From Pseudomonadota bacterium (GTDB lineage Bacteria; Pseudomonadota; Alphaproteobacteria; SHVZ01): 64,000 nt of DNA. Of the stretch, positions 1 to 64,000 are shown piece by piece. The translations under genes and the position numbers were made by a program. Every line of letters begins with the position of its first letter. Positions within the stretch are counted from its first letter, which is position 1. The notes beneath the pieces are model-generated. The model was not told the DNA's origin. It saw only the letters and a program-made list of their open reading frames with translations, and did not search any database. The DNA is taken from assembly GCA_016195085.1 (NCBI GenBank), contig JACQAG010000060.1, positions 1 through 64,000 on the forward strand, read 5' to 3'.

Positions 1-221
1 GCCGCGCCGGCTTCGCTGATCTGCCCATGCCGCCAGCATGCCAAACCCCAGCACCTGGCGACACCCCAAAAACCCAATATCCACGTGGCTTCGGGTCGCC
101 TTCAACCCCTCAATTCGCCCACTCGATTCCCTGATGAGCCATTAAAATTAAACCATTGCGGTTCATTACGCGAGCGCCCTCGGGCGCGCCGACGGCTATG
201 GAAGCCTGGGGAGGCCCGGTT
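1..221. other. Left edge, no gene recognised
   Basis: The first 221 bases lie downstream of the asparaginase gene, which ends here on the minus strand. Open frames in this stretch are short or continue as antisense frames of the neighbouring gene. I see no RNA gene or clear terminator with a T-run. Confidence 0.5.
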
Positions 222-1187
222 TCAGCGATAGATCGCAACCTCGATCGCGCCGCCGGCCAGCACGGAGCCCCGGTACATGCCCTCGGTGTTGAAGGGCATG
301 GTGACATTGCCCTGGCGATCGACCGCAACCAGGCCGGCGCCGGAGCCCCATTCCATGAGCTCATGCATGACCATCGCCTCGCAGGCATCGGCAAGCGCCG
401 TGCCCTGATAGCGCATCCGGCTGGCGATCTCGTGGGCCAGCACCTTGCGCACGAAGAACTCGCCCTTGCCGGTGGCCGAGAGGGCGCAGGTGGTATTGTC
501 GGCATAGGTGCCGGCGCCGATGATCGGGCTGTCGCCGACCCGGCCCAGGATCTTGTTGGTGAAGCCGCCGGTCGAGGTCGCCGCCGCGAGATCGCCCCGG
601 GCGTCGAGCGCCACCGCGCCGACCGTGCCGTGCTTCTGCGCCTCCGGCACGGCGGTGATCGGCGCCCCCTTGGCCGCCAGCTCCTTGACCTCGGCCAAGG
701 CCACCCGGCGCCAGTCCGTGTCGAAATAGGATTGCGGCACCGGTTGGAAGCCGTGGGCCTCGGCGAAGGCATCGGCACCCTCGCCGACGAGGAGAAGGTT
801 GTCCGAGCGCTCCATGATGGCGCGACAGACGCGGATGGGATTGCGGATGTGACGGGCTCCCGCCAAGGCACCCGCCAGGAGACTCTTTCCGTCCATGATG
901 GCGGCGTCGAGCTCGTGTCCCCCTTCCAGGTTGAACACCGAGCCGTGCCCGGCATTGAAGAGCGGCGAGTCCTCCATCGAGGCGACCGCCGCTTCGACCG
1001 CATCGAGGCTGCTGCCGCCCCGCTCGAGGATGACCCGACCGGCGTCCAGCGACTGGGTGAGCGCCTGGAGATACGCAGCCTCGCGCTGGGACGACATCAG
1101 GGCGCGGGTGAGCGTGCCGCAGCCGCCATGAATGGCCAGCGCATAGCGCGGCCGGGAATGGGCGAGGGTCGGGCTTGGTGGGGCCAT
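222..1187 (-). CDS. iaaA: Isoaspartyl peptidase / L-asparaginase, Ntn-hydrolase type
   Basis: This 321-residue protein belongs to the plant-type asparaginase (type 2) family, made as a precursor that cleaves itself before a threonine, which becomes the N-terminal nucleophile. It hydrolyses isoaspartyl dipeptides and L-asparagine, probably in the cytoplasm since no signal peptide is seen. The N-terminal half has the family motif HGGCGT near residue 20 and FNAGHGSV near residue 78. The autocleavage site HGTVGAVALD places the catalytic threonine at about residue 188, and the later GDSPIIGAGTYAD and TGxGE-like segments are also typical. Length matches the family. The gene starts 10 bases downstream of the RND pump gene on the same strand, so it may be read through from it, although no functional link is known. 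Confidence 0.9.
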   Translation of the reverse strand: MAPPSPTLAHSRPRYALAIHGGCGTLTRALMSSQREAAYLQALTQSLDAGRVILERGGSSLDAVEAAVASMEDSPLFNAGHGSVFNLEGGHELDAAIMDGKSLLAGALAGARHIRNPIRVCRAIMERSDNLLLVGEGADAFAEAHGFQPVPQSYFDTDWRRVALAEVKELAAKGAPITAVPEAQKHGTVGAVALDARGDLAAATSTGGFTNKILGRVGDSPIIGAGTYADNTTCALSATGKGEFFVRKVLAHEIASRMRYQGTALADACEAMVMHELMEWGSGAGLVAVDRQGNVTMPFNTEGMYRGSVLAGGAIEVAIYR

Positions 1188-1197
1188 GGCCTCTATC

Positions 1198-4100
1198 CTA
1201 GCCGATTTCGGCGCTCCGTGGACGAGTCGGGCTCTTCAGCCAGGCAGGCTGTTTGCTGCGGCCGAGCAGGCCGCGAACCACGACATAGAAGATCGGCGTG
1301 AACACGAGGCCGAAGAGCGTCACCCCCAGCATGCCGAAGAAGACGGCGGTGCCGAGCGATTGGCGCATCTCCGAGCCGGCCCCGATCGCGATCACCAGCG
1401 GCACCACGCCGAGGATGAAGGCGAGCGAGGTCATGAGAATGGGCCTGAGGCGCGTCTGCGCCGCATCCACGGCGGCGGCGAAACGGTCGACGCCGGTTGC
1501 TTCCGCCTGGCGGGCGAACTCGACGATGAGGATGGCGTTCTTGGCGGCAAGCCCCACCAGCACCACGAAACCGACCTGGGCCAGGATATCGACGGCCATG
1601 CCGCGCAGCAGGAGGCCGCTGACCGCGGCCAAGAGGCACATCGGCACGATCAGGATCACGGCCAGCGGCAAGGCCCAGCTTTCATACTGCGCCGCCAGCA
1701 CCAGGAAGACGAGGACGACCGAGGCCACGAAAACCAGCAGGCCGCTGCTGCCGGCGAGCTTTTCCTGGAGTGCCAGCTCGGTCCATTCGAAGCCGAAGCC
1801 GTCGGGGAGCCGATCGGCGGCGAGACGCTCCATCTCCGCCAGCGCATAGCCAGTGGAGAAGCCAGGCACTACGTTCCCCTGGATTTCGGCGGCCGGATAG
1901 AGGTTGTAGCGGGGCACGCGGTAGGGGCCGGTGATGTCGCGGAAGGAGGTGACCGCGCCCAAGGGCACCATATCGCCCTTCCCGTTGCGGGTCTTGAGGT
2001 TGGCAATGTCGCGGATGTCGGTACGGAAGCGCCCGTCGGCCTGCGCCGTCACCCGGTAGGTGCGGCCGAGATAGTTGAACTCGTTTACGAAGCTCGAGCC
2101 GACATAGACTTCGAGGGTCTGGAATACCTGGTCCACCGAAACCCCGAGCATCTCCGCGCGCACCCGGTCGATGCCGGCATAGATCTTCGGCGTGCGGGTG
2201 TTGAAAAGCGAGAACACGCCGACCAGCCCCGGGATCTGATTGGCCGCCTGGGTCATGTCCTGGGTGGCGGCATCGAGTGCCTGCAGCCCTCGTCCGCGGC
2301 GATCCTGCACCATCATCTTGAAGCCACCGGAATTGCCGATGCCGCGCACCGGCGGCGGCGGAATGGTGATGATGAAGGCATCTTGGATGACGCCCAGCCT
2401 TTGACGCAACGTCGCCAGCAAAGCATCGGCGCTTTGCCCCTTGGCGGCGCGCTCGGCGAACGGCTTCAGCGCCGAGAAGATCGCGCCGGCATTGGGTGCA
2501 TTGGTGAAGGTGGCGCCGTCGAACCCGGCGAAGGGCACGACATGCGCCACGCCGTCGGTTGCAAGCAGGATCTCCGCCGCCCGGCGCACGACCGCATCGG
2601 TGCGCGCCAGCGAGGATCCCGGCGGCAGCTGCAGGACGGTGATGAGGTAGCCCTGGTCCTGCTGGGGAATGAAGCCCGTGGGCGCGCGGCCGAACTGCCA
2701 GATGGTGAGGCCGATGAGGCCGGCATAGACCGCGAGGGCGAGCGCCGAAAGCCTGAGCAGACGCCTCGTGAGCCCGCCATAGGCACCGGACAGAAAGGCG
2801 AAGCCGCGGTTGAAGCCGGAAAAGAACGCGCGAATCGGCCGGGCGATGAGCGATCCTCGAGCCGGTTCCTCTTGGTGGGGCCTGAACAGAAGCGCGCACA
2901 GCGCCGGGCTCAAGGTCAATGACACGATCATGGAAATGACCGTGGCGCTGGCGATGGTGACCGCGAACTGGCGGAAGAACTGTCCGGATATGCCGGGGAT
3001 GAAGGCCGACGGGATGAATACCGAGGACAAGACCAAGGCGATCGCAATGAGCGCGCCGCCGACCTCGTCCATGGTCTCGTGCGCCGCGTCGCGTGGCGAC
3101 ATGCCTTGGCGCAAGTTGCGCTCGACATTCTCCACAACCACGATCGCATCGTCGACGACGATGCCGATCGCCAGCACCAGACCGAACAGCGACAAATTGT
3201 TGAGCGAGAAGCCGAAGGCGGCCAGCACGCCGAAGGTGCCGATCAAGGATATGGGAATCGCCACGATCGGTATGATCGAGGCGCGCCAGGTTTGCAGAAA
3301 GACAAGGACCACGATGACCACCAGGCCGACAGCTTCGAAGATGGTCTTGAACACCTCGCGCACCGACTCGGCGATGAACTCGGTCGGATTGTAGACGATG
3401 TCGTAGCGGAGCCCCGCCGGGAAGGACCGCGACAATTCCTGCATGGTGGCGATCAGACGATCGGCGGTCGCCAGCGCGTTCGAGCCGGGACGTTGGAAGA
3501 GGAGGAGTGGCACCGCGGGTCTGGCATCGAGATAGCCGTTGGCGCTGTAGTCCTGCGCGCCGAGCTCGACCCGGCCCAGATCCTGCACGCGCGTCACCCT
3601 GCCGTCTGAGTCGGTCTTGACGATGATGTTGGCGAATTGCCGCGGATCGGAGAGCCGTCCGAGGGTCTCGATGTTGAGCTGGAACGCGCCCGGCTTCGGC
3701 ACCGGCGGCTGACCCAGCTGGCCCGAGGCGACTTGCACATTCTGCTGGCGGAGCGCGGCGACGACATCGCTCGCGGTCAGTCTGCGCGCCGCGATCTTCT
3801 CCGGATCGAGCCAGACTCGCATCGCATAGTCGCGGGCGCCGAACACGCGCACGTCGCCCACGCCCTCGAGCCGCGCCAGCACATCCTTGATCTGGAGGGT
3901 GGCGTAGTTGGAGACGTAGAGCTGATCGCGCGACCCGTCCGGCGAGCTCAGATGGATTACCATCATCAGGTCGGGCGAGTTTTTGCGCACAGTGACGCCG
4001 ATGCGCGACACCTCCTCGGGCAGGCGCGGCTGGGCGATGGCGACGCGGTTCTGCACCAGCACCTGCGCGATGTCGAGGTCGGTGCCGAGCGCAAAGGCGA

Positions 4101-4380
4101 TGGTAAGCGCGAGATTGCCGTCGCCGGTCGCCTGGGAGACCATGTAGAGCATGTTCTCCACACCGTTGATCTCCTGCTCGAGCGGAGTGGCCACGGTGTC
4201 GCTCACCACCTCGGCAGACGCGCCGGGATAGGCGGCGTTGACGACGATGGTCGGCGGCGCGATCTCGGGATATTGGGCGACCGGCAGTGTGAAGTAAGCG
4301 TAGCCGCCGACCAGCGTGATGAAGACCGAAAGCACCGTCGCAAAGATCGGCCGATCGATGAAGAAGTGCGAAAGGCGCAT
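1198..4380 (-). CDS. RND multidrug efflux pump, inner-membrane transporter (AcrB/MexB type)
   Basis: The 1060-residue product is a full-length hydrophobe/amphiphile efflux (HAE1) transporter. It is a proton-driven trimeric inner-membrane pump that passes substrates through a periplasmic adaptor to an outer-membrane channel. The N-terminus (FFIDRPIFATVLS, then GGYAYFTLPVAQYP) is the first membrane helix and start of the porter domain, as in AcrB. The proton-relay aspartates are seen in GIVVDDAIVVVEN near residue 410, and the matching lysine in AAKNAILIVEFA near residue 945. Two groups of membrane helices flank two large periplasmic loops. The adaptor gene lies immediately upstream with a 12-base gap. 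No outer-membrane channel gene is nearby, so a channel from elsewhere is probably shared. Substrates cannot be told from the sequence. Confidence 0.95.
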   Translation of the reverse strand: MRLSHFFIDRPIFATVLSVFITLVGGYAYFTLPVAQYPEIAPPTIVVNAAYPGASAEVVSDTVATPLEQEINGVENMLYMVSQATGDGNLALTIAFALGTDLDIAQVLVQNRVAIAQPRLPEEVSRIGVTVRKNSPDLMMVIHLSSPDGSRDQLYVSNYATLQIKDVLARLEGVGDVRVFGARDYAMRVWLDPEKIAARRLTASDVVAALRQQNVQVASGQLGQPPVPKPGAFQLNIETLGRLSDPRQFANIIVKTDSDGRVTRVQDLGRVELGAQDYSANGYLDARPAVPLLLFQRPGSNALATADRLIATMQELSRSFPAGLRYDIVYNPTEFIAESVREVFKTIFEAVGLVVIVVLVFLQTWRASIIPIVAIPISLIGTFGVLAAFGFSLNNLSLFGLVLAIGIVVDDAIVVVENVERNLRQGMSPRDAAHETMDEVGGALIAIALVLSSVFIPSAFIPGISGQFFRQFAVTIASATVISMIVSLTLSPALCALLFRPHQEEPARGSLIARPIRAFFSGFNRGFAFLSGAYGGLTRRLLRLSALALAVYAGLIGLTIWQFGRAPTGFIPQQDQGYLITVLQLPPGSSLARTDAVVRRAAEILLATDGVAHVVPFAGFDGATFTNAPNAGAIFSALKPFAERAAKGQSADALLATLRQRLGVIQDAFIITIPPPPVRGIGNSGGFKMMVQDRRGRGLQALDAATQDMTQAANQIPGLVGVFSLFNTRTPKIYAGIDRVRAEMLGVSVDQVFQTLEVYVGSSFVNEFNYLGRTYRVTAQADGRFRTDIRDIANLKTRNGKGDMVPLGAVTSFRDITGPYRVPRYNLYPAAEIQGNVVPGFSTGYALAEMERLAADRLPDGFGFEWTELALQEKLAGSSGLLVFVASVVLVFLVLAAQYESWALPLAVILIVPMCLLAAVSGLLLRGMAVDILAQVGFVVLVGLAAKNAILIVEFARQAEATGVDRFAAAVDAAQTRLRPILMTSLAFILGVVPLVIAIGAGSEMRQSLGTAVFFGMLGVTLFGLVFTPIFYVVVRGLLGRSKQPAWLKSPTRPRSAEIG

Positions 4381-4392
4381 GGACTTGCCGCC

Positions 4393-5649
4393 TCAATCCG
4401 ATGCGGACGGCGTGATGGTGCCCGGCTGCGGGGCGACTTTGGCGCCGGGGCGGGCGCGTACGAGGCCGTTGATGATGATCATGTCGCTCGCCTCGAGCCC
4501 GCTACGGATCACGCGCAGCCCCTCGCTGGTCGGCCCCGGCCGTACGATCTTCGGTACCACCGTGCCGTCGTCCTTGACCGTCATCACGATCTTGCGGGAC
4601 TGGTCGGTCACCACCGCGCTGTCCGGGACCAGCGTGGCCTGGTACGGCTCGGAGCCCGGTATCCGGATGCGGCCGAATTGCCCGGGCGTGATGAAGAGGT
4701 CGCGGTTGGGGAAGGTCGCCCGTGCGCGGATCGTGCCGGAGCTGCGGTCGACCTGATTGTCGAGGAAGTCGAGACGCCCCTCGAGGGTCCATTTGGTCTC
4801 GTCGAAGAGATGCGCGAAGACGCCGAGTGCGCCGTCGCGTGCCGACTTGAACTTGCCGGTGGCCGCGGCGCGCTGATAGGCGAGCAGATCGGCTTCGCTC
4901 ATGTCGAAGGTGAAGTAGATCGGATCGAGCGCCACGATGGTGGTGAGCAATGTCGTCGGTCCACCGGCGCCGCCGACGACGAGATTGCCGATGCTGACCT
5001 CGTGTCGGCTGGCGCGGCCGCCGACGGGCGCGGTGATGCGGGTGAAGTCGAGATCGAGCTGCGCCGAGCGGATGGCTGCCTTGGCCGTCTCCAGGACAGC
5101 CGCCGCGACTCGCTGCTCCTGTACGCGCTGGTCGTAGACGCTGCCGGCGACGAAGTCGCGTTCGCGCAGCTGGCCGGCGCGAGCCAGCTCCCGGGTCGCC
5201 AGCTCGAGGCGGGCATTGGCTTGGGCGAGCTGCGCTTGTACGGAGCTGAGCGCAATCTCGAAGGGCCGGGGATCGATGATGAACAGGAGATCGCCCTTGT
5301 TGACGATCTGTCCGTCCCGGAAGTTGATCGATTGCAGATAGCCGCTGACGCGCGCCCGCATCTCCACATACTCGACGGCGGCGAATTGACCGGTGAATTC
5401 GTCCCACTCGACGATCTCGCGCTGGAGCGGATGGCTCACGGTCACCGGCAAGGGCGCCGGTGCGGCCCGGGCGGCGCTGCTTTCTCCGCGGCTCCGGCCA
5501 AAGAACCAGAACGCAGCGAGAGCGGCGACGAGCAACAGCCCGACGGCCACAAGCAAGCCGCGAGGGCGCCCGGTCCCTGGCTCCACCTTTGACGAAGGCG
5601 GCGTGCCCGCGGGTGTGGCGGGGGATGGAGGCGTGACGGTCTCGGGCAT
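4393..5649 (-). CDS. RND efflux periplasmic adaptor subunit (AcrA/HlyD family)
   Basis: This membrane fusion protein joins the inner-membrane pump to an outer-membrane channel. I place the start at 5649, where the messenger carries GGGGGAG a few bases ahead of the ATG. The open frame runs 40 codons further upstream without a comparable site. The 418-residue product has a proline-rich cytoplasmic N-terminus, one membrane anchor (GLLLVAVGLLLVAALAAFWFF-like region, about residues 30-50), then lipoyl halves (VEMRARVSGYLQ and later FTRITAPVGGR), a coiled-coil hairpin rich in Gln/Ala/Leu/Arg between them, and a beta-barrel with FPNRDLFITPGQFGRIR. No lipobox cysteine is seen, so anchoring is by the helix. 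It sits directly upstream of its pump and surely forms an operon with it. Confidence 0.93.
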   Translation of the reverse strand: MPETVTPPSPATPAGTPPSSKVEPGTGRPRGLLVAVGLLLVAALAAFWFFGRSRGESSAARAAPAPLPVTVSHPLQREIVEWDEFTGQFAAVEYVEMRARVSGYLQSINFRDGQIVNKGDLLFIIDPRPFEIALSSVQAQLAQANARLELATRELARAGQLRERDFVAGSVYDQRVQEQRVAAAVLETAKAAIRSAQLDLDFTRITAPVGGRASRHEVSIGNLVVGGAGGPTTLLTTIVALDPIYFTFDMSEADLLAYQRAAATGKFKSARDGALGVFAHLFDETKWTLEGRLDFLDNQVDRSSGTIRARATFPNRDLFITPGQFGRIRIPGSEPYQATLVPDSAVVTDQSRKIVMTVKDDGTVVPKIVRPGPTSEGLRVIRSGLEASDMIIINGLVRARPGAKVAPQPGTITPSASD

Positions 5650-5847
5650 GGCGGCTCCCCCTGATGCACCTTGAGAGAAGGTAGATGAGCCGGCCGGGAA
5701 TGCAATCGTCGCCGGCAAAATTGCGGCGCCGCCGGCTCCGGACGCGCGGATTTCCTCGATCGCCGGCATTTACGCTGATAGGCCGGTGACTTGCCATCGG
5801 CCATGAGAGCTGTGGCGGCCCGGCAACAGGCCGGGCGAGGAAGATTG

Positions 5848-7080
5848 CTAGGCCTTGAGCAAATCGGCCAAGGTCAATGCCATCACCTGGGTCGCCCGCA
5901 ACAGGTCCGTGAGGCTGAGGCGCTCATCGGCCCGGTGCGCATTGGCATCGGCGATGCTGCGGGGTCCGGCGCCGTAGAGCACCGTCGGGATGCCGGCGGC
6001 GCTGTAGTGCCGGGCATCGGTATAGAGCGGTACCCCGCCGGCTTCGATGGTCTCGCCAAACACCGCCTCGGCGTTCCGGCGGAGCGGTTCCACCAGCCGG
6101 TCTTGCCCCGGGCTCGGGACCAGCGGCCTTGCCTCCAAGAGGCGACGGATCTCGACGGTGATTCCCGGCATGGCGTGGGCGCGCTCGTGGATCAGAGCGA
6201 CGAGCTCGCGTTCCGCCTCGACCGGCGCTTCCTCGGGGATGATGCGCCGGTCGAGGCGGAAGCGGACGAGATCGGGCACGACATTGGTGTTGATGCCGCC
6301 CTCGATGAGCCCGACGACCAGGCTCGGCGACCGGATGCCGGCGATGGCCGAACGCTTGGCCGCGAGGCTTTCGCGGAGCCCGTAGAGGGCGCCCAGGATC
6401 TCTGTCGCCGCCCAGAGCGCATCGACGCCGGCCTCCGGCGTGGCCGCATGCGCCGACTTGCCGCGCACGCTCACTTCCATATGCAGGCAGCCATTGTGGG
6501 CGACGACGATCTGATAGGAGAAGCCGGCGGCGATGGCGAAGTCCGGCCGGCTCAGCCCCTGATCCAAGAGCCATTTCGGCCCGATCATGCCGCCCGACTC
6601 CTCATCATAGGTGAAGTGCAGCTCGACCGTGCCGGCAAGCGTCATGCCGCTGGCGATCAGCGCCGTCAGCGCGAACGCATAGGTGGCGAAGTCGGATTTC
6701 GAGACCGCAACGCCGCGGCCATACATCCATCCCTCGCGGATCTCGGCGCCGTAGGGATCGGCGGTCCATCCTTCGCCGGGCGGCACGACATCGCCATGGG
6801 CGTTGAGTGCCACGACCGGTCCCGGACCGAAGCGGTGACGCACGATGAGATTGGTCGCGGCCTGCATGCCGTGCGCTTGGGCGAGCTCGCCCGGCACCTC
6901 GTGCCGCTCCACCTCGAGGCCCAGCGCCGCCAAGAGCGCGGCCGCGCGCTCGCCGTGGCGGCGGCAGTCGCCGGGCGGATTGTCGGAGGGAACCCGCACG
7001 AGCTCGGCTAGGAAACCGATCTGCTCCTGGTGCCGATCGGCCACGAGCCGACATAAACGATCATCGAGAAACATGGTCAT
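5848..7080 (-). CDS. M20-family peptidase homologue with altered metal site
   Basis: The 410-residue protein has the fold signatures of the M20 family (ArgE, DapE, carboxypeptidase G2), dinuclear zinc amidohydrolases. NAHGD supplies the first histidine ligand, YDEESGG gives the catalytic glutamate pair, a dimerisation-domain segment VRGKSAHAATPEAG follows, and a histidine lies in ANAHRADERL near the C-terminus. Two normally conserved acids are not where expected. The usual GRGxxDMKG reads GRGVAVSKSD, so the bridging aspartate is a valine, and the usual GEPT segment reads AGFS. I infer either a mononuclear or altered activity, or a specialised subfamily. The usual labels, deacetylase or desuccinylase, should not be applied with confidence. 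No operon partner is close. Confidence 0.8.
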   Translation of the reverse strand: MTMFLDDRLCRLVADRHQEQIGFLAELVRVPSDNPPGDCRRHGERAAALLAALGLEVERHEVPGELAQAHGMQAATNLIVRHRFGPGPVVALNAHGDVVPPGEGWTADPYGAEIREGWMYGRGVAVSKSDFATYAFALTALIASGMTLAGTVELHFTYDEESGGMIGPKWLLDQGLSRPDFAIAAGFSYQIVVAHNGCLHMEVSVRGKSAHAATPEAGVDALWAATEILGALYGLRESLAAKRSAIAGIRSPSLVVGLIEGGINTNVVPDLVRFRLDRRIIPEEAPVEAERELVALIHERAHAMPGITVEIRRLLEARPLVPSPGQDRLVEPLRRNAEAVFGETIEAGGVPLYTDARHYSAAGIPTVLYGAGPRSIADANAHRADERLSLTDLLRATQVMALTLADLLKA

Positions 7081-7500
7081 GGCTATGGTCCGATTCTAGC
7101 GCGAGGCCCGGAGCGCCGCGGGAGAATGGCAGCCCCGGCCTCCGATCGCGAGCCCGCTCGCCGCGCGGCGGGACGGAGAATCGCGGGCCCGACACGACCG
7201 ATTCGGAGCAAGCATGCGCTCGATCGGCTCCGGCTGGAGCCCAGGGGCCGCTCCCGGGACGACGCTGCGGCGCAGATAAATCAGCGATTTTGCGAGAATA
7301 CCGGGGAATGCCCGAGGGCAGGAAAGGCTGAGAATCCGTAGAAACTTAGTGGGTGCAGCGCCGGTCGGAGGATGCGGTCTGGCGCCGACCGAGCGGCCGG
7401 CATTGAACGACGATCGTCTCCGAGCCCCATAAAATCTCGTTTTTCTCGACGAAGAGGGTTATACAGCCGTTGTATTCAACACTCATTTTGGAGGACCGCC
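7081..7500. promoter_or_regulatory. Intergenic region upstream of the HU gene
   Basis: About 420 bases separate the M20 gene, which leaves leftwards, from the HU gene, which reads rightwards. Short frames here have no family signature and I do not call them. The last 80 bases become A+T-rich (around 7430-7490, with TTATAC and TTGTATTC words) and end in TTTTGGAGGA, a strong ribosome-binding site for the GTG start at 7501. The HU promoter is probably in this A+T-rich part, but I cannot assign its boxes. Confidence 0.4.
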
Positions 7501-7794
7501 GTGGCGGGAGAGAAGCAAGCGATTGTCACCGTGAAGCACTTGGCCGATACGCTCGCCGACAAGCACGGGCAGTCGAAGAAAGACATGAAGTCGGTGATGG
7601 ATGACCTGGTGACGCTCCTCACCAAGAATCTGAAAAGCGGCGCCAAGATCCGCATTCCCGGCTTCGGCGTATTCCAGGTCCGCAAGCGGCCGGCGCGCAT
7701 GGGCCGCAACCCGGCGACCGGCGAGGCGATCAAGATCAAGGCGAGCAAGAAGGTCGCCTTCCGCGCCGCCAAAGAGCTGAAGGAATCGGTCTAG
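7501..7794 (+). CDS. HU/IHF-family DNA-binding protein
   Basis: This 97-residue protein is a bacterial histone-like protein that binds and bends DNA as a dimer. The start is a GTG at 7501, chosen because GGAGGA lies seven bases upstream and because the protein then begins just before the first helix. The open frame itself reaches back to 7372. The central segment IRIPGFGVFQVRKRPARMGRNPATGEAIKIKA contains the beta-arm with the conserved GRNPxTGE motif and the intercalating proline, and it ends in VAFRAAKELKE, the usual C-terminal helix. The N-terminus (KHLADTLADKHGQSKKDMKSV) resembles HU rather than IHF, but several divergent HU paralogues exist in alphaproteobacteria, so I give no gene symbol. 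The gene is alone, followed by the double-hairpin repeat. Confidence 0.9.
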   Translation: MAGEKQAIVTVKHLADTLADKHGQSKKDMKSVMDDLVTLLTKNLKSGAKIRIPGFGVFQVRKRPARMGRNPATGEAIKIKASKKVAFRAAKELKESV

Positions 7795-7820
7795 GTCGCA
7801 TCGGACGGAGCCGACGCCCC

Positions 7821-7939
7821 TAGTGTCCCGCCCCTGAAATTCGTCCGCGAATTTCAGGGATAAGCGGGACACTAATCTATTGAGTCTAGTGTGATTCAGA
7901 TTCCGAAGTTCGCCGACGAACTTCGGAATCATCACACTA
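7821..7939 (+). repeat. 119-bp double-hairpin repeat, copy 1
   Basis: The unit consists of two imperfect palindromes joined by a 12-base linker. Hairpin A (7821-7874) runs from TAGTGTCCCGC to GCGGGACACTA with an inner stem CCTGAAATTCG/CGAATTTCAGG. Hairpin B (7887-7939) runs from TAGTGTGAT to ATCACACTA with an inner stem GATTCCGAAGTTCG/CGAACTTCGGAATC. All four arms begin or end with TAGTG/CACTA. A second copy of exactly the same length lies inverted at 50565-50683 with about eight differences, counted by eye. It lies between the ends of the HU gene and the convergent DUF1194 gene, where it could act as a bidirectional transcript end or as a BIME/MITE-like mobile repeat. Confidence 0.9.
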
Positions 7940-8081
7940 GGGAAACCGTCGGGACGTCGGCTCCGTGCGCTTCGCAGGCCTTGGCGCCAGGCTCGGGGCT
8001 TGGCTTGGCCGCTCGCGTTCCAGCAGCGGCATATCGGCGTCAACGTCGCCCGAGGGCGGCGACGCAAGCAGAAATTCCGGT

Positions 8082-8930
8082 TTATTGTTCGATCTTGGCG
8101 GCGTGCGCAGGCGTGCCGTCGTTGGGCGGCGCTTCGGCGATTTCGCGCACCAGCTTCGAGACCAAGGCCGAGGCGAAGGTGGCGAAATCGTGCACCACCA
8201 TGACGAATGAGCCCGCCCCGCCGATGACGTTGTCCTGGTAATACTTGTCGAGCCCGCCCGGCGGCTGCACATGGGCATAGATCGGCATCGCCGGATGGTC
8301 GTTGATGATGGCGAGCCCATTGATGGTGACGCCCGCCTTGACCGCATCGTCTCGCGCCTCGTTCACCGGCCGCCCGGAATTGTTGGTGCCGTCGCCGGCG
8401 ACGTCGATGACCAGATGATCGCTGTTGAAGCCGCTGCGGGCGATCTGCTCCATGGCGAAATCGATGCCGGCGCCGATCGTGGTGAAGGCCGCGCACGACC
8501 GGGGTGCGGCGACGACCGCGGCACCCCATGCCTTGGCGGTGGCCTCGTCTCGCACCACGGCCCAATCGACCACAACCTTCTGCTGGCTGGCGCTCGACCA
8601 CTCGACCATGCACACCGCAATCGCTTGATTGCGGCCCGAACGGATGGCGGCCAATACTTTGGGATCGGACATGGCGGAGGCGTAACCCTGCCGCTCCAGC
8701 TGGAACTCGCTGTCGTCGACGCTGCGGGAGACGTCGTTGGCGACGACGAGGACGAGGTCGACGCTGTCGGCCGTGGCGCTCCGCGGCAACGCCGCAAGAA
8801 CCGCCAGAGCCACGCCGAGCGGGATCAGCCATCTACGCGCCACGGCGCGGGCGAGAAGCGACGGGACCATCAGCGCTCGTCCTCTGATGCGTAGTCGAGG
8901 CATCATGGGGCGAGTCGGCAGGCTTGTCAT
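8082..8930 (-). CDS. DUF1194 secreted protein with von Willebrand factor A-like fold
   Basis: The product, 282 residues if started at 8930, carries a signal peptide ending near AALPRSATA and then a domain of the DUF1194 family, which resembles von Willebrand A domains. The segment VANDVSRSVDDSEF holds a DxSxS metal-ion adhesion motif, and the later VIDVAGDGTNNSGRP carries the matching loop with conserved aspartate and threonine/asparagine residues. It is therefore a likely periplasmic or exported protein binding a divalent metal and a partner protein. Its function is unknown. An internal methionine at about 8870 would put the start immediately before the hydrophobic signal segment and is equally plausible. 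It converges on the HU gene. Confidence 0.8.
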   Translation of the reverse strand: MTSLPTRPMMPRLRIRGRALMVPSLLARAVARRWLIPLGVALAVLAALPRSATADSVDLVLVVANDVSRSVDDSEFQLERQGYASAMSDPKVLAAIRSGRNQAIAVCMVEWSSASQQKVVVDWAVVRDEATAKAWGAAVVAAPRSCAAFTTIGAGIDFAMEQIARSGFNSDHLVIDVAGDGTNNSGRPVNEARDDAVKAGVTINGLAIINDHPAMPIYAHVQPPGGLDKYYQDNVIGGAGSFVMVVHDFATFASALVSKLVREIAEAPPNDGTPAHAAKIEQ

Positions 8931-8968
8931 GCGCGTTCTTGGCGCCGGCAGAACCGCTTAGGGAGACC

Positions 8969-10429
8969 TCAGCCGGGCCAGGGCAGCGAGTAGGTCTTCA
9001 CGTTGGTGAAGCTCTTCATCGCCTCGAGCACCCCTTCCTTGTAGCCGAGGCCCGAATCCTTGATGCCGCCGAAGGGCGACATCTCGATGCGATAGCCCGG
9101 AACTTCCCACACGTTGACCGTGCCGACCTCGAGCTCCTCGATGAGCCGCGTGATGATCTCGAGGCGATTCGTGCATACCCCCGAGGACAGGCCGAAAGCG
9201 GTCGAGTTGGCGATGCGGATGATGTCGTCGAGGTCCCGGCAGCGGATGATCGGAATGACCGGGCCGAAGGTCTCCTCGCGCACCAGCTCCGCATCGAAAG
9301 GTACGCGGTCGACCACCGTCGGCGGAAACAAGGCGCCGCTCCGGTCGTTGCCGTGGAGGAGCACGGCGCCGTTGGCGACCGCATCGACCACCCGCCTCTG
9401 AAACAGGCTCGCCGCCGCGGCGGTGATGACGGTGCCGACATCGGTTTCCGGGGCCATGGGATCGCCGCATTTCAACTTCTTGGCCTTGGCCAGCACGCAG
9501 GCGGCAAAATCATCACCAACGGCGTCCTCGACCAGGATGCGCTTCACCGCGGTGCAGCGTTGGCCGGAATTCTTGGTGGCGCCGGTGACGGCCAGCTCGG
9601 CCGCCCGCTCGAGATCGGCATCCGCCATGACGATCAAGGGATCGTTGCCGCCGAGCTCCAGCACCAGGCGCCGATAGCCCGCCTTGCCGGCTATGTACTT
9701 GCCCGCGCGCACGCTGCCGGTGAAGGTGATGAGCTCGATCGCCGGATTGGTGATCATCTCGTCGCCGATCTCCTCAGGGAGGCCGGTCACGATCGACAGC
9801 ATCTCCGGCGGCAGACCCGCCTCGTAGAGAATGTCGGCGAGCGCCAGCGCGGTGAGCGGCGTCAGCTCCGTCGGCTTCACCACCATGCAATTGTTGGTGG
9901 CGATCGAGGGCGCCACCTTATGGGCGACCATGTTGAGGGGGTGATTGAAGGGCGTGATGGCGCTGATCGCCTTCAGCGGCTGGCGGAGCGTAAAGATCTT
10001 GCGGCTCTTGCCGTGGGGCGTCACGTCGCAGGAGAACGTCTGGGCGTCATCCAGGATCGCAAGCTGACCCGCCAGATGGAAGACGTCGTAGGCGCGCCCG
10101 ACCTCGTAAAGCGAGTCCTTCTTGCAGATGCCGCACTCGGCGGTGATGAGATCGGAGATCGCCTCTCTGCGCTCGATGAGAAGCTCGGCCGCGCGCATGA
10201 GAATGCGCTGGCGTTCGTAGCGGGTGAGCTTGGGGCGATAGCGGGCGGCGATGGCGAAGGCCTCGCGCACCTCGGCCGGCGTGCCCCTGGGCACGGTGCC
10301 GATGACGGCGTCGGTATAGGGATTGAACACCTCGATGCGGGCATCCCTATCGACGCGCCTGCCGGCGATGCGCATGGCTTCGTGGCGCGGGCTCGTCTTC
10401 GGCTCAGGTGTACGAAGCTGGACGCTCAA
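8969..10429 (-). CDS. phnY: Phosphonoacetaldehyde dehydrogenase
   Basis: This NAD-dependent aldehyde dehydrogenase (486 residues) oxidises phosphonoacetaldehyde to phosphonoacetate in the PhnW-PhnY-PhnA route of AEP breakdown. I recognise the family by close resemblance to the Sinorhizobium meliloti enzyme. The N-terminus [12 protein letters not shown], the segments [17 protein letters not shown] and [11 protein letters not shown], the glutamate motif LELGGNDPL, the cysteine motif [13 protein letters not shown] and the C-terminal [13 protein letters not shown] all fit. A TTG at 10429 is the likely start, because GAGGA precedes it by seven bases and overlaps the end of phnA. The next methionine, at 10375, would cut into the conserved N-terminus. 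It is the last gene of phnW-phnA-phnY. Confidence 0.92.
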
Positions 10430-10442
10430 GGGGAGATCCTCG

Positions 10443-12844
<2,402 letters not shown>

Positions 12845-12846
12845 CG

Positions 12847-12909
12847 TCCTTGGCTTCCTGGGTCCTTGGCTTCCTGGGTCCTTGGCTTCCTGGGTCCTTG
12901 GCTTCCTGG
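12847..12909. repeat. 16-nt tandem repeat, four copies, in the phnW leader
   Basis: The plus strand reads TCCTTGGCTTCCTGGG three times in perfect tandem, plus a fourth copy with only its last base changed (63 bases). On the phnW messenger the unit reads CCCAGGAAGCCAAGGA, so each unit carries AGGAAG and AAGGA, both resembling ribosome-binding sites. The last AAGGA is two bases from the ATG at 12844. Copy number changes would alter the leader without touching the coding frame. Confidence 0.9.
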
Positions 12910-12997
12910 CGCCAACTATGGATGAGCCGGCATGATCGGATTGCGCGCTCTATAAATCCAATTCATAATATCTATAGCGTCTATAGAGTGGACCTAT
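12910..12997. promoter_or_regulatory. Divergent promoter/operator region between phnW and the LysR gene
   Basis: This A+T-rich island stands out from the surrounding high-GC DNA. It holds two copies of CTATAG three bases apart (12972-12977 and 12981-12986), and a CTATAAAT further left. LysR-type proteins commonly bind partly palindromic T-N11-A sites in such divergent spacers. I infer that it carries both promoters and the regulator's operator. The exact boxes are not resolved. Confidence 0.55.
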
Positions 12998-13885
12998 ATG
13001 GAATACACCGAGCTTCGCGCCTTCCATCTGGTGGCGCAGGAACGGAGCTTCACCCGGGCGGCCCGCGCCATCGGCGTCACACAGCCCACGCTTTCCCAGC
13101 AGGTGAAGGCGCTGGAGGAGCGCTATGGCGTGCGCCTGCTCGAGCGCCGCGGCCGGGCGACCGAGCTGACCGAGCTCGGCCAAGGCCTCTTTGCCATCAC
13201 CGGCCGCCTGCGCGCGGTCGAGGAGGAGGCCCAGGCCTTTCTCTCGGGTTCCGAGGCGCTGACCCGCGGCCATCTCAATGTGAGCGCCGACAGCGCCTAC
13301 CATGCCGTGCCGATCCTGGCGCGCTTGCGGCGGCTGCATCCCGCGCTCACCTTCTCGATCAACATCGGCAATTCGGACGAAGTGCTGGCCGAGCTCCTGG
13401 CGGCGCGGGCGGATGTCGCCGTCATGGCCAAGTCGACCTCGGATGCGCGGCTGCATTCGCAGCTGTTTCGCCAGGACCGGCTGGTGCTGTTCGTATCGAG
13501 CGGTCACCCCTGGGCGCGGCGCCGGGGCATCCGCCTGGCCGAGCTCGCCGGCGAAGCGATGGTGCTGAGGGAGCGCGGCTCCATCACCCGCGAGGTGTTC
13601 GAGCGGGCGCTCGTGGATGCGGCGATCATGCCCGGCACCATCATGGACGTGCAGACCCGCGAGGGCGTGCGCGAGGCGGTGGCGGCCGGATTCGGCGTCG
13701 GCGTGGTGTTCGAAAGCGAGTTCGGCCGTGATGACCGCGTGCACCGGCTCGCCATCGCCGATGCGCCGCTCGCCGTGGGTGAATATGTCGTTTGCCTGCA
13801 GCAGCGCCGGCGCCTGGCCTTGGTCCGGGCCTTCCTGGAGGCCGCTGAGGCGGTGGCGCTCGAACTCGGCAGGGGAGCAGTATGA
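12998..13885 (+). CDS. LysR-family transcriptional regulator, probably of the AEP operon
   Basis: The 295-residue protein has the standard LysR layout. A winged helix-turn-helix lies at residues 1-60 (FHLVAQERSFTRAARAIGVTQPTLSQQVKALEERYG), followed by a linker helix and a periplasmic-binding-like effector domain. It reads away from phnW-phnA-phnY across a shared A+T-rich spacer. That is the usual geometry for a regulator of the neighbouring operon, so AEP or a pathway intermediate may be its effector. Similar LysR genes accompany phnWAY clusters. The start at 12998 gives the expected short N-terminal tail before the first helix. The next gene overlaps its stop by four bases. Confidence 0.88.
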   Translation: MEYTELRAFHLVAQERSFTRAARAIGVTQPTLSQQVKALEERYGVRLLERRGRATELTELGQGLFAITGRLRAVEEEAQAFLSGSEALTRGHLNVSADSAYHAVPILARLRRLHPALTFSINIGNSDEVLAELLAARADVAVMAKSTSDARLHSQLFRQDRLVLFVSSGHPWARRRGIRLAELAGEAMVLRERGSITREVFERALVDAAIMPGTIMDVQTREGVREAVAAGFGVGVVFESEFGRDDRVHRLAIADAPLAVGEYVVCLQQRRRLALVRAFLEAAEAVALELGRGAV

Positions 13886-14541
13886 GCCCGCCGGACGCTC
13901 CTCGACCGCCCAACCTCTTCGGCGCTGCCTACAGCGTCTATGTGCGCATCGTCAGGCTGGCGCTGGAAGAGAAAGGGGTGCCCTACGACCTCGAGGAGGT
14001 CGATATCTTCGCCCCCAGTGGGGTGCCTTCGGCCTATCTGGACCGCCATCCTTTCGGCCGCATCCCCGCATTCGAGCATCAAGGCTTCCGCCTGTACGAG
14101 ACCAACGCCATCACCCGCTATGTGGACGCGGCCTTTCCCGGGCCCCCGCTGCAGCCGAGGGGGATCCGCGAGCGGGCGCGGATGGACCAGATCGTGAGCG
14201 TCCTCGACAACTACGCCTATCGGACCTTGGTGTGGGACATCTTCGTCGAGCGGGTCCGGCTGCCCCAGCAGGGCCGCGTGTCCGACGAGGAGAAGATCAG
14301 GGCCGCCTTGCCGAGGGCGAAGGCCTGCTTCGAGGCCTTGGATCGCCTGAGGGAAGAGCATCCCTTTCTGGCCGGGCCGGAGCTGAGCTTGGCCGATCTC
14401 TACGCCGCACCGATGCTGGCCTATTTTGCCAAGGCACCGGAGGGGGCGGCGCTCCTGTTAAAATTTCCTCATCTCTCTCGGTGGTGGGAGCAGATCCGGC
14501 AACGCCCGAGCATGGCGGCGACGCGATCGTCCTTGGAGTAG
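13882..14541 (+). CDS. Glutathione S-transferase family protein
   Basis: The 219-residue protein has an N-terminal thioredoxin-fold GST domain (LFGAAYSVYVRIVRLALEEKG..., then HPFGRIPAFEHQGFRLYETNAI, with the glutathione-binding cis-proline and the Glu-Thr/Ser-type pair). An all-helical C-terminal domain ending in LSLADLYAAPMLAYF follows, the N-capping box of GSTs. The likely catalytic residue near the start is a Ser/Tyr in AAYSVYVR. It presumably conjugates or reduces an electrophile with glutathione, substrate unknown. The ATG overlaps the LysR stop (ATGA), so the two are cotranscribed, although a role in phosphonate use is not known. Confidence 0.88.
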   Translation: MSPPDAPRPPNLFGAAYSVYVRIVRLALEEKGVPYDLEEVDIFAPSGVPSAYLDRHPFGRIPAFEHQGFRLYETNAITRYVDAAFPGPPLQPRGIRERARMDQIVSVLDNYAYRTLVWDIFVERVRLPQQGRVSDEEKIRAALPRAKACFEALDRLREEHPFLAGPELSLADLYAAPMLAYFAKAPEGAALLLKFPHLSRWWEQIRQRPSMAATRSSLE

Positions 14542-14768
14542 ATGCGCCCAAATCGACCGCCGCGCGCGCACCGATGTAGCCGGATGGCCGAATCGTGCTT
14601 ATTTACCTCCGGAATGGCGCGGGAGCCGGGCCCGGCCCCGGTCTTCCCAGCCACCCTCTTTGCGCCAAACTCCCGCAGGACAGCCGCTTTGCCAGAACCC
14701 CATCCCGCTCTGCGGGACAGCCTAGCCGGCCGCCTTCCACCGGTTCGGCTCCAGCGACCTGACCATCC

Positions 14769-17357
14769 ATGCTGACCCCGATCCTGATCGCGCTCGTCGA
14801 TTTTTCCCGGCGCTGGGCAGCGGCGCTGGCGCTCGCGGCGCTCGTGGCGACGCTGGCGCTCGGCGACTATGTCGCCGGCCACATCGCCATCGACACCGAT
14901 GTTGCCAAGCTGATCGCCGACGATCTGCCGTGGCGCCAACGTGAGGCGGCCTTCGACAAGGCTTTCCCGCAATTCACCGACCTCATCGCCGTGGTCATCG
15001 ACGCACGCACGCCCGATCAGGCCGATGCGGCGGTAAGTGCGCTCGCCCAGAGGCTGACGGCGACGCCGGGACTGTTCCGCAGCGTGCGTGTGCCCGACGG
15101 CGACGCGTTCTTCCGGCGCAACGGATTGCTGTTTCTGCCAAGTGACGAAGTGGCCTCGGTCATCGAGCAGATGATCGAGGCACAGCCCTTGATCGGCACG
15201 CTCGCGGCCGATCCGAGCTTGCGGGGCCTCATGGAGGCCTTCTCCCTGGCGCTCGAAGGCGCGGAGCGGGGCGAGACCTCGCTCGAGAGCTTGCGGCGTC
15301 CGCTCGCCGCGATCGATGCGACCGTTGCGGCTGCGATCGCCGGCGCTTCCGATCGGCTCTCCTGGCAGACGCTGCTCACCGGACGCGAAGCCGCACCCCG
15401 GGAGCGTCGACGCTTCGTCTTGGTGCAGCCGATGCTCGATTTCGGCGAATTGGCGCCGGGCGGCAAGCCGAGTACGGCCATCAGGGAGGCGGCGCGATCC
15501 CTGGAGCTGACGCCGGAGCACGGGGTGAGGGTGCGCTTGACCGGGCCGGTGCCCTTGGGTGACGAGGAGTTCGCCAGCGTCGCCGAAGGTGCGGTGCAAT
15601 CGAGCACGATATCCGTGGCGCTGGTGTGCCTGCTCTTGTTCCTGGCACTCCGATCGCCGGGTCTCGTGCTGGCGGTGCTCGCCACGCTCTTGACCGGCCT
15701 TGCCGCCACCGCCGCCTTCGCTCTCGCCGCGGTGGGCAATCTCAACGTCATTTCCATCGCCTTCGCGGTGCTGTTCGTCGGCCTTGGCGTCGACTTCTCC
15801 ATCCAGTTCGTGGTGCGCTATCGCGACGAGCGCCATCGCAGCGATGATCTGGCCCTTGCCTTGCGCAACACGGCCGCCGGCGTCGGCCCGGCGCTCGGCC
15901 TCGCCGCGACGGCGGCTTCCATCGGCTTTCTCTCTTTCACGCCGACCGAGTATGCGGGCGTGCGCGAGCTCGGCTGGATTGCCGGTTTCGGCATGATCGT
16001 CGCCTTCCTCTTCAACATGGCGCTGCTGCCGGCCTTGATCGCGCTCGTCCGCCCCAACGGCGAGAAGGCGCCGGTCGGTTATGCCTGGGCGGTCGGGATC
16101 GATCGGTTTCTGCTCGCCCGGCGCCGATCGGTCTTGAGCCTCGCCGGCGCGCTCGCTCTTGGTTGCTTGGCGCTCATGCCTTCGGTCAGGTTCGATTTCG
16201 ACCCGCTCAACCTCAAGGATCCACGTTCCGAATCGGTCGCCACCCTGCACGAGCTCATGGGCGATCCGACGACCACGCCCTACACGATGAACGTGCTGGT
16301 GGCCGGACCGGCCGCGGCGCCGGCCATGGCCGAGCGCCTGCGGAGGCTTTCCGAGGTGGCGGAGGTGGTCTCGGTCATGAGCTTCGTGCCGGAAGACCAG
16401 GAGGCGAAGCTGGCGCTCATTGCCGATGCTGCGATGCTGATCGGGCCGTCGCTGTCGGCGCCGGCCGAGCGCCCCAAGCCGACCGCCGCCGAGACCCGCA
16501 GGGCGGTGGCGGAGACCGCTCGGAAGCTCACCGGGGCCGCGGCGAAGGCCTCCGATGCGTCCGCCGCCCAAGCCGCCCAGCTCCTCGAACGCGCAGCGGC
16601 CAGCGATGCGGCCACGCTCGCCCGGGTGGAGGCGGCGCTGGTCGGCGGCTTGCCTCGCCAGCTCGCCAATCTGGCGCTGGCCCTGGAGGCGGCCCCGGTC
16701 ACGCTCGAGAACCTGCCGCCCGCTCTGGTGAGGGAATGGGTGGCACAAGATGGCCGAGCGCGCCTCGAGGCCTTTCCCTCCGGCGACATGCGCTCGAATG
16801 CCGCGCTCGAGGGTTTCGTTGCGGCCGTACAGAGCGTGGCCCCGGCGGCCACCGGCACGCCCGTGGTCATCGTCGAATCCGGCCACACCATCGTGAGTGC
16901 CTTCCGCACCGCCGGCCGGATCGCCACCGCAGCGATCGCGCTCTTGCTTGCGATCGTCTTGAGACGGCCGCGGGACGTGCTCCTGGTCTTGGCACCCCTG
17001 TTCCTGGCCGGGCTGCTCACCATGGCGACGGGCGTGCTCCTCGACCTGCCGCTCAACTATGCGAACGTCATTACCTTGCCGCTTCTGCTGGGCATCGGCG
17101 TTGCCTTCGATGTCTATTTCGTCTTGAACTGGCGCGCCGGAACCGAGCATCCGCTCGCCTCCGCCACGGCGCGCGCCGTCTTGTTCAGCGCCGGCACCAC
17201 GACCGTCGCCTTCGGCGGCCTGGCGCTGTCGCACCATGTCGGCACCGCCGAGATGGGCCTCCTGTTGACCATGGGGCTCGGCTACACGGTGGCGACCACG
17301 CTCCTCGTGCTGCCGGCGTTGCTGGGGCCACCGCCACTGACTTCCGCCCATGACTGA
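14769..17357 (+). CDS. hpnN: Hopanoid-associated RND (MMPL) transporter HpnN
   Basis: HpnN (862 residues) is an RND-superfamily membrane protein of the MMPL type that moves hopanoids from the inner towards the outer membrane. One N-terminal helix is followed by a periplasmic domain, then five or so helices from about residue 275, a second periplasmic domain, and a second helix group from about residue 710 to the end. That is the expected internal duplication. FVGLGVDFSIQFVVRY and LGIGVAFDVYFVLNWR are the paired helix-4-like segments. The position at the edge of the hopanoid genes supports the HpnN assignment over other MMPL proteins. It is the only hopanoid gene in its immediate stretch on the plus strand, and the next gene overlaps its end by eight bases. 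Confidence 0.9.
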   Translation: MLTPILIALVDFSRRWAAALALAALVATLALGDYVAGHIAIDTDVAKLIADDLPWRQREAAFDKAFPQFTDLIAVVIDARTPDQADAAVSALAQRLTATPGLFRSVRVPDGDAFFRRNGLLFLPSDEVASVIEQMIEAQPLIGTLAADPSLRGLMEAFSLALEGAERGETSLESLRRPLAAIDATVAAAIAGASDRLSWQTLLTGREAAPRERRRFVLVQPMLDFGELAPGGKPSTAIREAARSLELTPEHGVRVRLTGPVPLGDEEFASVAEGAVQSSTISVALVCLLLFLALRSPGLVLAVLATLLTGLAATAAFALAAVGNLNVISIAFAVLFVGLGVDFSIQFVVRYRDERHRSDDLALALRNTAAGVGPALGLAATAASIGFLSFTPTEYAGVRELGWIAGFGMIVAFLFNMALLPALIALVRPNGEKAPVGYAWAVGIDRFLLARRRSVLSLAGALALGCLALMPSVRFDFDPLNLKDPRSESVATLHELMGDPTTTPYTMNVLVAGPAAAPAMAERLRRLSEVAEVVSVMSFVPEDQEAKLALIADAAMLIGPSLSAPAERPKPTAAETRRAVAETARKLTGAAAKASDASAAQAAQLLERAAASDAATLARVEAALVGGLPRQLANLALALEAAPVTLENLPPALVREWVAQDGRARLEAFPSGDMRSNAALEGFVAAVQSVAPAATGTPVVIVESGHTIVSAFRTAGRIATAAIALLLAIVLRRPRDVLLVLAPLFLAGLLTMATGVLLDLPLNYANVITLPLLLGIGVAFDVYFVLNWRAGTEHPLASATARAVLFSAGTTTVAFGGLALSHHVGTAEMGLLLTMGLGYTVATTLLVLPALLGPPPLTSAHD

Positions 17358-17589
17358 CGGCCTTGCGCCAATCATCTACGACCCGGCGACAGACTGCATG
17401 TATATCAAGCTACGGGAAGGGGCGGGCTTCGACAGTCGCGTGGACGATGCTCGAGATCTTATTGTCGACCTGGGTGAAGATGGTGAGCCGGTCGGGTACG
17501 ACATCCAACACGCATCCGAGCATCCCGACGTCGTAGCAGAAGCCCTCAGGCACATGCGTCGTCAAGTGCGACAGCGCGCAACCGAATAG
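17350..17589 (+). CDS. DUF2283 small protein
   Basis: This 79-residue acidic protein matches the DUF2283 pattern. IIYDPATDCMYIKLREG is the hallmark YDxxxDxLYI start, and RDLIVDLGEDGEPVGYDIQHASEHPD the central strand-turn with DxxGxxxGxEI-type spacing. Such proteins are widespread and often lie beside toxin-antitoxin genes, but no partner is seen here and the function is unknown. The ATG lies inside the end of hpnN (eight-base overlap), so its translation is probably coupled to the transporter. It precedes a convergent hpnL. Confidence 0.82.
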   Translation: MTDGLAPIIYDPATDCMYIKLREGAGFDSRVDDARDLIVDLGEDGEPVGYDIQHASEHPDVVAEALRHMRRQVRQRATE

Positions 17590-17640
17590 GATTCGAGCCC
17601 AAAGCGAGGTCGACCATAGCGGCGGACAAATGCGCATCGG

Positions 17641-18621
17641 CTAGCGCCGGACCCCATCGCTTAGCCACCAGCGCTTCCCCTCGACATACTGCCAGGCCAG
17701 GAGTGCGGGCACGAACACCACGATGTCGCGAAGACGGCGCGCCAGCGCCAGCGCCAGGCCGATCTCGGGACCCAGCCCGAGGATGCCGCCAAAGACGAGA
17801 AAGCCGCCCTCCTGCACGCCCAGCGCCGCCGGCACCATGAAGGCGGCGCTGCTGACGGCCTGGGCCAAGGCTTCCAGCACGATCGCTTCGGCCACGCCGA
17901 CGGGATGGCCCAGATAGCGAAGCGCCAGCCAAATCTCGCCCGCGCCCAAAATCCAGCCGAGAAGTTGCCACGCGAGGCAGCGCATCAGCCACGCACGCCG
18001 GCGATAGAGGTGACGCACGGCGCGATCGATCCGTGCGGTGGCGCCGATGAGCGTGCTCCAACGCTCGCGAAACAGCATGTTGAACAAGCGCCCCATCAGC
18101 TCGAACAGGCCCCGCCGCTGCACGGCGATGAGCACGATGACGAAGGGCACGGTGAGGAGCAGCGCCAACGTCAGACGCAGGCCGAGATCGATATCGCCGC
18201 TCAAGGCGAGCAAGAGGCCGATGCCGATGATGGTGAACAGAAACTGGCTGGCGAGCGAGAGTGTCACGTCGACGACCAAACTGGCGACCGCCTGCGACGT
18301 GGGCAGGCCGCCCAGCCGCATCAGCCGCGCCGAGACAACCTCGCCGCCGATCCGCGCTACCGGCAAGAGTCCGTTCACCGCCTCGCGCACCCAAACGAGC
18401 CACAGGAAGAACGCCAGGCCCGGCCGGCGGCGCGGCGGCAGCAGCACGTGCCAAGCTCTGGCGTTGACCGCCATCGGCACGATATGGAAGAGGCTTGCCC
18501 AGATGAGGCCGATGCCGCCGGCAAGGAAGGCGGCGGCGACCTCGGCCACGCCCTGGCCGACGAAGAGCCCGATCGCCAGCAGCAGCCCGGCAAGGCCCAG
18601 GAACGTCGCCCAGCGCATCAT
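17641..18621 (-). CDS. hpnL: Hopanoid-associated integral membrane protein HpnL
   Basis: The 326-residue protein is strongly hydrophobic with about eight predicted membrane helices and belongs to the UPF0104/lysylphosphatidylglycerol-synthase-like membrane family, of which HpnL is the hopanoid branch. The central helix pairs hold AEAIVLEALAQAVSSAAFMVPAALGVQEGG, a motif seen in this family. It is the last gene of the dxs-hpnM-hpnI-hpnJ-hpnL run on the minus strand, 53 bases after hpnJ. The role is unknown, and a function in hopanoid or lipid transport or modification is inferred from context. Two ATG codons in tandem make the exact start uncertain by one residue. Confidence 0.9.
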   Translation of the reverse strand: MMRWATFLGLAGLLLAIGLFVGQGVAEVAAAFLAGGIGLIWASLFHIVPMAVNARAWHVLLPPRRRPGLAFFLWLVWVREAVNGLLPVARIGGEVVSARLMRLGGLPTSQAVASLVVDVTLSLASQFLFTIIGIGLLLALSGDIDLGLRLTLALLLTVPFVIVLIAVQRRGLFELMGRLFNMLFRERWSTLIGATARIDRAVRHLYRRRAWLMRCLAWQLLGWILGAGEIWLALRYLGHPVGVAEAIVLEALAQAVSSAAFMVPAALGVQEGGFLVFGGILGLGPEIGLALALARRLRDIVVFVPALLAWQYVEGKRWWLSDGVRR

Positions 18622-18674
18622 GGGCGAGGGATCATCTCTGATCGGTGGGGCGTCGGCGCGGGGGCCCGCGCCTT

Positions 18675-20102
18675 CTAGCTCGCCAGCCGTCGCTCGCGCA
18701 GGAAGTGGAAGAACTCGACGCCCTCGCGGAGCCGACGCTTCATCATTTCCGGGCTCAGGACCATCTCGCCGACCAGAGTCGCGATTTTGCCGGCGCGGAA
18801 GTAGAAGCGCTTGTAGAACACCTCCACCGAATCGAAGATCTCCTCATGCGAGAGGTGCGGATAGTGCAAGGGTGCGATCTGCACGCCGCGATCGTCGACC
18901 AACTCGGCATGCGCCGCGTCGAGCCAGCCATTCTCCACCGCCTGACGGTGGAGGAAGGTGCCGGGATAGGGGGCCGCCAGCGACACCTGGATCGTGTGCG
19001 GGTTGATCTCGGTGGCGAACCGGATCGTCTCCTCGATGGTCTCCTTGCTCTCCCCCGGCAGGCCCAGGATGAAGGTGCCATGAATGGTGATGCCGAGCTC
19101 GTGGCAATCCTTGGTGAATTGCCGCGCCACGTCGATGCGCATGCCCTTCTTGATGTTGTAGAGGATCTGCTGGTTGCCCGACTCGTAACCGACCAGCAGC
19201 AGCCTAAGGCCGTTGTCCTTCAGCACCTTGAGCGTGTCGCGGGGCACATTGGCCTTGGCGTTGCACGACCAGGTGACGCCGAGCCGCCCCAATTCGCGGG
19301 CGATCGCCTCGGCGCGCGGCAAGTTGTCGGTGAAGGTGTCGTCGTCGAAGAAGAACTCCTTCACTTCAGGGAAATAGCTCTTGGCCAGCCGAATCTCCTC
19401 GGCGACGTGGCCGGGACTGCGCACCCGGTAGCGATGTCCGCCCACGGTCTGCGGCCACAGGCAGAAGGTGCAGCGCGATTTGCATCCGCGCCCGGTATAG
19501 AGCGAGACATAGGGGTGCTTGAGGTAGCCGATGAAATAATTCTCGATCTGGAGGTCGCGCTTGTAGACCTCGGTCACGAACGGGAGCTCGTCCATGTTCT
19601 CCAAGACCGCGCGCTCGGCATTATGCTGGATGACGCCGCCGCCATTGCGATAGCTCAAGCCGTCGATGCCGGAATAGGCGCGTCCCTCGGCCACCTCCTT
19701 GATGGTGAAGTCGAACTCGTTGCGGGCGACGAAGTCGATGGCGGGCGAGGCGGCGAGGCTCGCATCCGGCTCGACCGCAACTTTGGCTCCGACCAGTCCG
19801 ATCTTGAGGGAGGGGTTCATCTCCTTCAGCGCCTCGGCGACCTTGATGTCGGAGCCGAAGGACGGCGACGAGGTGTGCATGACGCAGAGATCGTAGTCAC
19901 GGGCGAGCGGCAGCACGTCCTCGAGGGTGAGCCGTGCCGGCGGCGCATCGATGAGCCGGCTCGTCGGTACCAGCGCTGCCGGTTGGGCGAGCCAGGTCGG
20001 ATACCAGAAGGAGCGAATCTCGCGGCGCGCCTGATAGCGCGAACCGGCGCCGCCATCGAATCCCTCGTAGGAGGGCGGATGGAGGAACAATGTCTTCATC
20101 AT
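18675..20102 (-). CDS. hpnJ: Hopanoid radical SAM/B12-binding enzyme HpnJ
   Basis: HpnJ (475 residues) is a radical SAM enzyme with an N-terminal cobalamin-binding-like domain. Genetic work in other bacteria links it to the cyclitol-ether head group of bacteriohopanetetrol. The N-terminal part (KTLFLHPPSYEGFDGG, later DLCVMHTSSPSF and KIGLVGAKVAV) resembles a B12-binding Rossmann fold but lacks an obvious DxHxxG. The iron-sulfur cluster cysteines are at residues 207, 211 and 214 in GCKSRCTFC. A TIM-barrel follows with GTFILGLPGESKETIEETI. It lies between hpnI and hpnL on the same strand. The first two codons are both ATG. Confidence 0.92.
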   Translation of the reverse strand: MMKTLFLHPPSYEGFDGGAGSRYQARREIRSFWYPTWLAQPAALVPTSRLIDAPPARLTLEDVLPLARDYDLCVMHTSSPSFGSDIKVAEALKEMNPSLKIGLVGAKVAVEPDASLAASPAIDFVARNEFDFTIKEVAEGRAYSGIDGLSYRNGGGVIQHNAERAVLENMDELPFVTEVYKRDLQIENYFIGYLKHPYVSLYTGRGCKSRCTFCLWPQTVGGHRYRVRSPGHVAEEIRLAKSYFPEVKEFFFDDDTFTDNLPRAEAIARELGRLGVTWSCNAKANVPRDTLKVLKDNGLRLLLVGYESGNQQILYNIKKGMRIDVARQFTKDCHELGITIHGTFILGLPGESKETIEETIRFATEINPHTIQVSLAAPYPGTFLHRQAVENGWLDAAHAELVDDRGVQIAPLHYPHLSHEEIFDSVEVFYKRFYFRAGKIATLVGEMVLSPEMMKRRLREGVEFFHFLRERRLAS

Positions 20103-20231
20103 CGCCTTGGCGACTCCTTCATATCCGCGGGCTTTGCGGTCGCCGGGGTCTCCGGGCCGCAGTCAGGCTCGGGCTTGCCCTCGTCGGCGGGATTAGGCCG
20201 GGAACTCATCGACTTAAGGCGCTCGAAGGCC

Positions 20232-21380
20232 TCAAACAAGCCGGCCGTCCGCTTCGATCCGGAATTCCTGCCCGCGCCAGCGGACGCTCTTACCCCAAAA
20301 ACTGGCGCACCACACCACAAAAGATAGCACATCGCGCAACGGAACGTTGCGGAGCGGTGCCGGTTCCAGGCCGAGGATCCGCTCGGTCGCCCGCACCTGA
20401 GCGAAGCGGAAGGCGAGGATTACCCCAAAGCCTGCCAAGGCAATCGGCGTCAGCGGCGTGGTCCAGGCGAAGAGGCTCGCCAACAAGCTGAGCGCCAGGG
20501 GGTGGGTCACCACGGTGCCGAGATGGGAGGCGGGCGCGATTGCGCGGATGGTCCTGGACCAGCGAAGCTCATGGGCGAAGAGCGCCGCCAGGCTGGGTTC
20601 GTGCACCATGTTGGTGACAAGGTTCCGCGACAGATGGATCCGCTTGCCCCGGTTGCAAACGAGCTGGCCGAGCGCGTGGTCGTCGGCCAGGAGATCGGCG
20701 ATCCGTCCGAGACCGCCGGCCGCTTCGAGGTCGGCGCGGCGGAAGGCGATGGTGGCGCCGAAACAGCCTTCGCGTTCGCCGAGGAGCCGGCCGAGCAGCG
20801 CCATCGGCAAGAAGTGGTGGTTGATGAAGGCGGCACCTAGACTCGACCACAACCGGCCGTCGACCGGCTTTCCGACATAGAGACAAGTGACCACGCCGAT
20901 CGCCGGATCGTCCAGCGGCGCCAGCACCTGGCGCAAATAGCCGGGCAAGGCGCGCATGTCGCTGTCGGCGATGACGAGGATGTCGTGGCGCGCGGCGGGC
21001 AGCATGTTGAGGAGGTTGCCGACCTTATGGTTCCGGCCATGGGAGCGCGGTTCGACGACGAGGGCGATGTCGGCGCCGGGCTCATCGGCAATCAGCCTCC
21101 GGGCGATGGACACGGCCTCGTCTTCGGCGTCGGCGACGCCGAGAACGAGCTGATGCTCCGGGTAGGCTTGCCGGCGGAAGGAGAGGAGATTCGCATAGAG
21201 CTCGGGATCGGCGCCGCGAAGTGGCTTTAGAATCGTGGCCGCCGGCGTCGTCTCGGCCTTCTCGGCCGGTCGCCGGCAGAAGCCTCTGACGGCGATGAGC
21301 GCGGCCGCGAGATAGACCAGGCCGAGGGCCGCCAACACCAGGCACGCGCCGGCCAGGACCTGAATGACGGGCGCCGCCAA
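20232..21380 (-). CDS. hpnI: Hopanoid glycosyltransferase HpnI
   Basis: HpnI (382 residues) is a membrane-bound family 2 glycosyltransferase. In Burkholderia HpnI adds N-acetylglucosamine to bacteriohopanetetrol. One N-terminal membrane helix (LAGACLVLAALGLVYLAAAL) anchors the enzyme. TILKPLRGADPELYANLLSF starts the catalytic domain, DSDMRALPGYL contains the DxD metal/nucleotide motif, and a membrane segment group closes the protein. The start appears to be TTG at 21380, with GAGG on the messenger overlapping the end of hpnM seven bases upstream. That makes it translationally coupled to hpnM. HpnK, the deacetylase acting after HpnI, is encoded elsewhere in this locus at 32.2 kb. Confidence 0.92.
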   Translation of the reverse strand: MAAPVIQVLAGACLVLAALGLVYLAAALIAVRGFCRRPAEKAETTPAATILKPLRGADPELYANLLSFRRQAYPEHQLVLGVADAEDEAVSIARRLIADEPGADIALVVEPRSHGRNHKVGNLLNMLPAARHDILVIADSDMRALPGYLRQVLAPLDDPAIGVVTCLYVGKPVDGRLWSSLGAAFINHHFLPMALLGRLLGEREGCFGATIAFRRADLEAAGGLGRIADLLADDHALGQLVCNRGKRIHLSRNLVTNMVHEPSLAALFAHELRWSRTIRAIAPASHLGTVVTHPLALSLLASLFAWTTPLTPIALAGFGVILAFRFAQVRATERILGLEPAPLRNVPLRDVLSFVVWCASFWGKSVRWRGQEFRIEADGRLV

Positions 21381-21387
21381 ACCCGCC

Positions 21388-22008
21388 TCAGGATTTCGAT
21401 TGCAGTTCGTCGATCTTGCGCGTGAGCGTCGCTATAAGACCGCTCGGTCCCTCGCGCCTGAGGATCGCCGTGTACTCCGAGCGGCGAACCGCGAGCTCGC
21501 TGATGGTGCCGTTCACGAACACGTCGACGATCTGCCAGGCAGCACCGTTCCGCGCGGCCAGATAGGCCAATTTCACCGGCTCGCCGGTCGGCATCACCAA
21601 TTTGGTCTCGACCACGATGCTGCCGCCCTGCTGGGGTTTTTCGCCCAAGGTCTCGAAGCGCTCGCCGTTGAAGCCGTCGAAGCGGCCGGCATAGGTGGCC
21701 GCGCTGTATTTGCCGAAGAGATCGACGAACTGCTGCTGCTGCTCCGGTGTGAATCGCTGCCACTCCGGTCCGACCGAGAGCCGCGCCATGAGGGGGAAGT
21801 TGAAGGTGGCGGCGACCGCCGGCGACAGCTCGCGCATGCGGCCGTCGAAGCCGAGCGCGCCTGCCGCCTGCATCACCGCGATGAGCTTGGCATGAAAGGT
21901 TTCGACGACGCGGGCGGCCTCGGAGCTGGCGGCAAGCGCCGCCCCGCACGCGCAGTGCAATGCCAAAACGGCGCCCGCGAGCACCAGGCAGCGCCGGGAG
22001 AGGGCCAC
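21388..22008 (-). CDS. hpnM: Hopanoid-associated MlaC/Ttg2D-type periplasmic protein HpnM
   Basis: The 206-residue exported protein has a cleavable signal (LAGAVLALHCACGAALA) and a MlaC (toluene-tolerance Ttg2D) domain, a periplasmic lipid carrier. FPLMARLSVGPEWQRFTPEQQQQFVDLF and the later SIVVETKLVMPTGEPVKLAYLAARNG and WQIVDVFVNGTI are family motifs. In hopanoid clusters this branch is called HpnM and probably ferries hopanoids between membranes together with HpnN. The start is GTG at 22008, one base beyond the stop of dxs. That dependence and the signal peptide fit the start. It forms an operon with dxs upstream and hpnI downstream. Confidence 0.9.
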   Translation of the reverse strand: MALSRRCLVLAGAVLALHCACGAALAASSEAARVVETFHAKLIAVMQAAGALGFDGRMRELSPAVAATFNFPLMARLSVGPEWQRFTPEQQQQFVDLFGKYSAATYAGRFDGFNGERFETLGEKPQQGGSIVVETKLVMPTGEPVKLAYLAARNGAAWQIVDVFVNGTISELAVRRSEYTAILRREGPSGLIATLTRKIDELQSKS

Positions 22009-22009
22009 G

Positions 22010-23932
22010 TTAGGCCAGGGCCGAGACCGTCATCGCCCCCTGGCCGATCGCCTCCAGCGCCTTGGCCACGATGTGTTTGGCGTTGAGGCCAGCCTGCTGG
22101 TACTGCAGCTCCGGCTTGTCATGGTCGATGAAGATATCGGGGAGCACCATCGGGCGGAACTTGAGGCCGCCATCGATGAGCCCGGCATGGGCAAGGTAGT
22201 GCACAACGTGGCTGGCGAAGCCGCCGATCGCACCTTCCTCGATGGTGATCAGGACCTCGTGGTCCTGAGCCAAGCGGCGTACCAGCTCGGTGTCGAGCGG
22301 CTTGCAGAACCGGGCATCGGCGATGGTCGCGGGAAAGCCGCGGGCTGCCAGCTCATCGGCGGCCTTCAGGCACTCCTGGAGACGGGTGCCGTAACTGAGG
22401 ATCGCCACCTTGCCACCCTCGCGAATGACGCGACCCTTGCCGATTTCGAGCGGCGTGCCGCGGGCGGGGAGCTCGATGCCGACACCCTCGCCTCGGGGGT
22501 AGCGCACCGCCGAGGGCCGGTCGTCGATCGCCGCTTGCGTGGCGATCATATGCATGAGCTCGAGCTCGTCGGCGGCGGCCATGATGACGAAATTCGGCAG
22601 GCAGCCAAGATAGGCCACATCGAAGCTGCCGGCGTGGGTGGCGCCATCGGCGCCGACTAGCCCGGCACGGTCCATGGCGAAGCGGACGGGCAGGGACTGG
22701 ATCGCCACGTCGTGCACCACCTGGTCATAGGCGCGCTGCAGGAACGTCGAATAGATGGCGCAGAACGGCTTGATGCCTTCGGTCGCGAGCCCGGCGGCGA
22801 AGGTGACGCCATGCTGCTCGGCGATACCGACATCGAAGCAGCGCTCGGGAAACCGCTGCTGAAACAAGTTGAGGCCGGTGCCGGACGGCATCGCCGCGGT
22901 GATGGCGACGATGTTCGGATACGCCTCGGCCTCGGCGATCAGCGCATTGGCGAACACGGTCTGATAGTTCGGAGCGTTCCCGCCGGCCTTCACCTGCGCT
23001 CCGGTGACCACGTCGAACTTGTTGACCGCGTGGTACTTGTCGGGCGCGTCCTTGGCGAAGGGGTGGCCTTTGCCCTTCTGGGTGATGACGTGCACCAGCA
23101 CCGGGCCCGGCTCTTTCCAGTCGCGGACGTTGCGCAGCACCGGGAGCAGATGGCGCAAATTGTGCCCGTCGATCGGCCCGACATAGTAGAAGCCGAGCTC
23201 TTCGAAGAGCGTGCCGCCGGTGACCATGCCGCGGGCATATTCCTCGGCCCGGCGCGCGGCGCGCTCGATCGGCTTCGGGAACGCCTTGGCCAGACCCAGC
23301 ATCACGTCGCGCAAGGAGCGGAAAGGCTTGGAGGAGATCAGCCGGGAGAGATAGGCGCTCATGGCACCCACCGGCGGGGCGATCGACATGTCGTTGTCGT
23401 TGAGGACGACGATGAGCCGGCTGTCGCGGGCCCCGGCATTGTTCATCGCCTCATAGGCCATGCCGGCGCTCATGGCACCGTCGCCGATCACGGCGACGAC
23501 ATGGTTCGTGCCGCCCTTGAGATCCCGGGCGACGGCCATGCCGAGCCCGGCGGAGACCGAGGTCGAGCTGTGCGCGGCGCCGAAGGGGTCGTACTCGCTT
23601 TCCGAGCGCCTGGTGAAGCCGGACAGGCCGCCGCCCTGGCGCAGCGTTCGAATCCGCTCGCGCCGCCCGGTCAGGATCTTATGGGGATAGGCCTGGTGGC
23701 CCACGTCCCAGATCAATCGGTCGCTGGGCGCATCGAAGACATGGTGGAGCGCCACGGTGAGCTCGACCACCCCGAGGCCGGCACCCAGATGCCCACCCGT
23801 CGTCGAGACGGCATCGATGGTCTCGTCCCTGAGCTCATCGGCAAGCTGCTTCAGCTCACTGAGGCTGAGGGCTTTGAGATCGGCGGGAGAGGCGATCCGG
23901 TCGAGGACCGGCCGCTTGGTCGCGTTCGTCAA
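22010..23932 (-). CDS. dxs: 1-deoxy-D-xylulose-5-phosphate synthase
   Basis: Dxs (640 residues) joins pyruvate and glyceraldehyde 3-phosphate with thiamine diphosphate, the first step of the MEP isoprenoid pathway. [16 protein letters not shown] begins the thiamine-binding domain, [20 protein letters not shown] is the GDG...NN cofactor motif, [10 protein letters not shown] is the Dxs hallmark, and [13 protein letters not shown] contains the catalytic-site glutamate. The pyrimidine domain ([14 protein letters not shown]) and the transketolase C-terminal domain are complete. The start appears to be TTG at 23932, nine bases downstream of GGAGGG on the messenger. It is the first gene of a run to hpnL and faces ispH across a 368-base spacer. 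This places precursor supply under the same promoter as hopanoid transport and head-group genes. Confidence 0.96.
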
Positions 23933-24300
23933 GGGATTGGGCCCTCCGCCCGTTCCATTAATACACCAAGCTCCGCCCGCTCGGCGGAGGGCTTACCTAC
24001 AGCTTTGACTTAGCCGACAGCGCCGGTATTGGCAAGTTGCCCGCGGCGAGAAACCCTAAAAAATGCAGGGGCATACCTGGATTGACCGGCCGGATCCCGG
24101 TCGCGTTCGCGAGGCATTCGCCCAACCTAACCATATTGTTAGGGTTCTTAATATCGTCAATATTGTTTCGGGCTTGCCTGGGGCAAGTCAAACGGGCATA
24201 TCAACCCCAGCGGAGGGGTGAGGCGGATTTGGGCGGGGCCGCCGCGGGAACTGGCAACAAAAGCGGCCGGCAGGTGTCCTGCCGGGAGTGGAGGGACCGG
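23933..24300. promoter_or_regulatory. Shared regulatory region between dxs and ispH with palindromes
   Basis: This 368-base spacer has an A+T-rich centre unlike the flanking genes. A palindrome AACCTAAC-CATATT-GTTAGGGTT lies at 24124-24146, and an inverted copy of its arm, AACCCTAA, lies at 24052-24059. A second palindrome, AATAT-CGTCA-ATATT, lies at 24150-24164. The ispH end has GGAGGGA just before the ATG at 24301. I infer promoters for both directions and one or more operators. The regulator is not known. Confidence 0.55.
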
Positions 24301-25230
24301 ATGCGGGTGGTCTTGGCCCAGCCGAGAGGCTTTTGTGCCGGGGTGGAGCGGGCGATCGCCATCGTCGAGCGTGCGCTCGAGAAGTTCGGCCCGCCGATCT
24401 ACGTCCGCCACGAGATCGTACACAATCGCCACGTGGTCGAGCGCTTGCGGGCGAAGGGCGTGGTGTTCGTCGAGGAAGTCTCCGATGTGCCGCCGGGGGG
24501 GATCACCATCTTCAGCGCCCATGGCGTCGCCCGGGCGGTGGTCGAGGATGCGAGCCAGCGCAGCCTGCCGGTCATCGACGCCACCTGTCCGCTCGTCTCC
24601 AAGGTGCATCTCGAAGGGCAGCGCTACGCCCGCCAGGGGCGCGAGGTGGTGCTCATCGGCCATGCCGGCCACCCGGAGATCGAGGGCACCATGGGGCAGA
24701 TCCCCGGCAAGGTGCATTTGATCGCCACCGTCGGCGATGTGGAGCGCCTCACGGTGACCGACCCGGAGATGGTGGCTTATGTGACGCAGACGACCTTGAG
24801 CGTCGACGACACCAAGGCGGTCATCACCGCTCTCAAGGAACGCTATCCCGCGATCGTCGGCCCCGACACCAAGGACATCTGCTATGCCACGCAGAACCGC
24901 CAGCAGGCCGTCAGGGCGCTGGCCAAGGTGGTCGACGTGATTCTGGTGGTCGGCTCCAAGAACAGCTCCAACTCCAACCGGCTTCGCGAGATCGCGGCCG
25001 AGCTCGGCGTTGCCAGCTACCTCGTGGAGGATGCGCGCGCCCTCAATCCGGCCTGGGTTGTCGGCGCCGGCGCAGTCGGCGTCACCGCCGGCGCCTCGGC
25101 CCCGGAGCAATTGGTCGAGGAAGTGGTCGAGCGGTTGGGCGCGCTTGCGCCCGTGGAGCTGACGGTCCTACCGGGGATCGACGAGAACGTGCGCTTCCGG
25201 ATGCCCCCTGAGCTGGCTGCCACGGCCTGA
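24301..25230 (+). CDS. ispH: 4-hydroxy-3-methylbut-2-enyl diphosphate reductase
   Basis: IspH/LytB (309 residues) makes isopentenyl and dimethylallyl diphosphate in the last step of the MEP pathway, using a [4Fe-4S] cluster. The cluster cysteines are Cys12 in QPRGFCAGV, Cys96 in [12 protein letters not shown] and Cys194 in [10 protein letters not shown]. The HExxH-like substrate histidines in YVRHEIVHN and IGHAGHPE, and SSNSNRL near the C-terminus, are also present. The start at 24301 is selected by the preceding GGAGGGA. The frame reaches far upstream, but without a site and with non-family sequence. It reads away from dxs, and hpnH follows after 34 bases. Confidence 0.96.
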
Positions 25231-25264
25231 TTCCCCTCATAGCAATCGAACAAGAGAGAGTCCG

Positions 25265-26410
25265 TTGAGCGTTCCCCTGCAACAGATGCTGCGTGTCGGC
25301 GCGTATGTGGCAAAGCAACACCTCATGGGCGTCAGGCGCTATCCGCTGGTGCTCATGCTCGAGCCGTTGTTCCGCTGCAACCTGGCGTGCTCCGGCTGCG
25401 GCAAGATCGATTATCCCGACGAAATCCTGAACCAGCGCTTGAGCGTCGAGGATTGCCTCGGGGCGGTCGAGGAATGTGGTGCGCCGGTGGTCTCCATCGC
25501 CGGCGGCGAGCCCTTGCTCCACAAGGAGCTGCACCTCGTGGTTGAGGGGATCGTCCGGCGCAGGAAGTTCGTCTATCTCTGCACGAACGCGCTCTTGATG
25601 GAGAAGAAGCTCGATCTCTACGAGCCGGGCCCGTTCTTCACCTGGTCGGTGCATCTGGACGGCGGCCGCGAGGAGCATGATCGCTCGGTGTGCCAAGACG
25701 GCGTCTTCGAGCGGGCGGTGGAGGCGATCGGCCAGGCGAAAGCCCGCGGCTTCCGCGTCAACATCAACTGCACGCTGTTCAATCAGGCCGCGCCCGACAA
25801 GGTCGCGCGCTTCTTCGACGACGTCATGGCGATGGGCGTGAACGGCATCACCGTCTCCCCCGGCTACGCCTATGAGCGCGCTCCCGATCAGGCGCATTTC
25901 CTCAACCGGCGACGTACCAAGGAGCTGTTCCGCGACATATTCCGCCTCGGCCGCGGCAAGCGCTGGTCGTTCAGCCAGTCCGGCCTGTTCCTCGATTATC
26001 TGGCCGGCAACCAATCCTACCGCTGCACGCCTTGGGGCAATCCGACCCGCAACTATTTCGGCTGGCAGCGGCCTTGCTACCTCTTGGGCGAGGGCTATGC
26101 GAAGAGTTTCCGCGAGCTGATGGAAGAGACCGACTGGGATCGCTACGGGACCGGCAACTACGAGAAGTGCGCCGATTGCATGGTGCATAGCGGCTACGAG
26201 GCGACCGCCGTCACCGATGCGGTGAAGAATCCGCTGAAGGCGTTTGCGGTGGCGATGCGCGGCCCGCGCACGGAAGGGGCGATGGCCCCGGAGATCGCGC
26301 TCGAACAGCAGCGGCCGGCGGAGTTCGTCTTCTCCCGCCATGTCGAGGACGCGGTTCAGCGCCTACACCGCGCCAAATCCCTGGCCGAGAGCCCGGCCAG
26401 CGCCGACTAG
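25265..26410 (+). CDS. hpnH: Adenosyl hopane synthase HpnH (radical SAM)
   Basis: HpnH (381 residues) is a radical SAM enzyme that couples the 5'-deoxyadenosyl group to diploptene to give adenosyl hopane, the first step in making C35 side chains. The three cluster cysteines are Cys38, Cys42 and Cys45 (FRCNLACSGCGK). VSIAGGEPLLHKEL supplies the GGE motif, and GYAYERAPDQAHFL is typical of HpnH. A second cysteine group near the C-terminus (YEKCADCMVHSGYE) is usual for the family. The start is TTG at 25265 after a GAGAGAG site. It is cotranscribed with ispH. Its last 48 bases overlap the convergent hpnG end. Confidence 0.96.
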   Translation: MSVPLQQMLRVGAYVAKQHLMGVRRYPLVLMLEPLFRCNLACSGCGKIDYPDEILNQRLSVEDCLGAVEECGAPVVSIAGGEPLLHKELHLVVEGIVRRRKFVYLCTNALLMEKKLDLYEPGPFFTWSVHLDGGREEHDRSVCQDGVFERAVEAIGQAKARGFRVNINCTLFNQAAPDKVARFFDDVMAMGVNGITVSPGYAYERAPDQAHFLNRRRTKELFRDIFRLGRGKRWSFSQSGLFLDYLAGNQSYRCTPWGNPTRNYFGWQRPCYLLGEGYAKSFRELMEETDWDRYGTGNYEKCADCMVHSGYEATAVTDAVKNPLKAFAVAMRGPRTEGAMAPEIALEQQRPAEFVFSRHVEDAVQRLHRAKSLAESPASAD

Positions 26411-27025
26411 GGCAGCGAGCGCGCGGCGGGTTTCAAGGGCAAGACCGATGAGCCGGCCGAGCTGGGCCGGATGGCCGAGAAGCGAGCGCAGCACCGCGCC
26501 ATAGGCGATGCTGGCGTCGCGCGCGAGCCCGACCAGCGCCGCTGGCGGAATGTCGGCCCCGGCGGGGTCGCCGACCGCGCGTAGCACGGCAAAGGGCACG
26601 CCCGCCTCGCTCGCGAGCCTTGCAACCCAGCCGCTCTCGAGATCGACAAGGCAGGCTTCGCTCGCCTCTCGTAGACTTTTCTTCGCGGCCGCCGTCGCGA
26701 CCACGGCTTCTGCCGCCGCCACCCGGTCAAGCGCCGCCCCCGGCAAGCGCGCCGCCAAGCGCCCCCGCCAGCCGGGGTCGCTCGGCCAGTCTCGCCCATC
26801 CCAGCGAACCGCGGTGGCGAGGACGAGAGCGCCGGCTTTCAGTTTGGGGTCGAGCCCGCCGCCGATGCCGAAGCTGAGGAGGCCGGTTGCACCCTTGGCG
26901 AGGAGCCAGCGAACCAACTTCTCGGTCTCTTCCGCGCGCCCGCCGGTCGCTACCGCCTCGATGCCGGCGCGGCGCGCGATCCGGGCTTCCGCTGCAAGTC
27001 CGGTGACGGCGGCGATCGCCATCAC
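26363..27025 (-). CDS. hpnG: Hopanoid phosphorylase/nucleosidase HpnG
   Basis: HpnG (220 residues) is related to purine nucleoside phosphorylases. It is thought to remove adenine from adenosyl hopane, giving ribosyl hopane, the step after HpnH. The nucleoside phosphorylase fold is supported by GLLSFGIGGGLDPKLKAGALVLA and CLVDLESGWVARLASEAGVPFAVLRAVGDPA, which carries the conserved ESxW/VARxA-like and RAVxD motifs. Start and stop are coupled to shc, whose TGA overlaps the ATG at 27022 (TGATG). A GTG three bases earlier is also possible. Its 3' end overlaps the convergent hpnH gene over 26363-26410. Confidence 0.93.
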   Translation of the reverse strand: MMAIAAVTGLAAEARIARRAGIEAVATGGRAEETEKLVRWLLAKGATGLLSFGIGGGLDPKLKAGALVLATAVRWDGRDWPSDPGWRGRLAARLPGAALDRVAAAEAVVATAAAKKSLREASEACLVDLESGWVARLASEAGVPFAVLRAVGDPAGADIPPAALVGLARDASIAYGAVLRSLLGHPAQLGRLIGLALETRRALAALVGAGRALGQGFGAV

Positions 27026-28974
27026 ATGCCGTGGAGCACCATGGCGGCGTTGCGGCTCTTGAGATTGCGATAGCGTGCCACGGCCCAGAGCGGGAAGAAG
27101 CGCCGATAGCCGTCATAGCGAAGATAGAAGACCCGGGGGAAACCGACGGCGGTGTAGTGCTGCTCCTCCCAGGTCCCGTCCGCTTTCTGGCTGGTCACCA
27201 GCTTGGCGATGCCGCGTTCGACGGCCGGGTGGTCGACTTCTCCCGCCGCCATCAGGCCCAGCACCGCCCAAGCCGTCTGCGATGGGGTGCCGACCCTATC
27301 TTCGCCATGGGGTTGCCCCGGGAAATACGACTCGCCGCCTTCGCCCCAGCCGCCATCGTCGCGCTGCTTGTCGATCAGCCATTCGACCGCGCGGCGCATC
27401 ATCGGCGAGTCCCGGTCGAGCCGGGCGGCATTCAGCGCCGAGAGCACCGACCAAGTGCCGTAGATGTAGTTCGTGCCCCACCGTCCATACCAGGAGCCAT
27501 CGGGCTCCTGCTCGCGGTGGAGAAAGTCGATGGCGCGGGCGATCGCCGGGTGATCGGCCTTGAAGCCGAGCTGGCAGAGGGCGCTCATGCAGCGCGCGGT
27601 CACATCCGCGGTCGGCGGATCGAGCAGCGCACCATGGTCGGCGAACGGAATATTGTTCAGGTAATGATGCGTGTTGTCGGCATCGAAGGCGCCCCAACCG
27701 CCATTCTCGCTTTGCATGCCGAGGAGCCATTCGACGCCACGATCGATGGCATGCCGGTAGCGAGCATGGTCGATGCGGTCGAGCGCCATCAGCACGGCTG
27801 CGGTGTCATCGAGATCCGGGTAATGCGGATTTGCGTACTGGAAGGGCCAGCCGCCGGGCCTGAGATTGGGCCGAGTCCAGGCCCAGTCGCCGACCACGTC
27901 CAGCACCTGACGGTCGAGCAGCCAAGCCGCGCCCCGCTCGGCCGAATGATTGGCGCCGACCTCGATCATGGCGTAGCTGGCAAGCGCGGTGTCCCAAATC
28001 GGCGACAGGCAGGGCTGGCAATAGGCCCGCTCGGGTTCGAGCACCAAGAGCTTGCGGACGGCGCGCTTCGCGGTCAGCACATGGGGATGGTCCGGGGCAT
28101 AGCCGAGGCAGTCGAACATCATGACCGCGTTCGCCATGGCCGGGTAGATCGCGCCCAGACCGTCCTCGCCATTGAGGCGCTCGGCCACGAAGGCGATCGC
28201 CCGCTCGATCGCCTGGCGACGCTTGGCCATAGAGAATGATGGCTCGAGCGCACGGACCACGCGGTCGAGACCACGGAACACGCGGCCCCAGAAGGTCGGG
28301 TTCGCCTGGCTGAACCAATCCGTGACCTGCTCGGGCGGGGCCACGAACAGCTCGGCGATGGAGACTTCACGCGGGTTGCGGGCGCGGGGCTTGATCGCCA
28401 TCAGCACCAGGAGCGGCACGATCACCGTGCGCGACCAATAGGCGACCTTGGACAGATGGAAGGGAAACCACTCCGGCAGATTCATGATCTCGACCGGCAT
28501 CACCGGCACCGCATGCCAGGGAACTTGGCCGAACAACGCTAGCAGGATGCGGGTATTCACGTTCGATTTCGCGGCACCGCCGTGGGCGAGGATGGCGCTG
28601 CGGGCGCGCACCATGTGGGGGGCGTCGGGCGAATCGCCGGCGGCCTTGAGGGCGAAATAGGCTTTCACGCTGGCGCTCATGTTGAAGGCGCCGGCATGGA
28701 ATAGGGGCCAGCCGCCATGGCTCGCCTGGATCGAGCGGAGATAGGCGGCGATCCGCGCCTCGACGGCCGAATCGACTTCGTCCAAATAGTGCTGCAGGAG
28801 GATGTATTCGGCCGGGATCGTCGCATCCGCTTCCAGCTCGAAGGCCCAATGGCCATCCTCCCGCTGCTCGCCGGCGAGCGCCTCCTCGCCCAACGCGAGC
28901 GCGCGCGCAAGGGCTTGCGGCTGAGCGCCGGGATGGCCGGAGGAGACGGACTCAGCAAAGCCAACGCGCATCAT
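27022..28974 (-). CDS. shc: Squalene-hopene cyclase
   Basis: The enzyme (650 residues from the start chosen) cyclises squalene to hopene and hopanol at the inner membrane, the committed step of the hopanoid pathway (also named HpnF). The acid motif DxDD is YPDLDDTAAVLMAL in the middle of the chain. Several QW repeats are visible, such as EDGHWAFELEADATI, ENGGWGAF and DGSWYGRWG. The open frame continues to 29040 with a TTG, but the sequence before MMRVGF is arginine-rich and unlike the family. I therefore take the tandem ATGs at 28974 and 28971, although no clear ribosome-binding site is visible. It follows hpnD by 185 bases and is coupled to hpnG. Confidence 0.95.
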   Translation of the reverse strand: MMRVGFAESVSSGHPGAQPQALARALALGEEALAGEQREDGHWAFELEADATIPAEYILLQHYLDEVDSAVEARIAAYLRSIQASHGGWPLFHAGAFNMSASVKAYFALKAAGDSPDAPHMVRARSAILAHGGAAKSNVNTRILLALFGQVPWHAVPVMPVEIMNLPEWFPFHLSKVAYWSRTVIVPLLVLMAIKPRARNPREVSIAELFVAPPEQVTDWFSQANPTFWGRVFRGLDRVVRALEPSFSMAKRRQAIERAIAFVAERLNGEDGLGAIYPAMANAVMMFDCLGYAPDHPHVLTAKRAVRKLLVLEPERAYCQPCLSPIWDTALASYAMIEVGANHSAERGAAWLLDRQVLDVVGDWAWTRPNLRPGGWPFQYANPHYPDLDDTAAVLMALDRIDHARYRHAIDRGVEWLLGMQSENGGWGAFDADNTHHYLNNIPFADHGALLDPPTADVTARCMSALCQLGFKADHPAIARAIDFLHREQEPDGSWYGRWGTNYIYGTWSVLSALNAARLDRDSPMMRRAVEWLIDKQRDDGGWGEGGESYFPGQPHGEDRVGTPSQTAWAVLGLMAAGEVDHPAVERGIAKLVTSQKADGTWEEQHYTAVGFPRVFYLRYDGYRRFFPLWAVARYRNLKSRNAAMVLHGM

Positions 28975-28997
28975 CGCGACGAATCCGATACGGTTAT

Positions 28998-29148
28998 GTT
29001 GCAATGCAACAGAAGCGACGCGCCTGCGCCTAGATGCCAAGAATCTGTCGTTAACTCAAGCATTTCATCCAATACGTAGGCAGGCCGGGCTCGGATTGGC
29101 GCCATCCGGCGGGTGCGGGAGGCTCTAGCAGACGCAACTTATTGTCAA
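28998..29148 (-). promoter_or_regulatory. Possible internal promoter and palindrome upstream of shc
   Basis: In the gap between hpnD and shc the minus strand carries a consensus TTGACA at 29143-29148, with a weak TAGAGC 15 bases downstream (29122-29127). A 13-base palindrome, GTTGCAATGCAAC, sits at 28998-29010, about 25 bases before the shc ATG. These may allow separate control of shc and hpnG. The spacing is poor, so confidence is low. Confidence 0.3.
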
Positions 29149-29159
29149 CACGGCAGCCT

Positions 29160-30005
29160 TCAAGTGAAGCCGTGGCGCAACACCAACCAAATTTTTTGCC
29201 AGCTCGGCAGCCCGACCCGGAGTTCCGGCTGGCGCCAATCCGCCTCGACGAGCCGGTCGAGAATGGCCGCGTACATGGCGCCCATCAGGGCTGCCGGGCG
29301 CATCGCCCGTCGCGGGCAGCGGGCCATGGCGCCGGCCGCCGCGGCGAAGTGGCCGCGGGCGATCCCGGCGAGGTCGCGGCCCACCAGCGGCAGGTTCGGA
29401 TGCCGGATGGCGGCGGACGCCGGCCCTGGCGGCACGCCATGGCGCTGCAGCAGCTCCATCGGCAAGTAGAGCCGGCCGCGGCTCGCATCCTCGGCAAGGT
29501 CACGGAGGATATTGGTCAGCTGGAGGGCCCGACCGAGCGATTCGGCGGCCGCGACCGCCACCGGCCCGTCGGCCCCGAACACGCGCACCGAGAGCTTTCC
29601 CACCGCGCTCGCGACCCGGGCGCAATAGAGATCGAGCGTGGCAAGGGAAGGGGCTGTGATGTCTTCGCGCGCGTCCATCTCCATGCCGTCGATCACCGCC
29701 TCGAAATCGGCTTTGAGGAGCCCGTAGCGTTGCAGCGGTCCCAACAGCGCGATCGCCACCTCGCGGACGGGTTCGCCGGCATACAGGCGGTCGAGCTCGC
29801 GGCGCCAATCGGCCAGCAGCGCCAGCTTGCGCGAAGGCGGTTCGTCGCCGTCGGCAATGTCGTCGACCTCGCGGCAAAAAGCGTAGATGGCGAACATCCC
29901 GGCCCGCCGCTCCGCCGGCAAGAGGCGCATGGCCCAAAAAAACGAGGTACCGGCGGCCTGGACGCGTTCGGCGATGCGGGCTTCGATCTCGGCAAGCGCC
30001 GTCAT
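29160..30005 (-). CDS. hpnD: Presqualene diphosphate synthase HpnD
   Basis: HpnD (281 residues) condenses two farnesyl diphosphates to presqualene diphosphate. In bacteria this is followed by HpnC and HpnE, which are not encoded in the window. The aspartate-rich motifs are FCREVDDIADGDE and NILRDLAEDASRGRLYLP, and FFWAMRLLPAERRAGMFAIYAFCR is the typical start. The ATG at 30005 overlaps the stop of hpnB (ATGA). A longer open frame reaching to 30530 in the same frame encodes arginine-rich sequence antisense to nothing known and is not part of the gene. The protein could also be HpnC, but the second-motif context fits HpnD better. Confidence 0.9.
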   Translation of the reverse strand: MTALAEIEARIAERVQAAGTSFFWAMRLLPAERRAGMFAIYAFCREVDDIADGDEPPSRKLALLADWRRELDRLYAGEPVREVAIALLGPLQRYGLLKADFEAVIDGMEMDAREDITAPSLATLDLYCARVASAVGKLSVRVFGADGPVAVAAAESLGRALQLTNILRDLAEDASRGRLYLPMELLQRHGVPPGPASAAIRHPNLPLVGRDLAGIARGHFAAAAGAMARCPRRAMRPAALMGAMYAAILDRLVEADWRQPELRVGLPSWQKIWLVLRHGFT

Positions 30006-31168
30006 GTCCCGGCACCGGCTTGGATGCGGCCTTTCCATTGGCCGCCGCGGCCGAGACGGTGCTGGAGCGCCGATTGCAGCGTGGCGGCCAGATAGAAGAG
30101 CGCGATCGCCGGCAGCGCCAACGCCCAGATGAAGGAGACCCGGTAGTAGCTGAGCGTCGGAAGTAAGGAGAGCGTCATCAACGCCCAGGCGCCCCAGCCC
30201 AATCCGCCGGCAAGCCCGGCTCCATCCACGAAGAAGGAGCCCAGCGCCAGGGCTGGGGGGCCCAGGAACACGAGCGCCGTGCCGACTATGGTGAGCGCCA
30301 GCAGCACCGGGGAATGCTTGAGCTGGGTATAGGCCGAGCGTGCGACCATGCGGGCAATGTCGCCGAAGCCGCGATAGACGCGCAAGCTTACCGTCTCCGA
30401 GGCGAGGCCGAGCCAGATCGATCCGCCCGCCTTGATCGCGCGGGCCAGCGCGCAATCGTCGATGAGCGCCCCTCGGATGCTGGCGATGCCACCGATGCGC
30501 CCCAGGGCCCGGCGGCGGACGAGCATGCATCCTCCGGCCGCAGCCGCCGTCTTGCGAGCGCTGCGGTTTACCCAGCGGAAGGGATAAATCATTTGAAAGA
30601 AGAACACGAAGCCGGGGATCAGCGCACGCTCGGCGAAGGTTTCACACTGGAGCCGCACCATGAGCGAGACCAGATCGAGACTGTCCCGCTCGGCGCGGGC
30701 GACGAGCTCCGCCAGGTTTTCCTGCGCATGCACCACATCGGCATCGGTCAACAGCGCATAGCCGGCAGCTTCTGCCGTTGTTTCGGCGCGCTCGAGGCCT
30801 TCGGCGACGGCCCATAGCTTGCCGGTCCAGCCTTGGGGCAGGGGGCGGGCGGAAATGACCTCGAGGCGATCGCTCTGGCCGGCATCGGCGGCAGCCCGGC
30901 GCGCGAGCGCTGCCGTCTCGTCCTCGCTGTGATCGTCGACGACGATCACCCGAAAGCGCCCGGGGTAGTCCTGCGTCAGCAGCGAATGGACGGCGCGCCC
31001 GATGGAATAGGCCTCATTGCGCGCCGGCACCACGGCGACGACTTCCGGCCATTGCGGCGGTGGCGGGCATGCCGGCGCCACCCGTTCCCGCCAGAACCCG
31101 CCGCGCGCGGCCAGAAGATAGACCCAGAACGCCAGTGCCAGCGCGCCGATGGCGAGGAGGACGCTCAT
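30002..31168 (-). CDS. hpnB: Hopanoid glycosyltransferase HpnB
   Basis: HpnB (388 residues) is a family 2 glycosyltransferase tied to hopanoid clusters. An N-terminal helix (LAIGALALAFWVYLLAA) is followed by VVAVVPARNEAYSIGRAVHSLL, the nucleotide-sugar fold, and VIVVDDHSEDET. LLTDADVVHA holds the DxD-type motif. Three or four membrane helices close the protein. The chemical role is not well established. It lies between hpnA and hpnD with four-base overlaps at both ends (ATGA), so the three are read as one unit. Confidence 0.93.
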   Translation of the reverse strand: MSVLLAIGALALAFWVYLLAARGGFWRERVAPACPPPPQWPEVVAVVPARNEAYSIGRAVHSLLTQDYPGRFRVIVVDDHSEDETAALARRAAADAGQSDRLEVISARPLPQGWTGKLWAVAEGLERAETTAEAAGYALLTDADVVHAQENLAELVARAERDSLDLVSLMVRLQCETFAERALIPGFVFFFQMIYPFRWVNRSARKTAAAAGGCMLVRRRALGRIGGIASIRGALIDDCALARAIKAGGSIWLGLASETVSLRVYRGFGDIARMVARSAYTQLKHSPVLLALTIVGTALVFLGPPALALGSFFVDGAGLAGGLGWGAWALMTLSLLPTLSYYRVSFIWALALPAIALFYLAATLQSALQHRLGRGGQWKGRIQAGAGT

Positions 31169-32166
31169 CTGAGGTAACCCGCCTCGCGGAACCAGGCGAT
31201 CGCGTCGGCGAGGCCTTGACGCGCCGGTCTGGGCGCATAACCCAGCTCGTCCACGGCCTTGGCGGAGGAGAAGAACATGCGCTTCTTTGCCATGCGGAGA
31301 CCGTCGAGGGTGACGAAGGGCTCGCGCCCGCTGATGCGCGCCCAAGCCTCGGCGACGACCGCGATCGGAAAGAGCGTCGGCCGCGGCAGGCGCAAGAACG
31401 GCGGTCGGCCGCCGGTCAGCCGGGCAATCTCGCCCAGCATCTCCGCCAGCGTCAGATTGTCTCCGCCCAGAACGTAGCGCTCGCCGACACGGCCCCGGGC
31501 GAAGGCAAGGAGATGGCCCTGGGCGACATCGTCGACGTGAACGAGATTGAGGCCGGTGTCGACATAGGCGGGCATCCGCCCCTTCGCCGCCTCGAGGAGG
31601 ACCCGGCCGGTCGGCGTCGGCCTCGCGTCGCGCGGGCCGACCGGGGTCGAGGGATTGACGATGACGCAGGAGAGCCCCTGCTCCTGGACCAGCGCGCGGA
31701 CGGCCTCCTCGGCGAGATACTTCGAGCGTTTGTAAGGGCCGATCATGTCGGCAAGCTCGACCGGCGTCGTCTCGTCGGCGGGACGGCCTGCGGGATCGAG
31801 GCCGAGAGTGGCGACGCTGCTGGTGTAAACCACCCGCTCGACGCCGGCCTCGAGGGCGGCCTGCATCAAGGCCCGGGTACCCTCGACATTGGCGCGGTAC
31901 ATCGCCTGCGGGTCGGGGACCCACAGGCGATAATCGGCGGCGACGTGAAAGAGCGCGGCGCAGCCGGCGACCGCGCGCCGGAGCGAGCCGTGATCCTCGA
32001 GCGCGCCTTCGACGGCTTCGAGCGGCAGCCCGGCGATGTTGCGCCGGTCCCGGCCCGGTCTGAGCAGGACCCGCACATTCCTGCCTTCGGCGATGAGAGC
32101 CCGGATCACGGCCGCGCCAACGAAGCCGGAAGCCCCGGTGACCAGGTATGGTCGGGACGCGGTCAT
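31165..32166 (-). CDS. hpnA: Hopanoid-associated sugar epimerase HpnA
   Basis: HpnA (333 residues) is an extended short-chain dehydrogenase of the NDP-sugar epimerase type. YLVTGASGFVGAAVIRAL is the NAD-binding glycine motif. YTSSVATLG and a YKRSKYLAEE-like segment (GPYKRSKYLAE) supply the active-site Ser/Thr, Tyr and Lys. The natural substrate is unknown, and it is named from its constant position in hopanoid operons. It overlaps hpnB and hpnK by four bases each (ATGA), a tightly coupled block. Confidence 0.93.
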   Translation of the reverse strand: MTASRPYLVTGASGFVGAAVIRALIAEGRNVRVLLRPGRDRRNIAGLPLEAVEGALEDHGSLRRAVAGCAALFHVAADYRLWVPDPQAMYRANVEGTRALMQAALEAGVERVVYTSSVATLGLDPAGRPADETTPVELADMIGPYKRSKYLAEEAVRALVQEQGLSCVIVNPSTPVGPRDARPTPTGRVLLEAAKGRMPAYVDTGLNLVHVDDVAQGHLLAFARGRVGERYVLGGDNLTLAEMLGEIARLTGGRPPFLRLPRPTLFPIAVVAEAWARISGREPFVTLDGLRMAKKRMFFSSAKAVDELGYAPRPARQGLADAIAWFREAGYLR

Positions 32167-32996
32167 GCCCCGAGATCGCGGAAAGCGATCGGCGTGAGGC
32201 CGCGCTGGGCCAGCGCCGCCTTCACCCGCGGGCTGGTGAGCGCCTCGAGCTCGCCTTCATAGGCATAGCCGGGATTGTCGCGGAGGAGCTCGGGCGTCCG
32301 CCGCGTCGCCGGATGGAAATACATCTCGCAGACGCCGTCCGGCAGGCGCTCGAGGAGCGCCAAGACTTGCGCTTCCGCCATGGCGCCGGTGTCGCTCAAG
32401 CCCAGGACTGCGTCATTGCTCTTGATGCCCCGGCGCGCCAATCTGGGCTTGAGCAGCCTGACCCAGGCACGAAGCGGCATCCCAGCCAGGGGCGCCGTCG
32501 GTGCGGCCGGTTCATAGGGCATCCTCAAGGCCTTCAGCCCGAAGTCCCGTCCGATGGCGAGAACGAGCCCGAGCACGGTCGGGTGCATGTGCATGTGGCA
32601 ATGGGCGTTTACGTGGTCGAGCGCCAGCCCGGTGGCGCGGAACGCCTCGAACTGCGCCCGGATCTCCAGGGCCATCTGCCGGCGCGCGCTCGGGCGGAAG
32701 AAGAAGTTGATCCCGGCGCGAACCAAGTCCGAGGAGAAGCGGCCATCCGTGCCGACGAGGGCGGGCACGCGTTCGGCCGGCAGCACTGGGCGGCCGTTGA
32801 CGAGCGTCAGATGCAGGCCGACCGCAAGACCGGGCAATCGACGCGCTCGGCGGACCGCATCCTCGGCTTCCGAGGCACCCACCATCAGGCTCGCCGCCGA
32901 CAATATGCCGTCGCGGTGCGCGATCTCGATCGCCTCGTTGACCGGGAGCGCCAACCCGAAATCATCGCCGGTGACGATCAGGTGCCGTCCGCGCAT
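32163..32996 (-). CDS. hpnK: Hopanoid deacetylase HpnK (YdjC/ChbG family)
   Basis: HpnK (277 residues) belongs to the YdjC/ChbG carbohydrate deacetylase family. It deacetylates the N-acetylglucosaminyl hopanoid made by HpnI, giving glucosaminyl bacteriohopanetetrol. IVTGDDFGLALPVNEAIE is the family N-terminal metal motif, and DHVNAHCHMHMHPTV supplies metal histidines. It lies three bases downstream of copD and overlaps hpnA in an ATGA, so it links the copper genes to the hopanoid operon. HpnI, its functional partner, is 11 kb away in a separate operon. Confidence 0.92.
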   Translation of the reverse strand: MRGRHLIVTGDDFGLALPVNEAIEIAHRDGILSAASLMVGASEAEDAVRRARRLPGLAVGLHLTLVNGRPVLPAERVPALVGTDGRFSSDLVRAGINFFFRPSARRQMALEIRAQFEAFRATGLALDHVNAHCHMHMHPTVLGLVLAIGRDFGLKALRMPYEPAAPTAPLAGMPLRAWVRLLKPRLARRGIKSNDAVLGLSDTGAMAEAQVLALLERLPDGVCEMYFHPATRRTPELLRDNPGYAYEGELEALTSPRVKAALAQRGLTPIAFRDLGA

Positions 32997-32999
32997 GGC

Positions 33000-34649
33000 T
33001 CAGCTCTCCCGATAGAGCAGCAAGGAGAGCCCGACCGCGACGAAGCAGATCGGCCATGCCCAACCGGCGATCCGGCTCTCTGGCTCGGGCAGTCTGAGCT
33101 CGAGCCATCGCGTCCAGCCGGCGGCGATGCCGAATAAGGCGAGCGGCACATGGGTCATCTCGATCAGCAATTCCTGGCGCACATTGCCGAGACTGTGGGA
33201 ATGGGTCAGCAGGAGGCCGCCGCCGAAGGCGGTCAAGAGCGGGAAGACCAGAGCCGAGCCCCGGCGCTTCAGCCGGCCGGTGCGCACGGCCCATTCGAAG
33301 AGCGCGAAGGGCACGAGCAAGAGCACAAAGAGGCGATGCTGGACCACCTCGGGATCGCGCAGGCTCTCCCAAAAACCGATGTCGCCGAGCGGCCAGGCCT
33401 CCGGATCCGAGCGCACCAGGAGGAAGAGCGCTAGAGCGAGGAAGAGCAGCGGCCAATGGCGTGCCCAGGCTGCCAGCCCGGAGCGTTCAACCAGCGCCAG
33501 GATGCCGATGGCGAGCACGAGAATGCCGGCCCAGTGATGATTGTATTCCGACCAGGCGATGTCGAAGCCGGAGATGGGCGGCGGCAAGCCGGCACCGGGC
33601 ACGAAGGCGCGGGCCGCGGTCTCGGCCCGGGCGGCTTCGGCATCGAGCTTCGCTTGCAGGGCCGGGATCGCCAGATCCTCGTGGCTCGGACTCTCGAACC
33701 TGGGCCAATGCGGGACGTTGCGCTCGACGATCTCCGCCCAGGACACACGGTCGAAAGGCAGGTCGGTCGCCGGCGGCAGGGAGGTGAGCGACGCGGCGGC
33801 GAACAGCACGGTCAGGCCGACGCCGAGCTCGACCTCGGCGAAGCGGCGTAGCCTGACGACGGGCGTGGTCGGATCCCGCCGGAGCCGCTCGACCGCACGG
33901 AAATTCGCGAAGCCGAGTCCGAGCAAGCCAAGGAACATGAGCACCTTGGTCGAGGTCATGACGCCGTAGGCGGTGCCGTAGAGCGCACTGAAGTCGGCGA
34001 CATAGACCCACGCCATCGCGGTCCCGGCGCCGACGATGAGCGCCACCGCCGCCGTCGACATGAGCGAGAAGCGCTTGCCGACGAGGCGCCAGGCCCCACC
34101 GTCCCGCGCCTGCGCCATGGCCAGGAGAAAATAGGGCATGCCGCCGATCCAGATGGCGGCGCCGATCTGGTGCAGGCTGGTCAAGACCATGAGCAGCGGC
34201 CGGTCGTCGAGCCGGCTCGCGGCGTGGCTGGTGGCAACCGAGCCGACGATGACGATGCAAGCGAGGGAGACGAGCAGCCAGCGCGGCGCCGGAGAATTGC
34301 CGCTGAGCCTGAGCGCCATCGCCAGGCTTGCCGCCACGATCGCTGCATCGGCGAGCGCGAAATCGGCGCCCGCTGCCGCCCCGAGCCCGATTCCGGCGGT
34401 GTCGGCCAGCACCAGGATCTGGATCGTGGCAGCGGTCGCTACGAGCAAAGCCAGCGCCAAGCTGCTGCAAGCAAGCAGCCGCCGGCTGCGCGCAGCGATC
34501 GTGGCGCCGGACCCGCCCAGCCGGCCGGCGAGCGGCTCGGCCAGGATCAGAAGAAAGGCGACGCCGCCCAGCGTCAGCGACTGCGCGGCCAGCACCGAGC
34601 CGTGCAGCAGCACCGTCAGATAGCCGAAGACGTCGAGGAGCAGGCTCAT
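33000..34649 (-). CDS. copD: Copper resistance protein CopD-like, integral membrane
   Basis: The 549-residue protein is predominantly membrane-embedded, with many hydrophobic helices, and is a CopD-domain protein thought to move copper across the inner membrane with CopC. The CopD core is seen in SLHQIGAAIWIGGMPYFLLAM and VALIVGAGTAMAWVYVADF. The C-terminal half (KRRGSALVFPLLTAFGGGLLLTHSHSLGN) is histidine-containing and resembles the extended CopD type. The upstream copC gene is four bases away and hpnK three bases downstream. I infer one transcription unit, copC-copD-hpnK-A-B-D. Confidence 0.88.
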   Translation of the reverse strand: MSLLLDVFGYLTVLLHGSVLAAQSLTLGGVAFLLILAEPLAGRLGGSGATIAARSRRLLACSSLALALLVATAATIQILVLADTAGIGLGAAAGADFALADAAIVAASLAMALRLSGNSPAPRWLLVSLACIVIVGSVATSHAASRLDDRPLLMVLTSLHQIGAAIWIGGMPYFLLAMAQARDGGAWRLVGKRFSLMSTAAVALIVGAGTAMAWVYVADFSALYGTAYGVMTSTKVLMFLGLLGLGFANFRAVERLRRDPTTPVVRLRRFAEVELGVGLTVLFAAASLTSLPPATDLPFDRVSWAEIVERNVPHWPRFESPSHEDLAIPALQAKLDAEAARAETAARAFVPGAGLPPPISGFDIAWSEYNHHWAGILVLAIGILALVERSGLAAWARHWPLLFLALALFLLVRSDPEAWPLGDIGFWESLRDPEVVQHRLFVLLLVPFALFEWAVRTGRLKRRGSALVFPLLTAFGGGLLLTHSHSLGNVRQELLIEMTHVPLALFGIAAGWTRWLELRLPEPESRIAGWAWPICFVAVGLSLLLYRES

Positions 34650-34653
34650 GGCA

Positions 34654-35022
34654 TCAAGGAGCGATCACCGTGAAGGGGATGTCGCCGCGGGTGATATGGC
34701 CGTCGAGCGCCAGGACCTGCCAGCGCAGCCGGTACGCGCCAGGCATTAGCCCGGTCGCCTCGGCGCGCAGCAAGTCGGGCGCGCTCTCCGCCGTAAGCGC
34801 CAGGGAACGCTCCTTGCCGTCGCCGGCGATCAGCGTCAGATGCGAGCGGGCGCGATCGATGCGGCTGCTGAAGCGGATGACGACCGCGAGCGCTTGCTCG
34901 CTGACCGTGACGCCCGGCCGCGGAACCGATTCGACCACGATGGCGTGCCCATGCGCGGCCAAGGGCGGCGCCAGGCAGAGGAGCACCAGGAGGGCGATGC
35001 GGATGGCGCGGGTCGGTCCCAT
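34654..35022 (-). CDS. copC: Periplasmic copper-binding protein CopC
   Basis: CopC (122 residues) is an exported beta-barrel protein binding Cu(II) and handing it to CopD. The signal peptide (IALLVLLCLAPPLAA) is cut to leave His as residue 1 of HGHAIVVESVP, the N-terminal copper ligand. LALDGHITRGDIPFTV gives the C-terminal Asp and His ligands. The methionine-rich Cu(I) site of plasmid CopC is absent, so this is a Cu(II)-only type. It starts the run of minus-strand genes that continues through copD into the hopanoid operon. The spacer to the divergent protease gene at 35261 is 238 bases. Confidence 0.9.
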   Translation of the reverse strand: MGPTRAIRIALLVLLCLAPPLAAHGHAIVVESVPRPGVTVSEQALAVVIRFSSRIDRARSHLTLIAGDGKERSLALTAESAPDLLRAEATGLMPGAYRLRWQVLALDGHITRGDIPFTVIAP

Positions 35023-35260
35023 GCTCGCTCACGTCGTCTAAACGCGCGGCATGGTGCCGCGCCGCCGCTTTAGCACAGGCCAGTCGGTGTTCGATACCCC
35101 GTTGCGCCGGGGCCGCAGGGTCGGAGCGGTGCCGGCGGTCGCTTGGAAACATTACGGGGAATTCATCCTCCGGAAAGGGCGGGGCAAGCGGCGCCCGACT
35201 ATATGGAGGGCTGACCCCGTCATCCGGACGGGCCCGTCTTTCAGTTTCAGGAGTCGACCC

Positions 35261-36832
35261 ATGACCTTCGAATCCTCCAGAGAGCCGCCGAGCACCCACG
35301 TCGCCAACCACCGGCGCAAGTTTTTCAATGTGTTGGCGGCGGCATTGATGGCGACGACGGCGCTGACCGGGACCGCCATGCTGGTCCGCACAGGCGAGGC
35401 CGCCGCGCCGGTCAATAGCCCGGCCCAGGCCCCGATCACCGTTCCGGCCACCGGCATGCAGAGCTTCGCGCCGATCGTCGAGCGCGTCGCCCCCGCCGTC
35501 GTCAACGTCGCCACCACCCAGCTTGCCGACCGCGACCAGGCGGAAGAAGATTCGGGCAACCCCTTCCAGAACGTGCCGCCGGATTCGCCCATGGGCGAGA
35601 TGCTGAAGCGCTTCTTCGGCGGCCAGGGCAGGGGGCCGATGACGCGGAGCATGCCGCAACGGCATCAGCAGAAGGTGCATGCCCTCGGCTCCGGCTTCAT
35701 CATCGATCCCATGGGCTACATCGCCACCAACAATCACGTTGTCGGCAAGGCGAGCGACATCACCGTCACCCTCAATGACGGCCAGCAACTGAAGGCGAAG
35801 CTGATCGGCCGCGATCCCAAGACCGATTTGGCTCTGCTCAAAGTGGATGCCGGCAAGTCCTTGCCCTATGTCGGCTTCGGCGATTCGCAGACGGCCAAGC
35901 CTGGCGACTGGGTCGTCGCCGTCGGCAACCCGTTCGGCCTCGGCGGTTCGGTCACCGCAGGTATCGTCTCGGCTCGGGGCCGCGATATCGGCTCGGGTCC
36001 TTATGACGACTTCCTGCAGATCGATGCGCCGATCAACCGCGGCAACTCCGGCGGCCCGAGCTTCAATTTGGCAGGCGAGGTCGTTGGCATCAACACCGCC
36101 ATCTACTCGCCCTCGGGCGGCAGCGTGGGCATCGGCTTTGCGATCCCGGCCTCCCTGGCGAAGCCGGTCCTGGATCAGCTGCGCGAGCATGGCCGGGTCG
36201 ATCGCGGTTGGATCGGCGTGAAGATCCAGCCGGTGACTCCCGATATGGCGGAAGGCCTCGGCCTCAAGGCCGCGAAGGGCGCGCTCGTCGCCGGCGTGGA
36301 TGCGGACGGTCCGGCCGCGAGGGCTGGCGTCAGGCAGGGCGATGTGATCGTCGGCTTCAACGGCAGCGCCATCGACGATCTGCATGGCTTGCCGCGGACG
36401 GTCGCGGCCACCCCGGCGGGGAAGAGCGTGGATGTGGTGGTTTCGCGCGATGGCGCCGAGCAGACGCTCCGTCTCGAGGTTGGCGGTCTCAAAGACGATC
36501 AGATGGCTTCGGCCGATCAGCCGAGTGCCGCCGCCGACAACACGCTCGGCATGCGTCTTGCCCCGCTCAACCAGCAGAACCGCCAGCGCTTCGACATCGC
36601 GCGCGAGGTCAAGGGCGTCATCGTCGCCGATGTGCGGCCCGATGGGCCGGCGGCCGAGGTCGGAATCAATGCGGGCGACATCATCAGCCGCGTCGGCTCG
36701 GCCTCGGTCAATTCCCCCGAGCAGGTCGTCTCCACCATCAAGGAGGCGCAGCGTGCCGGGCGGAAAGCGGTGACCCTCTTGGTCAACCGCGGCGGCGAGG
36801 AGCACTACGTCGCCGTACCGCTCAAGGCTTAG
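35261..36832 (+). CDS. degP: Do-like periplasmic serine protease/chaperone DegP (HtrA)
   Basis: The 523-residue protein has an N-terminal signal/anchor (FFNVLAAALMATTALTGTAML), a trypsin-like domain with His159 (ATNNHVVG), Asp189 (DPKTDLALLKV) and Ser263 (RGNSGGP), and two PDZ domains in the C-terminal half. It refolds or degrades misfolded envelope proteins and is usually stress-induced. The start at 35261 is preceded by CAGGAG. The frame runs upstream to 35051 without a family sequence. It faces copC across 238 bases and ends with a strong terminator, beyond which the histidine kinase gene converges. Confidence 0.95.
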   Translation: MTFESSREPPSTHVANHRRKFFNVLAAALMATTALTGTAMLVRTGEAAAPVNSPAQAPITVPATGMQSFAPIVERVAPAVVNVATTQLADRDQAEEDSGNPFQNVPPDSPMGEMLKRFFGGQGRGPMTRSMPQRHQQKVHALGSGFIIDPMGYIATNNHVVGKASDITVTLNDGQQLKAKLIGRDPKTDLALLKVDAGKSLPYVGFGDSQTAKPGDWVVAVGNPFGLGGSVTAGIVSARGRDIGSGPYDDFLQIDAPINRGNSGGPSFNLAGEVVGINTAIYSPSGGSVGIGFAIPASLAKPVLDQLREHGRVDRGWIGVKIQPVTPDMAEGLGLKAAKGALVAGVDADGPAARAGVRQGDVIVGFNGSAIDDLHGLPRTVAATPAGKSVDVVVSRDGAEQTLRLEVGGLKDDQMASADQPSAAADNTLGMRLAPLNQQNRQRFDIAREVKGVIVADVRPDGPAAEVGINAGDIISRVGSASVNSPEQVVSTIKEAQRAGRKAVTLLVNRGGEEHYVAVPLKA

Positions 36833-36846
36833 TTGAGAGGCGATGG

Positions 36847-36886
36847 CCGGCGCTTCCCCGTGAAACCGGGGAAGCGCCGGTTTTTT
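36847..36886 (+). terminator. Rho-independent terminator of degP
   Basis: A near-perfect GC-rich stem, CGGCGCTTCCCCG/CGGGGAAGCGCCG with a five-base loop, is followed by six T residues on the plus strand, 15 bases after the degP stop. In the other direction no T-run follows, so it should act mainly on degP transcripts. The convergent kinase gene ends only 10 bases away. Confidence 0.93.
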
Positions 36887-36895
36887 GCGCATCGT

Positions 36896-38281
36896 TCACG
36901 GTATCGTCGTGACCGCGAAGGCGACAACCACCTTGAGCCCGGGGTGGTTGTCGTCCAGGCTCAGCTCCGCTCCGTGGAGCTGCGCCACCGCGGCCACCAG
37001 GCTGAGACCGAGCCCGCTGCCCGGGGCCGAGCGGCTGGCTTCGTAGCGGGCGAAGCGCTGCGTCGCCTTGGCGCGGAATTCTTCGGGGATCCCCGGCCCG
37101 TCATCGGCCACCACCAGCATAGCTCGGCTCTGTTCGCTGCGGACGACGAGGTGGATGCGGCCGCCGGCCGGAACATACTTGACGGCGTTGTCGAGCAGGT
37201 TCGCCAACGCTTGCGAGAGGAGGTGGCGGTTGCCGCGGATGGTCAGCCGCTCCGCCGCGCCGTCTGCGATCTCCACCGCGAGGGCGAGGCCCTTCTCTTC
37301 GGCCGCGGGCTGGAAGAGCTCGGCCGCATCGCGCGCCACCAGAGCCAGATCGACCGGCTCGAAGGCGGCTCTCAGCGCGCCGGACTCCGCCAGCGCGATG
37401 TCGAGCAGCGCGTTGAAGGTCGCCAGAATCGCATCCGCCTCGGCGATGGTCTCCTGGACGACGCGGCGATAACCCGCCGCATCGGTGCGCTCGATCAGGC
37501 TCACCTCGAGCCGGCTGCGCAGCCGTGAGATCGGGCCTCGCAAATCGTGGGCGATGTTGTCCGAGACCTCGCGCATGCCCGCCATCAGACGTTCGATCTG
37601 GTCCAGCATGGCGTTGAGATTCTGAGCGAGCTGATCGAACTCATCGCCGCTGCCGCTGACCGGCATGCGCTGCTTCAGGTTGCCCCCCAGGATGACGCGG
37701 CTGCTGCGGTTGATCGCATCGAGCCGCTGCAAGAGGTTGCGGCTCATCACCAAGCCGCCGGCCACGGCCAGCACCAAGGCCAAGCCGAGGGCGCCGATGA
37801 GCGCGGTGGTGATCAGTCTTTGCAACTCGCTGCGCTCGGTCATGTCGCGGCCGACGAGAAGATGGAATCCGCCTTCGAGGTCGAAGGTGCGGGCGCGGGC
37901 GATCTGGCTCGCCACCCGGCCGCCGGCCTCCGTGGCGACGACGAAGGTGATCCAGTCAGGGGGCCCGCGCCCCTCTTCCGGCCAGGCATCGAGATTGCCG
38001 GCGAGCGGCCGATAGTTCGCATCGCCCAGGAGATACAGGCTGCGGCGCCCGAGCGTGCCGGCGCTGCGTTGCCGGATGGTGACGACTAGGCCGGGAAGGC
38101 CCTGCAGGCGATAGAGATCGGAGAGGCCGGCGGCCTCCACTTCGATGGTGGCATCGGTCTCCCGGGTGATGACCCCGGCGGTTTCCCAGTAGACGAAGCC
38201 GAGCACGGCCATGACCGAGGCCGCGAACAGGGCGGCGTAGACCAGCGCGTAGCGGAATGCCGAGCTGCGCAGGAAACTCAC
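36896..38281 (-). CDS. Sensor histidine kinase
   Basis: The 461-residue kinase has two membrane helices (about residues 10-30 and 158-180) around a roughly 125-residue periplasmic sensor. A HAMP domain and a dimerisation helix follow, with the phosphorylated His245 in SDNIAHDLRGPISRLRSRLE, then an ATP-binding domain with NLLDNAVKYVP (N box) and DDGPGIP (G box). The sensor region shows no recognised family. It is encoded directly after its response regulator and converges on degP. That suggests, without proof, a role in sensing envelope stress or an ion. Confidence 0.93.
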   Translation of the reverse strand: MSFLRSSAFRYALVYAALFAASVMAVLGFVYWETAGVITRETDATIEVEAAGLSDLYRLQGLPGLVVTIRQRSAGTLGRRSLYLLGDANYRPLAGNLDAWPEEGRGPPDWITFVVATEAGGRVASQIARARTFDLEGGFHLLVGRDMTERSELQRLITTALIGALGLALVLAVAGGLVMSRNLLQRLDAINRSSRVILGGNLKQRMPVSGSGDEFDQLAQNLNAMLDQIERLMAGMREVSDNIAHDLRGPISRLRSRLEVSLIERTDAAGYRRVVQETIAEADAILATFNALLDIALAESGALRAAFEPVDLALVARDAAELFQPAAEEKGLALAVEIADGAAERLTIRGNRHLLSQALANLLDNAVKYVPAGGRIHLVVRSEQSRAMLVVADDGPGIPEEFRAKATQRFARYEASRSAPGSGLGLSLVAAVAQLHGAELSLDDNHPGLKVVVAFAVTTIP

Positions 38282-38332
38282 GCCGGTCTCCGAGCGGTCA
38301 TCGATGCCGTCTCAAGCCTGGTCATCTCAAGC

Positions 38333-39013
38333 CTATTCGGGCGCCTTCAGGCTATAGCCGGCGCTGCGCACGGTGTGGAGGAGCGGTGTGGTGAATCCCT
38401 TGTCGATCTTCTGGCGGAGGCGGCTGATGTGGACGTCGATGACGTTGGTCTGAGGGTCGAAGTGGTAGTTCCACACGCCTTCCAGCAGCATGGTGCGGGT
38501 CACCACCTGGCCGGCGTGGCGCATGAGGTATTCCAGGATCTGAAACTCGCGCGGCTGCAGGTCGACCTTGGTTCCGCCGCGCACCACCGTACGGGTCAGC
38601 AAATTGAGCTCGAGATCGGCCACTCGGAGCACGGTTTCCGGCGTCGAGCCGCTGCCACCGCGGCGCAGCAGCGCTTCGAGCCGGGCCAACAGCTCGGCGA
38701 AGGCATAGGGTTTGGTCAGGTAGTCGTCGCCGCCGGCCTTGAGGCCGCGCACCCGGTCGTCGACCTGGCCCAAGGCGGAGAGGAACAGCATGGGCGTCTT
38801 GTTGCCCGCACCTCGCAGCGCCTCCACGATCAGCAGGCCGTCGATGCCGGGCAGCATGCGGTCGACGATGATCGCATCGTACCGCTCCGTCGTCGCCAGA
38901 TGCAGCCCATCCGGGCCGGTGGCCGCGTGATCGACCGTATAGCCGCTTTCCCGCAGCCCCTTGACGAGGTAGGCGGCTGCTTGGCGGTCGTCCTCGATCA
39001 CCAGGATCCGCAT
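38333..39013 (-). CDS. OmpR-family response regulator
   Basis: The 226-residue regulator has a receiver domain (VIEDDRQ, phosphorylated Asp51 in IIVDRMLPG) and a winged-helix DNA-binding domain (LQPREFQILEYLMRHAGQVVTRTMLLEGVW, ending VDVHISRLRQKID). The start is at 39013. The open frame continues to 39136 with unrelated Arg/Ala-rich sequence. Partner of the kinase 51 bases downstream on the same strand. Its targets may include degP on the far side of the kinase gene, which is an inference from proximity only. Confidence 0.95.
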   Translation of the reverse strand: MRILVIEDDRQAAAYLVKGLRESGYTVDHAATGPDGLHLATTERYDAIIVDRMLPGIDGLLIVEALRGAGNKTPMLFLSALGQVDDRVRGLKAGGDDYLTKPYAFAELLARLEALLRRGGSGSTPETVLRVADLELNLLTRTVVRGGTKVDLQPREFQILEYLMRHAGQVVTRTMLLEGVWNYHFDPQTNVIDVHISRLRQKIDKGFTTPLLHTVRSAGYSLKAPE

Positions 39014-39065
39014 GGCCGCCCATGGAATGCACTGATAGGCCTCGGCACCGGACTCGGCCCTCGTC

Positions 39066-39947
39066 TCAGCCGTTGGCCGCCTGCGGCAGCGCCGCGGCGC
39101 CGGGCTCGCCGGAGCCGAGCCGGAGACCTTCGGCAAAGCTCATCGGCACGACACCGAGGCGTTCGCGCATCTCGGTGATGTCGAAGCTCTTGTCCTCGAC
39201 GATGCGGCGCACCTCCTCGGGCCGGATGGTCGGCAGGCCGGGAAGCAAGGCGGTCAACCGTGCCAGCAGAAGCAAGGGCGCCAAGGGAATGTTGACGATT
39301 ATCGCCTTCAGCCCGCGCGCCCGGGCAAGCTCGCGGATCATGCTCGCATAGGTCATCGGCGTCGGACCGGCGATCACCATGCCGTTCCGGGGCGGATCGG
39401 CGACCAGCATGGCCGCCTCCAAGGCGCGCACCACGTCCTCGACATGGATCGGCTGCACCAGCCCGCCACCGCCCGGCAGGGGCAGAACCGGAATGCGCCG
39501 GAGATAGGCAACGACGCGCTGCAAGCTCGCATCCTCGCCGGTGCCGTAGATGAGCGTCGGGTGCAGCATGACGTAAGGCAGCCCGGAGGCGCCGAGCGCC
39601 GCCTCGGCGGCGATGACCTCGGCAGCGAAACTATCGGCAAAGCGGGTGAACCTGCGGGTCGAGCCCATGACCACCAGCCGCTTCAGGCCGGCGGGCAGGG
39701 CCTGGATCAGGTTCGGCACGGTTTTGGCTGGCGCGCAGCTCACCACCACATCGGCATCGGCAAGGGCCGCGCGGAGCGCCGCCCGATCGTCCATATCGGC
39801 GAGCCGGCGCGGGATCGTCGCCGGGATGCGTTCGAGCCGCGCCGGCGCGCGCCCGACCGCGACCGCGTCGCGGCCCGTGGCCAAGAGATGTGCGATGAGG
39901 CGGCGCCCGGTGCGTCCCGTCGCGCCGCAAACGGCAATGCGCGGCAT
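39066..39947 (-). CDS. NAD(P)-binding protein, atypical SDR/NmrA-like
   Basis: The 293-residue protein starts with IAVCGATGRTGRRLIAHLL, the GxxGxxG-type dinucleotide motif of atypical short-chain dehydrogenases. It has no complete Tyr-xxx-Lys active site in the usual place. VMGSTRRFTRF and LHPTLIYGTG are typical of the NmrA/complex I assembly (NDUFA9)-like branch. It could be a redox sensor or an oxidoreductase of unknown substrate. It is upstream of the response regulator on the same strand with a 52-base gap, and divergent from the sulfatase-like gene. Confidence 0.8.
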   Translation of the reverse strand: MPRIAVCGATGRTGRRLIAHLLATGRDAVAVGRAPARLERIPATIPRRLADMDDRAALRAALADADVVVSCAPAKTVPNLIQALPAGLKRLVVMGSTRRFTRFADSFAAEVIAAEAALGASGLPYVMLHPTLIYGTGEDASLQRVVAYLRRIPVLPLPGGGGLVQPIHVEDVVRALEAAMLVADPPRNGMVIAGPTPMTYASMIRELARARGLKAIIVNIPLAPLLLLARLTALLPGLPTIRPEEVRRIVEDKSFDITEMRERLGVVPMSFAEGLRLGSGEPGAAALPQAANG

Positions 39948-40083
39948 GTTGGCGCGTCATCCGGTGAATTGCCCGGATATGAGCTTAGCGCAAAGCGGCC
40001 GACGGAGAATAGCCTTGGACGGCGGATCGCCCGAGAACGGGCTCTTGACGAGCCGGGTCGGTCGGCGCCATCACCCATGGGCC

Positions 40084-41589
40084 ATGACCAAGGCCTACAA
40101 CGTGCTGTTCGTGACCGGCGACCAATGGCGGGCCGAGTGCTTGTCGGCCCTTGGCCATCCCCTGGTGCGCACGCCCACCCTCGATACCCTCGCCGCGGAC
40201 GGCACGCTGTTCCTAAAGCATTTCGCCAACACGAGTCCCTGCGGGCCCAGCCGAGCCTCGATCCACACCGGCCTCTATGCCATGACCCACCGCTCGGTCA
40301 GGAACGGTACACCCTTGGATGCCCGGTTCGACAATTGGGCGCTGGCGCTCAGGCGTCATGGCTACGACCCGAGCTTGGTCGGCTACACCGACACCAGCGC
40401 CGATCCCAGGCGCTTTCCCAAAGACCATCCGGCGCTCAGGACCTATGAGGGCGTGCTGCCGGGCATGGCGCCCCTGCTCCTGATGCCCTCGGACCATGCG
40501 GCCTGGCTCGGCTATCTCCGGAGCAAAGGCTACGATGTGCCGGCGATCGGGCCCACGCCCTCCTATACGCCGCAAGCGAGCCACCCCGATGCGGCGCGGC
40601 GGGGACCGACCTATGCACCCGCACTTTATGCAGCCGAGCACAGCGATACCGCCTTCTCGACCGACCGGGCGCTTGCCCACCTCTCGGAAAGTCGAGGGAG
40701 CCCCTGGTGCCTGCACCTTTCCTATCTCCGGCCGCACCCGCCCCATGTGGTGCCGGCGCCCTATCACGACCGCCATTCGCCCGACGACGTGCCGGATCCG
40801 CGTCGGGCGACCGATCGGCAACTCGAAGCCAGCCAGCATCCTTGGCTCGCCCACCATCTCGGAACCCAGGCCTATGCCGCCGATTGGCCGGAGCCCCATC
40901 GCCGCCAGCTCCGGGCGACCTATTACGGCATGATCGATGAGGTCGACCACCAGCTCGGGCGCGTGATCGGCTGGCTGAAGGCGAGCGGCGAGTACGACCG
41001 GACGATCATTCTGTTCACCGCCGATCATGGCGAGATGCTGGGCGACCACTGGTTCTTCGGCAAGGACGGCTATTTCGACGCCGCCTTCCACGTGCCGATG
41101 ATCCTCAGGGTACCTGACGGCGTCCGCGGCAGGCGGGTCGCTGCCTTCACCGAGCATGTCGATCTCATGCCGACGCTGCTCGATCTTCTCGGCATACCCG
41201 TACCCCAGCAATGCGACGGGCGCTCGCTGGCACCATGGCTCGGCAGCGACACACCGGCGGATTGGCGCGTTGCCGCGCATTGGGAGTATGATTTCCGCGA
41301 TGTCGCCACGGGAGCGCCGGAACACGCCCTCGGCATCGCCATGGATGCGTGCTGCCTCGCCGTGCACCGGGGCCAGCGGCACAAATACGTGCATTTCGCC
41401 GCGCTTCCGGGACTCTTGTTCGATCTGGAGCAGGATCCGCAGGAATTGATCGACCGTGCCGCCGATCCCGCCTATGCCACGGTCCTGGCAAGTTGCATGG
41501 GCGCCATGCTGAGCTGGCGCCTGCGGCACGCCGAGCGCACGCTCGCCGGCATCGTGCTCACCCAAGCGGGACCGATCGAGCGCCGCTGA
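40084..41589 (+). CDS. Sulfatase-superfamily hydrolase, phosphonate monoester hydrolase-like
   Basis: The 501-residue enzyme is in the sulfatase/alkaline phosphatase superfamily. CGPSRASIHTG at residue 53 gives the CxPxR signature whose cysteine is turned to formylglycine. GDQWRAE near residue 12 and TADHGEMLGDHWFFGKDGYFD give metal aspartates and histidines. Segments HYEYDFRDV-type (HWEYDFRDV), HKYVHFAALPGLLFDL and LSWRLRHAERTL closely resemble the rhizobial phosphonate monoester hydrolase/phosphodiesterase, so I prefer that to a true arylsulfatase. Substrates would be alkyl or aryl phosphonate or phosphate monoesters/diesters. The start at 40084 follows from the family N-terminus. Divergent from the SDR gene, single. 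Confidence 0.85.
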   Translation: MTKAYNVLFVTGDQWRAECLSALGHPLVRTPTLDTLAADGTLFLKHFANTSPCGPSRASIHTGLYAMTHRSVRNGTPLDARFDNWALALRRHGYDPSLVGYTDTSADPRRFPKDHPALRTYEGVLPGMAPLLLMPSDHAAWLGYLRSKGYDVPAIGPTPSYTPQASHPDAARRGPTYAPALYAAEHSDTAFSTDRALAHLSESRGSPWCLHLSYLRPHPPHVVPAPYHDRHSPDDVPDPRRATDRQLEASQHPWLAHHLGTQAYAADWPEPHRRQLRATYYGMIDEVDHQLGRVIGWLKASGEYDRTIILFTADHGEMLGDHWFFGKDGYFDAAFHVPMILRVPDGVRGRRVAAFTEHVDLMPTLLDLLGIPVPQQCDGRSLAPWLGSDTPADWRVAAHWEYDFRDVATGAPEHALGIAMDACCLAVHRGQRHKYVHFAALPGLLFDLEQDPQELIDRAADPAYATVLASCMGAMLSWRLRHAERTLAGIVLTQAGPIERR

Positions 41590-41890
41590 TATCCGGGCGC
41601 CGGCTTGCAAGCCGGCCAGCCTCTGGACTATAACGGCCTCGGTCGGGCACGGCAGGCGCCCGGCATTCCCAAGACGGCGTCCGTCCAAGCGCTGCCCTAC
41701 CTCGAGCAGAGGAGGGTTAGGCTTTGGCGTTGCTTTGCTTTTCCCCCGAAATCGCTGAGCGGCACTGGATCTCGATGGCGACCGTGCCATGCGGCGCGGT
41801 TCGCGACCGCGTCTCGGCCGTTGCATGGGTCCCCGGACGCCGCTACCCGCGAACCGCTACCGCCTGCATTGCTAACACAGGAGAAAAACC
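41590..41890. other. Intergenic spacer with an 18-base palindrome
   Basis: About 300 bases lie between the hydrolase stop and the ChrB-like gene. At 41599-41616 there is a perfect palindrome GCCGGCTTGCAAGCCGGC, ten bases after the stop, without a T-run. It could end transcription or bind a dimeric protein. The final bases ACAGGAGAAAAACC are a good ribosome-binding site for the ATG at 41891. I see no further gene. Confidence 0.5.
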
Positions 41891-42343
41891 ATGAAATGGG
41901 TCACCCGCGAGCGTCCCAAGATCGACCGCATTGCTTGCCCCTGGCTCGTCGCCCGCTTCGTCGACAAGGCGCCGGAGTTTCTGTACGTGCCCTCGAAACG
42001 GGTTCTGGACGTGGCCAAGGAGACGGGCGCGATCCCCTATGACGTGCCGGATGTGGAGCTCAGCCATGACGGCCCGCTCTGCAGCTTCGATGCCTTCCTC
42101 AAAAAGTACGAGTTGCGGGACTCGGCCCTCCACGACCTCGCCGTGATCGTGCGGGGTGCCGATACGGGTCGGCTCGAACTTGCTCCTCAAGCACCAGGAC
42201 TGCTGGCCCTCTCCCTCGGCCTATCCGAGGTCTATGCCGACGATCACGAGATGCTGCGCCACGGCATGGTCATGTACGATGCCCTCTACGCCTGGTGCCG
42301 ATCGGCGCGGGGCGAGACCCATGGCTGGCCGCCGACGTCGTGA
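41891..42343 (+). CDS. ChrB C-terminal domain protein (chromate resistance)
   Basis: This 150-residue protein corresponds to the C-terminal domain of ChrB only. MKWVTRERPKIDRIACPWLVARFVDK is its usual start, and HDLAVIVRGADT and LSLGLSEVYADDHEML follow. Full ChrB proteins have an extra N-terminal domain and regulate the chromate efflux gene. Stand-alone forms of this length are known beside chrA. A cysteine and several His/Asp residues may bind metal. AGGAG lies nine bases upstream. The ChrA gene follows at 42360, 16 bases downstream, in the same operon. Confidence 0.85.
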   Translation: MKWVTRERPKIDRIACPWLVARFVDKAPEFLYVPSKRVLDVAKETGAIPYDVPDVELSHDGPLCSFDAFLKKYELRDSALHDLAVIVRGADTGRLELAPQAPGLLALSLGLSEVYADDHEMLRHGMVMYDALYAWCRSARGETHGWPPTS

Positions 42344-42359
42344 CGGGAACGGGGGATCG

Positions 42360-43745
42360 ATGACCGAGATCGCAAGACCTGCCGGTGCGGCGGCGGCGAG
42401 GCCGGCGCATCCCTCCTTCGGCGAGGCGCTGAGGCTCTGGGCGAAGCTCGGCTTCATTAATTTCGGCGGCCCGGCAGGCCAGATCGCAATCATGCACCGG
42501 CTCCTGGTCGAGGAGCGCCGATGGATCGGCGAAGAGCGGTTCTTGCACGCCCTCAACTACTGCACCCTCCTGCCGGGCCCCGAAGCCCAGCAGCTGGCCA
42601 CCTATATCGGCTGGCTCCTGCACCGGACCTTGGGCGGCGTGGTTGCCGGCACGCTATTCGTCTTGCCGGGCTTCTTCTGCCTCATGGGATTGAGCGCGAT
42701 CTATGCCGGCTATGGCGCCGTGCCGCTGGTGGACGCGCTGTTCTATGGGCTGCAGGCGGCGATTCTGGCGATCGTGTTCGAGGCGCTTCTGCGCGTCGGC
42801 AGGAGGGCCCTTGCCAACCAGGCGATGGTGGCGATCGCCGGCCTCGCCTTTCTCGCATTGTTCGTTCTGCAGCTGCCGTTTCCGCTGGTGATCGCCGCCG
42901 CAGCGCTCGCCGGCTTCCTCGGCGGCGAGCTCAGGCCGGAGCTGTTCCGCGGCCGCGGCGGCCACGGGCAGCAGTCGGATGCGATCGGCGATCGCATACT
43001 TGAGGGCGCGGTCGAGCACACCACCCCGTCTCTCGCCCGCGCCGTCCGCGTCGCCGCGGTGTGGCTCGCCCTGTGGTTCCTGCCGATCGCCCTGCTCGCC
43101 GGCGCCTATGGCTGGGGGCACACCTATGTGCAGCTCATGCTGTTCTTCAGCAAGATGGCGGTCGTCACCTTCGGCGGCGCCTATGCGGTGCTCGCCTATG
43201 TCGCCCAGGAGGCGGTCAACCACTATGGCTGGCTGAATGCGGGCGACATGCTGAAGGGTCTGGCGCTCGCCGAAACGACCCCCGGTCCGCTCATCCTGGT
43301 CCTGGAGTTCGTCGGCTTCCTGGCGGGATACCGCGATCCCGGCGGGATCGCACCGATGGCATCGGGAGCGATCGCGGCCACACTCACCGTGTGGGTCACC
43401 TTCGTGCCGTCGTTTCTCTGGATCTTCCTCGGCGGCCCTTATATCGAGCAGCTGCGCAGCAACCGGAGGCTCGCCGCGGCGATGACGGCGATAACCGCGG
43501 CGGTGGTGGGCGTCATCCTCAATCTCGCTCTCTGGTTCGCCCTCAACGTGGTGTTCCCGCGGCTGGCCTTCTTCGATTGGCACGGCCTCCACCTGCCGGC
43601 CCCCGATTGGGCGTCCTTCGATCCAGCGGCGGCGGTCATCGCTCTGGCGGCCACGGCGACGCTCTTCGGCTTGCGTCTCGGCATGATGCCGACCCTGGGG
43701 ATCTCGGCGCTGATCGGCGTGGTCTGGCGGCTCGCCTTCGCTTAA
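42360..43745 (+). CDS. chrA: Chromate efflux transporter ChrA
   Basis: ChrA (461 residues) is an inner-membrane CHR-family protein that exports chromate using the proton-motive force. It has the two-domain (long-chain) architecture. Each half begins with the CHR motif: FGEALRLWAKLGFINFGGPAGQIAIMHRLL in the N-terminal half, and FFSKMAVVTFGGAYAVLAYV followed by GLALAETTPGPLI in the C-terminal half. TLLPGPEAQQLATYIGW is the matching N-terminal motif. About ten membrane helices are visible. It is preceded by the ChrB-like gene. The gene starts with ATG at 42360, and a longer frame to 42156 overlaps chrB and is not used. Confidence 0.95.
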   Translation: MTEIARPAGAAAARPAHPSFGEALRLWAKLGFINFGGPAGQIAIMHRLLVEERRWIGEERFLHALNYCTLLPGPEAQQLATYIGWLLHRTLGGVVAGTLFVLPGFFCLMGLSAIYAGYGAVPLVDALFYGLQAAILAIVFEALLRVGRRALANQAMVAIAGLAFLALFVLQLPFPLVIAAAALAGFLGGELRPELFRGRGGHGQQSDAIGDRILEGAVEHTTPSLARAVRVAAVWLALWFLPIALLAGAYGWGHTYVQLMLFFSKMAVVTFGGAYAVLAYVAQEAVNHYGWLNAGDMLKGLALAETTPGPLILVLEFVGFLAGYRDPGGIAPMASGAIAATLTVWVTFVPSFLWIFLGGPYIEQLRSNRRLAAAMTAITAAVVGVILNLALWFALNVVFPRLAFFDWHGLHLPAPDWASFDPAAAVIALAATATLFGLRLGMMPTLGISALIGVVWRLAFA

Positions 43746-43775
43746 CCTGGATTTCTCGAACCTATCGGGGCCGCC

Positions 43776-44306
43776 ATGGCCTACAAGCTCAAATCCTCGG
43801 TCGAGGTCTACCGCAATCCCTGGATCAGCGTGCGCGAGGACCGCATCGACTGGCATGCGGGCGCATCGGCGCTGTTCGGCGTGGTCGAGGTCAAGCCCGG
43901 CGTCTGCGTGTTGCCGATTCACGCCGACAACCGAGCGGTTCTGGTCCGTGAATATAAATACGCCATCCAACGCGAGGCGCTGGAGGCGATCAGCGGCGGC
44001 ATCGACACCGGCGAGAGCCCGGCCGAGGCGGCGGCGCGGGAGGTGGCGGAGGAGACGGGCTATCGGTCTGGACGGCTCGTGGCCCTGGGGGAGCTCGACC
44101 CCATGAGCTCGGTCGTTCGAGCGCCAGCCTGGATGTTTCTGGCGGAGGAGCTGGCACCCGGTCCGCCTGAGCCGCAAGAGGCCGAGCATGTGAGCGTGGT
44201 GGAGATACCGCTCGCAGACGCGCTGGCGATGGTTCTGGATGGGCGGATCCGCCACGGGCCGAGCTCGGTCCTGGTGCTGCGTGCGGCGCGGCTTCGAGGC
44301 CTCTGA
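43776..44306 (+). CDS. Nudix hydrolase (ADP-sugar pyrophosphatase type)
   Basis: The 176-residue protein has a complete Nudix box, GGIDTGESPAEAAAREVAEETGY, matching Gx5Ex7REUXEExGU (with the residues for metal binding). The surrounding sequence (WISVREDRIDW and REYKYAIQREALEAI) resembles ADP-ribose/ADP-sugar pyrophosphatases, which hydrolyse nucleotide sugars to a nucleoside monophosphate and a sugar phosphate. The substrate is not certain. It lies 30 bases after chrA and only three bases from the convergent Ldh gene end, so it may be cotranscribed with chrA. Confidence 0.92.
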   Translation: MAYKLKSSVEVYRNPWISVREDRIDWHAGASALFGVVEVKPGVCVLPIHADNRAVLVREYKYAIQREALEAISGGIDTGESPAEAAAREVAEETGYRSGRLVALGELDPMSSVVRAPAWMFLAEELAPGPPEPQEAEHVSVVEIPLADALAMVLDGRIRHGPSSVLVLRAARLRGL

Positions 44307-44309
44307 ATC

Positions 44310-45320
44310 TCAGGATTGGGCGAGGCCGGCTCTGCGCTCGAGCTCGGCATAGAGCGCATCTGGAACGGAAATACCATAGGCCTCGGCGCGTCGGCGCAGT
44401 GCCAGACGTCGCTGTCCGGGGAGCCGCGTGCCCGGCTCGGCGAGGATGGCGGAGAACAGCGCCTCGGCGCGTTCCAAGGCGTGGCTGCCGCCGAAGGCGT
44501 TGGGATCGATCGCAATGAGGAACTGGCCGACGCGCGGCGGCGCGCCTTTGGTGTCGAAGAAGCTGGACGCTTCGTAGCCGAAATTGCTGCCGGTCAGGGC
44601 GACGGCGAGGAGCTCGACCATGAGGACCAGCGCCGCACCCTTGGCATCGCCCATGGGCAGCATGGCGCCAGCCAGCGCCGCCTTGGCATCGGTCGTCGGC
44701 TGGCCCGCTTCATCGAGCGCCCAGCCCTCGGGGATGGGATCGCCCTTTTGCGCGGCGATCATGATCTTGCCGCGCGCCACCTTGCTCAGCGACAGATCGA
44801 TGACGAGCGGCGGCACCGACCGGCGTGGCCAGGCGAAGCCAATCGGGTTGGTGCCAAAGAGTGGTTTCGATCCGCCCCAGGGCGCAATCGCGGCCGGCGA
44901 GTTGCCGAAAATGCAGCCGACCAGCCCGGCGGCGGCGATTGGTTCCACCGTATGGCCGGCAACGCCAAAATGGTGCGAGTTGGCAATGGCGAGCGCAGCC
45001 AGGCCCTGGGCGCGGGCAAGCGGCAGCAAGTCCTGGAGCCCGATCCGAATCGCCGGGTAGGCGAAGCCGGTCGCTGCATCCACCCTGAGGCAAGCCGCCG
45101 CGACCCGTTCCACCATCGGCCGGGCGAAGCCGTCGACTTTGCCGGCGAGCGCCTGGTCGGCATAGGCCGGCAAGCGCGAGAGCCCGTGCGAGGCGAGACC
45201 GTCCGCTTCGGCGGCGATCAGGGCCTCGGCGACGACGCGGGCGTTGCCGGCTTCCGTCCTGGCGCGCGTGAGGACGGCAGTCGCCAGCTCGAGGAGGTGG
45301 GAGGCTGCATGCTGAGCCAT
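44310..45320 (-). CDS. Ldh-family NAD(P)-dependent 2-hydroxyacid dehydrogenase
   Basis: The 336-residue protein belongs to the malate/L-lactate/sulfolactate dehydrogenase (Ldh_2) family, not the classical Rossmann LDH. NSHHFGVAGHTVEP contains the catalytic histidine, GTNPIGFAWP the substrate loop, and DAKAALAGAMLPMGDAKGAALVLMVELLA the NAD-binding region. It oxidises or reduces a 2-hydroxy acid such as malate, lactate, ureidoglycolate or (R)-sulfolactate. Its place 87 bases downstream of the UxaA-family large subunit in one operon favours a 2-hydroxy acid connected with that lyase. A GC-rich hairpin lies in the gap. Confidence 0.88.
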   Translation of the reverse strand: MAQHAASHLLELATAVLTRARTEAGNARVVAEALIAAEADGLASHGLSRLPAYADQALAGKVDGFARPMVERVAAACLRVDAATGFAYPAIRIGLQDLLPLARAQGLAALAIANSHHFGVAGHTVEPIAAAGLVGCIFGNSPAAIAPWGGSKPLFGTNPIGFAWPRRSVPPLVIDLSLSKVARGKIMIAAQKGDPIPEGWALDEAGQPTTDAKAALAGAMLPMGDAKGAALVLMVELLAVALTGSNFGYEASSFFDTKGAPPRVGQFLIAIDPNAFGGSHALERAEALFSAILAEPGTRLPGQRRLALRRRAEAYGISVPDALYAELERRAGLAQS

Positions 45321-45341
45321 TGATCGTGATCTTGCAGCACT

Positions 45342-45373
45342 GCCGGCGCCGGGTCAGCTAGCAAAGCGCCGGC
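45342..45373 (-). other. GC-rich inverted repeat between the large UxaA-type subunit and the dehydrogenase
   Basis: GCCGGCGC (45342-45349) is matched by GCGCCGGC (45366-45373) with a 16-base loop. It could modulate expression or stability of the downstream dehydrogenase message. No T-run is present on the minus strand, so a true terminator is unlikely. Confidence 0.45.
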
Positions 45374-45407
45374 GATGGGGATCGGTGGCCGAGGGCCGAT
45401 CGGAGGA

Positions 45408-46577
45408 TCAGGCGCTGCGATACAGCTTGGTCATGGTGTATTCGCGATGCCCGAGCGCCTCGGCTGCGGTGAGCCGGCCGTTACAGGTCCTGAGCGTGAC
45501 CTCGATCAAGGCATCGCCGGCCTGATCGTAGGTCATTTCGCGGCGCAATATCCCCGAGACGTCCAGGTCGACATGCTCGCCCATGGTCCTCACCGTCCTC
45601 GGATTGCCGGTGAGCTTCACCACCGGCAGGATCGGATTGCCGATGACATTGCCTTGGCCGGTGGGAAACAGGTGCACGACAAAACCCGCGGCCGCCTGCA
45701 AGGTCACGCATTCGGCGGCGGCGCTCGAAGTATCCATGAAATAGAGGCCGGGGCCCTTTTTGGGGGCCTCGGCCTCCTTGAGCACGTCGATGAACTTGGT
45801 CTTCCGGCCGATCTTCTCGAGATTGCCGAAGGCTTTCTCCTCGATCGTCGTCAATCCGCCGGCGATATTGCCCTTGGTCGGCTGGCTCTCCGACAGATCA
45901 TCGGTCTTGAACTCGTTGATCACGTCGTTGTAGGCCGACCAAGTTTTCATGAACTTTTGCGCCACGGCTTTGTTAATGGCGCGTTGGGCGCAAACATGCT
46001 CGGCGCCGGTGATCTCCGATGTCTCGCCGAAGCACGCGGTCACGCCCATAGGTTCCAGCTTGTCGATGAGGTTGCCGACCGTAGGGTTGGCGGCGATGCC
46101 CGACGTGGTATCGCTCTCGCCGCACTTCACCGCCACCCAGAGATCGCGGACATCGCACTCTTCGCGCCCGAGCTCGCTCGCCCATTGCAGGAACTCCTTG
46201 GCCTTGCGGCTGGCGCTCGCAATGGTGTTGAGGTCGCCGTTGCGCTCGATGGAGAAGCCCTCCACGGGCTTTCCAGACTTGGCAATGCCCTCGACGACCC
46301 GGCTTGTCCAGCCGGGTTCGATGCCGATCACCACCACCGCCGCGACATTGGGGTTGGTGCCGGTACCGATCAGCGTACGAAAGTGTAGATCCAGATCTTC
46401 GCCGAACTGCAATCGGCCATAAGAATGTGGGAGGGCGAGCGTACCCTTGATGTTGTTGGCGACCGCCTCGCATGCCGCGTTGGACAGGTCGTCAACCGGC
46501 AGGATTATGACGTGATTCCGTACCCCAATCCTGCCGTTGGCTCGCCGATATCCCATAAACCGAAAGCGATCCGACAT
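45408..46577 (-). CDS. UxaA-family hydro-lyase/sulfo-lyase large subunit
   Basis: The 389-residue protein is the large (C-terminal) part of the altronate dehydratase/galactarate dehydratase/sulfolactate sulfo-lyase family. The start motif [24 protein letters not shown] is typical. [19 protein letters not shown] (metal-site segment), [12 protein letters not shown]-like ([15 protein letters not shown]) and [16 protein letters not shown] are the family motifs. The C-terminal [13 protein letters not shown] is usual. It needs the small SAF-domain subunit encoded at 47038-47358. Several substrates are possible; the neighbouring Ldh-family gene makes a sulfolactate-type lyase (SuyB-like) worth considering, but altronate or other sugar acids remain possible. 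The start is at 46577. Confidence 0.88.
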
Positions 46578-46682
46578 CGCCCGTGAGCGCGTCGGGGAGG
46601 AACCCGATGCGCGCCCACGCGACTGGCCGCCTCTGGCCGCACCTGCAGCCTTGGCTGCCCTCATCGGCTGGAATCCCGCTGG

Positions 46683-47036
46683 CTACTTCTTCTTGCGGGA
46701 CTTCTTCGCCTTCTTCCGCTTGGCGGTCTTGCGCTTCGCGGTCTTCTTCGCGGCCTTGCGCTTGGGCTTCGCCCGCTTGGTGGCTTTCCGCGCCGCCGCT
46801 GGCTTCGCCTTGCGCTTGGACTTCATGGTCTTGCGCGCAACGGCCGCCGCAAGCGCCTTGGTCTTCCGCTTCTTGCTCTTCTTGGATCGCTTGGCGGTCT
46901 TCTTCGCCGTGGCTTTCTTTCCGGTCTTGCGCTTCGCCGGCTTCGCCCGCTTGGTGGCCTTCTTCGCCGCCGCTGGCTTCGCCCGCTTGATCTTCGACTT
47001 CTTCGACTTGGACTTGCTAGGAGACTTCCCCGCCAT
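46683..47036 (-). CDS. Highly basic, Lys/Arg/Ala-rich histone-like protein
   Basis: The 117-residue product has about 47 lysines and 13 arginines and no aspartate or glutamate (my count), with alternating AKKATKRAKP- and AKRKTAKRKK-like repeats. It resembles the C-terminal tail of histone H1 and bacterial H1-like proteins and should bind DNA or RNA without a folded core. It is a real reading frame: the ATG is at 47036, one base after the stop of the small UxaA-type subunit, and GAGGTGG lies just before it. It sits between the two subunits of an enzyme, 105 bases before the large-subunit start. I do not recognise a named family. Confidence 0.8.
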   Translation of the reverse strand: MAGKSPSKSKSKKSKIKRAKPAAAKKATKRAKPAKRKTGKKATAKKTAKRSKKSKKRKTKALAAAVARKTMKSKRKAKPAAARKATKRAKPKRKAAKKTAKRKTAKRKKAKKSRKKK

Positions 47037-47037
47037 G

Positions 47038-47358
47038 TCACCACCTCTTGGTCTTGACGTTGTGGACGTGTACGTGGCCGCCCTTGTGGATGGCGGCCAC
47101 AGCTTTACCGATGTCGTGGCCATACTTGATGATCGTTTCACCGATCTTGATGTTATTGAGTGCAAGTTTGTGCCCAAGGGGTATGTCGTCGACGGCTTTC
47201 ACGGCGATGGTCGAATTCGTATCCATCACCCAGCCCGAGAGGGTCTTCCCCTTGCGAGCGTCTTCGACGACCACAACGCCGACGGTGTCCTCTGGATTGT
47301 GCACCAAGAACTGCGGCGTCACCCTCACCCCTCCCGAGGTATCTCGCCGTGCTTCCAT
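47038..47358 (-). CDS. UxaA-family small subunit with SAF domain
   Basis: The 106-residue protein is the small N-terminal SAF-type domain of the UxaA/altronate-dehydratase family. The segments FLVHNPEDTVGVVVVEDARKG and DDIPLGHKLALNNIKIGETIIKYGHDIGKA are characteristic. It binds the substrate side together with the large subunit. In SuyAB-type enzymes this corresponds to SuyA. It heads the operon, upstream of the basic protein and the large subunit. The ATG at 47358 gives the expected size. Confidence 0.9.
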   Translation of the reverse strand: MEARRDTSGGVRVTPQFLVHNPEDTVGVVVVEDARKGKTLSGWVMDTNSTIAVKAVDDIPLGHKLALNNIKIGETIIKYGHDIGKAVAAIHKGGHVHVHNVKTKRW

Positions 47359-48408
47359 GCATCCGATAACGCCAAATCGTGCACGGCGAAATTAACTCCG
47401 AACTAAACCGCAATAGAGCTTATGTCAATCTTTGCAATCGAGTGCGCCGTTGTTTGTCTCCGCTCGCAAGCTCCAATCGCCGTCGCTCATGCGCCATCTC
47501 TGCCGTCTTGCGCGCATCGATCGGCATCATTCCGATGTGCGCAACGACGACGCATGACGATCCATCGCCACCGCAAAACGCTAGGTATTCTGCGCGTTTT
47601 CGCGCGCATGCAATGAACGCGGCGCGCATTCGAGCGCGCGCTTCGACGCTGATCGGCGATGCAATGACGATCGCGCGCGATGCCGCTCACCGGATGTTGC
47701 GCCGCTGCATCAGTGATTCGCCGTCTTCTCCCCGGTTTTGGCGAATCTGTCGGCCGAGAACGCCAGATTTGCACAAAGTGAGTCGCGGACAGGCTCCCTA
47801 CCGGTGCGCGTTCGAGGCGTGCTCGGACCCGCACGAGTGATCTTGAAAGGGTGTCGAGCGTCTGCAGATCGGCATGTCGACGATCGCCGGCGGTGTTCGT
47901 GTGCAAGTGCGAGCGCATCCTCGGGCGGCGCCGGAGAGTTGCTCCAAGCAACCGCCATTCAGCACTCCACCCGAACGCATCCTCGCCCGGGAGCGCGTCG
48001 GCCCGCTCGCAGCTGTGTCCGGTGCCGGGTGTCGCGAGCGAGATCGGCGCCGACCCGGGAGTTCGGCAAATAGCATCTGCGATTGAGGATGGAACCAAGG
48101 AGAGGCGTGCGCCCGCCGCGGCACGCCGCCGTCGATGTCGAACACCCCCGACGGACCGGATGCCGTCGGCGGCATCGAGGCGGTCGGCATGATTGACGGG
48201 GCGACATATAGATAAGGAGCAGAGGCGCGCGGGCGCATTGATGCCGCGCAGAGCAAGACCACGGCTGCGCATTTACCGCAATCAGTCAGTATTCCTTTAA
48301 AATTACTGTGAAAATAGGATGATATCGGCGCCGATTGGTAATGACCCTCGAGCGTACTTATATTAACAATGTGCGTAGGACGCGTTCAGAAGAGAACGGA
48401 GGTCTTGC
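47359..48408. other. About 1 kb without a recognised gene
   Basis: Between the small UxaA-type subunit and the small membrane protein I find several overlapping open frames on both strands, but none has a family signature, a convincing ribosome-binding site or consistent codon use. A stretch near 47600-47700 is rich in GCGC/CGCG and GATCGC words. From about 48240 the DNA becomes A+T-rich (for example TTTAAAATTACTG). A candidate promoter for the next gene is TTGGTA (48335-48340) and TATATT (48359-48364), 18 bases apart. Confidence 0.5.
48335..48364 (+). promoter_or_regulatory. Candidate promoter for the small membrane protein
   Basis: TTGGTA and TATATT are separated by 18 bases and lie 45 bases ahead of the ATG at 48409, in A+T-rich DNA. 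This is the best -35/-10 pair in the region. GGAGG a few bases before the ATG supports translation from there. Confidence 0.45.
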
Positions 48409-48774
48409 ATGAGACAACCCTTCTGGCGGCCTGTCGTTTCCGTATCTTCTCTGCTCCTTGCGCTCTCTTGGAGCATCGGCGCCGGCTATTGGACAGTGCA
48501 GCGCTGGCCCCTTCGCGACAATTTGATGCGGCTCGAGCTCAGCCGCAGCGAGTCCGAATGCGGTCTCCGCCCGGGCGGCCCCGCCAACGTCGAGCGCTGC
48601 AAGGATCTCGTGCGCATCAGCCATCGCGCCGTAGAAGGCAGCTGGATGCTGCAGGACGGCCTCATCGTGTTCGGTCCGATGTTGCTGGGCGTGTGGATCG
48701 CCTTCGCGGTCCGCCGCGGTGGCCACGACCGCGAGCCCCGCGCCCCCCGAGAGCATCGCAACCGCGTCGCCTGA
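48409..48774 (+). CDS. Hypothetical membrane protein, two predicted helices
   Basis: The 121-residue protein has a hydrophobic N-terminal helix (about residues 8-28), a short soluble region with two cysteines (SECGLRPGG and VERCKDL), and a second helix (about 83-101: DGLIVFGPMLLGVWIAFAV) followed by an Arg-rich tail. A GGAGG site precedes the ATG, so I regard it as a real gene. No family is recognised. The two cysteines in the presumed periplasmic loop could form a disulfide. It ends 57 bases before the convergent ThDP-enzyme end. Confidence 0.7.
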   Translation: MRQPFWRPVVSVSSLLLALSWSIGAGYWTVQRWPLRDNLMRLELSRSESECGLRPGGPANVERCKDLVRISHRAVEGSWMLQDGLIVFGPMLLGVWIAFAVRRGGHDREPRAPREHRNRVA

Positions 48775-48831
48775 AAGCGTCCGGCCGAACCCGCGCTCGT
48801 GCGCGGGGCCTCGCTCATCTGAACCCAGACC

Positions 48832-50532
48832 TCATTTCGCGCGCGACGCTGCGGCACGCTTGGCAAGATCGCTGAGCGTAGCGAAGGCCGAGATGTGCTC
48901 CAGGCTCGCCTTCACATCGACCACCACGGGCCCCTTCGCGGCAAGGGCGGCTTGCACGATCGCGTCGGTCTCTCCGGTCTTCGCGATGGCAAGGCCGGTG
49001 GCACCGTAGGCACGGGCGAGGGCCGCGAAATCCGGATTGACGAGGTCGGTCGCGATCTTGCGCCCCGGGAAGTGCCGCTCTTGGTGCATGCGGATGGTGC
49101 CGTAGCTGGCGTTGTTGGAGACGAACAGGATCGGCTTGGCGCCCTGGCGCATGGCGGTGGCAAGCTCATTGCCCGTCATGAGAAATCCGCCGTCGCCGAT
49201 GAGCGCCACCACATTGCGATGCGGAAAGCGGAGGCTGGCCGCGACCGCGGCGGGTGTTCCGAAGCCCATGGCGCCGGAAATGACGCCGAGCAGGCGCTGA
49301 TGGCCGGAGAACGGAAAGTGCCGGTGCAGCCAGCCGCTGAAGTTGCCGGCATCGGTGATGAGAATTGCATCGGGGGGCAGGTGACGGGCGAGCGCCGCCA
49401 CGACGTGGCCGAAGGACACGCCGTCACCCGCCTCGACCGGCGTCCACCGGGCGCGGTCGGCATGCATGGCGTGCAGCCGGTCGATCCAGCGGCTCCGCGC
49501 GTTGGGCGGCGGCGGTGCCTTGCGCAGGGCCAGACGCTCGACGAAATTCTCCGGGTCGACCGCCAGCGCCAGCGCGGTGTCGTAGACCCGGCCGAGCTGC
49601 TCAGGGTCGGGATAGACATGGATGAGCGGCTGCAACGGCGTCGGCGCCGTCGGCAGGCGATAACCTTGGCTGGTGACGTCGCCGAGCCTGGTGCCGACGG
49701 CGAGGATGAGGTCGGCCTCGCCGAAGGCTGCCACCTGATCCTCCGGGATCATGTAGCCGAGGTGACCGGCGAAGTTCGGGTGCTCGTTCGGGAAGAGGTC
49801 CTGTTGCTTGAACGCGGCGGCGACCGGGAGCTGCCAGCGCTCGGCCAAGGCAAGGACGGCTGACCGCGCCTCGGGACGCGCCAAGGGTCCGCCGGCGACG
49901 ACGAGCGGCCGCTCCGCCGCGGCAATGCGTCTTGCCGCCTCGTCGAGCTCCGCTTCGCTCGCTCGCGCGCGCGCCGGCGGCCGAGGCCTCGCCGTCGGCT
50001 CAGGGCTCATGTCGAGCAGCATGTCCTCGGGCAGGACCACTAGAACCGGCCCCGGCGTGCCGGCGCCGGCAAGGTGAAACGCCCATGCGACCGCCTCGCC
50101 GAGGCGCTCGCCCTCCATCACTTGGCGCACACCCTTCGCCATGTCGGCGAAGGTCTTGGCGTAGTCGACCTCCTGAAACGCCCGGCGCCCAAGATCCTTG
50201 CGCTCCACCTGGCCGACGAAGACGACCAGCGGCACCGCGTCCTGCTGGGCGGTGTGGACGGCGATCGCGGCATTGGTGGCGCCTGGGCCGCGGCTCACCA
50301 TGAGCACCGCCGGCATGAAGGTGAGCTTGGCATCGGCGACCGCCATGAATCCGGCACCCCCTTCGTGCCGCGCGCTCACCACCTCGATCTCCGCGCAATC
50401 CGCCAGCGCGTCGAGGACGGCGAGATAGCTCTCGCCCGGGACGCAGAAGACGCGCCGGACGCCGTGGGCCGCCAGCGAGGCGACCAAGAGGTCGGCGGCG
50501 CGGCGGCCGGGCGGGGATGCTTCCTCATTCAT
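48832..50532 (-). CDS. Thiamine diphosphate-dependent enzyme, acetolactate synthase-like
   Basis: The 566-residue protein has the three-domain layout of the ThDP decarboxylase family. The catalytic glutamate is Glu57 (VVSARHEGGAGFMA), a central domain lies around residues 190-330, and GDGGFLMTGNELATAMRQG with VSNNASYG is the GDG...NN cofactor motif. Not every biosynthetic acetolactate synthase trait is evident, and no small subunit gene follows. A catabolic enzyme or a decarboxylase of a 2-oxoacid is possible. The start at 50532 begins just before the thiamine domain; a longer frame to 50613 runs through the hairpin repeat and is excluded. It is divergent from the cyclase-family gene. Confidence 0.88.
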   Translation of the reverse strand: MNEEASPPGRRAADLLVASLAAHGVRRVFCVPGESYLAVLDALADCAEIEVVSARHEGGAGFMAVADAKLTFMPAVLMVSRGPGATNAAIAVHTAQQDAVPLVVFVGQVERKDLGRRAFQEVDYAKTFADMAKGVRQVMEGERLGEAVAWAFHLAGAGTPGPVLVVLPEDMLLDMSPEPTARPRPPARARASEAELDEAARRIAAAERPLVVAGGPLARPEARSAVLALAERWQLPVAAAFKQQDLFPNEHPNFAGHLGYMIPEDQVAAFGEADLILAVGTRLGDVTSQGYRLPTAPTPLQPLIHVYPDPEQLGRVYDTALALAVDPENFVERLALRKAPPPPNARSRWIDRLHAMHADRARWTPVEAGDGVSFGHVVAALARHLPPDAILITDAGNFSGWLHRHFPFSGHQRLLGVISGAMGFGTPAAVAASLRFPHRNVVALIGDGGFLMTGNELATAMRQGAKPILFVSNNASYGTIRMHQERHFPGRKIATDLVNPDFAALARAYGATGLAIAKTGETDAIVQAALAAKGPVVVDVKASLEHISAFATLSDLAKRAAASRAK

Positions 50533-50564
50533 GGCGATCTCTCTTGCGGATTCCGCCGGCATAG

Positions 50565-50683
50565 TAGTGTGATGATTCCGAAGTTCGCCCACGAACTTCG
50601 GAATCTGAATCACACTAGATTCAATAGATTAGTGGCCCGCTTGTCCCTGAAATTCGCTGACGAATTTCAAGGGCGGGACACTA
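50565..50683 (-). repeat. 119-bp double-hairpin repeat, copy 2 (inverted)
   Basis: This is the same unit as at 7821-7939, in opposite orientation: hairpin B at 50565-50617, a 12-base linker, then hairpin A at 50630-50683. By eye it differs from copy 1 at eight of 119 positions. Four of these fall in or beside the two loops, so the stems are better kept than the loops. It lies in the divergent spacer between the ThDP enzyme and the cyclase-family gene, where it may affect either promoter. Confidence 0.9.
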
Positions 50684-50759
50684 TGCGATTTCCTGGACTT
50701 GGCTCATGGCAATGGTCACCCTAACCGCCGGCGGCGGAATGCCGAAGACGGAGGGAAGG

Positions 50760-51803
50760 ATGAGCCAACGCTGGAAGAACCGGCCGGAGGGATCGAACTG
50801 GGGCGAATTTGGCGCCGACGACCAGCGCGGCCGCATGAACCTGGTGACGCCGAAGAAGGTTCTGGAGGGCATCGCCGAAGTGAAGGAGGGTCGAACCTTC
50901 TGCCTCTCGCTGCCGCTCGATTATCCAGGCTCCAATGTCGTCTTCGAGATGCGGCACCCTCCCAGGATGTTCGCCACGCTCCGCGGCAAGCTCGCCAACT
51001 ACAATTTCCTCGCTCGCAACCTCAACCCTGACTTCGTCGACGTGGTCTGTGACGAAGCCGTGCTCCTGCACACCCAGTATTCCACGCAATGGGACTCCTT
51101 CGCCCATATCGGCCAGGAATTCGATGCCGACGGCGACGGCAAGCCCGAGATCGTCTACTACAATGGCTGGCGCGCCGGCGATCACGTAGTCGGCGTGGAG
51201 CAGAAGCCGGGCCCGCTCGCCTGGGACAGCTTCGAGGGCGTTTCGGCGAATAAGCTCGGCATCGAGAACCTGGCGGTCTCCGGGGTTCAGGGCCGTGCCG
51301 TCATGATCGACCTCCATGCGCATTTCGGCCGCGAGCGTCGGGCGATCGGCTACGAGGAGCTCATGCGCGTCATCGCCGCCGATAAGGTCGAGATCGCGCC
51401 GGGCGACATGGTGGCGCTCTACACGGGCTTCGGCGATGTGCTCCTGGAGATGCGCCGCAAGCCCACCAAGGAAGCGATCGAGACACAGGGTGCGGGACTC
51501 GACGGACGGGATCGGCGGCTCTTGCAGTGGATCACCGACAGCGGCCTTTCGATCCTGGTCTCCGACAATATCGGGGTCGAGTATTTCCCGCCGAAGCCCG
51601 GGGGGGAGGGCAAGCATGTGCGTCTGCCCTTGCACGAGCACTGCCTGTTCAAGCTCGGGATCCATCTGGGCGAGCTGTGGTACCTCTCGGAGCTTGCCCG
51701 CTGGCTGAGAGAGCATAAGCGCAATCGCTTCCTGATGACGGCGCCGCCGCTCCGGTTGCCGGGGGCGGTCGGCTCGCCGGCGACCCCGGTTGCCACGGTC
51801 TGA
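50760..51803 (+). CDS. Cyclase-family metal hydrolase (kynurenine formamidase fold)
   Basis: The 347-residue protein is in the cyclase family (PF04199). The metal motif appears as HTQYSTQWDSFAHIGQEFD, equivalent to the usual HxGTHxDxPxH, and DLHAHFGRERRAIGYEEL and GDMVALYTGF are also typical. It likely hydrolyses an amide or lactone. The family includes kynurenine formamidase and isatin hydrolase, and the substrate is unknown. The ATG at 50760 follows GGAGGGAAGG; the frame also includes ATGs from 50706, without a good site. It may start a run toward the CoA-ligase gene, about 100-135 bases further on. Confidence 0.85.
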   Translation: MSQRWKNRPEGSNWGEFGADDQRGRMNLVTPKKVLEGIAEVKEGRTFCLSLPLDYPGSNVVFEMRHPPRMFATLRGKLANYNFLARNLNPDFVDVVCDEAVLLHTQYSTQWDSFAHIGQEFDADGDGKPEIVYYNGWRAGDHVVGVEQKPGPLAWDSFEGVSANKLGIENLAVSGVQGRAVMIDLHAHFGRERRAIGYEELMRVIAADKVEIAPGDMVALYTGFGDVLLEMRRKPTKEAIETQGAGLDGRDRRLLQWITDSGLSILVSDNIGVEYFPPKPGGEGKHVRLPLHEHCLFKLGIHLGELWYLSELARWLREHKRNRFLMTAPPLRLPGAVGSPATPVATV

Positions 51804-51939
51804 TGCGGTCGCAGGCGACTCCCGAGCGCCGACGTGCTCGCGCCATTGGCGCCTCGCGGCGGTCCCGCGTATCATCAAAACCCAGCTCGATCCTCATGGG
51901 TAGGCCTTGTTGACCTCTTCCTCGCGACTGCCTGAGGCC

Positions 51940-54072
51940 ATGACCGGTGCGAGCACCGCGCGTCCGCTCGCCGATCGCAGCCCGGCCTCGCTCCGGCCGC
52001 TCCTGCAGCCGCGCTCGGTCGCCATCCTCGGTGCGTCGGCCGATCCGAGCCGCATCGGCGGCAGGCCGATTCACTATCTGAAGGATGCCGGCTTCGCCGG
52101 GCCGATCTATCCGATCAATCCCAACCGCAGCGAGATCCAGGGGCTCAAGGCCTACGCGAAGATCGAGGAGGTGCCGGGCGCGGTCGACACGGTGCTGGTG
52201 GCGGTCCCTGCCCCGATCGTGGTCGGCTTGGTCAGGGATGCGGTCGCCAGGGGCGTGCGCAGCTTCGTCATCTTCTCCTCCGGCTTCGCCGAGGCGAGTG
52301 CGGAGGGTGCGGCGTGGCAGGATGAGCTGACCCGCATTGCCGCCGAATCCGGCGCCCGGATGATCGGGCCGAACTGCCTCGGCATGTTCAACACCCAGCA
52401 CCGCTATTTTGCCACCTTCAGCGGCTCGCTCGACCATGGCTACCCGAAGCCCGGTCGCATCGCCGTGGTGAGCCAGTCCGGCGCCTATGGCAGCCATATG
52501 TTCGTGCTGGCCCGCGACAAGGGGCTCGGCACCAATTATTGGCTCACTACCGGCAATGAATGCGATGTCGATGTCGCCGACGCCATCAGCTTCTTCGCCG
52601 ACGATCCCGACACCGATGTGATCGTGGTCTATGTGGAGGCGATCAAGAGCCGGGAGCGCCTGTTCCAGGCCTTGGCGCGCGCCCATGAGGTCAAGAAGCC
52701 GATCGTGATCATGAAGGTCGGGCGCTCGGCCGTGGGTGCGGCGGCGGCGGCCTCGCACACCGCTTCGCTCGCCGGCTCGGATGCGGTCTATGACGCGGTG
52801 TTTCGGCAGTTCGGCGTCTACCGGGCCGAGACCACTGAAGAAATGCTGGATGTGGCCTATGCGGCGACCCGGCGCATCTATCCGAGCTCGGGCCGGCTCG
52901 GCATCGTCACCATCTCCGGCGGCGCCGGCGTGCTGATGGCCGATGCGGCCGCCGCCCATGGATTGGACGTGCCGGCGATGCCGGAGGCCGCACAGCGGCG
53001 GCTGAAGGAGATGCTTCCCTTCGCCGCCCCCCGGAACCCGGTCGACGTGACCGCGATGTTCTTCAACGACATGAGCTTGGTCACCAAGAACCTGCAGCTC
53101 ATGCTGGAGGAAGGCGGCTTCGACGCGATCATCGCCTTCGTCACCTCGATCCCGCGCACCCGCGGCGTCGGCGACAAGCTGCGCCATGCCTTGAGCGAAG
53201 CGGTCAAGCCCTATCCCGGCCGGCTCCTGGTGTTGTCCATGATCGCCACGCCCGAGATCGTGCGCGAATACGAGGCCGAGGGATTCCTTGCCTTCGAGGA
53301 CCCGAGCCGCGGCGTGGCGGCGATCGCGGCGCTGGTCGCCTTCGGCCGAGCCTTCGCCGCGGGCAAGGGCGCCCCGCCCCCCGCATTGCCGACATCGGCG
53401 TTGCCTGCGCCGACCGGGCCGACGGGGGAGAGCGAGGCCAAGCGCGTGCTTGCGAGCGTCGGGATCCCGGTGGTCGAGGAACGGGTGGCGACGAGTGCGG
53501 CGGCGGCGGTGGCGGCGGCCGAAGCGCTGGGATATCCCGTCGCCCTCAAGATTGCCTCCGCCGACATTCCGCATAAGACGGAGATCGGCGGCGTGCTGTT
53601 GGGGCTTGGCACGGCGGCGGAGGTCGAGTCCGGGTTCGGCACGCTTCGCGAGCGCGCGGCCTCTCGCGCCCCAACGGCCCGGATCGATGGCATCGCAGTC
53701 GCGCCGATGATCGCCGGCGGCGTCGAGACCATCCTCGGCGTCCATCGCGACGCGGCTTTCGGGCCTGTGGTCATGTTCGGGCTCGGCGGGATCTTCGTCG
53801 AGGTGCTGAAGGATGTGAGCTTCCGCGTGGCACCGTTCGGCATCGATCAGGCGCTGGCGATGATCCGCGAGGTCAAGGGATTCCCGCTCCTGGACGGCGC
53901 CCGCGGCCGCCCGAAGATGGATCTGGAGGCGTTGGCCGCCGCGCTGTCGCGTCTCTCCGTCTTCGCCGCCGCCAATGCCGAACGCATCGAATCGATCGAC
54001 ATCAACCCGTTTATCGTGCTGCCTCGGGGGGCCCTGGCGGTGGACGCGCTGATCATCCCGCGCGGCACTTAA
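51940..54072 (+). CDS. ADP-forming acyl-CoA synthetase (acetate-CoA ligase family)
   Basis: The protein (710 residues from the ATG at 51940) fuses a CoA-binding domain (LQPRSVAILGASADPSRIGGRP), a succinyl-CoA-ligase-like domain with the phosphorylated histidine in AAASHTASLAGSDAVYDAVF, and a C-terminal ATP-grasp domain (YPVALKIASADIPHKTEIGGV). It makes an acyl-CoA from a carboxylic acid, ATP and CoA, yielding ADP. TTG codons at 51907 and 51910 are alternative starts, and none has a convincing ribosome-binding site. In this region rich in CoA-ester genes it is a candidate for activating the organic acid used, substrate unknown. Confidence 0.88.
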   Translation: MTGASTARPLADRSPASLRPLLQPRSVAILGASADPSRIGGRPIHYLKDAGFAGPIYPINPNRSEIQGLKAYAKIEEVPGAVDTVLVAVPAPIVVGLVRDAVARGVRSFVIFSSGFAEASAEGAAWQDELTRIAAESGARMIGPNCLGMFNTQHRYFATFSGSLDHGYPKPGRIAVVSQSGAYGSHMFVLARDKGLGTNYWLTTGNECDVDVADAISFFADDPDTDVIVVYVEAIKSRERLFQALARAHEVKKPIVIMKVGRSAVGAAAAASHTASLAGSDAVYDAVFRQFGVYRAETTEEMLDVAYAATRRIYPSSGRLGIVTISGGAGVLMADAAAAHGLDVPAMPEAAQRRLKEMLPFAAPRNPVDVTAMFFNDMSLVTKNLQLMLEEGGFDAIIAFVTSIPRTRGVGDKLRHALSEAVKPYPGRLLVLSMIATPEIVREYEAEGFLAFEDPSRGVAAIAALVAFGRAFAAGKGAPPPALPTSALPAPTGPTGESEAKRVLASVGIPVVEERVATSAAAAVAAAEALGYPVALKIASADIPHKTEIGGVLLGLGTAAEVESGFGTLRERAASRAPTARIDGIAVAPMIAGGVETILGVHRDAAFGPVVMFGLGGIFVEVLKDVSFRVAPFGIDQALAMIREVKGFPLLDGARGRPKMDLEALAAALSRLSVFAAANAERIESIDINPFIVLPRGALAVDALIIPRGT

Positions 54073-54099
54073 TCGGGTCTTTCAGGGCAAGGGGGCCCC

Positions 54100-54828
54100 A
54101 TGGACATCGAAACCTTCCTGCGCGAGCACCGCATGGAGCGCGATCTCGCCGATGTGCAGATGCTGCGCGGGCTGCCGCGGGAGCTCGCGGCTAAGATCGC
54201 CCATGCCTGCGTCTGGCGGGTCTACCCCGCGGGCACGGTGATCCTCGCCCAAGACGATCCCACCCGCGATGTCATGTTCGTGCGCCACGGCCGGGTCCGC
54301 ATATTGCAATTCACCCCATCGGGCCGTGAAATCGGCTTTGCCGAAGTGCTGTCCGGCGGCCATTTCGGCGAGATCGCCGCGATCGACGGCGGTTCGCGCT
54401 CGGCGACCGCGGTCGCGGTCGAGGATACGGTCACCGCCAATCTCGCCGGCAGCGAGTTCCTGGCGCTCCTGGGCTCGACTCCGGCGCTGACGCTCAACGT
54501 CATGCGCGCCATGGCGCGCATCATCCGCTTGACCAATCTCCGCGTGAACGAGCTGAGGGGCCTGACCGCGCCCGGCCGCGTCATCCACGAGCTGTTGCTG
54601 CTGGCGCAGAAGGCGGGCCAGGGCGCCGACCGCCGCCTGGTTCGCCTCGAGCCGGCGCCGACGCAGAGCGAGATCGCGAGCCTCGCCGGCACCACGCGCG
54701 AGACCGTGGCGCGCACTCTGAGCGACCTCGAGCATCGCGGCCTGGTGCGTCGCGGCGGCCGCAGCTTGGAGCTGCTCAGGCTCGAGGGCTTGGAGGATCT
54801 CCTGGAGGAATCGATCCAGTCGAAGTGA
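54100..54828 (+). CDS. Crp/Fnr-family transcriptional regulator
   Basis: The 242-residue protein has an N-terminal cyclic-nucleotide-binding domain (GTVILAQDDPTRDVMFVRHGRVRILQF) whose phosphate-binding cassette reads HFGEIAAIDGGSRSATAVA. That retains the Glu, Arg and Ser that contact cAMP in CRP. No FNR-type cysteine cluster is seen. A helix-turn-helix near the C-terminus (TQSEIASLAGTTRETVARTLSDLEHRGLV) binds DNA. It is probably cAMP-responsive, and a class III nucleotide cyclase gene lies 3.2 kb away. It follows the CoA synthetase gene after 27 bases and converges on the CaiB gene. Confidence 0.92.
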   Translation: MDIETFLREHRMERDLADVQMLRGLPRELAAKIAHACVWRVYPAGTVILAQDDPTRDVMFVRHGRVRILQFTPSGREIGFAEVLSGGHFGEIAAIDGGSRSATAVAVEDTVTANLAGSEFLALLGSTPALTLNVMRAMARIIRLTNLRVNELRGLTAPGRVIHELLLLAQKAGQGADRRLVRLEPAPTQSEIASLAGTTRETVARTLSDLEHRGLVRRGGRSLELLRLEGLEDLLEESIQSK

Positions 54829-54874
54829 TCAGCCCAGGGGTGATCTCGGGATCAGCCAGGGCCGATTGAAGTTA
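54829..54874. repeat. Degenerate short repeat between convergent gene ends
   Basis: The 46 bases between the Crp-type stop and the CaiB-type stop hold three versions of ATCAGCC(C)AGGG. It is too short and unevenly spaced to be a recognised element, but it may form a stem-loop with the CCTGGGG near 54885. Confidence 0.3.
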
Positions 54875-56104
54875 TCAGCCCTGGGGTGCCGGCTTCGGCG
54901 TCTCCAAGAGGATGCCTGCGGCCACCAGGGCCTCGATCTCCGCCTGGCTGTAGCCGGCTTCGGCAAGCACCGCCCTGCCATCGGCGCCGAAACGCGGCGG
55001 CACCGAGCGCACCCGGCCGGGCGTGCGGCTCATCTTGATCGGGACCCCGGTTCCACGATAGCCGTCCTGCTCGACCGCCATCTGCCGGTGGCGCGTATGG
55101 GGGTGGTCGATCACCTCGGGGATCTCCAGCACCGGGCCGGCCGGGACGCCCTCGGCCAAGAGCCGCTCGCAGAGCGCTTTGCCGTCATGATTGGTGAGCA
55201 GCGCTTCCAGCTCGCTCTTGAGCGCCGCCCGGTTCTGATTGCGGAGCGGCACGGTCAGATAGCGAGGATCCTTAGCCAGGTCCGGCCTGCCGAGCTCGGC
55301 GCACAGCCGCTGGAACTGCCGATCGTTGCCGATGCCGAAGAACACCTCGCCGGTTCCGGTCGGGAATTTGTCGTAGGGCGCGATGTTCGGATGCGCATTG
55401 CCGATCAACCCCGGCGTCTTGCCGGAGAGGAACCAGTTGGCGGCGTGGGGATGCAGGAGGCCGACGGCGGTGTCGTAAAGGGTCACGTCGAGGAACTGTC
55501 CCTTGCCCGAACGTTGCCGCTCGAGCACGGCCATGACGATGCCGAGTGCCGCGTTGAGCCCGCTCGCCATGTCGACGATGGGAACGCCGAGCCTGGTCGC
55601 TCCCGACTCGGGCGTGCCGTTGACGCTCATCATCCCGGCCATCGCCTGCACCACCGCGTCGTAGCCGGGAAAGCCGCCGAGCGGCCCATCGGCGCCGAAG
55701 CCGCTGACCCGGCAATGGATGAGGCGCGGGAACCGCTCCCGCAAGGTCGCCTCGTAGCCGATGCCCCATTTCTCCATGGTGCCCGGCTTGAAGTTCTCGA
55801 TCAGCACATCGGCCTGCTCGAGCAGCCTGAGCAGCACCGCCCGGCCTTCCGGCTTCGCCAGATCCAAGGCCATGCCGCGCTTGTTGCGGTTGACGCCGAT
55901 GAAATAGCTGGCGGTGCCGTCCTTGAAGGGTGGCCCCCAGGTCCTGGTCTCGTCGCCCTGGGGCGGCTCGATCTTGATGACCGCGGCGCCGTGGTCGGCG
56001 AGCGTCATCGTGCAATAAGGTCCGCCGAGCACGCGCGACAGGTCGACGACGCGGAGGCCGGCAAGCGCGCTCTCCAGGACATGCGTTGCTGGGGATTGGT
56101 CCAT
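54875..56104 (-). CDS. CaiB/BaiF (class III) CoA-transferase
   Basis: The 409-residue protein matches formyl-CoA/carnitine CoA-transferases. LAGLRVVDLSRVLGGPYCTMTLADHGAAVIKIEPP is the N-terminal signature. The active-site aspartate lies in the conserved VDMASGLNAALGIVMAVLERQRSG region. NKRGMALDLAKPEGRAVLLRLLEQADVLIENFKPG is the linker motif. It moves CoA between carboxylic acids; the acids are unknown. Its ATG overlaps the stop of the IpdB-like gene by one base (TGATG), so it is cotranscribed with the two CoA-transferase-fold genes. Confidence 0.93.
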   Translation of the reverse strand: MDQSPATHVLESALAGLRVVDLSRVLGGPYCTMTLADHGAAVIKIEPPQGDETRTWGPPFKDGTASYFIGVNRNKRGMALDLAKPEGRAVLLRLLEQADVLIENFKPGTMEKWGIGYEATLRERFPRLIHCRVSGFGADGPLGGFPGYDAVVQAMAGMMSVNGTPESGATRLGVPIVDMASGLNAALGIVMAVLERQRSGKGQFLDVTLYDTAVGLLHPHAANWFLSGKTPGLIGNAHPNIAPYDKFPTGTGEVFFGIGNDRQFQRLCAELGRPDLAKDPRYLTVPLRNQNRAALKSELEALLTNHDGKALCERLLAEGVPAGPVLEIPEVIDHPHTRHRQMAVEQDGYRGTGVPIKMSRTPGRVRSVPPRFGADGRAVLAEAGYSQAEIEALVAAGILLETPKPAPQG

Positions 56105-56853
56105 CAGGCGCTTGCCGCTCTCGGTTGCTCGACCGGGAACACCCGCGCCGCGAATTCGGGATAGAAGGCGTGGAGGCTTGCCGCGACCGGCCCGCGCAGC
56201 AACCCCAGCATCGCCGCGTCCGGCGCCGGGGTCTCGGGGACCCGCTCGGCCACGTCGATGGCAAATCCGGTCTGATCCAAGACCTCCTCGACCGTGTGGC
56301 CGGGATGCACGCTCTTGAGACGGAAGCGTCGCCGCTCAGTATCGAAGGGCATCACCGCGAGGTTGGTGACCAACATCCTGGGGCCGCCGGGCCGGTAGAC
56401 ATTGGCAGGGCTGGTCCCGGGCGCGGAGATGAAATCCACCCGCGGCACCAGCGTGCGCCGGCTGTGCTCCTCGCGGAACAAGATGACCTTCGGCACCACG
56501 AAATACATATAGGCGGAGCCGAAGGAGCCGGGGAAGCGGCGCTTCGCCTCGGGGTATTCGCCAGTGCCGACGAGATTGATGTTCGCCTCGCCGTCGATCT
56601 GCACGCCGCCCAAAAAGAACACGTCGATGCGACCCTGGCCGGCGCAATCGAACAGCTCCCGGCCGCCATCGGTGAAGGCGTTGTGCCGGCGGCTATGGAG
56701 AATGGTCACGTGCATGCGTCCGTCGCTCGTGACCTTGGCCGCGAGCGCGGCCGCCGCCGGGATCGGCGAAGCGGCACCGACGGCGACATGACGGACACCG
56801 ACGATCTCGCGTGCCAGCACCGAGGCCAGGAGCTCTTCGCTCCGGTAGCTCAT
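56104..56853 (-). CDS. CoA-transferase-fold subunit B (IpdB-like)
   Basis: The 249-residue protein is the beta-type partner of a class I CoA-transferase pair. The region where class I transferases carry the catalytic glutamate (ENG) reads AVGAASPIPAAAALA, with no Glu in place. The C-terminal segment RLKSVHPGHTVEEVLDQTGFAI resembles IpdB, the CoA-ester hydrolase subunit of steroid-ring degradation. I therefore expect a ring-opening hydrolase or inactive-transferase role instead of CoA transfer, though the substrate is not known. The start at 56853 is chosen at the family N-terminus. It is 28 bases after subunit A and overlaps CaiB. Confidence 0.85.
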   Translation of the reverse strand: MSYRSEELLASVLAREIVGVRHVAVGAASPIPAAAALAAKVTSDGRMHVTILHSRRHNAFTDGGRELFDCAGQGRIDVFFLGGVQIDGEANINLVGTGEYPEAKRRFPGSFGSAYMYFVVPKVILFREEHSRRTLVPRVDFISAPGTSPANVYRPGGPRMLVTNLAVMPFDTERRRFRLKSVHPGHTVEEVLDQTGFAIDVAERVPETPAPDAAMLGLLRGPVAASLHAFYPEFAARVFPVEQPRAASA

Positions 56854-56881
56854 GGGGTGCGGATCATGCGGCCGCGTGCCT

Positions 56882-57712
56882 TCATTCCGCGGCGGCGGCG
56901 CGACCGAATACCTCGCGCGCGAGATAGGCCTGGAATCCGGCTTCGCTCGCGGCCTCGGCGGCATAGGCGCGGAGATGCTCAGTGTCGGCGGGGTATTCGT
57001 CGGTGAGCCCGACCGGCCAGGCGCCGTGCCGGGCGAGCGCGATAGAGTCGACGTAGAGCGCCGGCAGGGTTCCGGCGGCGAGCCGCTCATCGTCGAAGAA
57101 TGAGCCCTCGTAGCGCCGCTCGACGGTCACCAGCGTCGTCCGGCTCGCATGCGCCATGGTGGCCAGCTCCCGGCGCCGGCCGATCCACACATTGCCCTCG
57201 AGGTCGGCCATGCTCGCATGGAAGAGGGCGACATCCGGCTGGATCGCCGGCAGCAACACGATCGGATCGTCGGCGGCGAAGGGATTCTGCGAGAGCGTCC
57301 AATCCGGGCGGTGGCGAAGGATGTCCGTGCCGATGAGCCCGCGGAGCGCCATGAACGGGATGCCCTTCTCCGCCGCCTGCAGGCCGGCATGGATGGCAGG
57401 GCAGGTGGAATCGATCACCCGGAGCCGGCCCGATTGCGCCCACCGGGTGAAAGCGGGGGCCAGCCCGAGCTCGCCCAGGGTCACCGCCGCGGTCTCGATG
57501 CTGGCGACCATGCCGGCACCGATGAGGAGATCGGCTTGCAGCCCTGCCTGGGGGACGGTGATGAGGCGGAGGCCTTTGCTGCCGCGGCGCATAAGTGCCC
57601 GCGTGGCCGCCATCGGCACGCCCGAGTAGTCCGCGGGTATGGCCAGGCTCGCGCCATCGGCAATGGCGGCGACCAAGGCGTCGAGAGAAAGCGCGGCGGG
57701 GCCGGCGGCCAT
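56882..57712 (-). CDS. CoA-transferase-fold subunit A (IpdA-like)
   Basis: The 276-residue protein pairs with the following subunit B. SLAIPADYSGVPMAATRALMRRGSKGLRLIT and PQAGLQADLLIGAGMVASIE show the alpha-subunit fold with the nucleotide/CoA-binding loop. LPAIQPDVALFHASMADLEGNVWIG and TLVTVERRYEGSFF are typical of the IpdA-type branch. It likely acts as a heterodimer on a CoA-ester, in line with the adjacent subunit B. It heads the three-gene run with the CaiB gene, and upstream lies a small divergent ORF. Confidence 0.85.
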   Translation of the reverse strand: MAAGPAALSLDALVAAIADGASLAIPADYSGVPMAATRALMRRGSKGLRLITVPQAGLQADLLIGAGMVASIETAAVTLGELGLAPAFTRWAQSGRLRVIDSTCPAIHAGLQAAEKGIPFMALRGLIGTDILRHRPDWTLSQNPFAADDPIVLLPAIQPDVALFHASMADLEGNVWIGRRRELATMAHASRTTLVTVERRYEGSFFDDERLAAGTLPALYVDSIALARHGAWPVGLTDEYPADTEHLRAYAAEAASEAGFQAYLAREVFGRAAAAE

Positions 57713-57761
57713 GACGGGCTCCAGTGGGGGAAGCGCCGACTAGGATAGGACGGGCCGGCCC

Positions 57762-58016
57762 ATGGCACAACGCCTCGCCCTAGTGGCATACTCGATCGTC
57801 AACTACGATCGCTTCAGGGCGGATCCCGAGGTTCCGGGTGCCTATCCGGGTCTCGTCAAGGACGTCGAATGTAAACGCCATCTCAAGGTCTCGCGCTACA
57901 CGAACAGCGGCTTCATGCGATTGAAGCTTGGCAAGGAACTGGAGAAGCGCAAGGTGTCGTCATACGTTTACGAGTCGCGCAAAGAAGCTGCCCGCAGCCT
58001 GCGTGGCGGCCCCTAG
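57762..58016 (+). CDS. Small ORF, doubtful hypothetical protein
   Basis: An 84-residue open frame begins 49 bases after the divergent IpdA-like start and ends just before the cyclase-hydrolase start. It encodes a basic, Tyr-containing peptide (VSRYTNSGFMRLKLGKE and EKRKVSSYVYE segments). No family or strong ribosome-binding site is seen. It could be a small protein, a leader or a remnant. I include it with low confidence. Confidence 0.35.
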   Translation: MAQRLALVAYSIVNYDRFRADPEVPGAYPGLVKDVECKRHLKVSRYTNSGFMRLKLGKELEKRKVSSYVYESRKEAARSLRGGP

Positions 58017-58026
58017 GCTCGCGATC

Positions 58027-59475
58027 GTGGAAGCTGGTCGCACGACGAGACGGCTGGCTGCCATCCTGGCTGCCGATGTCGTTGCGTACAGCCGCCTCAT
58101 GAGCACGGATGAAGTGGCGACGCTGCAGTCGCTGAAGGCGCACCGCAGGGAGATCGTCAATCCCACAATCGTCAAGTATCACGGCCGCATCGTGAAGACG
58201 ACTGGCGATGGCATGCTGGTAGAGTTCGCGAGCATCGTCGACGCCGTTGCCTGCGCCGTCGCCGTCCAGCGCGGCATGATCTCCCGCAATGCCGCCGTTC
58301 CCGAGGATAGACGCATCGTCTTCCGCATCGGCATCAATGTCGGCGATATCATCATTGACGGCGACGACATCTTCGGCGACGGCGTCAACGTCGCTGCGCG
58401 GCTGGAGGCTCTCTGCGAGCCCGGCGGCCTTTGTATCTCCCGATCGGCGAACGATCAGATCAGAGACAAACTTTCTCTCGCCTTCGCCGATCTGGGCGAG
58501 CAGATCGTCAAGAACATATCTCGGGCCGTCGGTGTATTCGGGCTGGCGGCAAAAGACATCGCCGCGCTCAACGACAAGCAGCTGCCTGGTGAAACTGAGG
58601 CAGACCTCGAGGCTCCCAGCACAGCATCGCAGACCGAAGAGCAGGTGATCCGATTTTGCCGCTCGAGCGATGGCGTACAGCTTGCCTACTCCGCTATCGG
58701 CTCAGGCCCACCTTTGGTCAAGACCGGCAATTGGCTGACCCACCTGGAGAAGGATCTTGCCAGCCCGATCTGGCGCCACCTCTACCGCGACCTTTCCATA
58801 GAGCACACCCTCATCCGCTACGACGCGCGCGGCAATGGGCTCTCCGATTGGGACGTCGAGGAGATTTCGTTTGAGGCCTTTGTGCGCGACCTCGAGACTG
58901 TGGTCGACGCCGCCGCGCTCGAGCGCTTTGCGCTTCTCGGCATCTCCCAGGGATGCGCGGTCTCGATAGCCTATGCCGCGCGTCATTCCGAGCGCGTGAG
59001 CCATCTCGTTCTCTACGGCGGCTACGCGCAGGGCGCGAAGAGACGACCGATGAGCGAGGCGGACAAGCAGCAGCGGGAGGCGATGCTGACCTTGGTGCGC
59101 CTGGGCTGGGGCCAGGAGAACCCGGCGTTCCGCCAGCTCTTCACCTCGCAGTTCATCCCGGAGGGTACGAAGGAGCAAGCGGACTGGTTCAACGAGCTGC
59201 AAAGAGTCTCGACTTCGCCGGAGGGCGCGGCCCGCAACATCGAAGCCAATGGGGACGTGGACGTGACGGATCTCCTATCCAAGGTCAAGGTCCCGACCCT
59301 GGTCTTGCATGCGCGCGAGGATGCTCGCGTGCCGTTTGCGGGTGGCCGCCGGATGGCTGCCGGGATCCCAGGGGCCCGCTTCGTGCCCCTGCAAAGTCGC
59401 AACCATCTCATCCTCGAGGAAGAACCCGCCTTTGCTCGCTTCATGGAAGAAGTCAGGGTATTTCTGCGGACGTAG
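58027..59475 (+). CDS. Class III nucleotide cyclase fused to an alpha/beta hydrolase
   Basis: The 482-residue protein (from the GTG at 58027) has a class III cyclase domain, LAAILAADVVAYSRLMSTDEVATLQ then GRIVKTTGDGMLVEF with metal-binding aspartates and RIGINVGDIIIDGDDIFGDGVNVAARLE with the family signature. From about residue 215 it has an alpha/beta hydrolase with nucleophile in LLGISQGCAVSIAYAA, an acid in LHAREDARVPF and a histidine in SRNHLILEE. It likely makes cAMP in response to something bound or processed by the hydrolase part. A frame reaching to 57928 exists but lacks the family start, and the GTG's ribosome-binding site is poor. Confidence 0.85.
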   Translation: MEAGRTTRRLAAILAADVVAYSRLMSTDEVATLQSLKAHRREIVNPTIVKYHGRIVKTTGDGMLVEFASIVDAVACAVAVQRGMISRNAAVPEDRRIVFRIGINVGDIIIDGDDIFGDGVNVAARLEALCEPGGLCISRSANDQIRDKLSLAFADLGEQIVKNISRAVGVFGLAAKDIAALNDKQLPGETEADLEAPSTASQTEEQVIRFCRSSDGVQLAYSAIGSGPPLVKTGNWLTHLEKDLASPIWRHLYRDLSIEHTLIRYDARGNGLSDWDVEEISFEAFVRDLETVVDAAALERFALLGISQGCAVSIAYAARHSERVSHLVLYGGYAQGAKRRPMSEADKQQREAMLTLVRLGWGQENPAFRQLFTSQFIPEGTKEQADWFNELQRVSTSPEGAARNIEANGDVDVTDLLSKVKVPTLVLHAREDARVPFAGGRRMAAGIPGARFVPLQSRNHLILEEEPAFARFMEEVRVFLRT

Positions 59476-59524
59476 CTTTGCCATCGGCGATCTTGAGTTT
59501 CTGCCTCGGGAGCACCTTAAGATT

Positions 59525-60733
59525 ATGGACTTTGCCCTGCCCGAAGAGCTAATCCAGGTTCGCGACAGCGTCAGGCGGTTCATGGCGAACGAGGCCAGGG
59601 CGCCGACCGCCGCAGCGGAGGCGATGAGCCGGTTTCCCCGCGAGATCATCGCCCGCATGGGTGAAGCGGGGTTTTTCGGCGCGGCCTTTCCCGAAGCGGT
59701 CGGGGGCTCCAATCTCGGTTTCCAGGCGGTGGCGCTCATCGCCGAGGAGCTGTCGCGGGTCGAGCCGGGCTACGGCTATTGCATGAATCTGCAGGGCATG
59801 ACCTGCCCGCTCACCATCTTCAACTGGGGCACGGATGCGCAGATCGGACGCTATGTGCCGGACCTCATTGCCGGCAAGCGCGTCGGCATGTTCGCGCTTA
59901 GCGAGCCCGGGGGCGGGTCCGATCCTGCCGGCGCCATGCTGACGACAGCGCGCCGTGTGGGCGAGCGCTATGTGCTCTCGGGCTCGAAGATGTGGATCAC
60001 CTTCGCCGATGAGTGCGACAGCGGCATCCTCTTCGCCAAGACCGATCCGAATGCCGGCCACCGTGGCATCTCCTGCTTCATCCTGGAGCCGAAGACGCTC
60101 AAGGGCTACCGCGCCGATCCCATCGCCATGTCCGGCCTCAGCCGCGCGTTTCACACCTGCGCGGTATTCCTCGACGATGTCGAGGTGCCGGTGGAGAACC
60201 GCCTGGGTGGCGAAGGCGAGGGGTTCAAGATCGCCATGAACGCGCTTGAATACGGACGGCTCACCGTCGCCGCGCGGCTCGTCGGCCTGGCGCAGGCCTG
60301 CCTCGATGAGGCAACCCAGTATGCGAAGGAGCGGGTGATCAAAGGCAATGCCATCGGGCGCTATCAGATGGTGCAGCACCAGATCGCCGACATGACGGTC
60401 AATGTCGAGGCGGCGCGGCTCATGGTGCGTCGGCTGGCCTGGGTCATGGATCGGGGCGAAGCTTCGGGCCGGGAGGCGAGCCAGGCGAAATACTTCGCCT
60501 CGCTCGCCGCCAAGCACGCGGCCGCGGCGGCCTCGGAGATCTTCGGCGGCTATGCCCTTGCCGATGCCTATCCGATCCAGAAGTTCAAGGGCTACATCGA
60601 CATGTTGAATGTCGGCGAGGGGGCGCCGGCGGTGCAGCGCATTCTCATCGCCGAGGATACCCTCGGCTACAAGGACGCCAATCGGCACGCCCTCAAGACG
60701 CGGCTGAGAACCCGCCCCAAGGCAGCAGAGTAA
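59525..60733 (+). CDS. Acyl-CoA dehydrogenase
   Basis: The 402-residue flavoprotein oxidises an acyl-CoA to the enoyl-CoA. FALSEPGGGSDPAGAMLTTARR is the ACAD signature 1-type FAD contact, and KMWITFADECDSGILFAK the second. The base is probably the glutamate in NVGEGAPAVQR, where many ACADs have YEGT. The chain specificity cannot be read from the sequence. It follows the cyclase-hydrolase gene by 49 bases on the same strand. Together with the ADP-forming ligase, CoA-transferase-fold genes and MaoC hydratase it fits a beta-oxidation-like pathway. Confidence 0.93.
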   Translation: MDFALPEELIQVRDSVRRFMANEARAPTAAAEAMSRFPREIIARMGEAGFFGAAFPEAVGGSNLGFQAVALIAEELSRVEPGYGYCMNLQGMTCPLTIFNWGTDAQIGRYVPDLIAGKRVGMFALSEPGGGSDPAGAMLTTARRVGERYVLSGSKMWITFADECDSGILFAKTDPNAGHRGISCFILEPKTLKGYRADPIAMSGLSRAFHTCAVFLDDVEVPVENRLGGEGEGFKIAMNALEYGRLTVAARLVGLAQACLDEATQYAKERVIKGNAIGRYQMVQHQIADMTVNVEAARLMVRRLAWVMDRGEASGREASQAKYFASLAAKHAAAAASEIFGGYALADAYPIQKFKGYIDMLNVGEGAPAVQRILIAEDTLGYKDANRHALKTRLRTRPKAAE

Positions 60734-60997
60734 GGCGCCCGGTCGAGACGCCGCGTCGGAACCCGCGTGGGACAGCCGCCGGAGCCTGAAATGCCCTTGT
60801 CTTCGAGAGTGTTGCGGGAAAGAAGCGGGCGCTGTCCCAGCGTCCCAGTCCCGGGCACGCGCAGGGCGGGACAGCCATGGTTTCACGCCGATACATTCGA
60901 GGCGCGCCCGATCGTTGGTTCCCTTCCGGCATCTCGTGTCACCCGGGGCGACGCTGTGGTTTGGGACGCCGCTCCCGATCCCGGCGGGAAATAGGGG

Positions 60998-62263
60998 CTA
61001 CAGCTCGCGCAAGGACGGCCACAGCCACCAGGGCGAGAGCGCGGCCAGGATGCAGACGAAGGACACGACGAAGCCCGTCTGATAACCGCCGGTCCAGTCG
61101 TGCAGAAATCCGCCCAGGAACGATCCGATGGCGCTGCCGAGGCCCATGCCGATGGTGAGCACGCCGAAAATGCCGCCGAGCGACGGGCCGCCGAACAGCT
61201 TTGCCGCCACGGCTGCGATCTGCGGGCCGCGCGAGCCGATGGTGAGCCCGAAGGTCAGCACATAGACGACGAGCAGCCAGGTCGCGGGGTGGCCGTCGAG
61301 CGCCGAGAGCGCGACGAGACCGATCGACGTGCAGGTATAGCTCAAGGTCAAGGCGAAGCGGCGGCCCATGCGATCGCCGAGCCAGCCGAACAGCATCTGT
61401 CCGGCGCTGGCGGCGAGCCCGGCGAAGCCGACCACCGTCGCCGCCGTCAGCGGATCGACGCCGACCCCGACCAGATAGGCGACGATCTGCACCTGCACGC
61501 CAAAGACGCCGACCGAGGTGAAGAAAAACACGAGGAAGATCGCCCACAGCATCGGTTCGCGAAGCGCCAGGCGTACGGTCCATGGCGTGGCCCCGGCGCC
61601 GGTCGAGCGGGCAGCACCCTCGGCGGCAAGCGGTCGCGGGTGGCCCCGGCTGAAGGCACGCCACGGCATGACGGCAAGCAGGAGCCCCAGTGTCAGGACG
61701 GCCAGCGCCAGCATCCGGCTGGCGAAGCGCCAGCCGCCGGCATCGATCAACATTTGCGCGACCGGCATGAGTATGAGCGTGCCGAGCCCGGTGGCGGCCC
61801 AGATCACGCCCATGGCCGAACCCATGCGGGCGCTGAACCAGCGGCCGACCAGCGCGGTGTTGGGCACGTTGCCGATGCAGGCGATGCCGAAGCCGAGTGC
61901 CGCGCCAAGGGACAGGTAGAACTGCCAGAGCGCGTTTTCCATGCTGGTCAGGAAAAAGCCGCCGGCCATGGCGAGAAGGCCCATCGCGTAGATCGTCCGA
62001 GCGCCCCAGCGGTCGAAGAGGAGGCCGACGATCGGCCCGCTCAAGCCCGCGACCAGCATCGTCACAGCATAGATGCCGGTGATCGAGGCGCGGGCCCAGC
62101 CGAACTCCTGGGTGAGCGGCAGCAAGAAAACGCCGAAAGTCTCGACCGTGCCCTTGCCGATGAGACCGAAGACAAAGCAGGTGAAGAGCACGAGGCCGGC
62201 GGTCAGCTCCGGGCGCTGGATGCCGGCCTGGGAAACCGCGCTCTGAGCGCCGCCGTCGGTCAA
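60998..62263 (-). CDS. MFS transporter
   Basis: The 421-residue protein has about 12 hydrophobic segments and the major facilitator motif between helices 2 and 3 as GPIVGLLFDRWGARTIY, with a second related motif GWLGDRMGRRFAL in the second half. It resembles the OFA/monocarboxylate branch, so an organic acid is a likely substrate. It is preceded by a methyltransferase and a hydratase gene in one run on the minus strand. The spacer of about 264 bases to the ACAD gene end contains short GGGACAGC inverted repeats but no gene I can support. Confidence 0.88.
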   Translation of the reverse strand: MTDGGAQSAVSQAGIQRPELTAGLVLFTCFVFGLIGKGTVETFGVFLLPLTQEFGWARASITGIYAVTMLVAGLSGPIVGLLFDRWGARTIYAMGLLAMAGGFFLTSMENALWQFYLSLGAALGFGIACIGNVPNTALVGRWFSARMGSAMGVIWAATGLGTLILMPVAQMLIDAGGWRFASRMLALAVLTLGLLLAVMPWRAFSRGHPRPLAAEGAARSTGAGATPWTVRLALREPMLWAIFLVFFFTSVGVFGVQVQIVAYLVGVGVDPLTAATVVGFAGLAASAGQMLFGWLGDRMGRRFALTLSYTCTSIGLVALSALDGHPATWLLVVYVLTFGLTIGSRGPQIAAVAAKLFGGPSLGGIFGVLTIGMGLGSAIGSFLGGFLHDWTGGYQTGFVVSFVCILAALSPWWLWPSLREL

Positions 62264-63126
62264 CGGGCGGGCGCGCCGGGCGCGGCGCTTGCCGGCCCGG
62301 TCAGCCCCATGGTTCTCAGCTCTTCCATGATCATGTCTTTGTACTTGGCATCGAAATGCGTCGGAATGAACGTCTTGATCGACTGGAAAACCACGGGCTC
62401 GTAGGCATTGCCGCGGACCTGCATGATCCAGAAGCCGGTGTAGCAGGAGACCTTGCCGAAGGCCTCGTGCACCGCCACGCAGACGCCGGGGTGGAAGGGT
62501 CGGCCGGTCTTCGGGTCGTTGAGGTAGTCCTCTTCCTTCTTGGTCTCCGCGAAGGCGGGATCGACCTCGTCCAGCTGCAGCTCCAGATCATCCCCGCAGA
62601 TGAAGCCATCGTCGCGCACCAGGCGCTTTGTCTCGGCGATATCGAAGGTGACGTCGGCGTAGCCATGGGCCCCATCGATGAACACGATATCGAACTGTTT
62701 GCCGGTGAGATAGGGCAAAACTTCTCGGGAGCGCCCGCGGAAGTGGTCCACCCGAACCGGCCCCGAGGCGACCGCGATGTTGTGGCGGAACACCGAATAG
62801 GCGATGTCGAGCGAAGCCGCCTGGTGCATGCCTAAGTAATGGGGCCCCTTGGCGACTTCGGCTTCCGGCAGGTAGCGCTCCCAGGGATCGATGCAGAGAA
62901 TCGTGCCCTTTTCCGGCACGTGGATGCGGATCGCCTCCGCCCAGGTAAGGGCGGAAAACCCGACCCAGGAGCCGATCTCCAGCACGCGGATCGGCCTGCC
63001 CAAGTTGGCCTTGAGGATGACCGCGGTCACCATCCACAGGTGGCGCAGCATGTATCCCTGCTTGCCCGCTATGCCGTCCGGAAAGACCGGCTGGCCGGGG
63101 AACAGGATGTCCATCACCTCTCTCAT
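62260..63126 (-). CDS. Class I SAM-dependent methyltransferase
   Basis: The 288-residue protein has the SAM-binding glycine motif IRVLEIGSWVGFSALTWAEA, the acidic residue in LCIDPWERY and the motif FDIVFIDGAHGYADVTFDI, with a conserved GAHGY-type segment found in the Methyltransf_24-like families. It probably methylates a small molecule or a sugar, and the target is unknown. Start and stop overlap the hydratase and the MFS genes by four bases (ATGA), so the three are cotranslated. Confidence 0.88.
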   Translation of the reverse strand: MREVMDILFPGQPVFPDGIAGKQGYMLRHLWMVTAVILKANLGRPIRVLEIGSWVGFSALTWAEAIRIHVPEKGTILCIDPWERYLPEAEVAKGPHYLGMHQAASLDIAYSVFRHNIAVASGPVRVDHFRGRSREVLPYLTGKQFDIVFIDGAHGYADVTFDIAETKRLVRDDGFICGDDLELQLDEVDPAFAETKKEEDYLNDPKTGRPFHPGVCVAVHEAFGKVSCYTGFWIMQVRGNAYEPVVFQSIKTFIPTHFDAKYKDMIMEELRTMGLTGPASAAPGAPAR

Positions 63127-63977
63127 GCGACCTCCGCCCGACCGTTGTTGATGACGATGGCGTCGCGCTCGAGCACACGGGCGCGGAACGAGACGACCCC
63201 GCCCTCGCGCCAGATCTCGGTGCGGATCGTCTCGCCCGGGTAAACCGGCGCGGAGAACCGCATCTGCATGGCGTTGAGCCGGGTCGGATCATAGGCGCAG
63301 GCGAGCCGGATGAGGGCATGGCCGACATGGCCGACGGTGGCGAGCCCATGCAGGATCGGCCGCGGAAAGCCGGCAGCGGCGGCAATTTTCGGCGATGCAT
63401 GCAGGGGATTGGTGTCGCCGGAGAGCCGGTAGATGAGGGCCGCCTGGGGCAAGGTCGGCACATCGAGGCTCGCCTCGGCCGCCCGCTCGGGGATCGGATG
63501 CGGGCTTGGGGTGGGACCGTTCGGGCCGCCGAAGCCGCCATCGCCGCGGCAGAAGGAGGTAGAGGCGAGCGTGGCAAGATGCGTCCCGTCGGCGGCGAAG
63601 ACCTTCCGCTCGCTGCAGAGAAGAGCGCCCTTGCCCGGGCCCTTGTCGAGGATGGCGGTGACTCGGGAGCGGCCGGTCAGGCGGCCTTCGACCGGGAGCG
63701 GCTGGTGGATGGTGATCGCCTGCTCGCCATGCACCACCTTCACCCAATCGACGCCGGTATCGGGCCGCTTCAGCCAGAAGCCGGGATAGGCCAGCACCAC
63801 CGCCATGGTCGGCAGCGCCTGCAGTCCTTCCTCGTAGACGAAGCGGAGCTGCTGCTGGTCCATCGGGTCCTGGCCGAGGCCGACGCCCAAGGCATAGAGG
63901 ATGGTGTCCTTGGCGGTGAGATCCTGGACGATTTCCGGAATCGGATAGTTCAGCAGCCGCTGATAGTCGATGGCCAT
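63123..63977 (-). CDS. MaoC-type enoyl-CoA hydratase (double hot-dog)
   Basis: The 284-residue protein is a hydratase-2 of the double hot-dog type, similar to the bile-acid/steroid side-chain and peroxisomal (R)-hydratases. The active-site motif is DTNPLHASPKIAAAAGFPRPILHGL in the C-terminal half, with Asp and His catalytic residues. The N-terminal half carries the substrate-binding hot-dog. It hydrates 2-enoyl-CoA esters to 3R-hydroxyacyl-CoA. It is the first gene of a three-gene run with methyltransferase and MFS, and its start is 23 bases from the window edge, so further upstream genes may belong. Confidence 0.93.
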   Translation of the reverse strand: MAIDYQRLLNYPIPEIVQDLTAKDTILYALGVGLGQDPMDQQQLRFVYEEGLQALPTMAVVLAYPGFWLKRPDTGVDWVKVVHGEQAITIHQPLPVEGRLTGRSRVTAILDKGPGKGALLCSERKVFAADGTHLATLASTSFCRGDGGFGGPNGPTPSPHPIPERAAEASLDVPTLPQAALIYRLSGDTNPLHASPKIAAAAGFPRPILHGLATVGHVGHALIRLACAYDPTRLNAMQMRFSAPVYPGETIRTEIWREGGVVSFRARVLERDAIVINNGRAEVA

Positions 63978-64000
63978 GGTCGGCGCGCCTAGACCGGATC

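Follow-up and report, generated by a model that had tools for sequence, protein, structure and literature searches.

Background

Lysine-rich proteins and protein tails that resemble histone H1 are an already known kind of bacterial sequence. In Pseudomonas, the larger proteins AlgP and PhaF carry H1-like tails, which consist of strongly positive, disordered-type KPAA repeats rich in Lys, Ala and Pro; such tails both bind DNA and organise granules of polyphosphate, the AlgP tail being needed for even spacing of the granules and its fragments binding DNA (PMC9239181). Chlamydial Hc2 (HctB, PF07382) and other H1-like proteins stand alone, are Lys-rich and have no globular domain. In P. aeruginosa, polyphosphate was bound by Lys-rich stretches in which nine of 20 residues are Lys, and the lysine polyphosphate modification targets EngA and SrmB, which are translation-related proteins, both carry stretches of this density (PMC12077175). 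Short ORFs between operon genes are represented by mgtQ, in which the downstream gene is dependent on translation reaching it and which relies on ribosome-destabilising acidic residues (PMC8092293). Finally, two-subunit lyases of the UxaA/GarD type (altronate/galactarate dehydratase superfamily) are encoded by an SAF small-subunit gene and a GD_AH large-subunit gene.

Here we analyse a Lys/Arg-rich ORF located in a 64,000-nucleotide stretch of alphaproteobacterial DNA (hereafter, the window) and its counterparts in related genomes. The ORF lies between the SAF and GD_AH genes of a UxaA/GarD-type lyase; elsewhere in our sample these genes are adjacent or the large subunit carries a fused tail, whereas the separate ORF occurs only in the window's family. 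Its product shares with the AlgP and PhaF tails a Lys/Ala/Pro-rich, disordered-type composition with strongly positive repeats, but it is a free ORF, it holds no partner domain and its repeats are AKK/KRAKP-like. It resembles the Hc2-type proteins in standing alone, in being Lys-rich and acid-poor and in lacking a recognisable folded domain, but it sits in a catabolic operon. In contrast to mgtQ, it is acid-free and its positive charge is conserved. Its lysine density exceeds that of the EngA and SrmB stretches, polyphosphate binding being a prediction in the present case. The origin of the ORF, in an unusual place, can be traced; the function that we propose for it is a reasoned guess.

Results

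Gene arrangement of the lyase operon

The genes run on the minus strand of the window from the SAF small subunit through the Lys/Arg-rich ORF and the large subunit to an Ldh2-type dehydrogenase (Table 1). Profile searches matched the small subunit to the N-terminal part of TIGR03248 (E 6e-10) and to the SAF domain of altronate hydrolase in the PDB (3k3s, E 8e-10). The large subunit matched galactarate dehydratase (6u7l, E 5e-38), and the presence in it of the GD_AH second and C-terminal domains (PF04295, PF20629) gives the flanking genes the full make-up of a two-subunit UxaA/GarD-type enzyme. The scores of the lyase are far under the galactarate dehydratase equivalog cut-off, which leaves altronate, galactarate, sulfolactate or another compound as candidate substrates. 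An Ldh2-family gene also adjoins the lyase in three relatives (G002, G003 and G004). No promoter- or terminator-like sites were found on the minus strand of the small-to-large gene interval, and Rfam yielded no known RNA element or family around the lyase operon.

The sequence-only reading, whose span (46683-47358) takes in the small subunit as well as the Lys-rich ORF, had described a 117-residue protein with about 60 Lys/Arg and no Asp/Glu, placed between the small and large subunits of a UxaA-family lyase, with its ATG one base past the small-subunit stop and a ribosome-binding site in place. Each of these statements agrees with the coordinates and counts given here.

Table 1. Features of the lyase operon in the window, with other loci referred to in the text
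Feature	Position	Strand	Remarks
Small (SAF) subunit, UxaA/GarD-type lyase	47038..47358	-	106 aa; C-terminus ...VKTKRW, stop TGA
Shine-Dalgarno AGGTGG, serving the Lys-rich ORF	47041..47046	-	Within the last two codons of the small subunit (Arg AGG, Trp TGG)
Lys/Arg-rich ORF	46683..47036	-	117 aa; ATG 1 nt past small-subunit TGA; stop TAG
Spacer, Lys-rich ORF TAG to first large-subunit ATG	46665..46682	-	18 nt, without Shine-Dalgarno
Large catalytic subunit	45408..46664	-	418 aa; PF20629 E 4e-84, PF04295 E 2e-34
Basic N-terminal extension of large subunit, specific to the window's family	46578-46664	-	Conserved core from 46577
Ldh2-family malate/L-lactate/sulfolactate-type dehydrogenase	44310..45320	-	PF02615 E 2e-100; next gene of the operon
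Cluster that we take to be hopanoid/squalene synthesis-like	29160-33000	-	Squalene synthase-like, glycosyltransferase, NAD-epimerase, YdjC-like
Tailed formyl-CoA transferase, L168-L173	G003:C378, G002:C8, G004:C97, G001:C150, G005:C71, G000:C26:223388		
Tailed Rid protein, L174-L177	G001:C227, G006:C2, G002:C17, G004:C155		

Composition of the Lys-rich ORF

The window ORF encodes 47 Lys and 13 Arg (51% of its residues), 27 Ala and no Asp or Glu, which amounts to a net charge of +60, and its product has no match in Pfam, NCBIfam or the PDB. In 20 dinucleotide shuffles of the window, the maximum Lys fraction among ORFs of at least 60 aa was 0.053-0.087; the observed fraction is 0.33 over the ATG-to-stop frame that holds the Lys-rich ORF and 0.40 over the ORF itself. 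It is also the sole stretch with at least 9 K, at least 12 K+R and at most one D/E per 30 aa in a 1.09 Mb sample of its own genome, a sample outside which falls the tail of that genome's formyl-CoA transferase, similar in composition. Given the shuffle values and this uniqueness, the ORF is real and gene-like and not a chance frame. A repeat search detected four imperfect copies of a 45-nt unit within it, two of them 93% identical, and duplication thus contributed to its length.

Conservation within and outside the family

The window's family comprises seven genomes in two genera, all of them fragmented assemblies. A Lys-rich, acid-free ORF of 30-44 aa was found at the same place in all five other genomes in which the junction is intact (G001-G005); in the seventh, G006, the sequence ends inside the small-subunit gene. 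The relatives' ORFs begin 2 nt past the small-subunit stop, as compared with 1 nt in the window, and have N-termini such as MAKKAKKSAKK... and MAAKKKAAKKSVKK.... Position and composition are therefore kept in six of six intact loci, while length ranges from 30 to 117 aa, and the ORF is not an accident of the window genome. The family ORFs hold 11-13 Lys per 20 residues and one to four KKK runs, and so reach the density of polyphosphate-binding stretches, about nine Lys or more in 20 residues together with Lys runs. An artefact of a single assembly was considered and is ruled out by the six separate genomes.

The positive charge of the six ORFs is preserved as well. No acidic codon occurs in them, alongside 146 Lys codons, though AAG to GAG is one transition; no single-step change of AAG to a Glu, Gln or Asn codon was seen, while synonymous AAA codons number five. 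For the second genus, pN was 0.15 versus a pS of 0.30, values taken from an ambiguous alignment of repetitive sequence.

In one relative (L120 / G005:C82) the large-subunit gene is frameshifted soon after its start (...FGADRNPISAP, then stop) and the Lys-rich ORF is intact; the frameshift is either an assembly error or decay.

Outside the family, the junction was readable in nearly all of 80 GTDB loci, and among these no separate Lys-rich ORF was found, the large subunit mostly beginning 1-30 nt past the small subunit. Across 385 genomes of the class, a pattern search matched the arrangement only in the window's family; this is a lower bound, since the pattern demands AAR-AAR near the start and misses the window locus itself. 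Adjacent subunits without the ORF in related genomes, which the sequence-only reading had named as part of what would count against it, are seen outside the family but at none of the six intact loci within it.

Ribosome-binding site and translation starts

Directly upstream of the ATG of the window ORF lies AGAGGTGG, whose duplex with the anti-Shine-Dalgarno sequence has an energy of -12.2 kcal/mol, beyond the 1% quantile of the background (-10.2). A strong Shine-Dalgarno sequence before the Lys-rich ORF is kept in all six intact family loci (-10.3 to -12.2 kcal/mol). At the large-subunit start of the same loci the energies are 0.6 to -4.1 kcal/mol and there is no Shine-Dalgarno sequence, the window value of -4.1 being near the background mean of -3.65. 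The distance from the ORF stop to the large-subunit ATG is 18-27 nt in six of six. From the strong site before the ORF and the lack of one before the large subunit we infer strongly that the ORF is translated; ribosomes probably reach the large subunit by reinitiation. We rejected stop-codon read-through to a fused protein as a device conserved among these loci: both TAG and TAA are used as stops, and in G002 and G004 the large subunit lies in a different frame from the ORF.

The Arg codon that contributes to the site varies with the spacing of the genes. It is AGG, yielding AGGTGG, in all 16 distinct loci whose next ATG is 1-2 nt past the stop, a count in which L202 is treated as the same organism as L024, and it is never AGG in the approximately 71 loci of longer spacing. 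A Fisher test of AGG against spacing gave 1e-18, or 6e-14 without the window family, with related sequences treated as independent and L202 and L024 entered apart. Because one AGG locus, L206, is placed in the other clade of the tree, the rule has been met at least twice. The AGG ribosome-binding site may in part be a legacy of the ancestral arrangement.

Origin of the ORF

In the nearest outgroup (L024/L202), the homologous ATG and the same Shine-Dalgarno site drive the large subunit, the N-terminus of which is MARKSSKPTFMGYRR (MARKSSK...). In the window's family, whose branch in the tree has moderate support (86), this site drives the Lys-rich ORF instead. Since the outgroup large subunit uses the very start at which the ORF begins, and that of the family begins downstream without a Shine-Dalgarno sequence, comparison of the start sites indicates that the ORF took over the ancestral start of the large subunit.

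In the simplest history, a basic N-terminus grew and a stop then set it apart. A short basic N-terminus of the large subunit, comparable to that of the outgroup, would have lengthened into a Lys/Ala-rich stretch; a new stop codon would have closed this stretch and made it a separate ORF; and the large subunit would have gained a new start 18-27 nt further along, to which ribosomes now come mainly by reinitiation. In four of the six family members, the large subunit still shares the reading frame of the ORF, with few codons and one or two stops between them. In L025 (Magnetovibrio sp. SP26, about 4815-5040) a 73-residue basic extension (20 K/R, 3 D/E) is fused to the large subunit and begins at the 2-nt spacing also seen for the separate ORF of the window's family, and L049, L056, L076 and L085 have shorter, MAKKSKKNGK-type tails fused to the large subunit. 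The relatives thus offer possible intermediates, namely a short basic N-terminus, a fused basic tail and a separate ORF; a fused intermediate was not seen within the window's own family.

The sequence-only reading had offered an insertion point as one account of the site. A mobile insertion is rejected: on reading the junctions we noted neither flanking repeats nor a foreign gene, and the ORF is present in all family members with an intact junction. The suggestion is nonetheless near the truth in that the ORF took over an existing start and would have grown there.

In seven further loci (L053, L062, L065, L066, L081 and L091 of Methylobacterium, and L063) the large subunit has a conserved, non-basic N-terminal extension of 40-42 residues (MFKEAAQLEHEIATPFVGGAPDQF...), so that the junction has gained extensions more than once.

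Basic tails on other proteins of the lineage

Similar tails on unrelated enzymes of the family came to light when dense AAG repeats were searched for. Formyl-CoA transferase (TIGR03253, 727 bits; cut-off 504) has, at its N-terminus, a Lys/Ala-rich tail of about 50-75 aa in six of the six family genomes with the gene, that of the window included. The tail is also present in two other families (G127 and G092), and the enzyme of outgroup G065 (L192) has an N-terminus without it. In four genomes of the second genus, the C-terminus of a Rid/YjgF-family protein carries a Lys/Ala tail (...AKKPAKKAKKKARRR) of about 40 aa, and the best match in the window genome (53%) is without a tail. The sequence-only reading had remarked that stand-alone genes are the usual source of H1-like tails; this is an unsafe guide in this lineage, in which they are fused to formyl-CoA transferase and Rid, just as those of AlgP and PhaF belong to larger proteins (PMC9239181). 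Such tails are a habit of the lineage, in which several unrelated metabolic enzymes bear them; a shared function does not follow.

Discussion

We give a probability of roughly 0.5 to the reading that the ORF encodes a real, translated, family-specific polybasic microprotein, derived from the ancestral large-subunit start, that acts as a detached polyanion-binding tail made with the lyase. As the ORF lies between the subunit genes and would pass ribosomes to the large subunit by reinitiation, its peptide should be made in step with both subunits. The peptide would act as a disordered, Lys-rich tail detached from the enzyme. Its ligand would be a polyanion, nucleic acid or polyphosphate being the most likely, and it would perhaps hold the lyase on that polyanion, as fused tails would do for other enzymes of the lineage. 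Composition and the literature together suggest polyanion binding and point weakly to a partner: the composition allows binding of nucleic acid, and equally of polyphosphate or other polyanions. Polyphosphate kinase is encoded in seven of seven family genomes, which is weak evidence, as the enzyme is common in bacteria. Which polyanion is bound, and whether the lyase is affected, is a matter of speculation. Electrostatic docking to an acidic enzyme is not favoured, the small subunit of the family being neutral to basic and the large one nearly neutral.

If the peptide is functional, it offers an example, open to testing, of a polybasic tail supplied in trans and made in step with its enzyme. 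The locus is a clear example of a new small gene that arises inside an operon by capturing the start of a gene already there.

A translational relay is the strongest rival. Its precedent is mgtQ, a short intercistronic ORF between mgtC and mgtB that controls the next gene (PMC8092293). The ORF would capture the ribosomes that leave the small subunit and hand them on, or slow them through its Lys-rich nascent chain, and so set the ratio of small to large subunit, the peptide being irrelevant or acting on its own ribosome only. The strong Shine-Dalgarno sequence before the ORF, the lack of one before the large subunit and the 18-27 nt from stop to ATG in all six loci speak for such a role, and if the ORF is only a relay, it shows how the coupling of two subunits is rewired through a third ORF. 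A pure relay, however, would have no need of an acid-free Lys-rich peptide, and here the charge is kept while the length varies fourfold; the region contains no known RNA family, and no relay role is evident for the similar tails of formyl-CoA transferase and Rid. We consider a purely cis-acting relay unlikely, and because tails are fused to unrelated enzymes as well, a function of the peptide is more likely.

An extension of the detached-tail reading, which we regard as decidedly unlikely at present, is that polybasic tails are a shared address that gathers catabolic enzymes on a common polyanionic scaffold, such as a polyphosphate granule or the nucleoid; the tail would be fused on formyl-CoA transferase and Rid and supplied to the lyase as a separate, translationally coupled peptide. 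A tail in trans that owes its existence to a stop codon within an N-terminal extension would then be a new way to give an enzyme a targeting element.

It seems improbable that the peptide is a histone-like DNA-binding protein whose target is the nucleoid or its own operon and which is tied to the enzyme by co-regulation alone. This comes close to the suggestion of the sequence-only reading that the protein may bind nucleic acid when the substrate is used. Lys-rich low-complexity stretches of prokaryotes are enriched in DNA-binding proteins (PMC6821194), the composition is H1-like and the ORF of one relative has a weak similarity to Hc2 (PF07382), which at 10.2 bits (E 0.8) is below the curated cut-off of 40; the window protein, however, gives no match to that profile and the ORFs stay under every family threshold. 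Moreover, in the window's family the ORF belongs in every case to the lyase operon, and a 30-residue version suffices in a relative.

Neutral expansion of AAG/GCC-type repeats without stops, open by chance in a tolerant intercistronic spot, agrees with the low-complexity repeats, the internal 45-nt copies, the strong length variation among relatives and the partial openness of other frames, but it is very improbable given that frame, start site, Shine-Dalgarno sequence and acid-free composition are kept in six genomes of two genera and that AAG has not stepped to Glu, Gln or Asn codons although synonymous AAA is present.

Lys-rich sequence in the lineage extends to a small exported-looking protein of both genera, with a signal-like N-terminus (...NAAYAQ...) and a Lys/Ala/Thr-rich C-terminus, at L138 (G000:C1:74646), L140 and L156.
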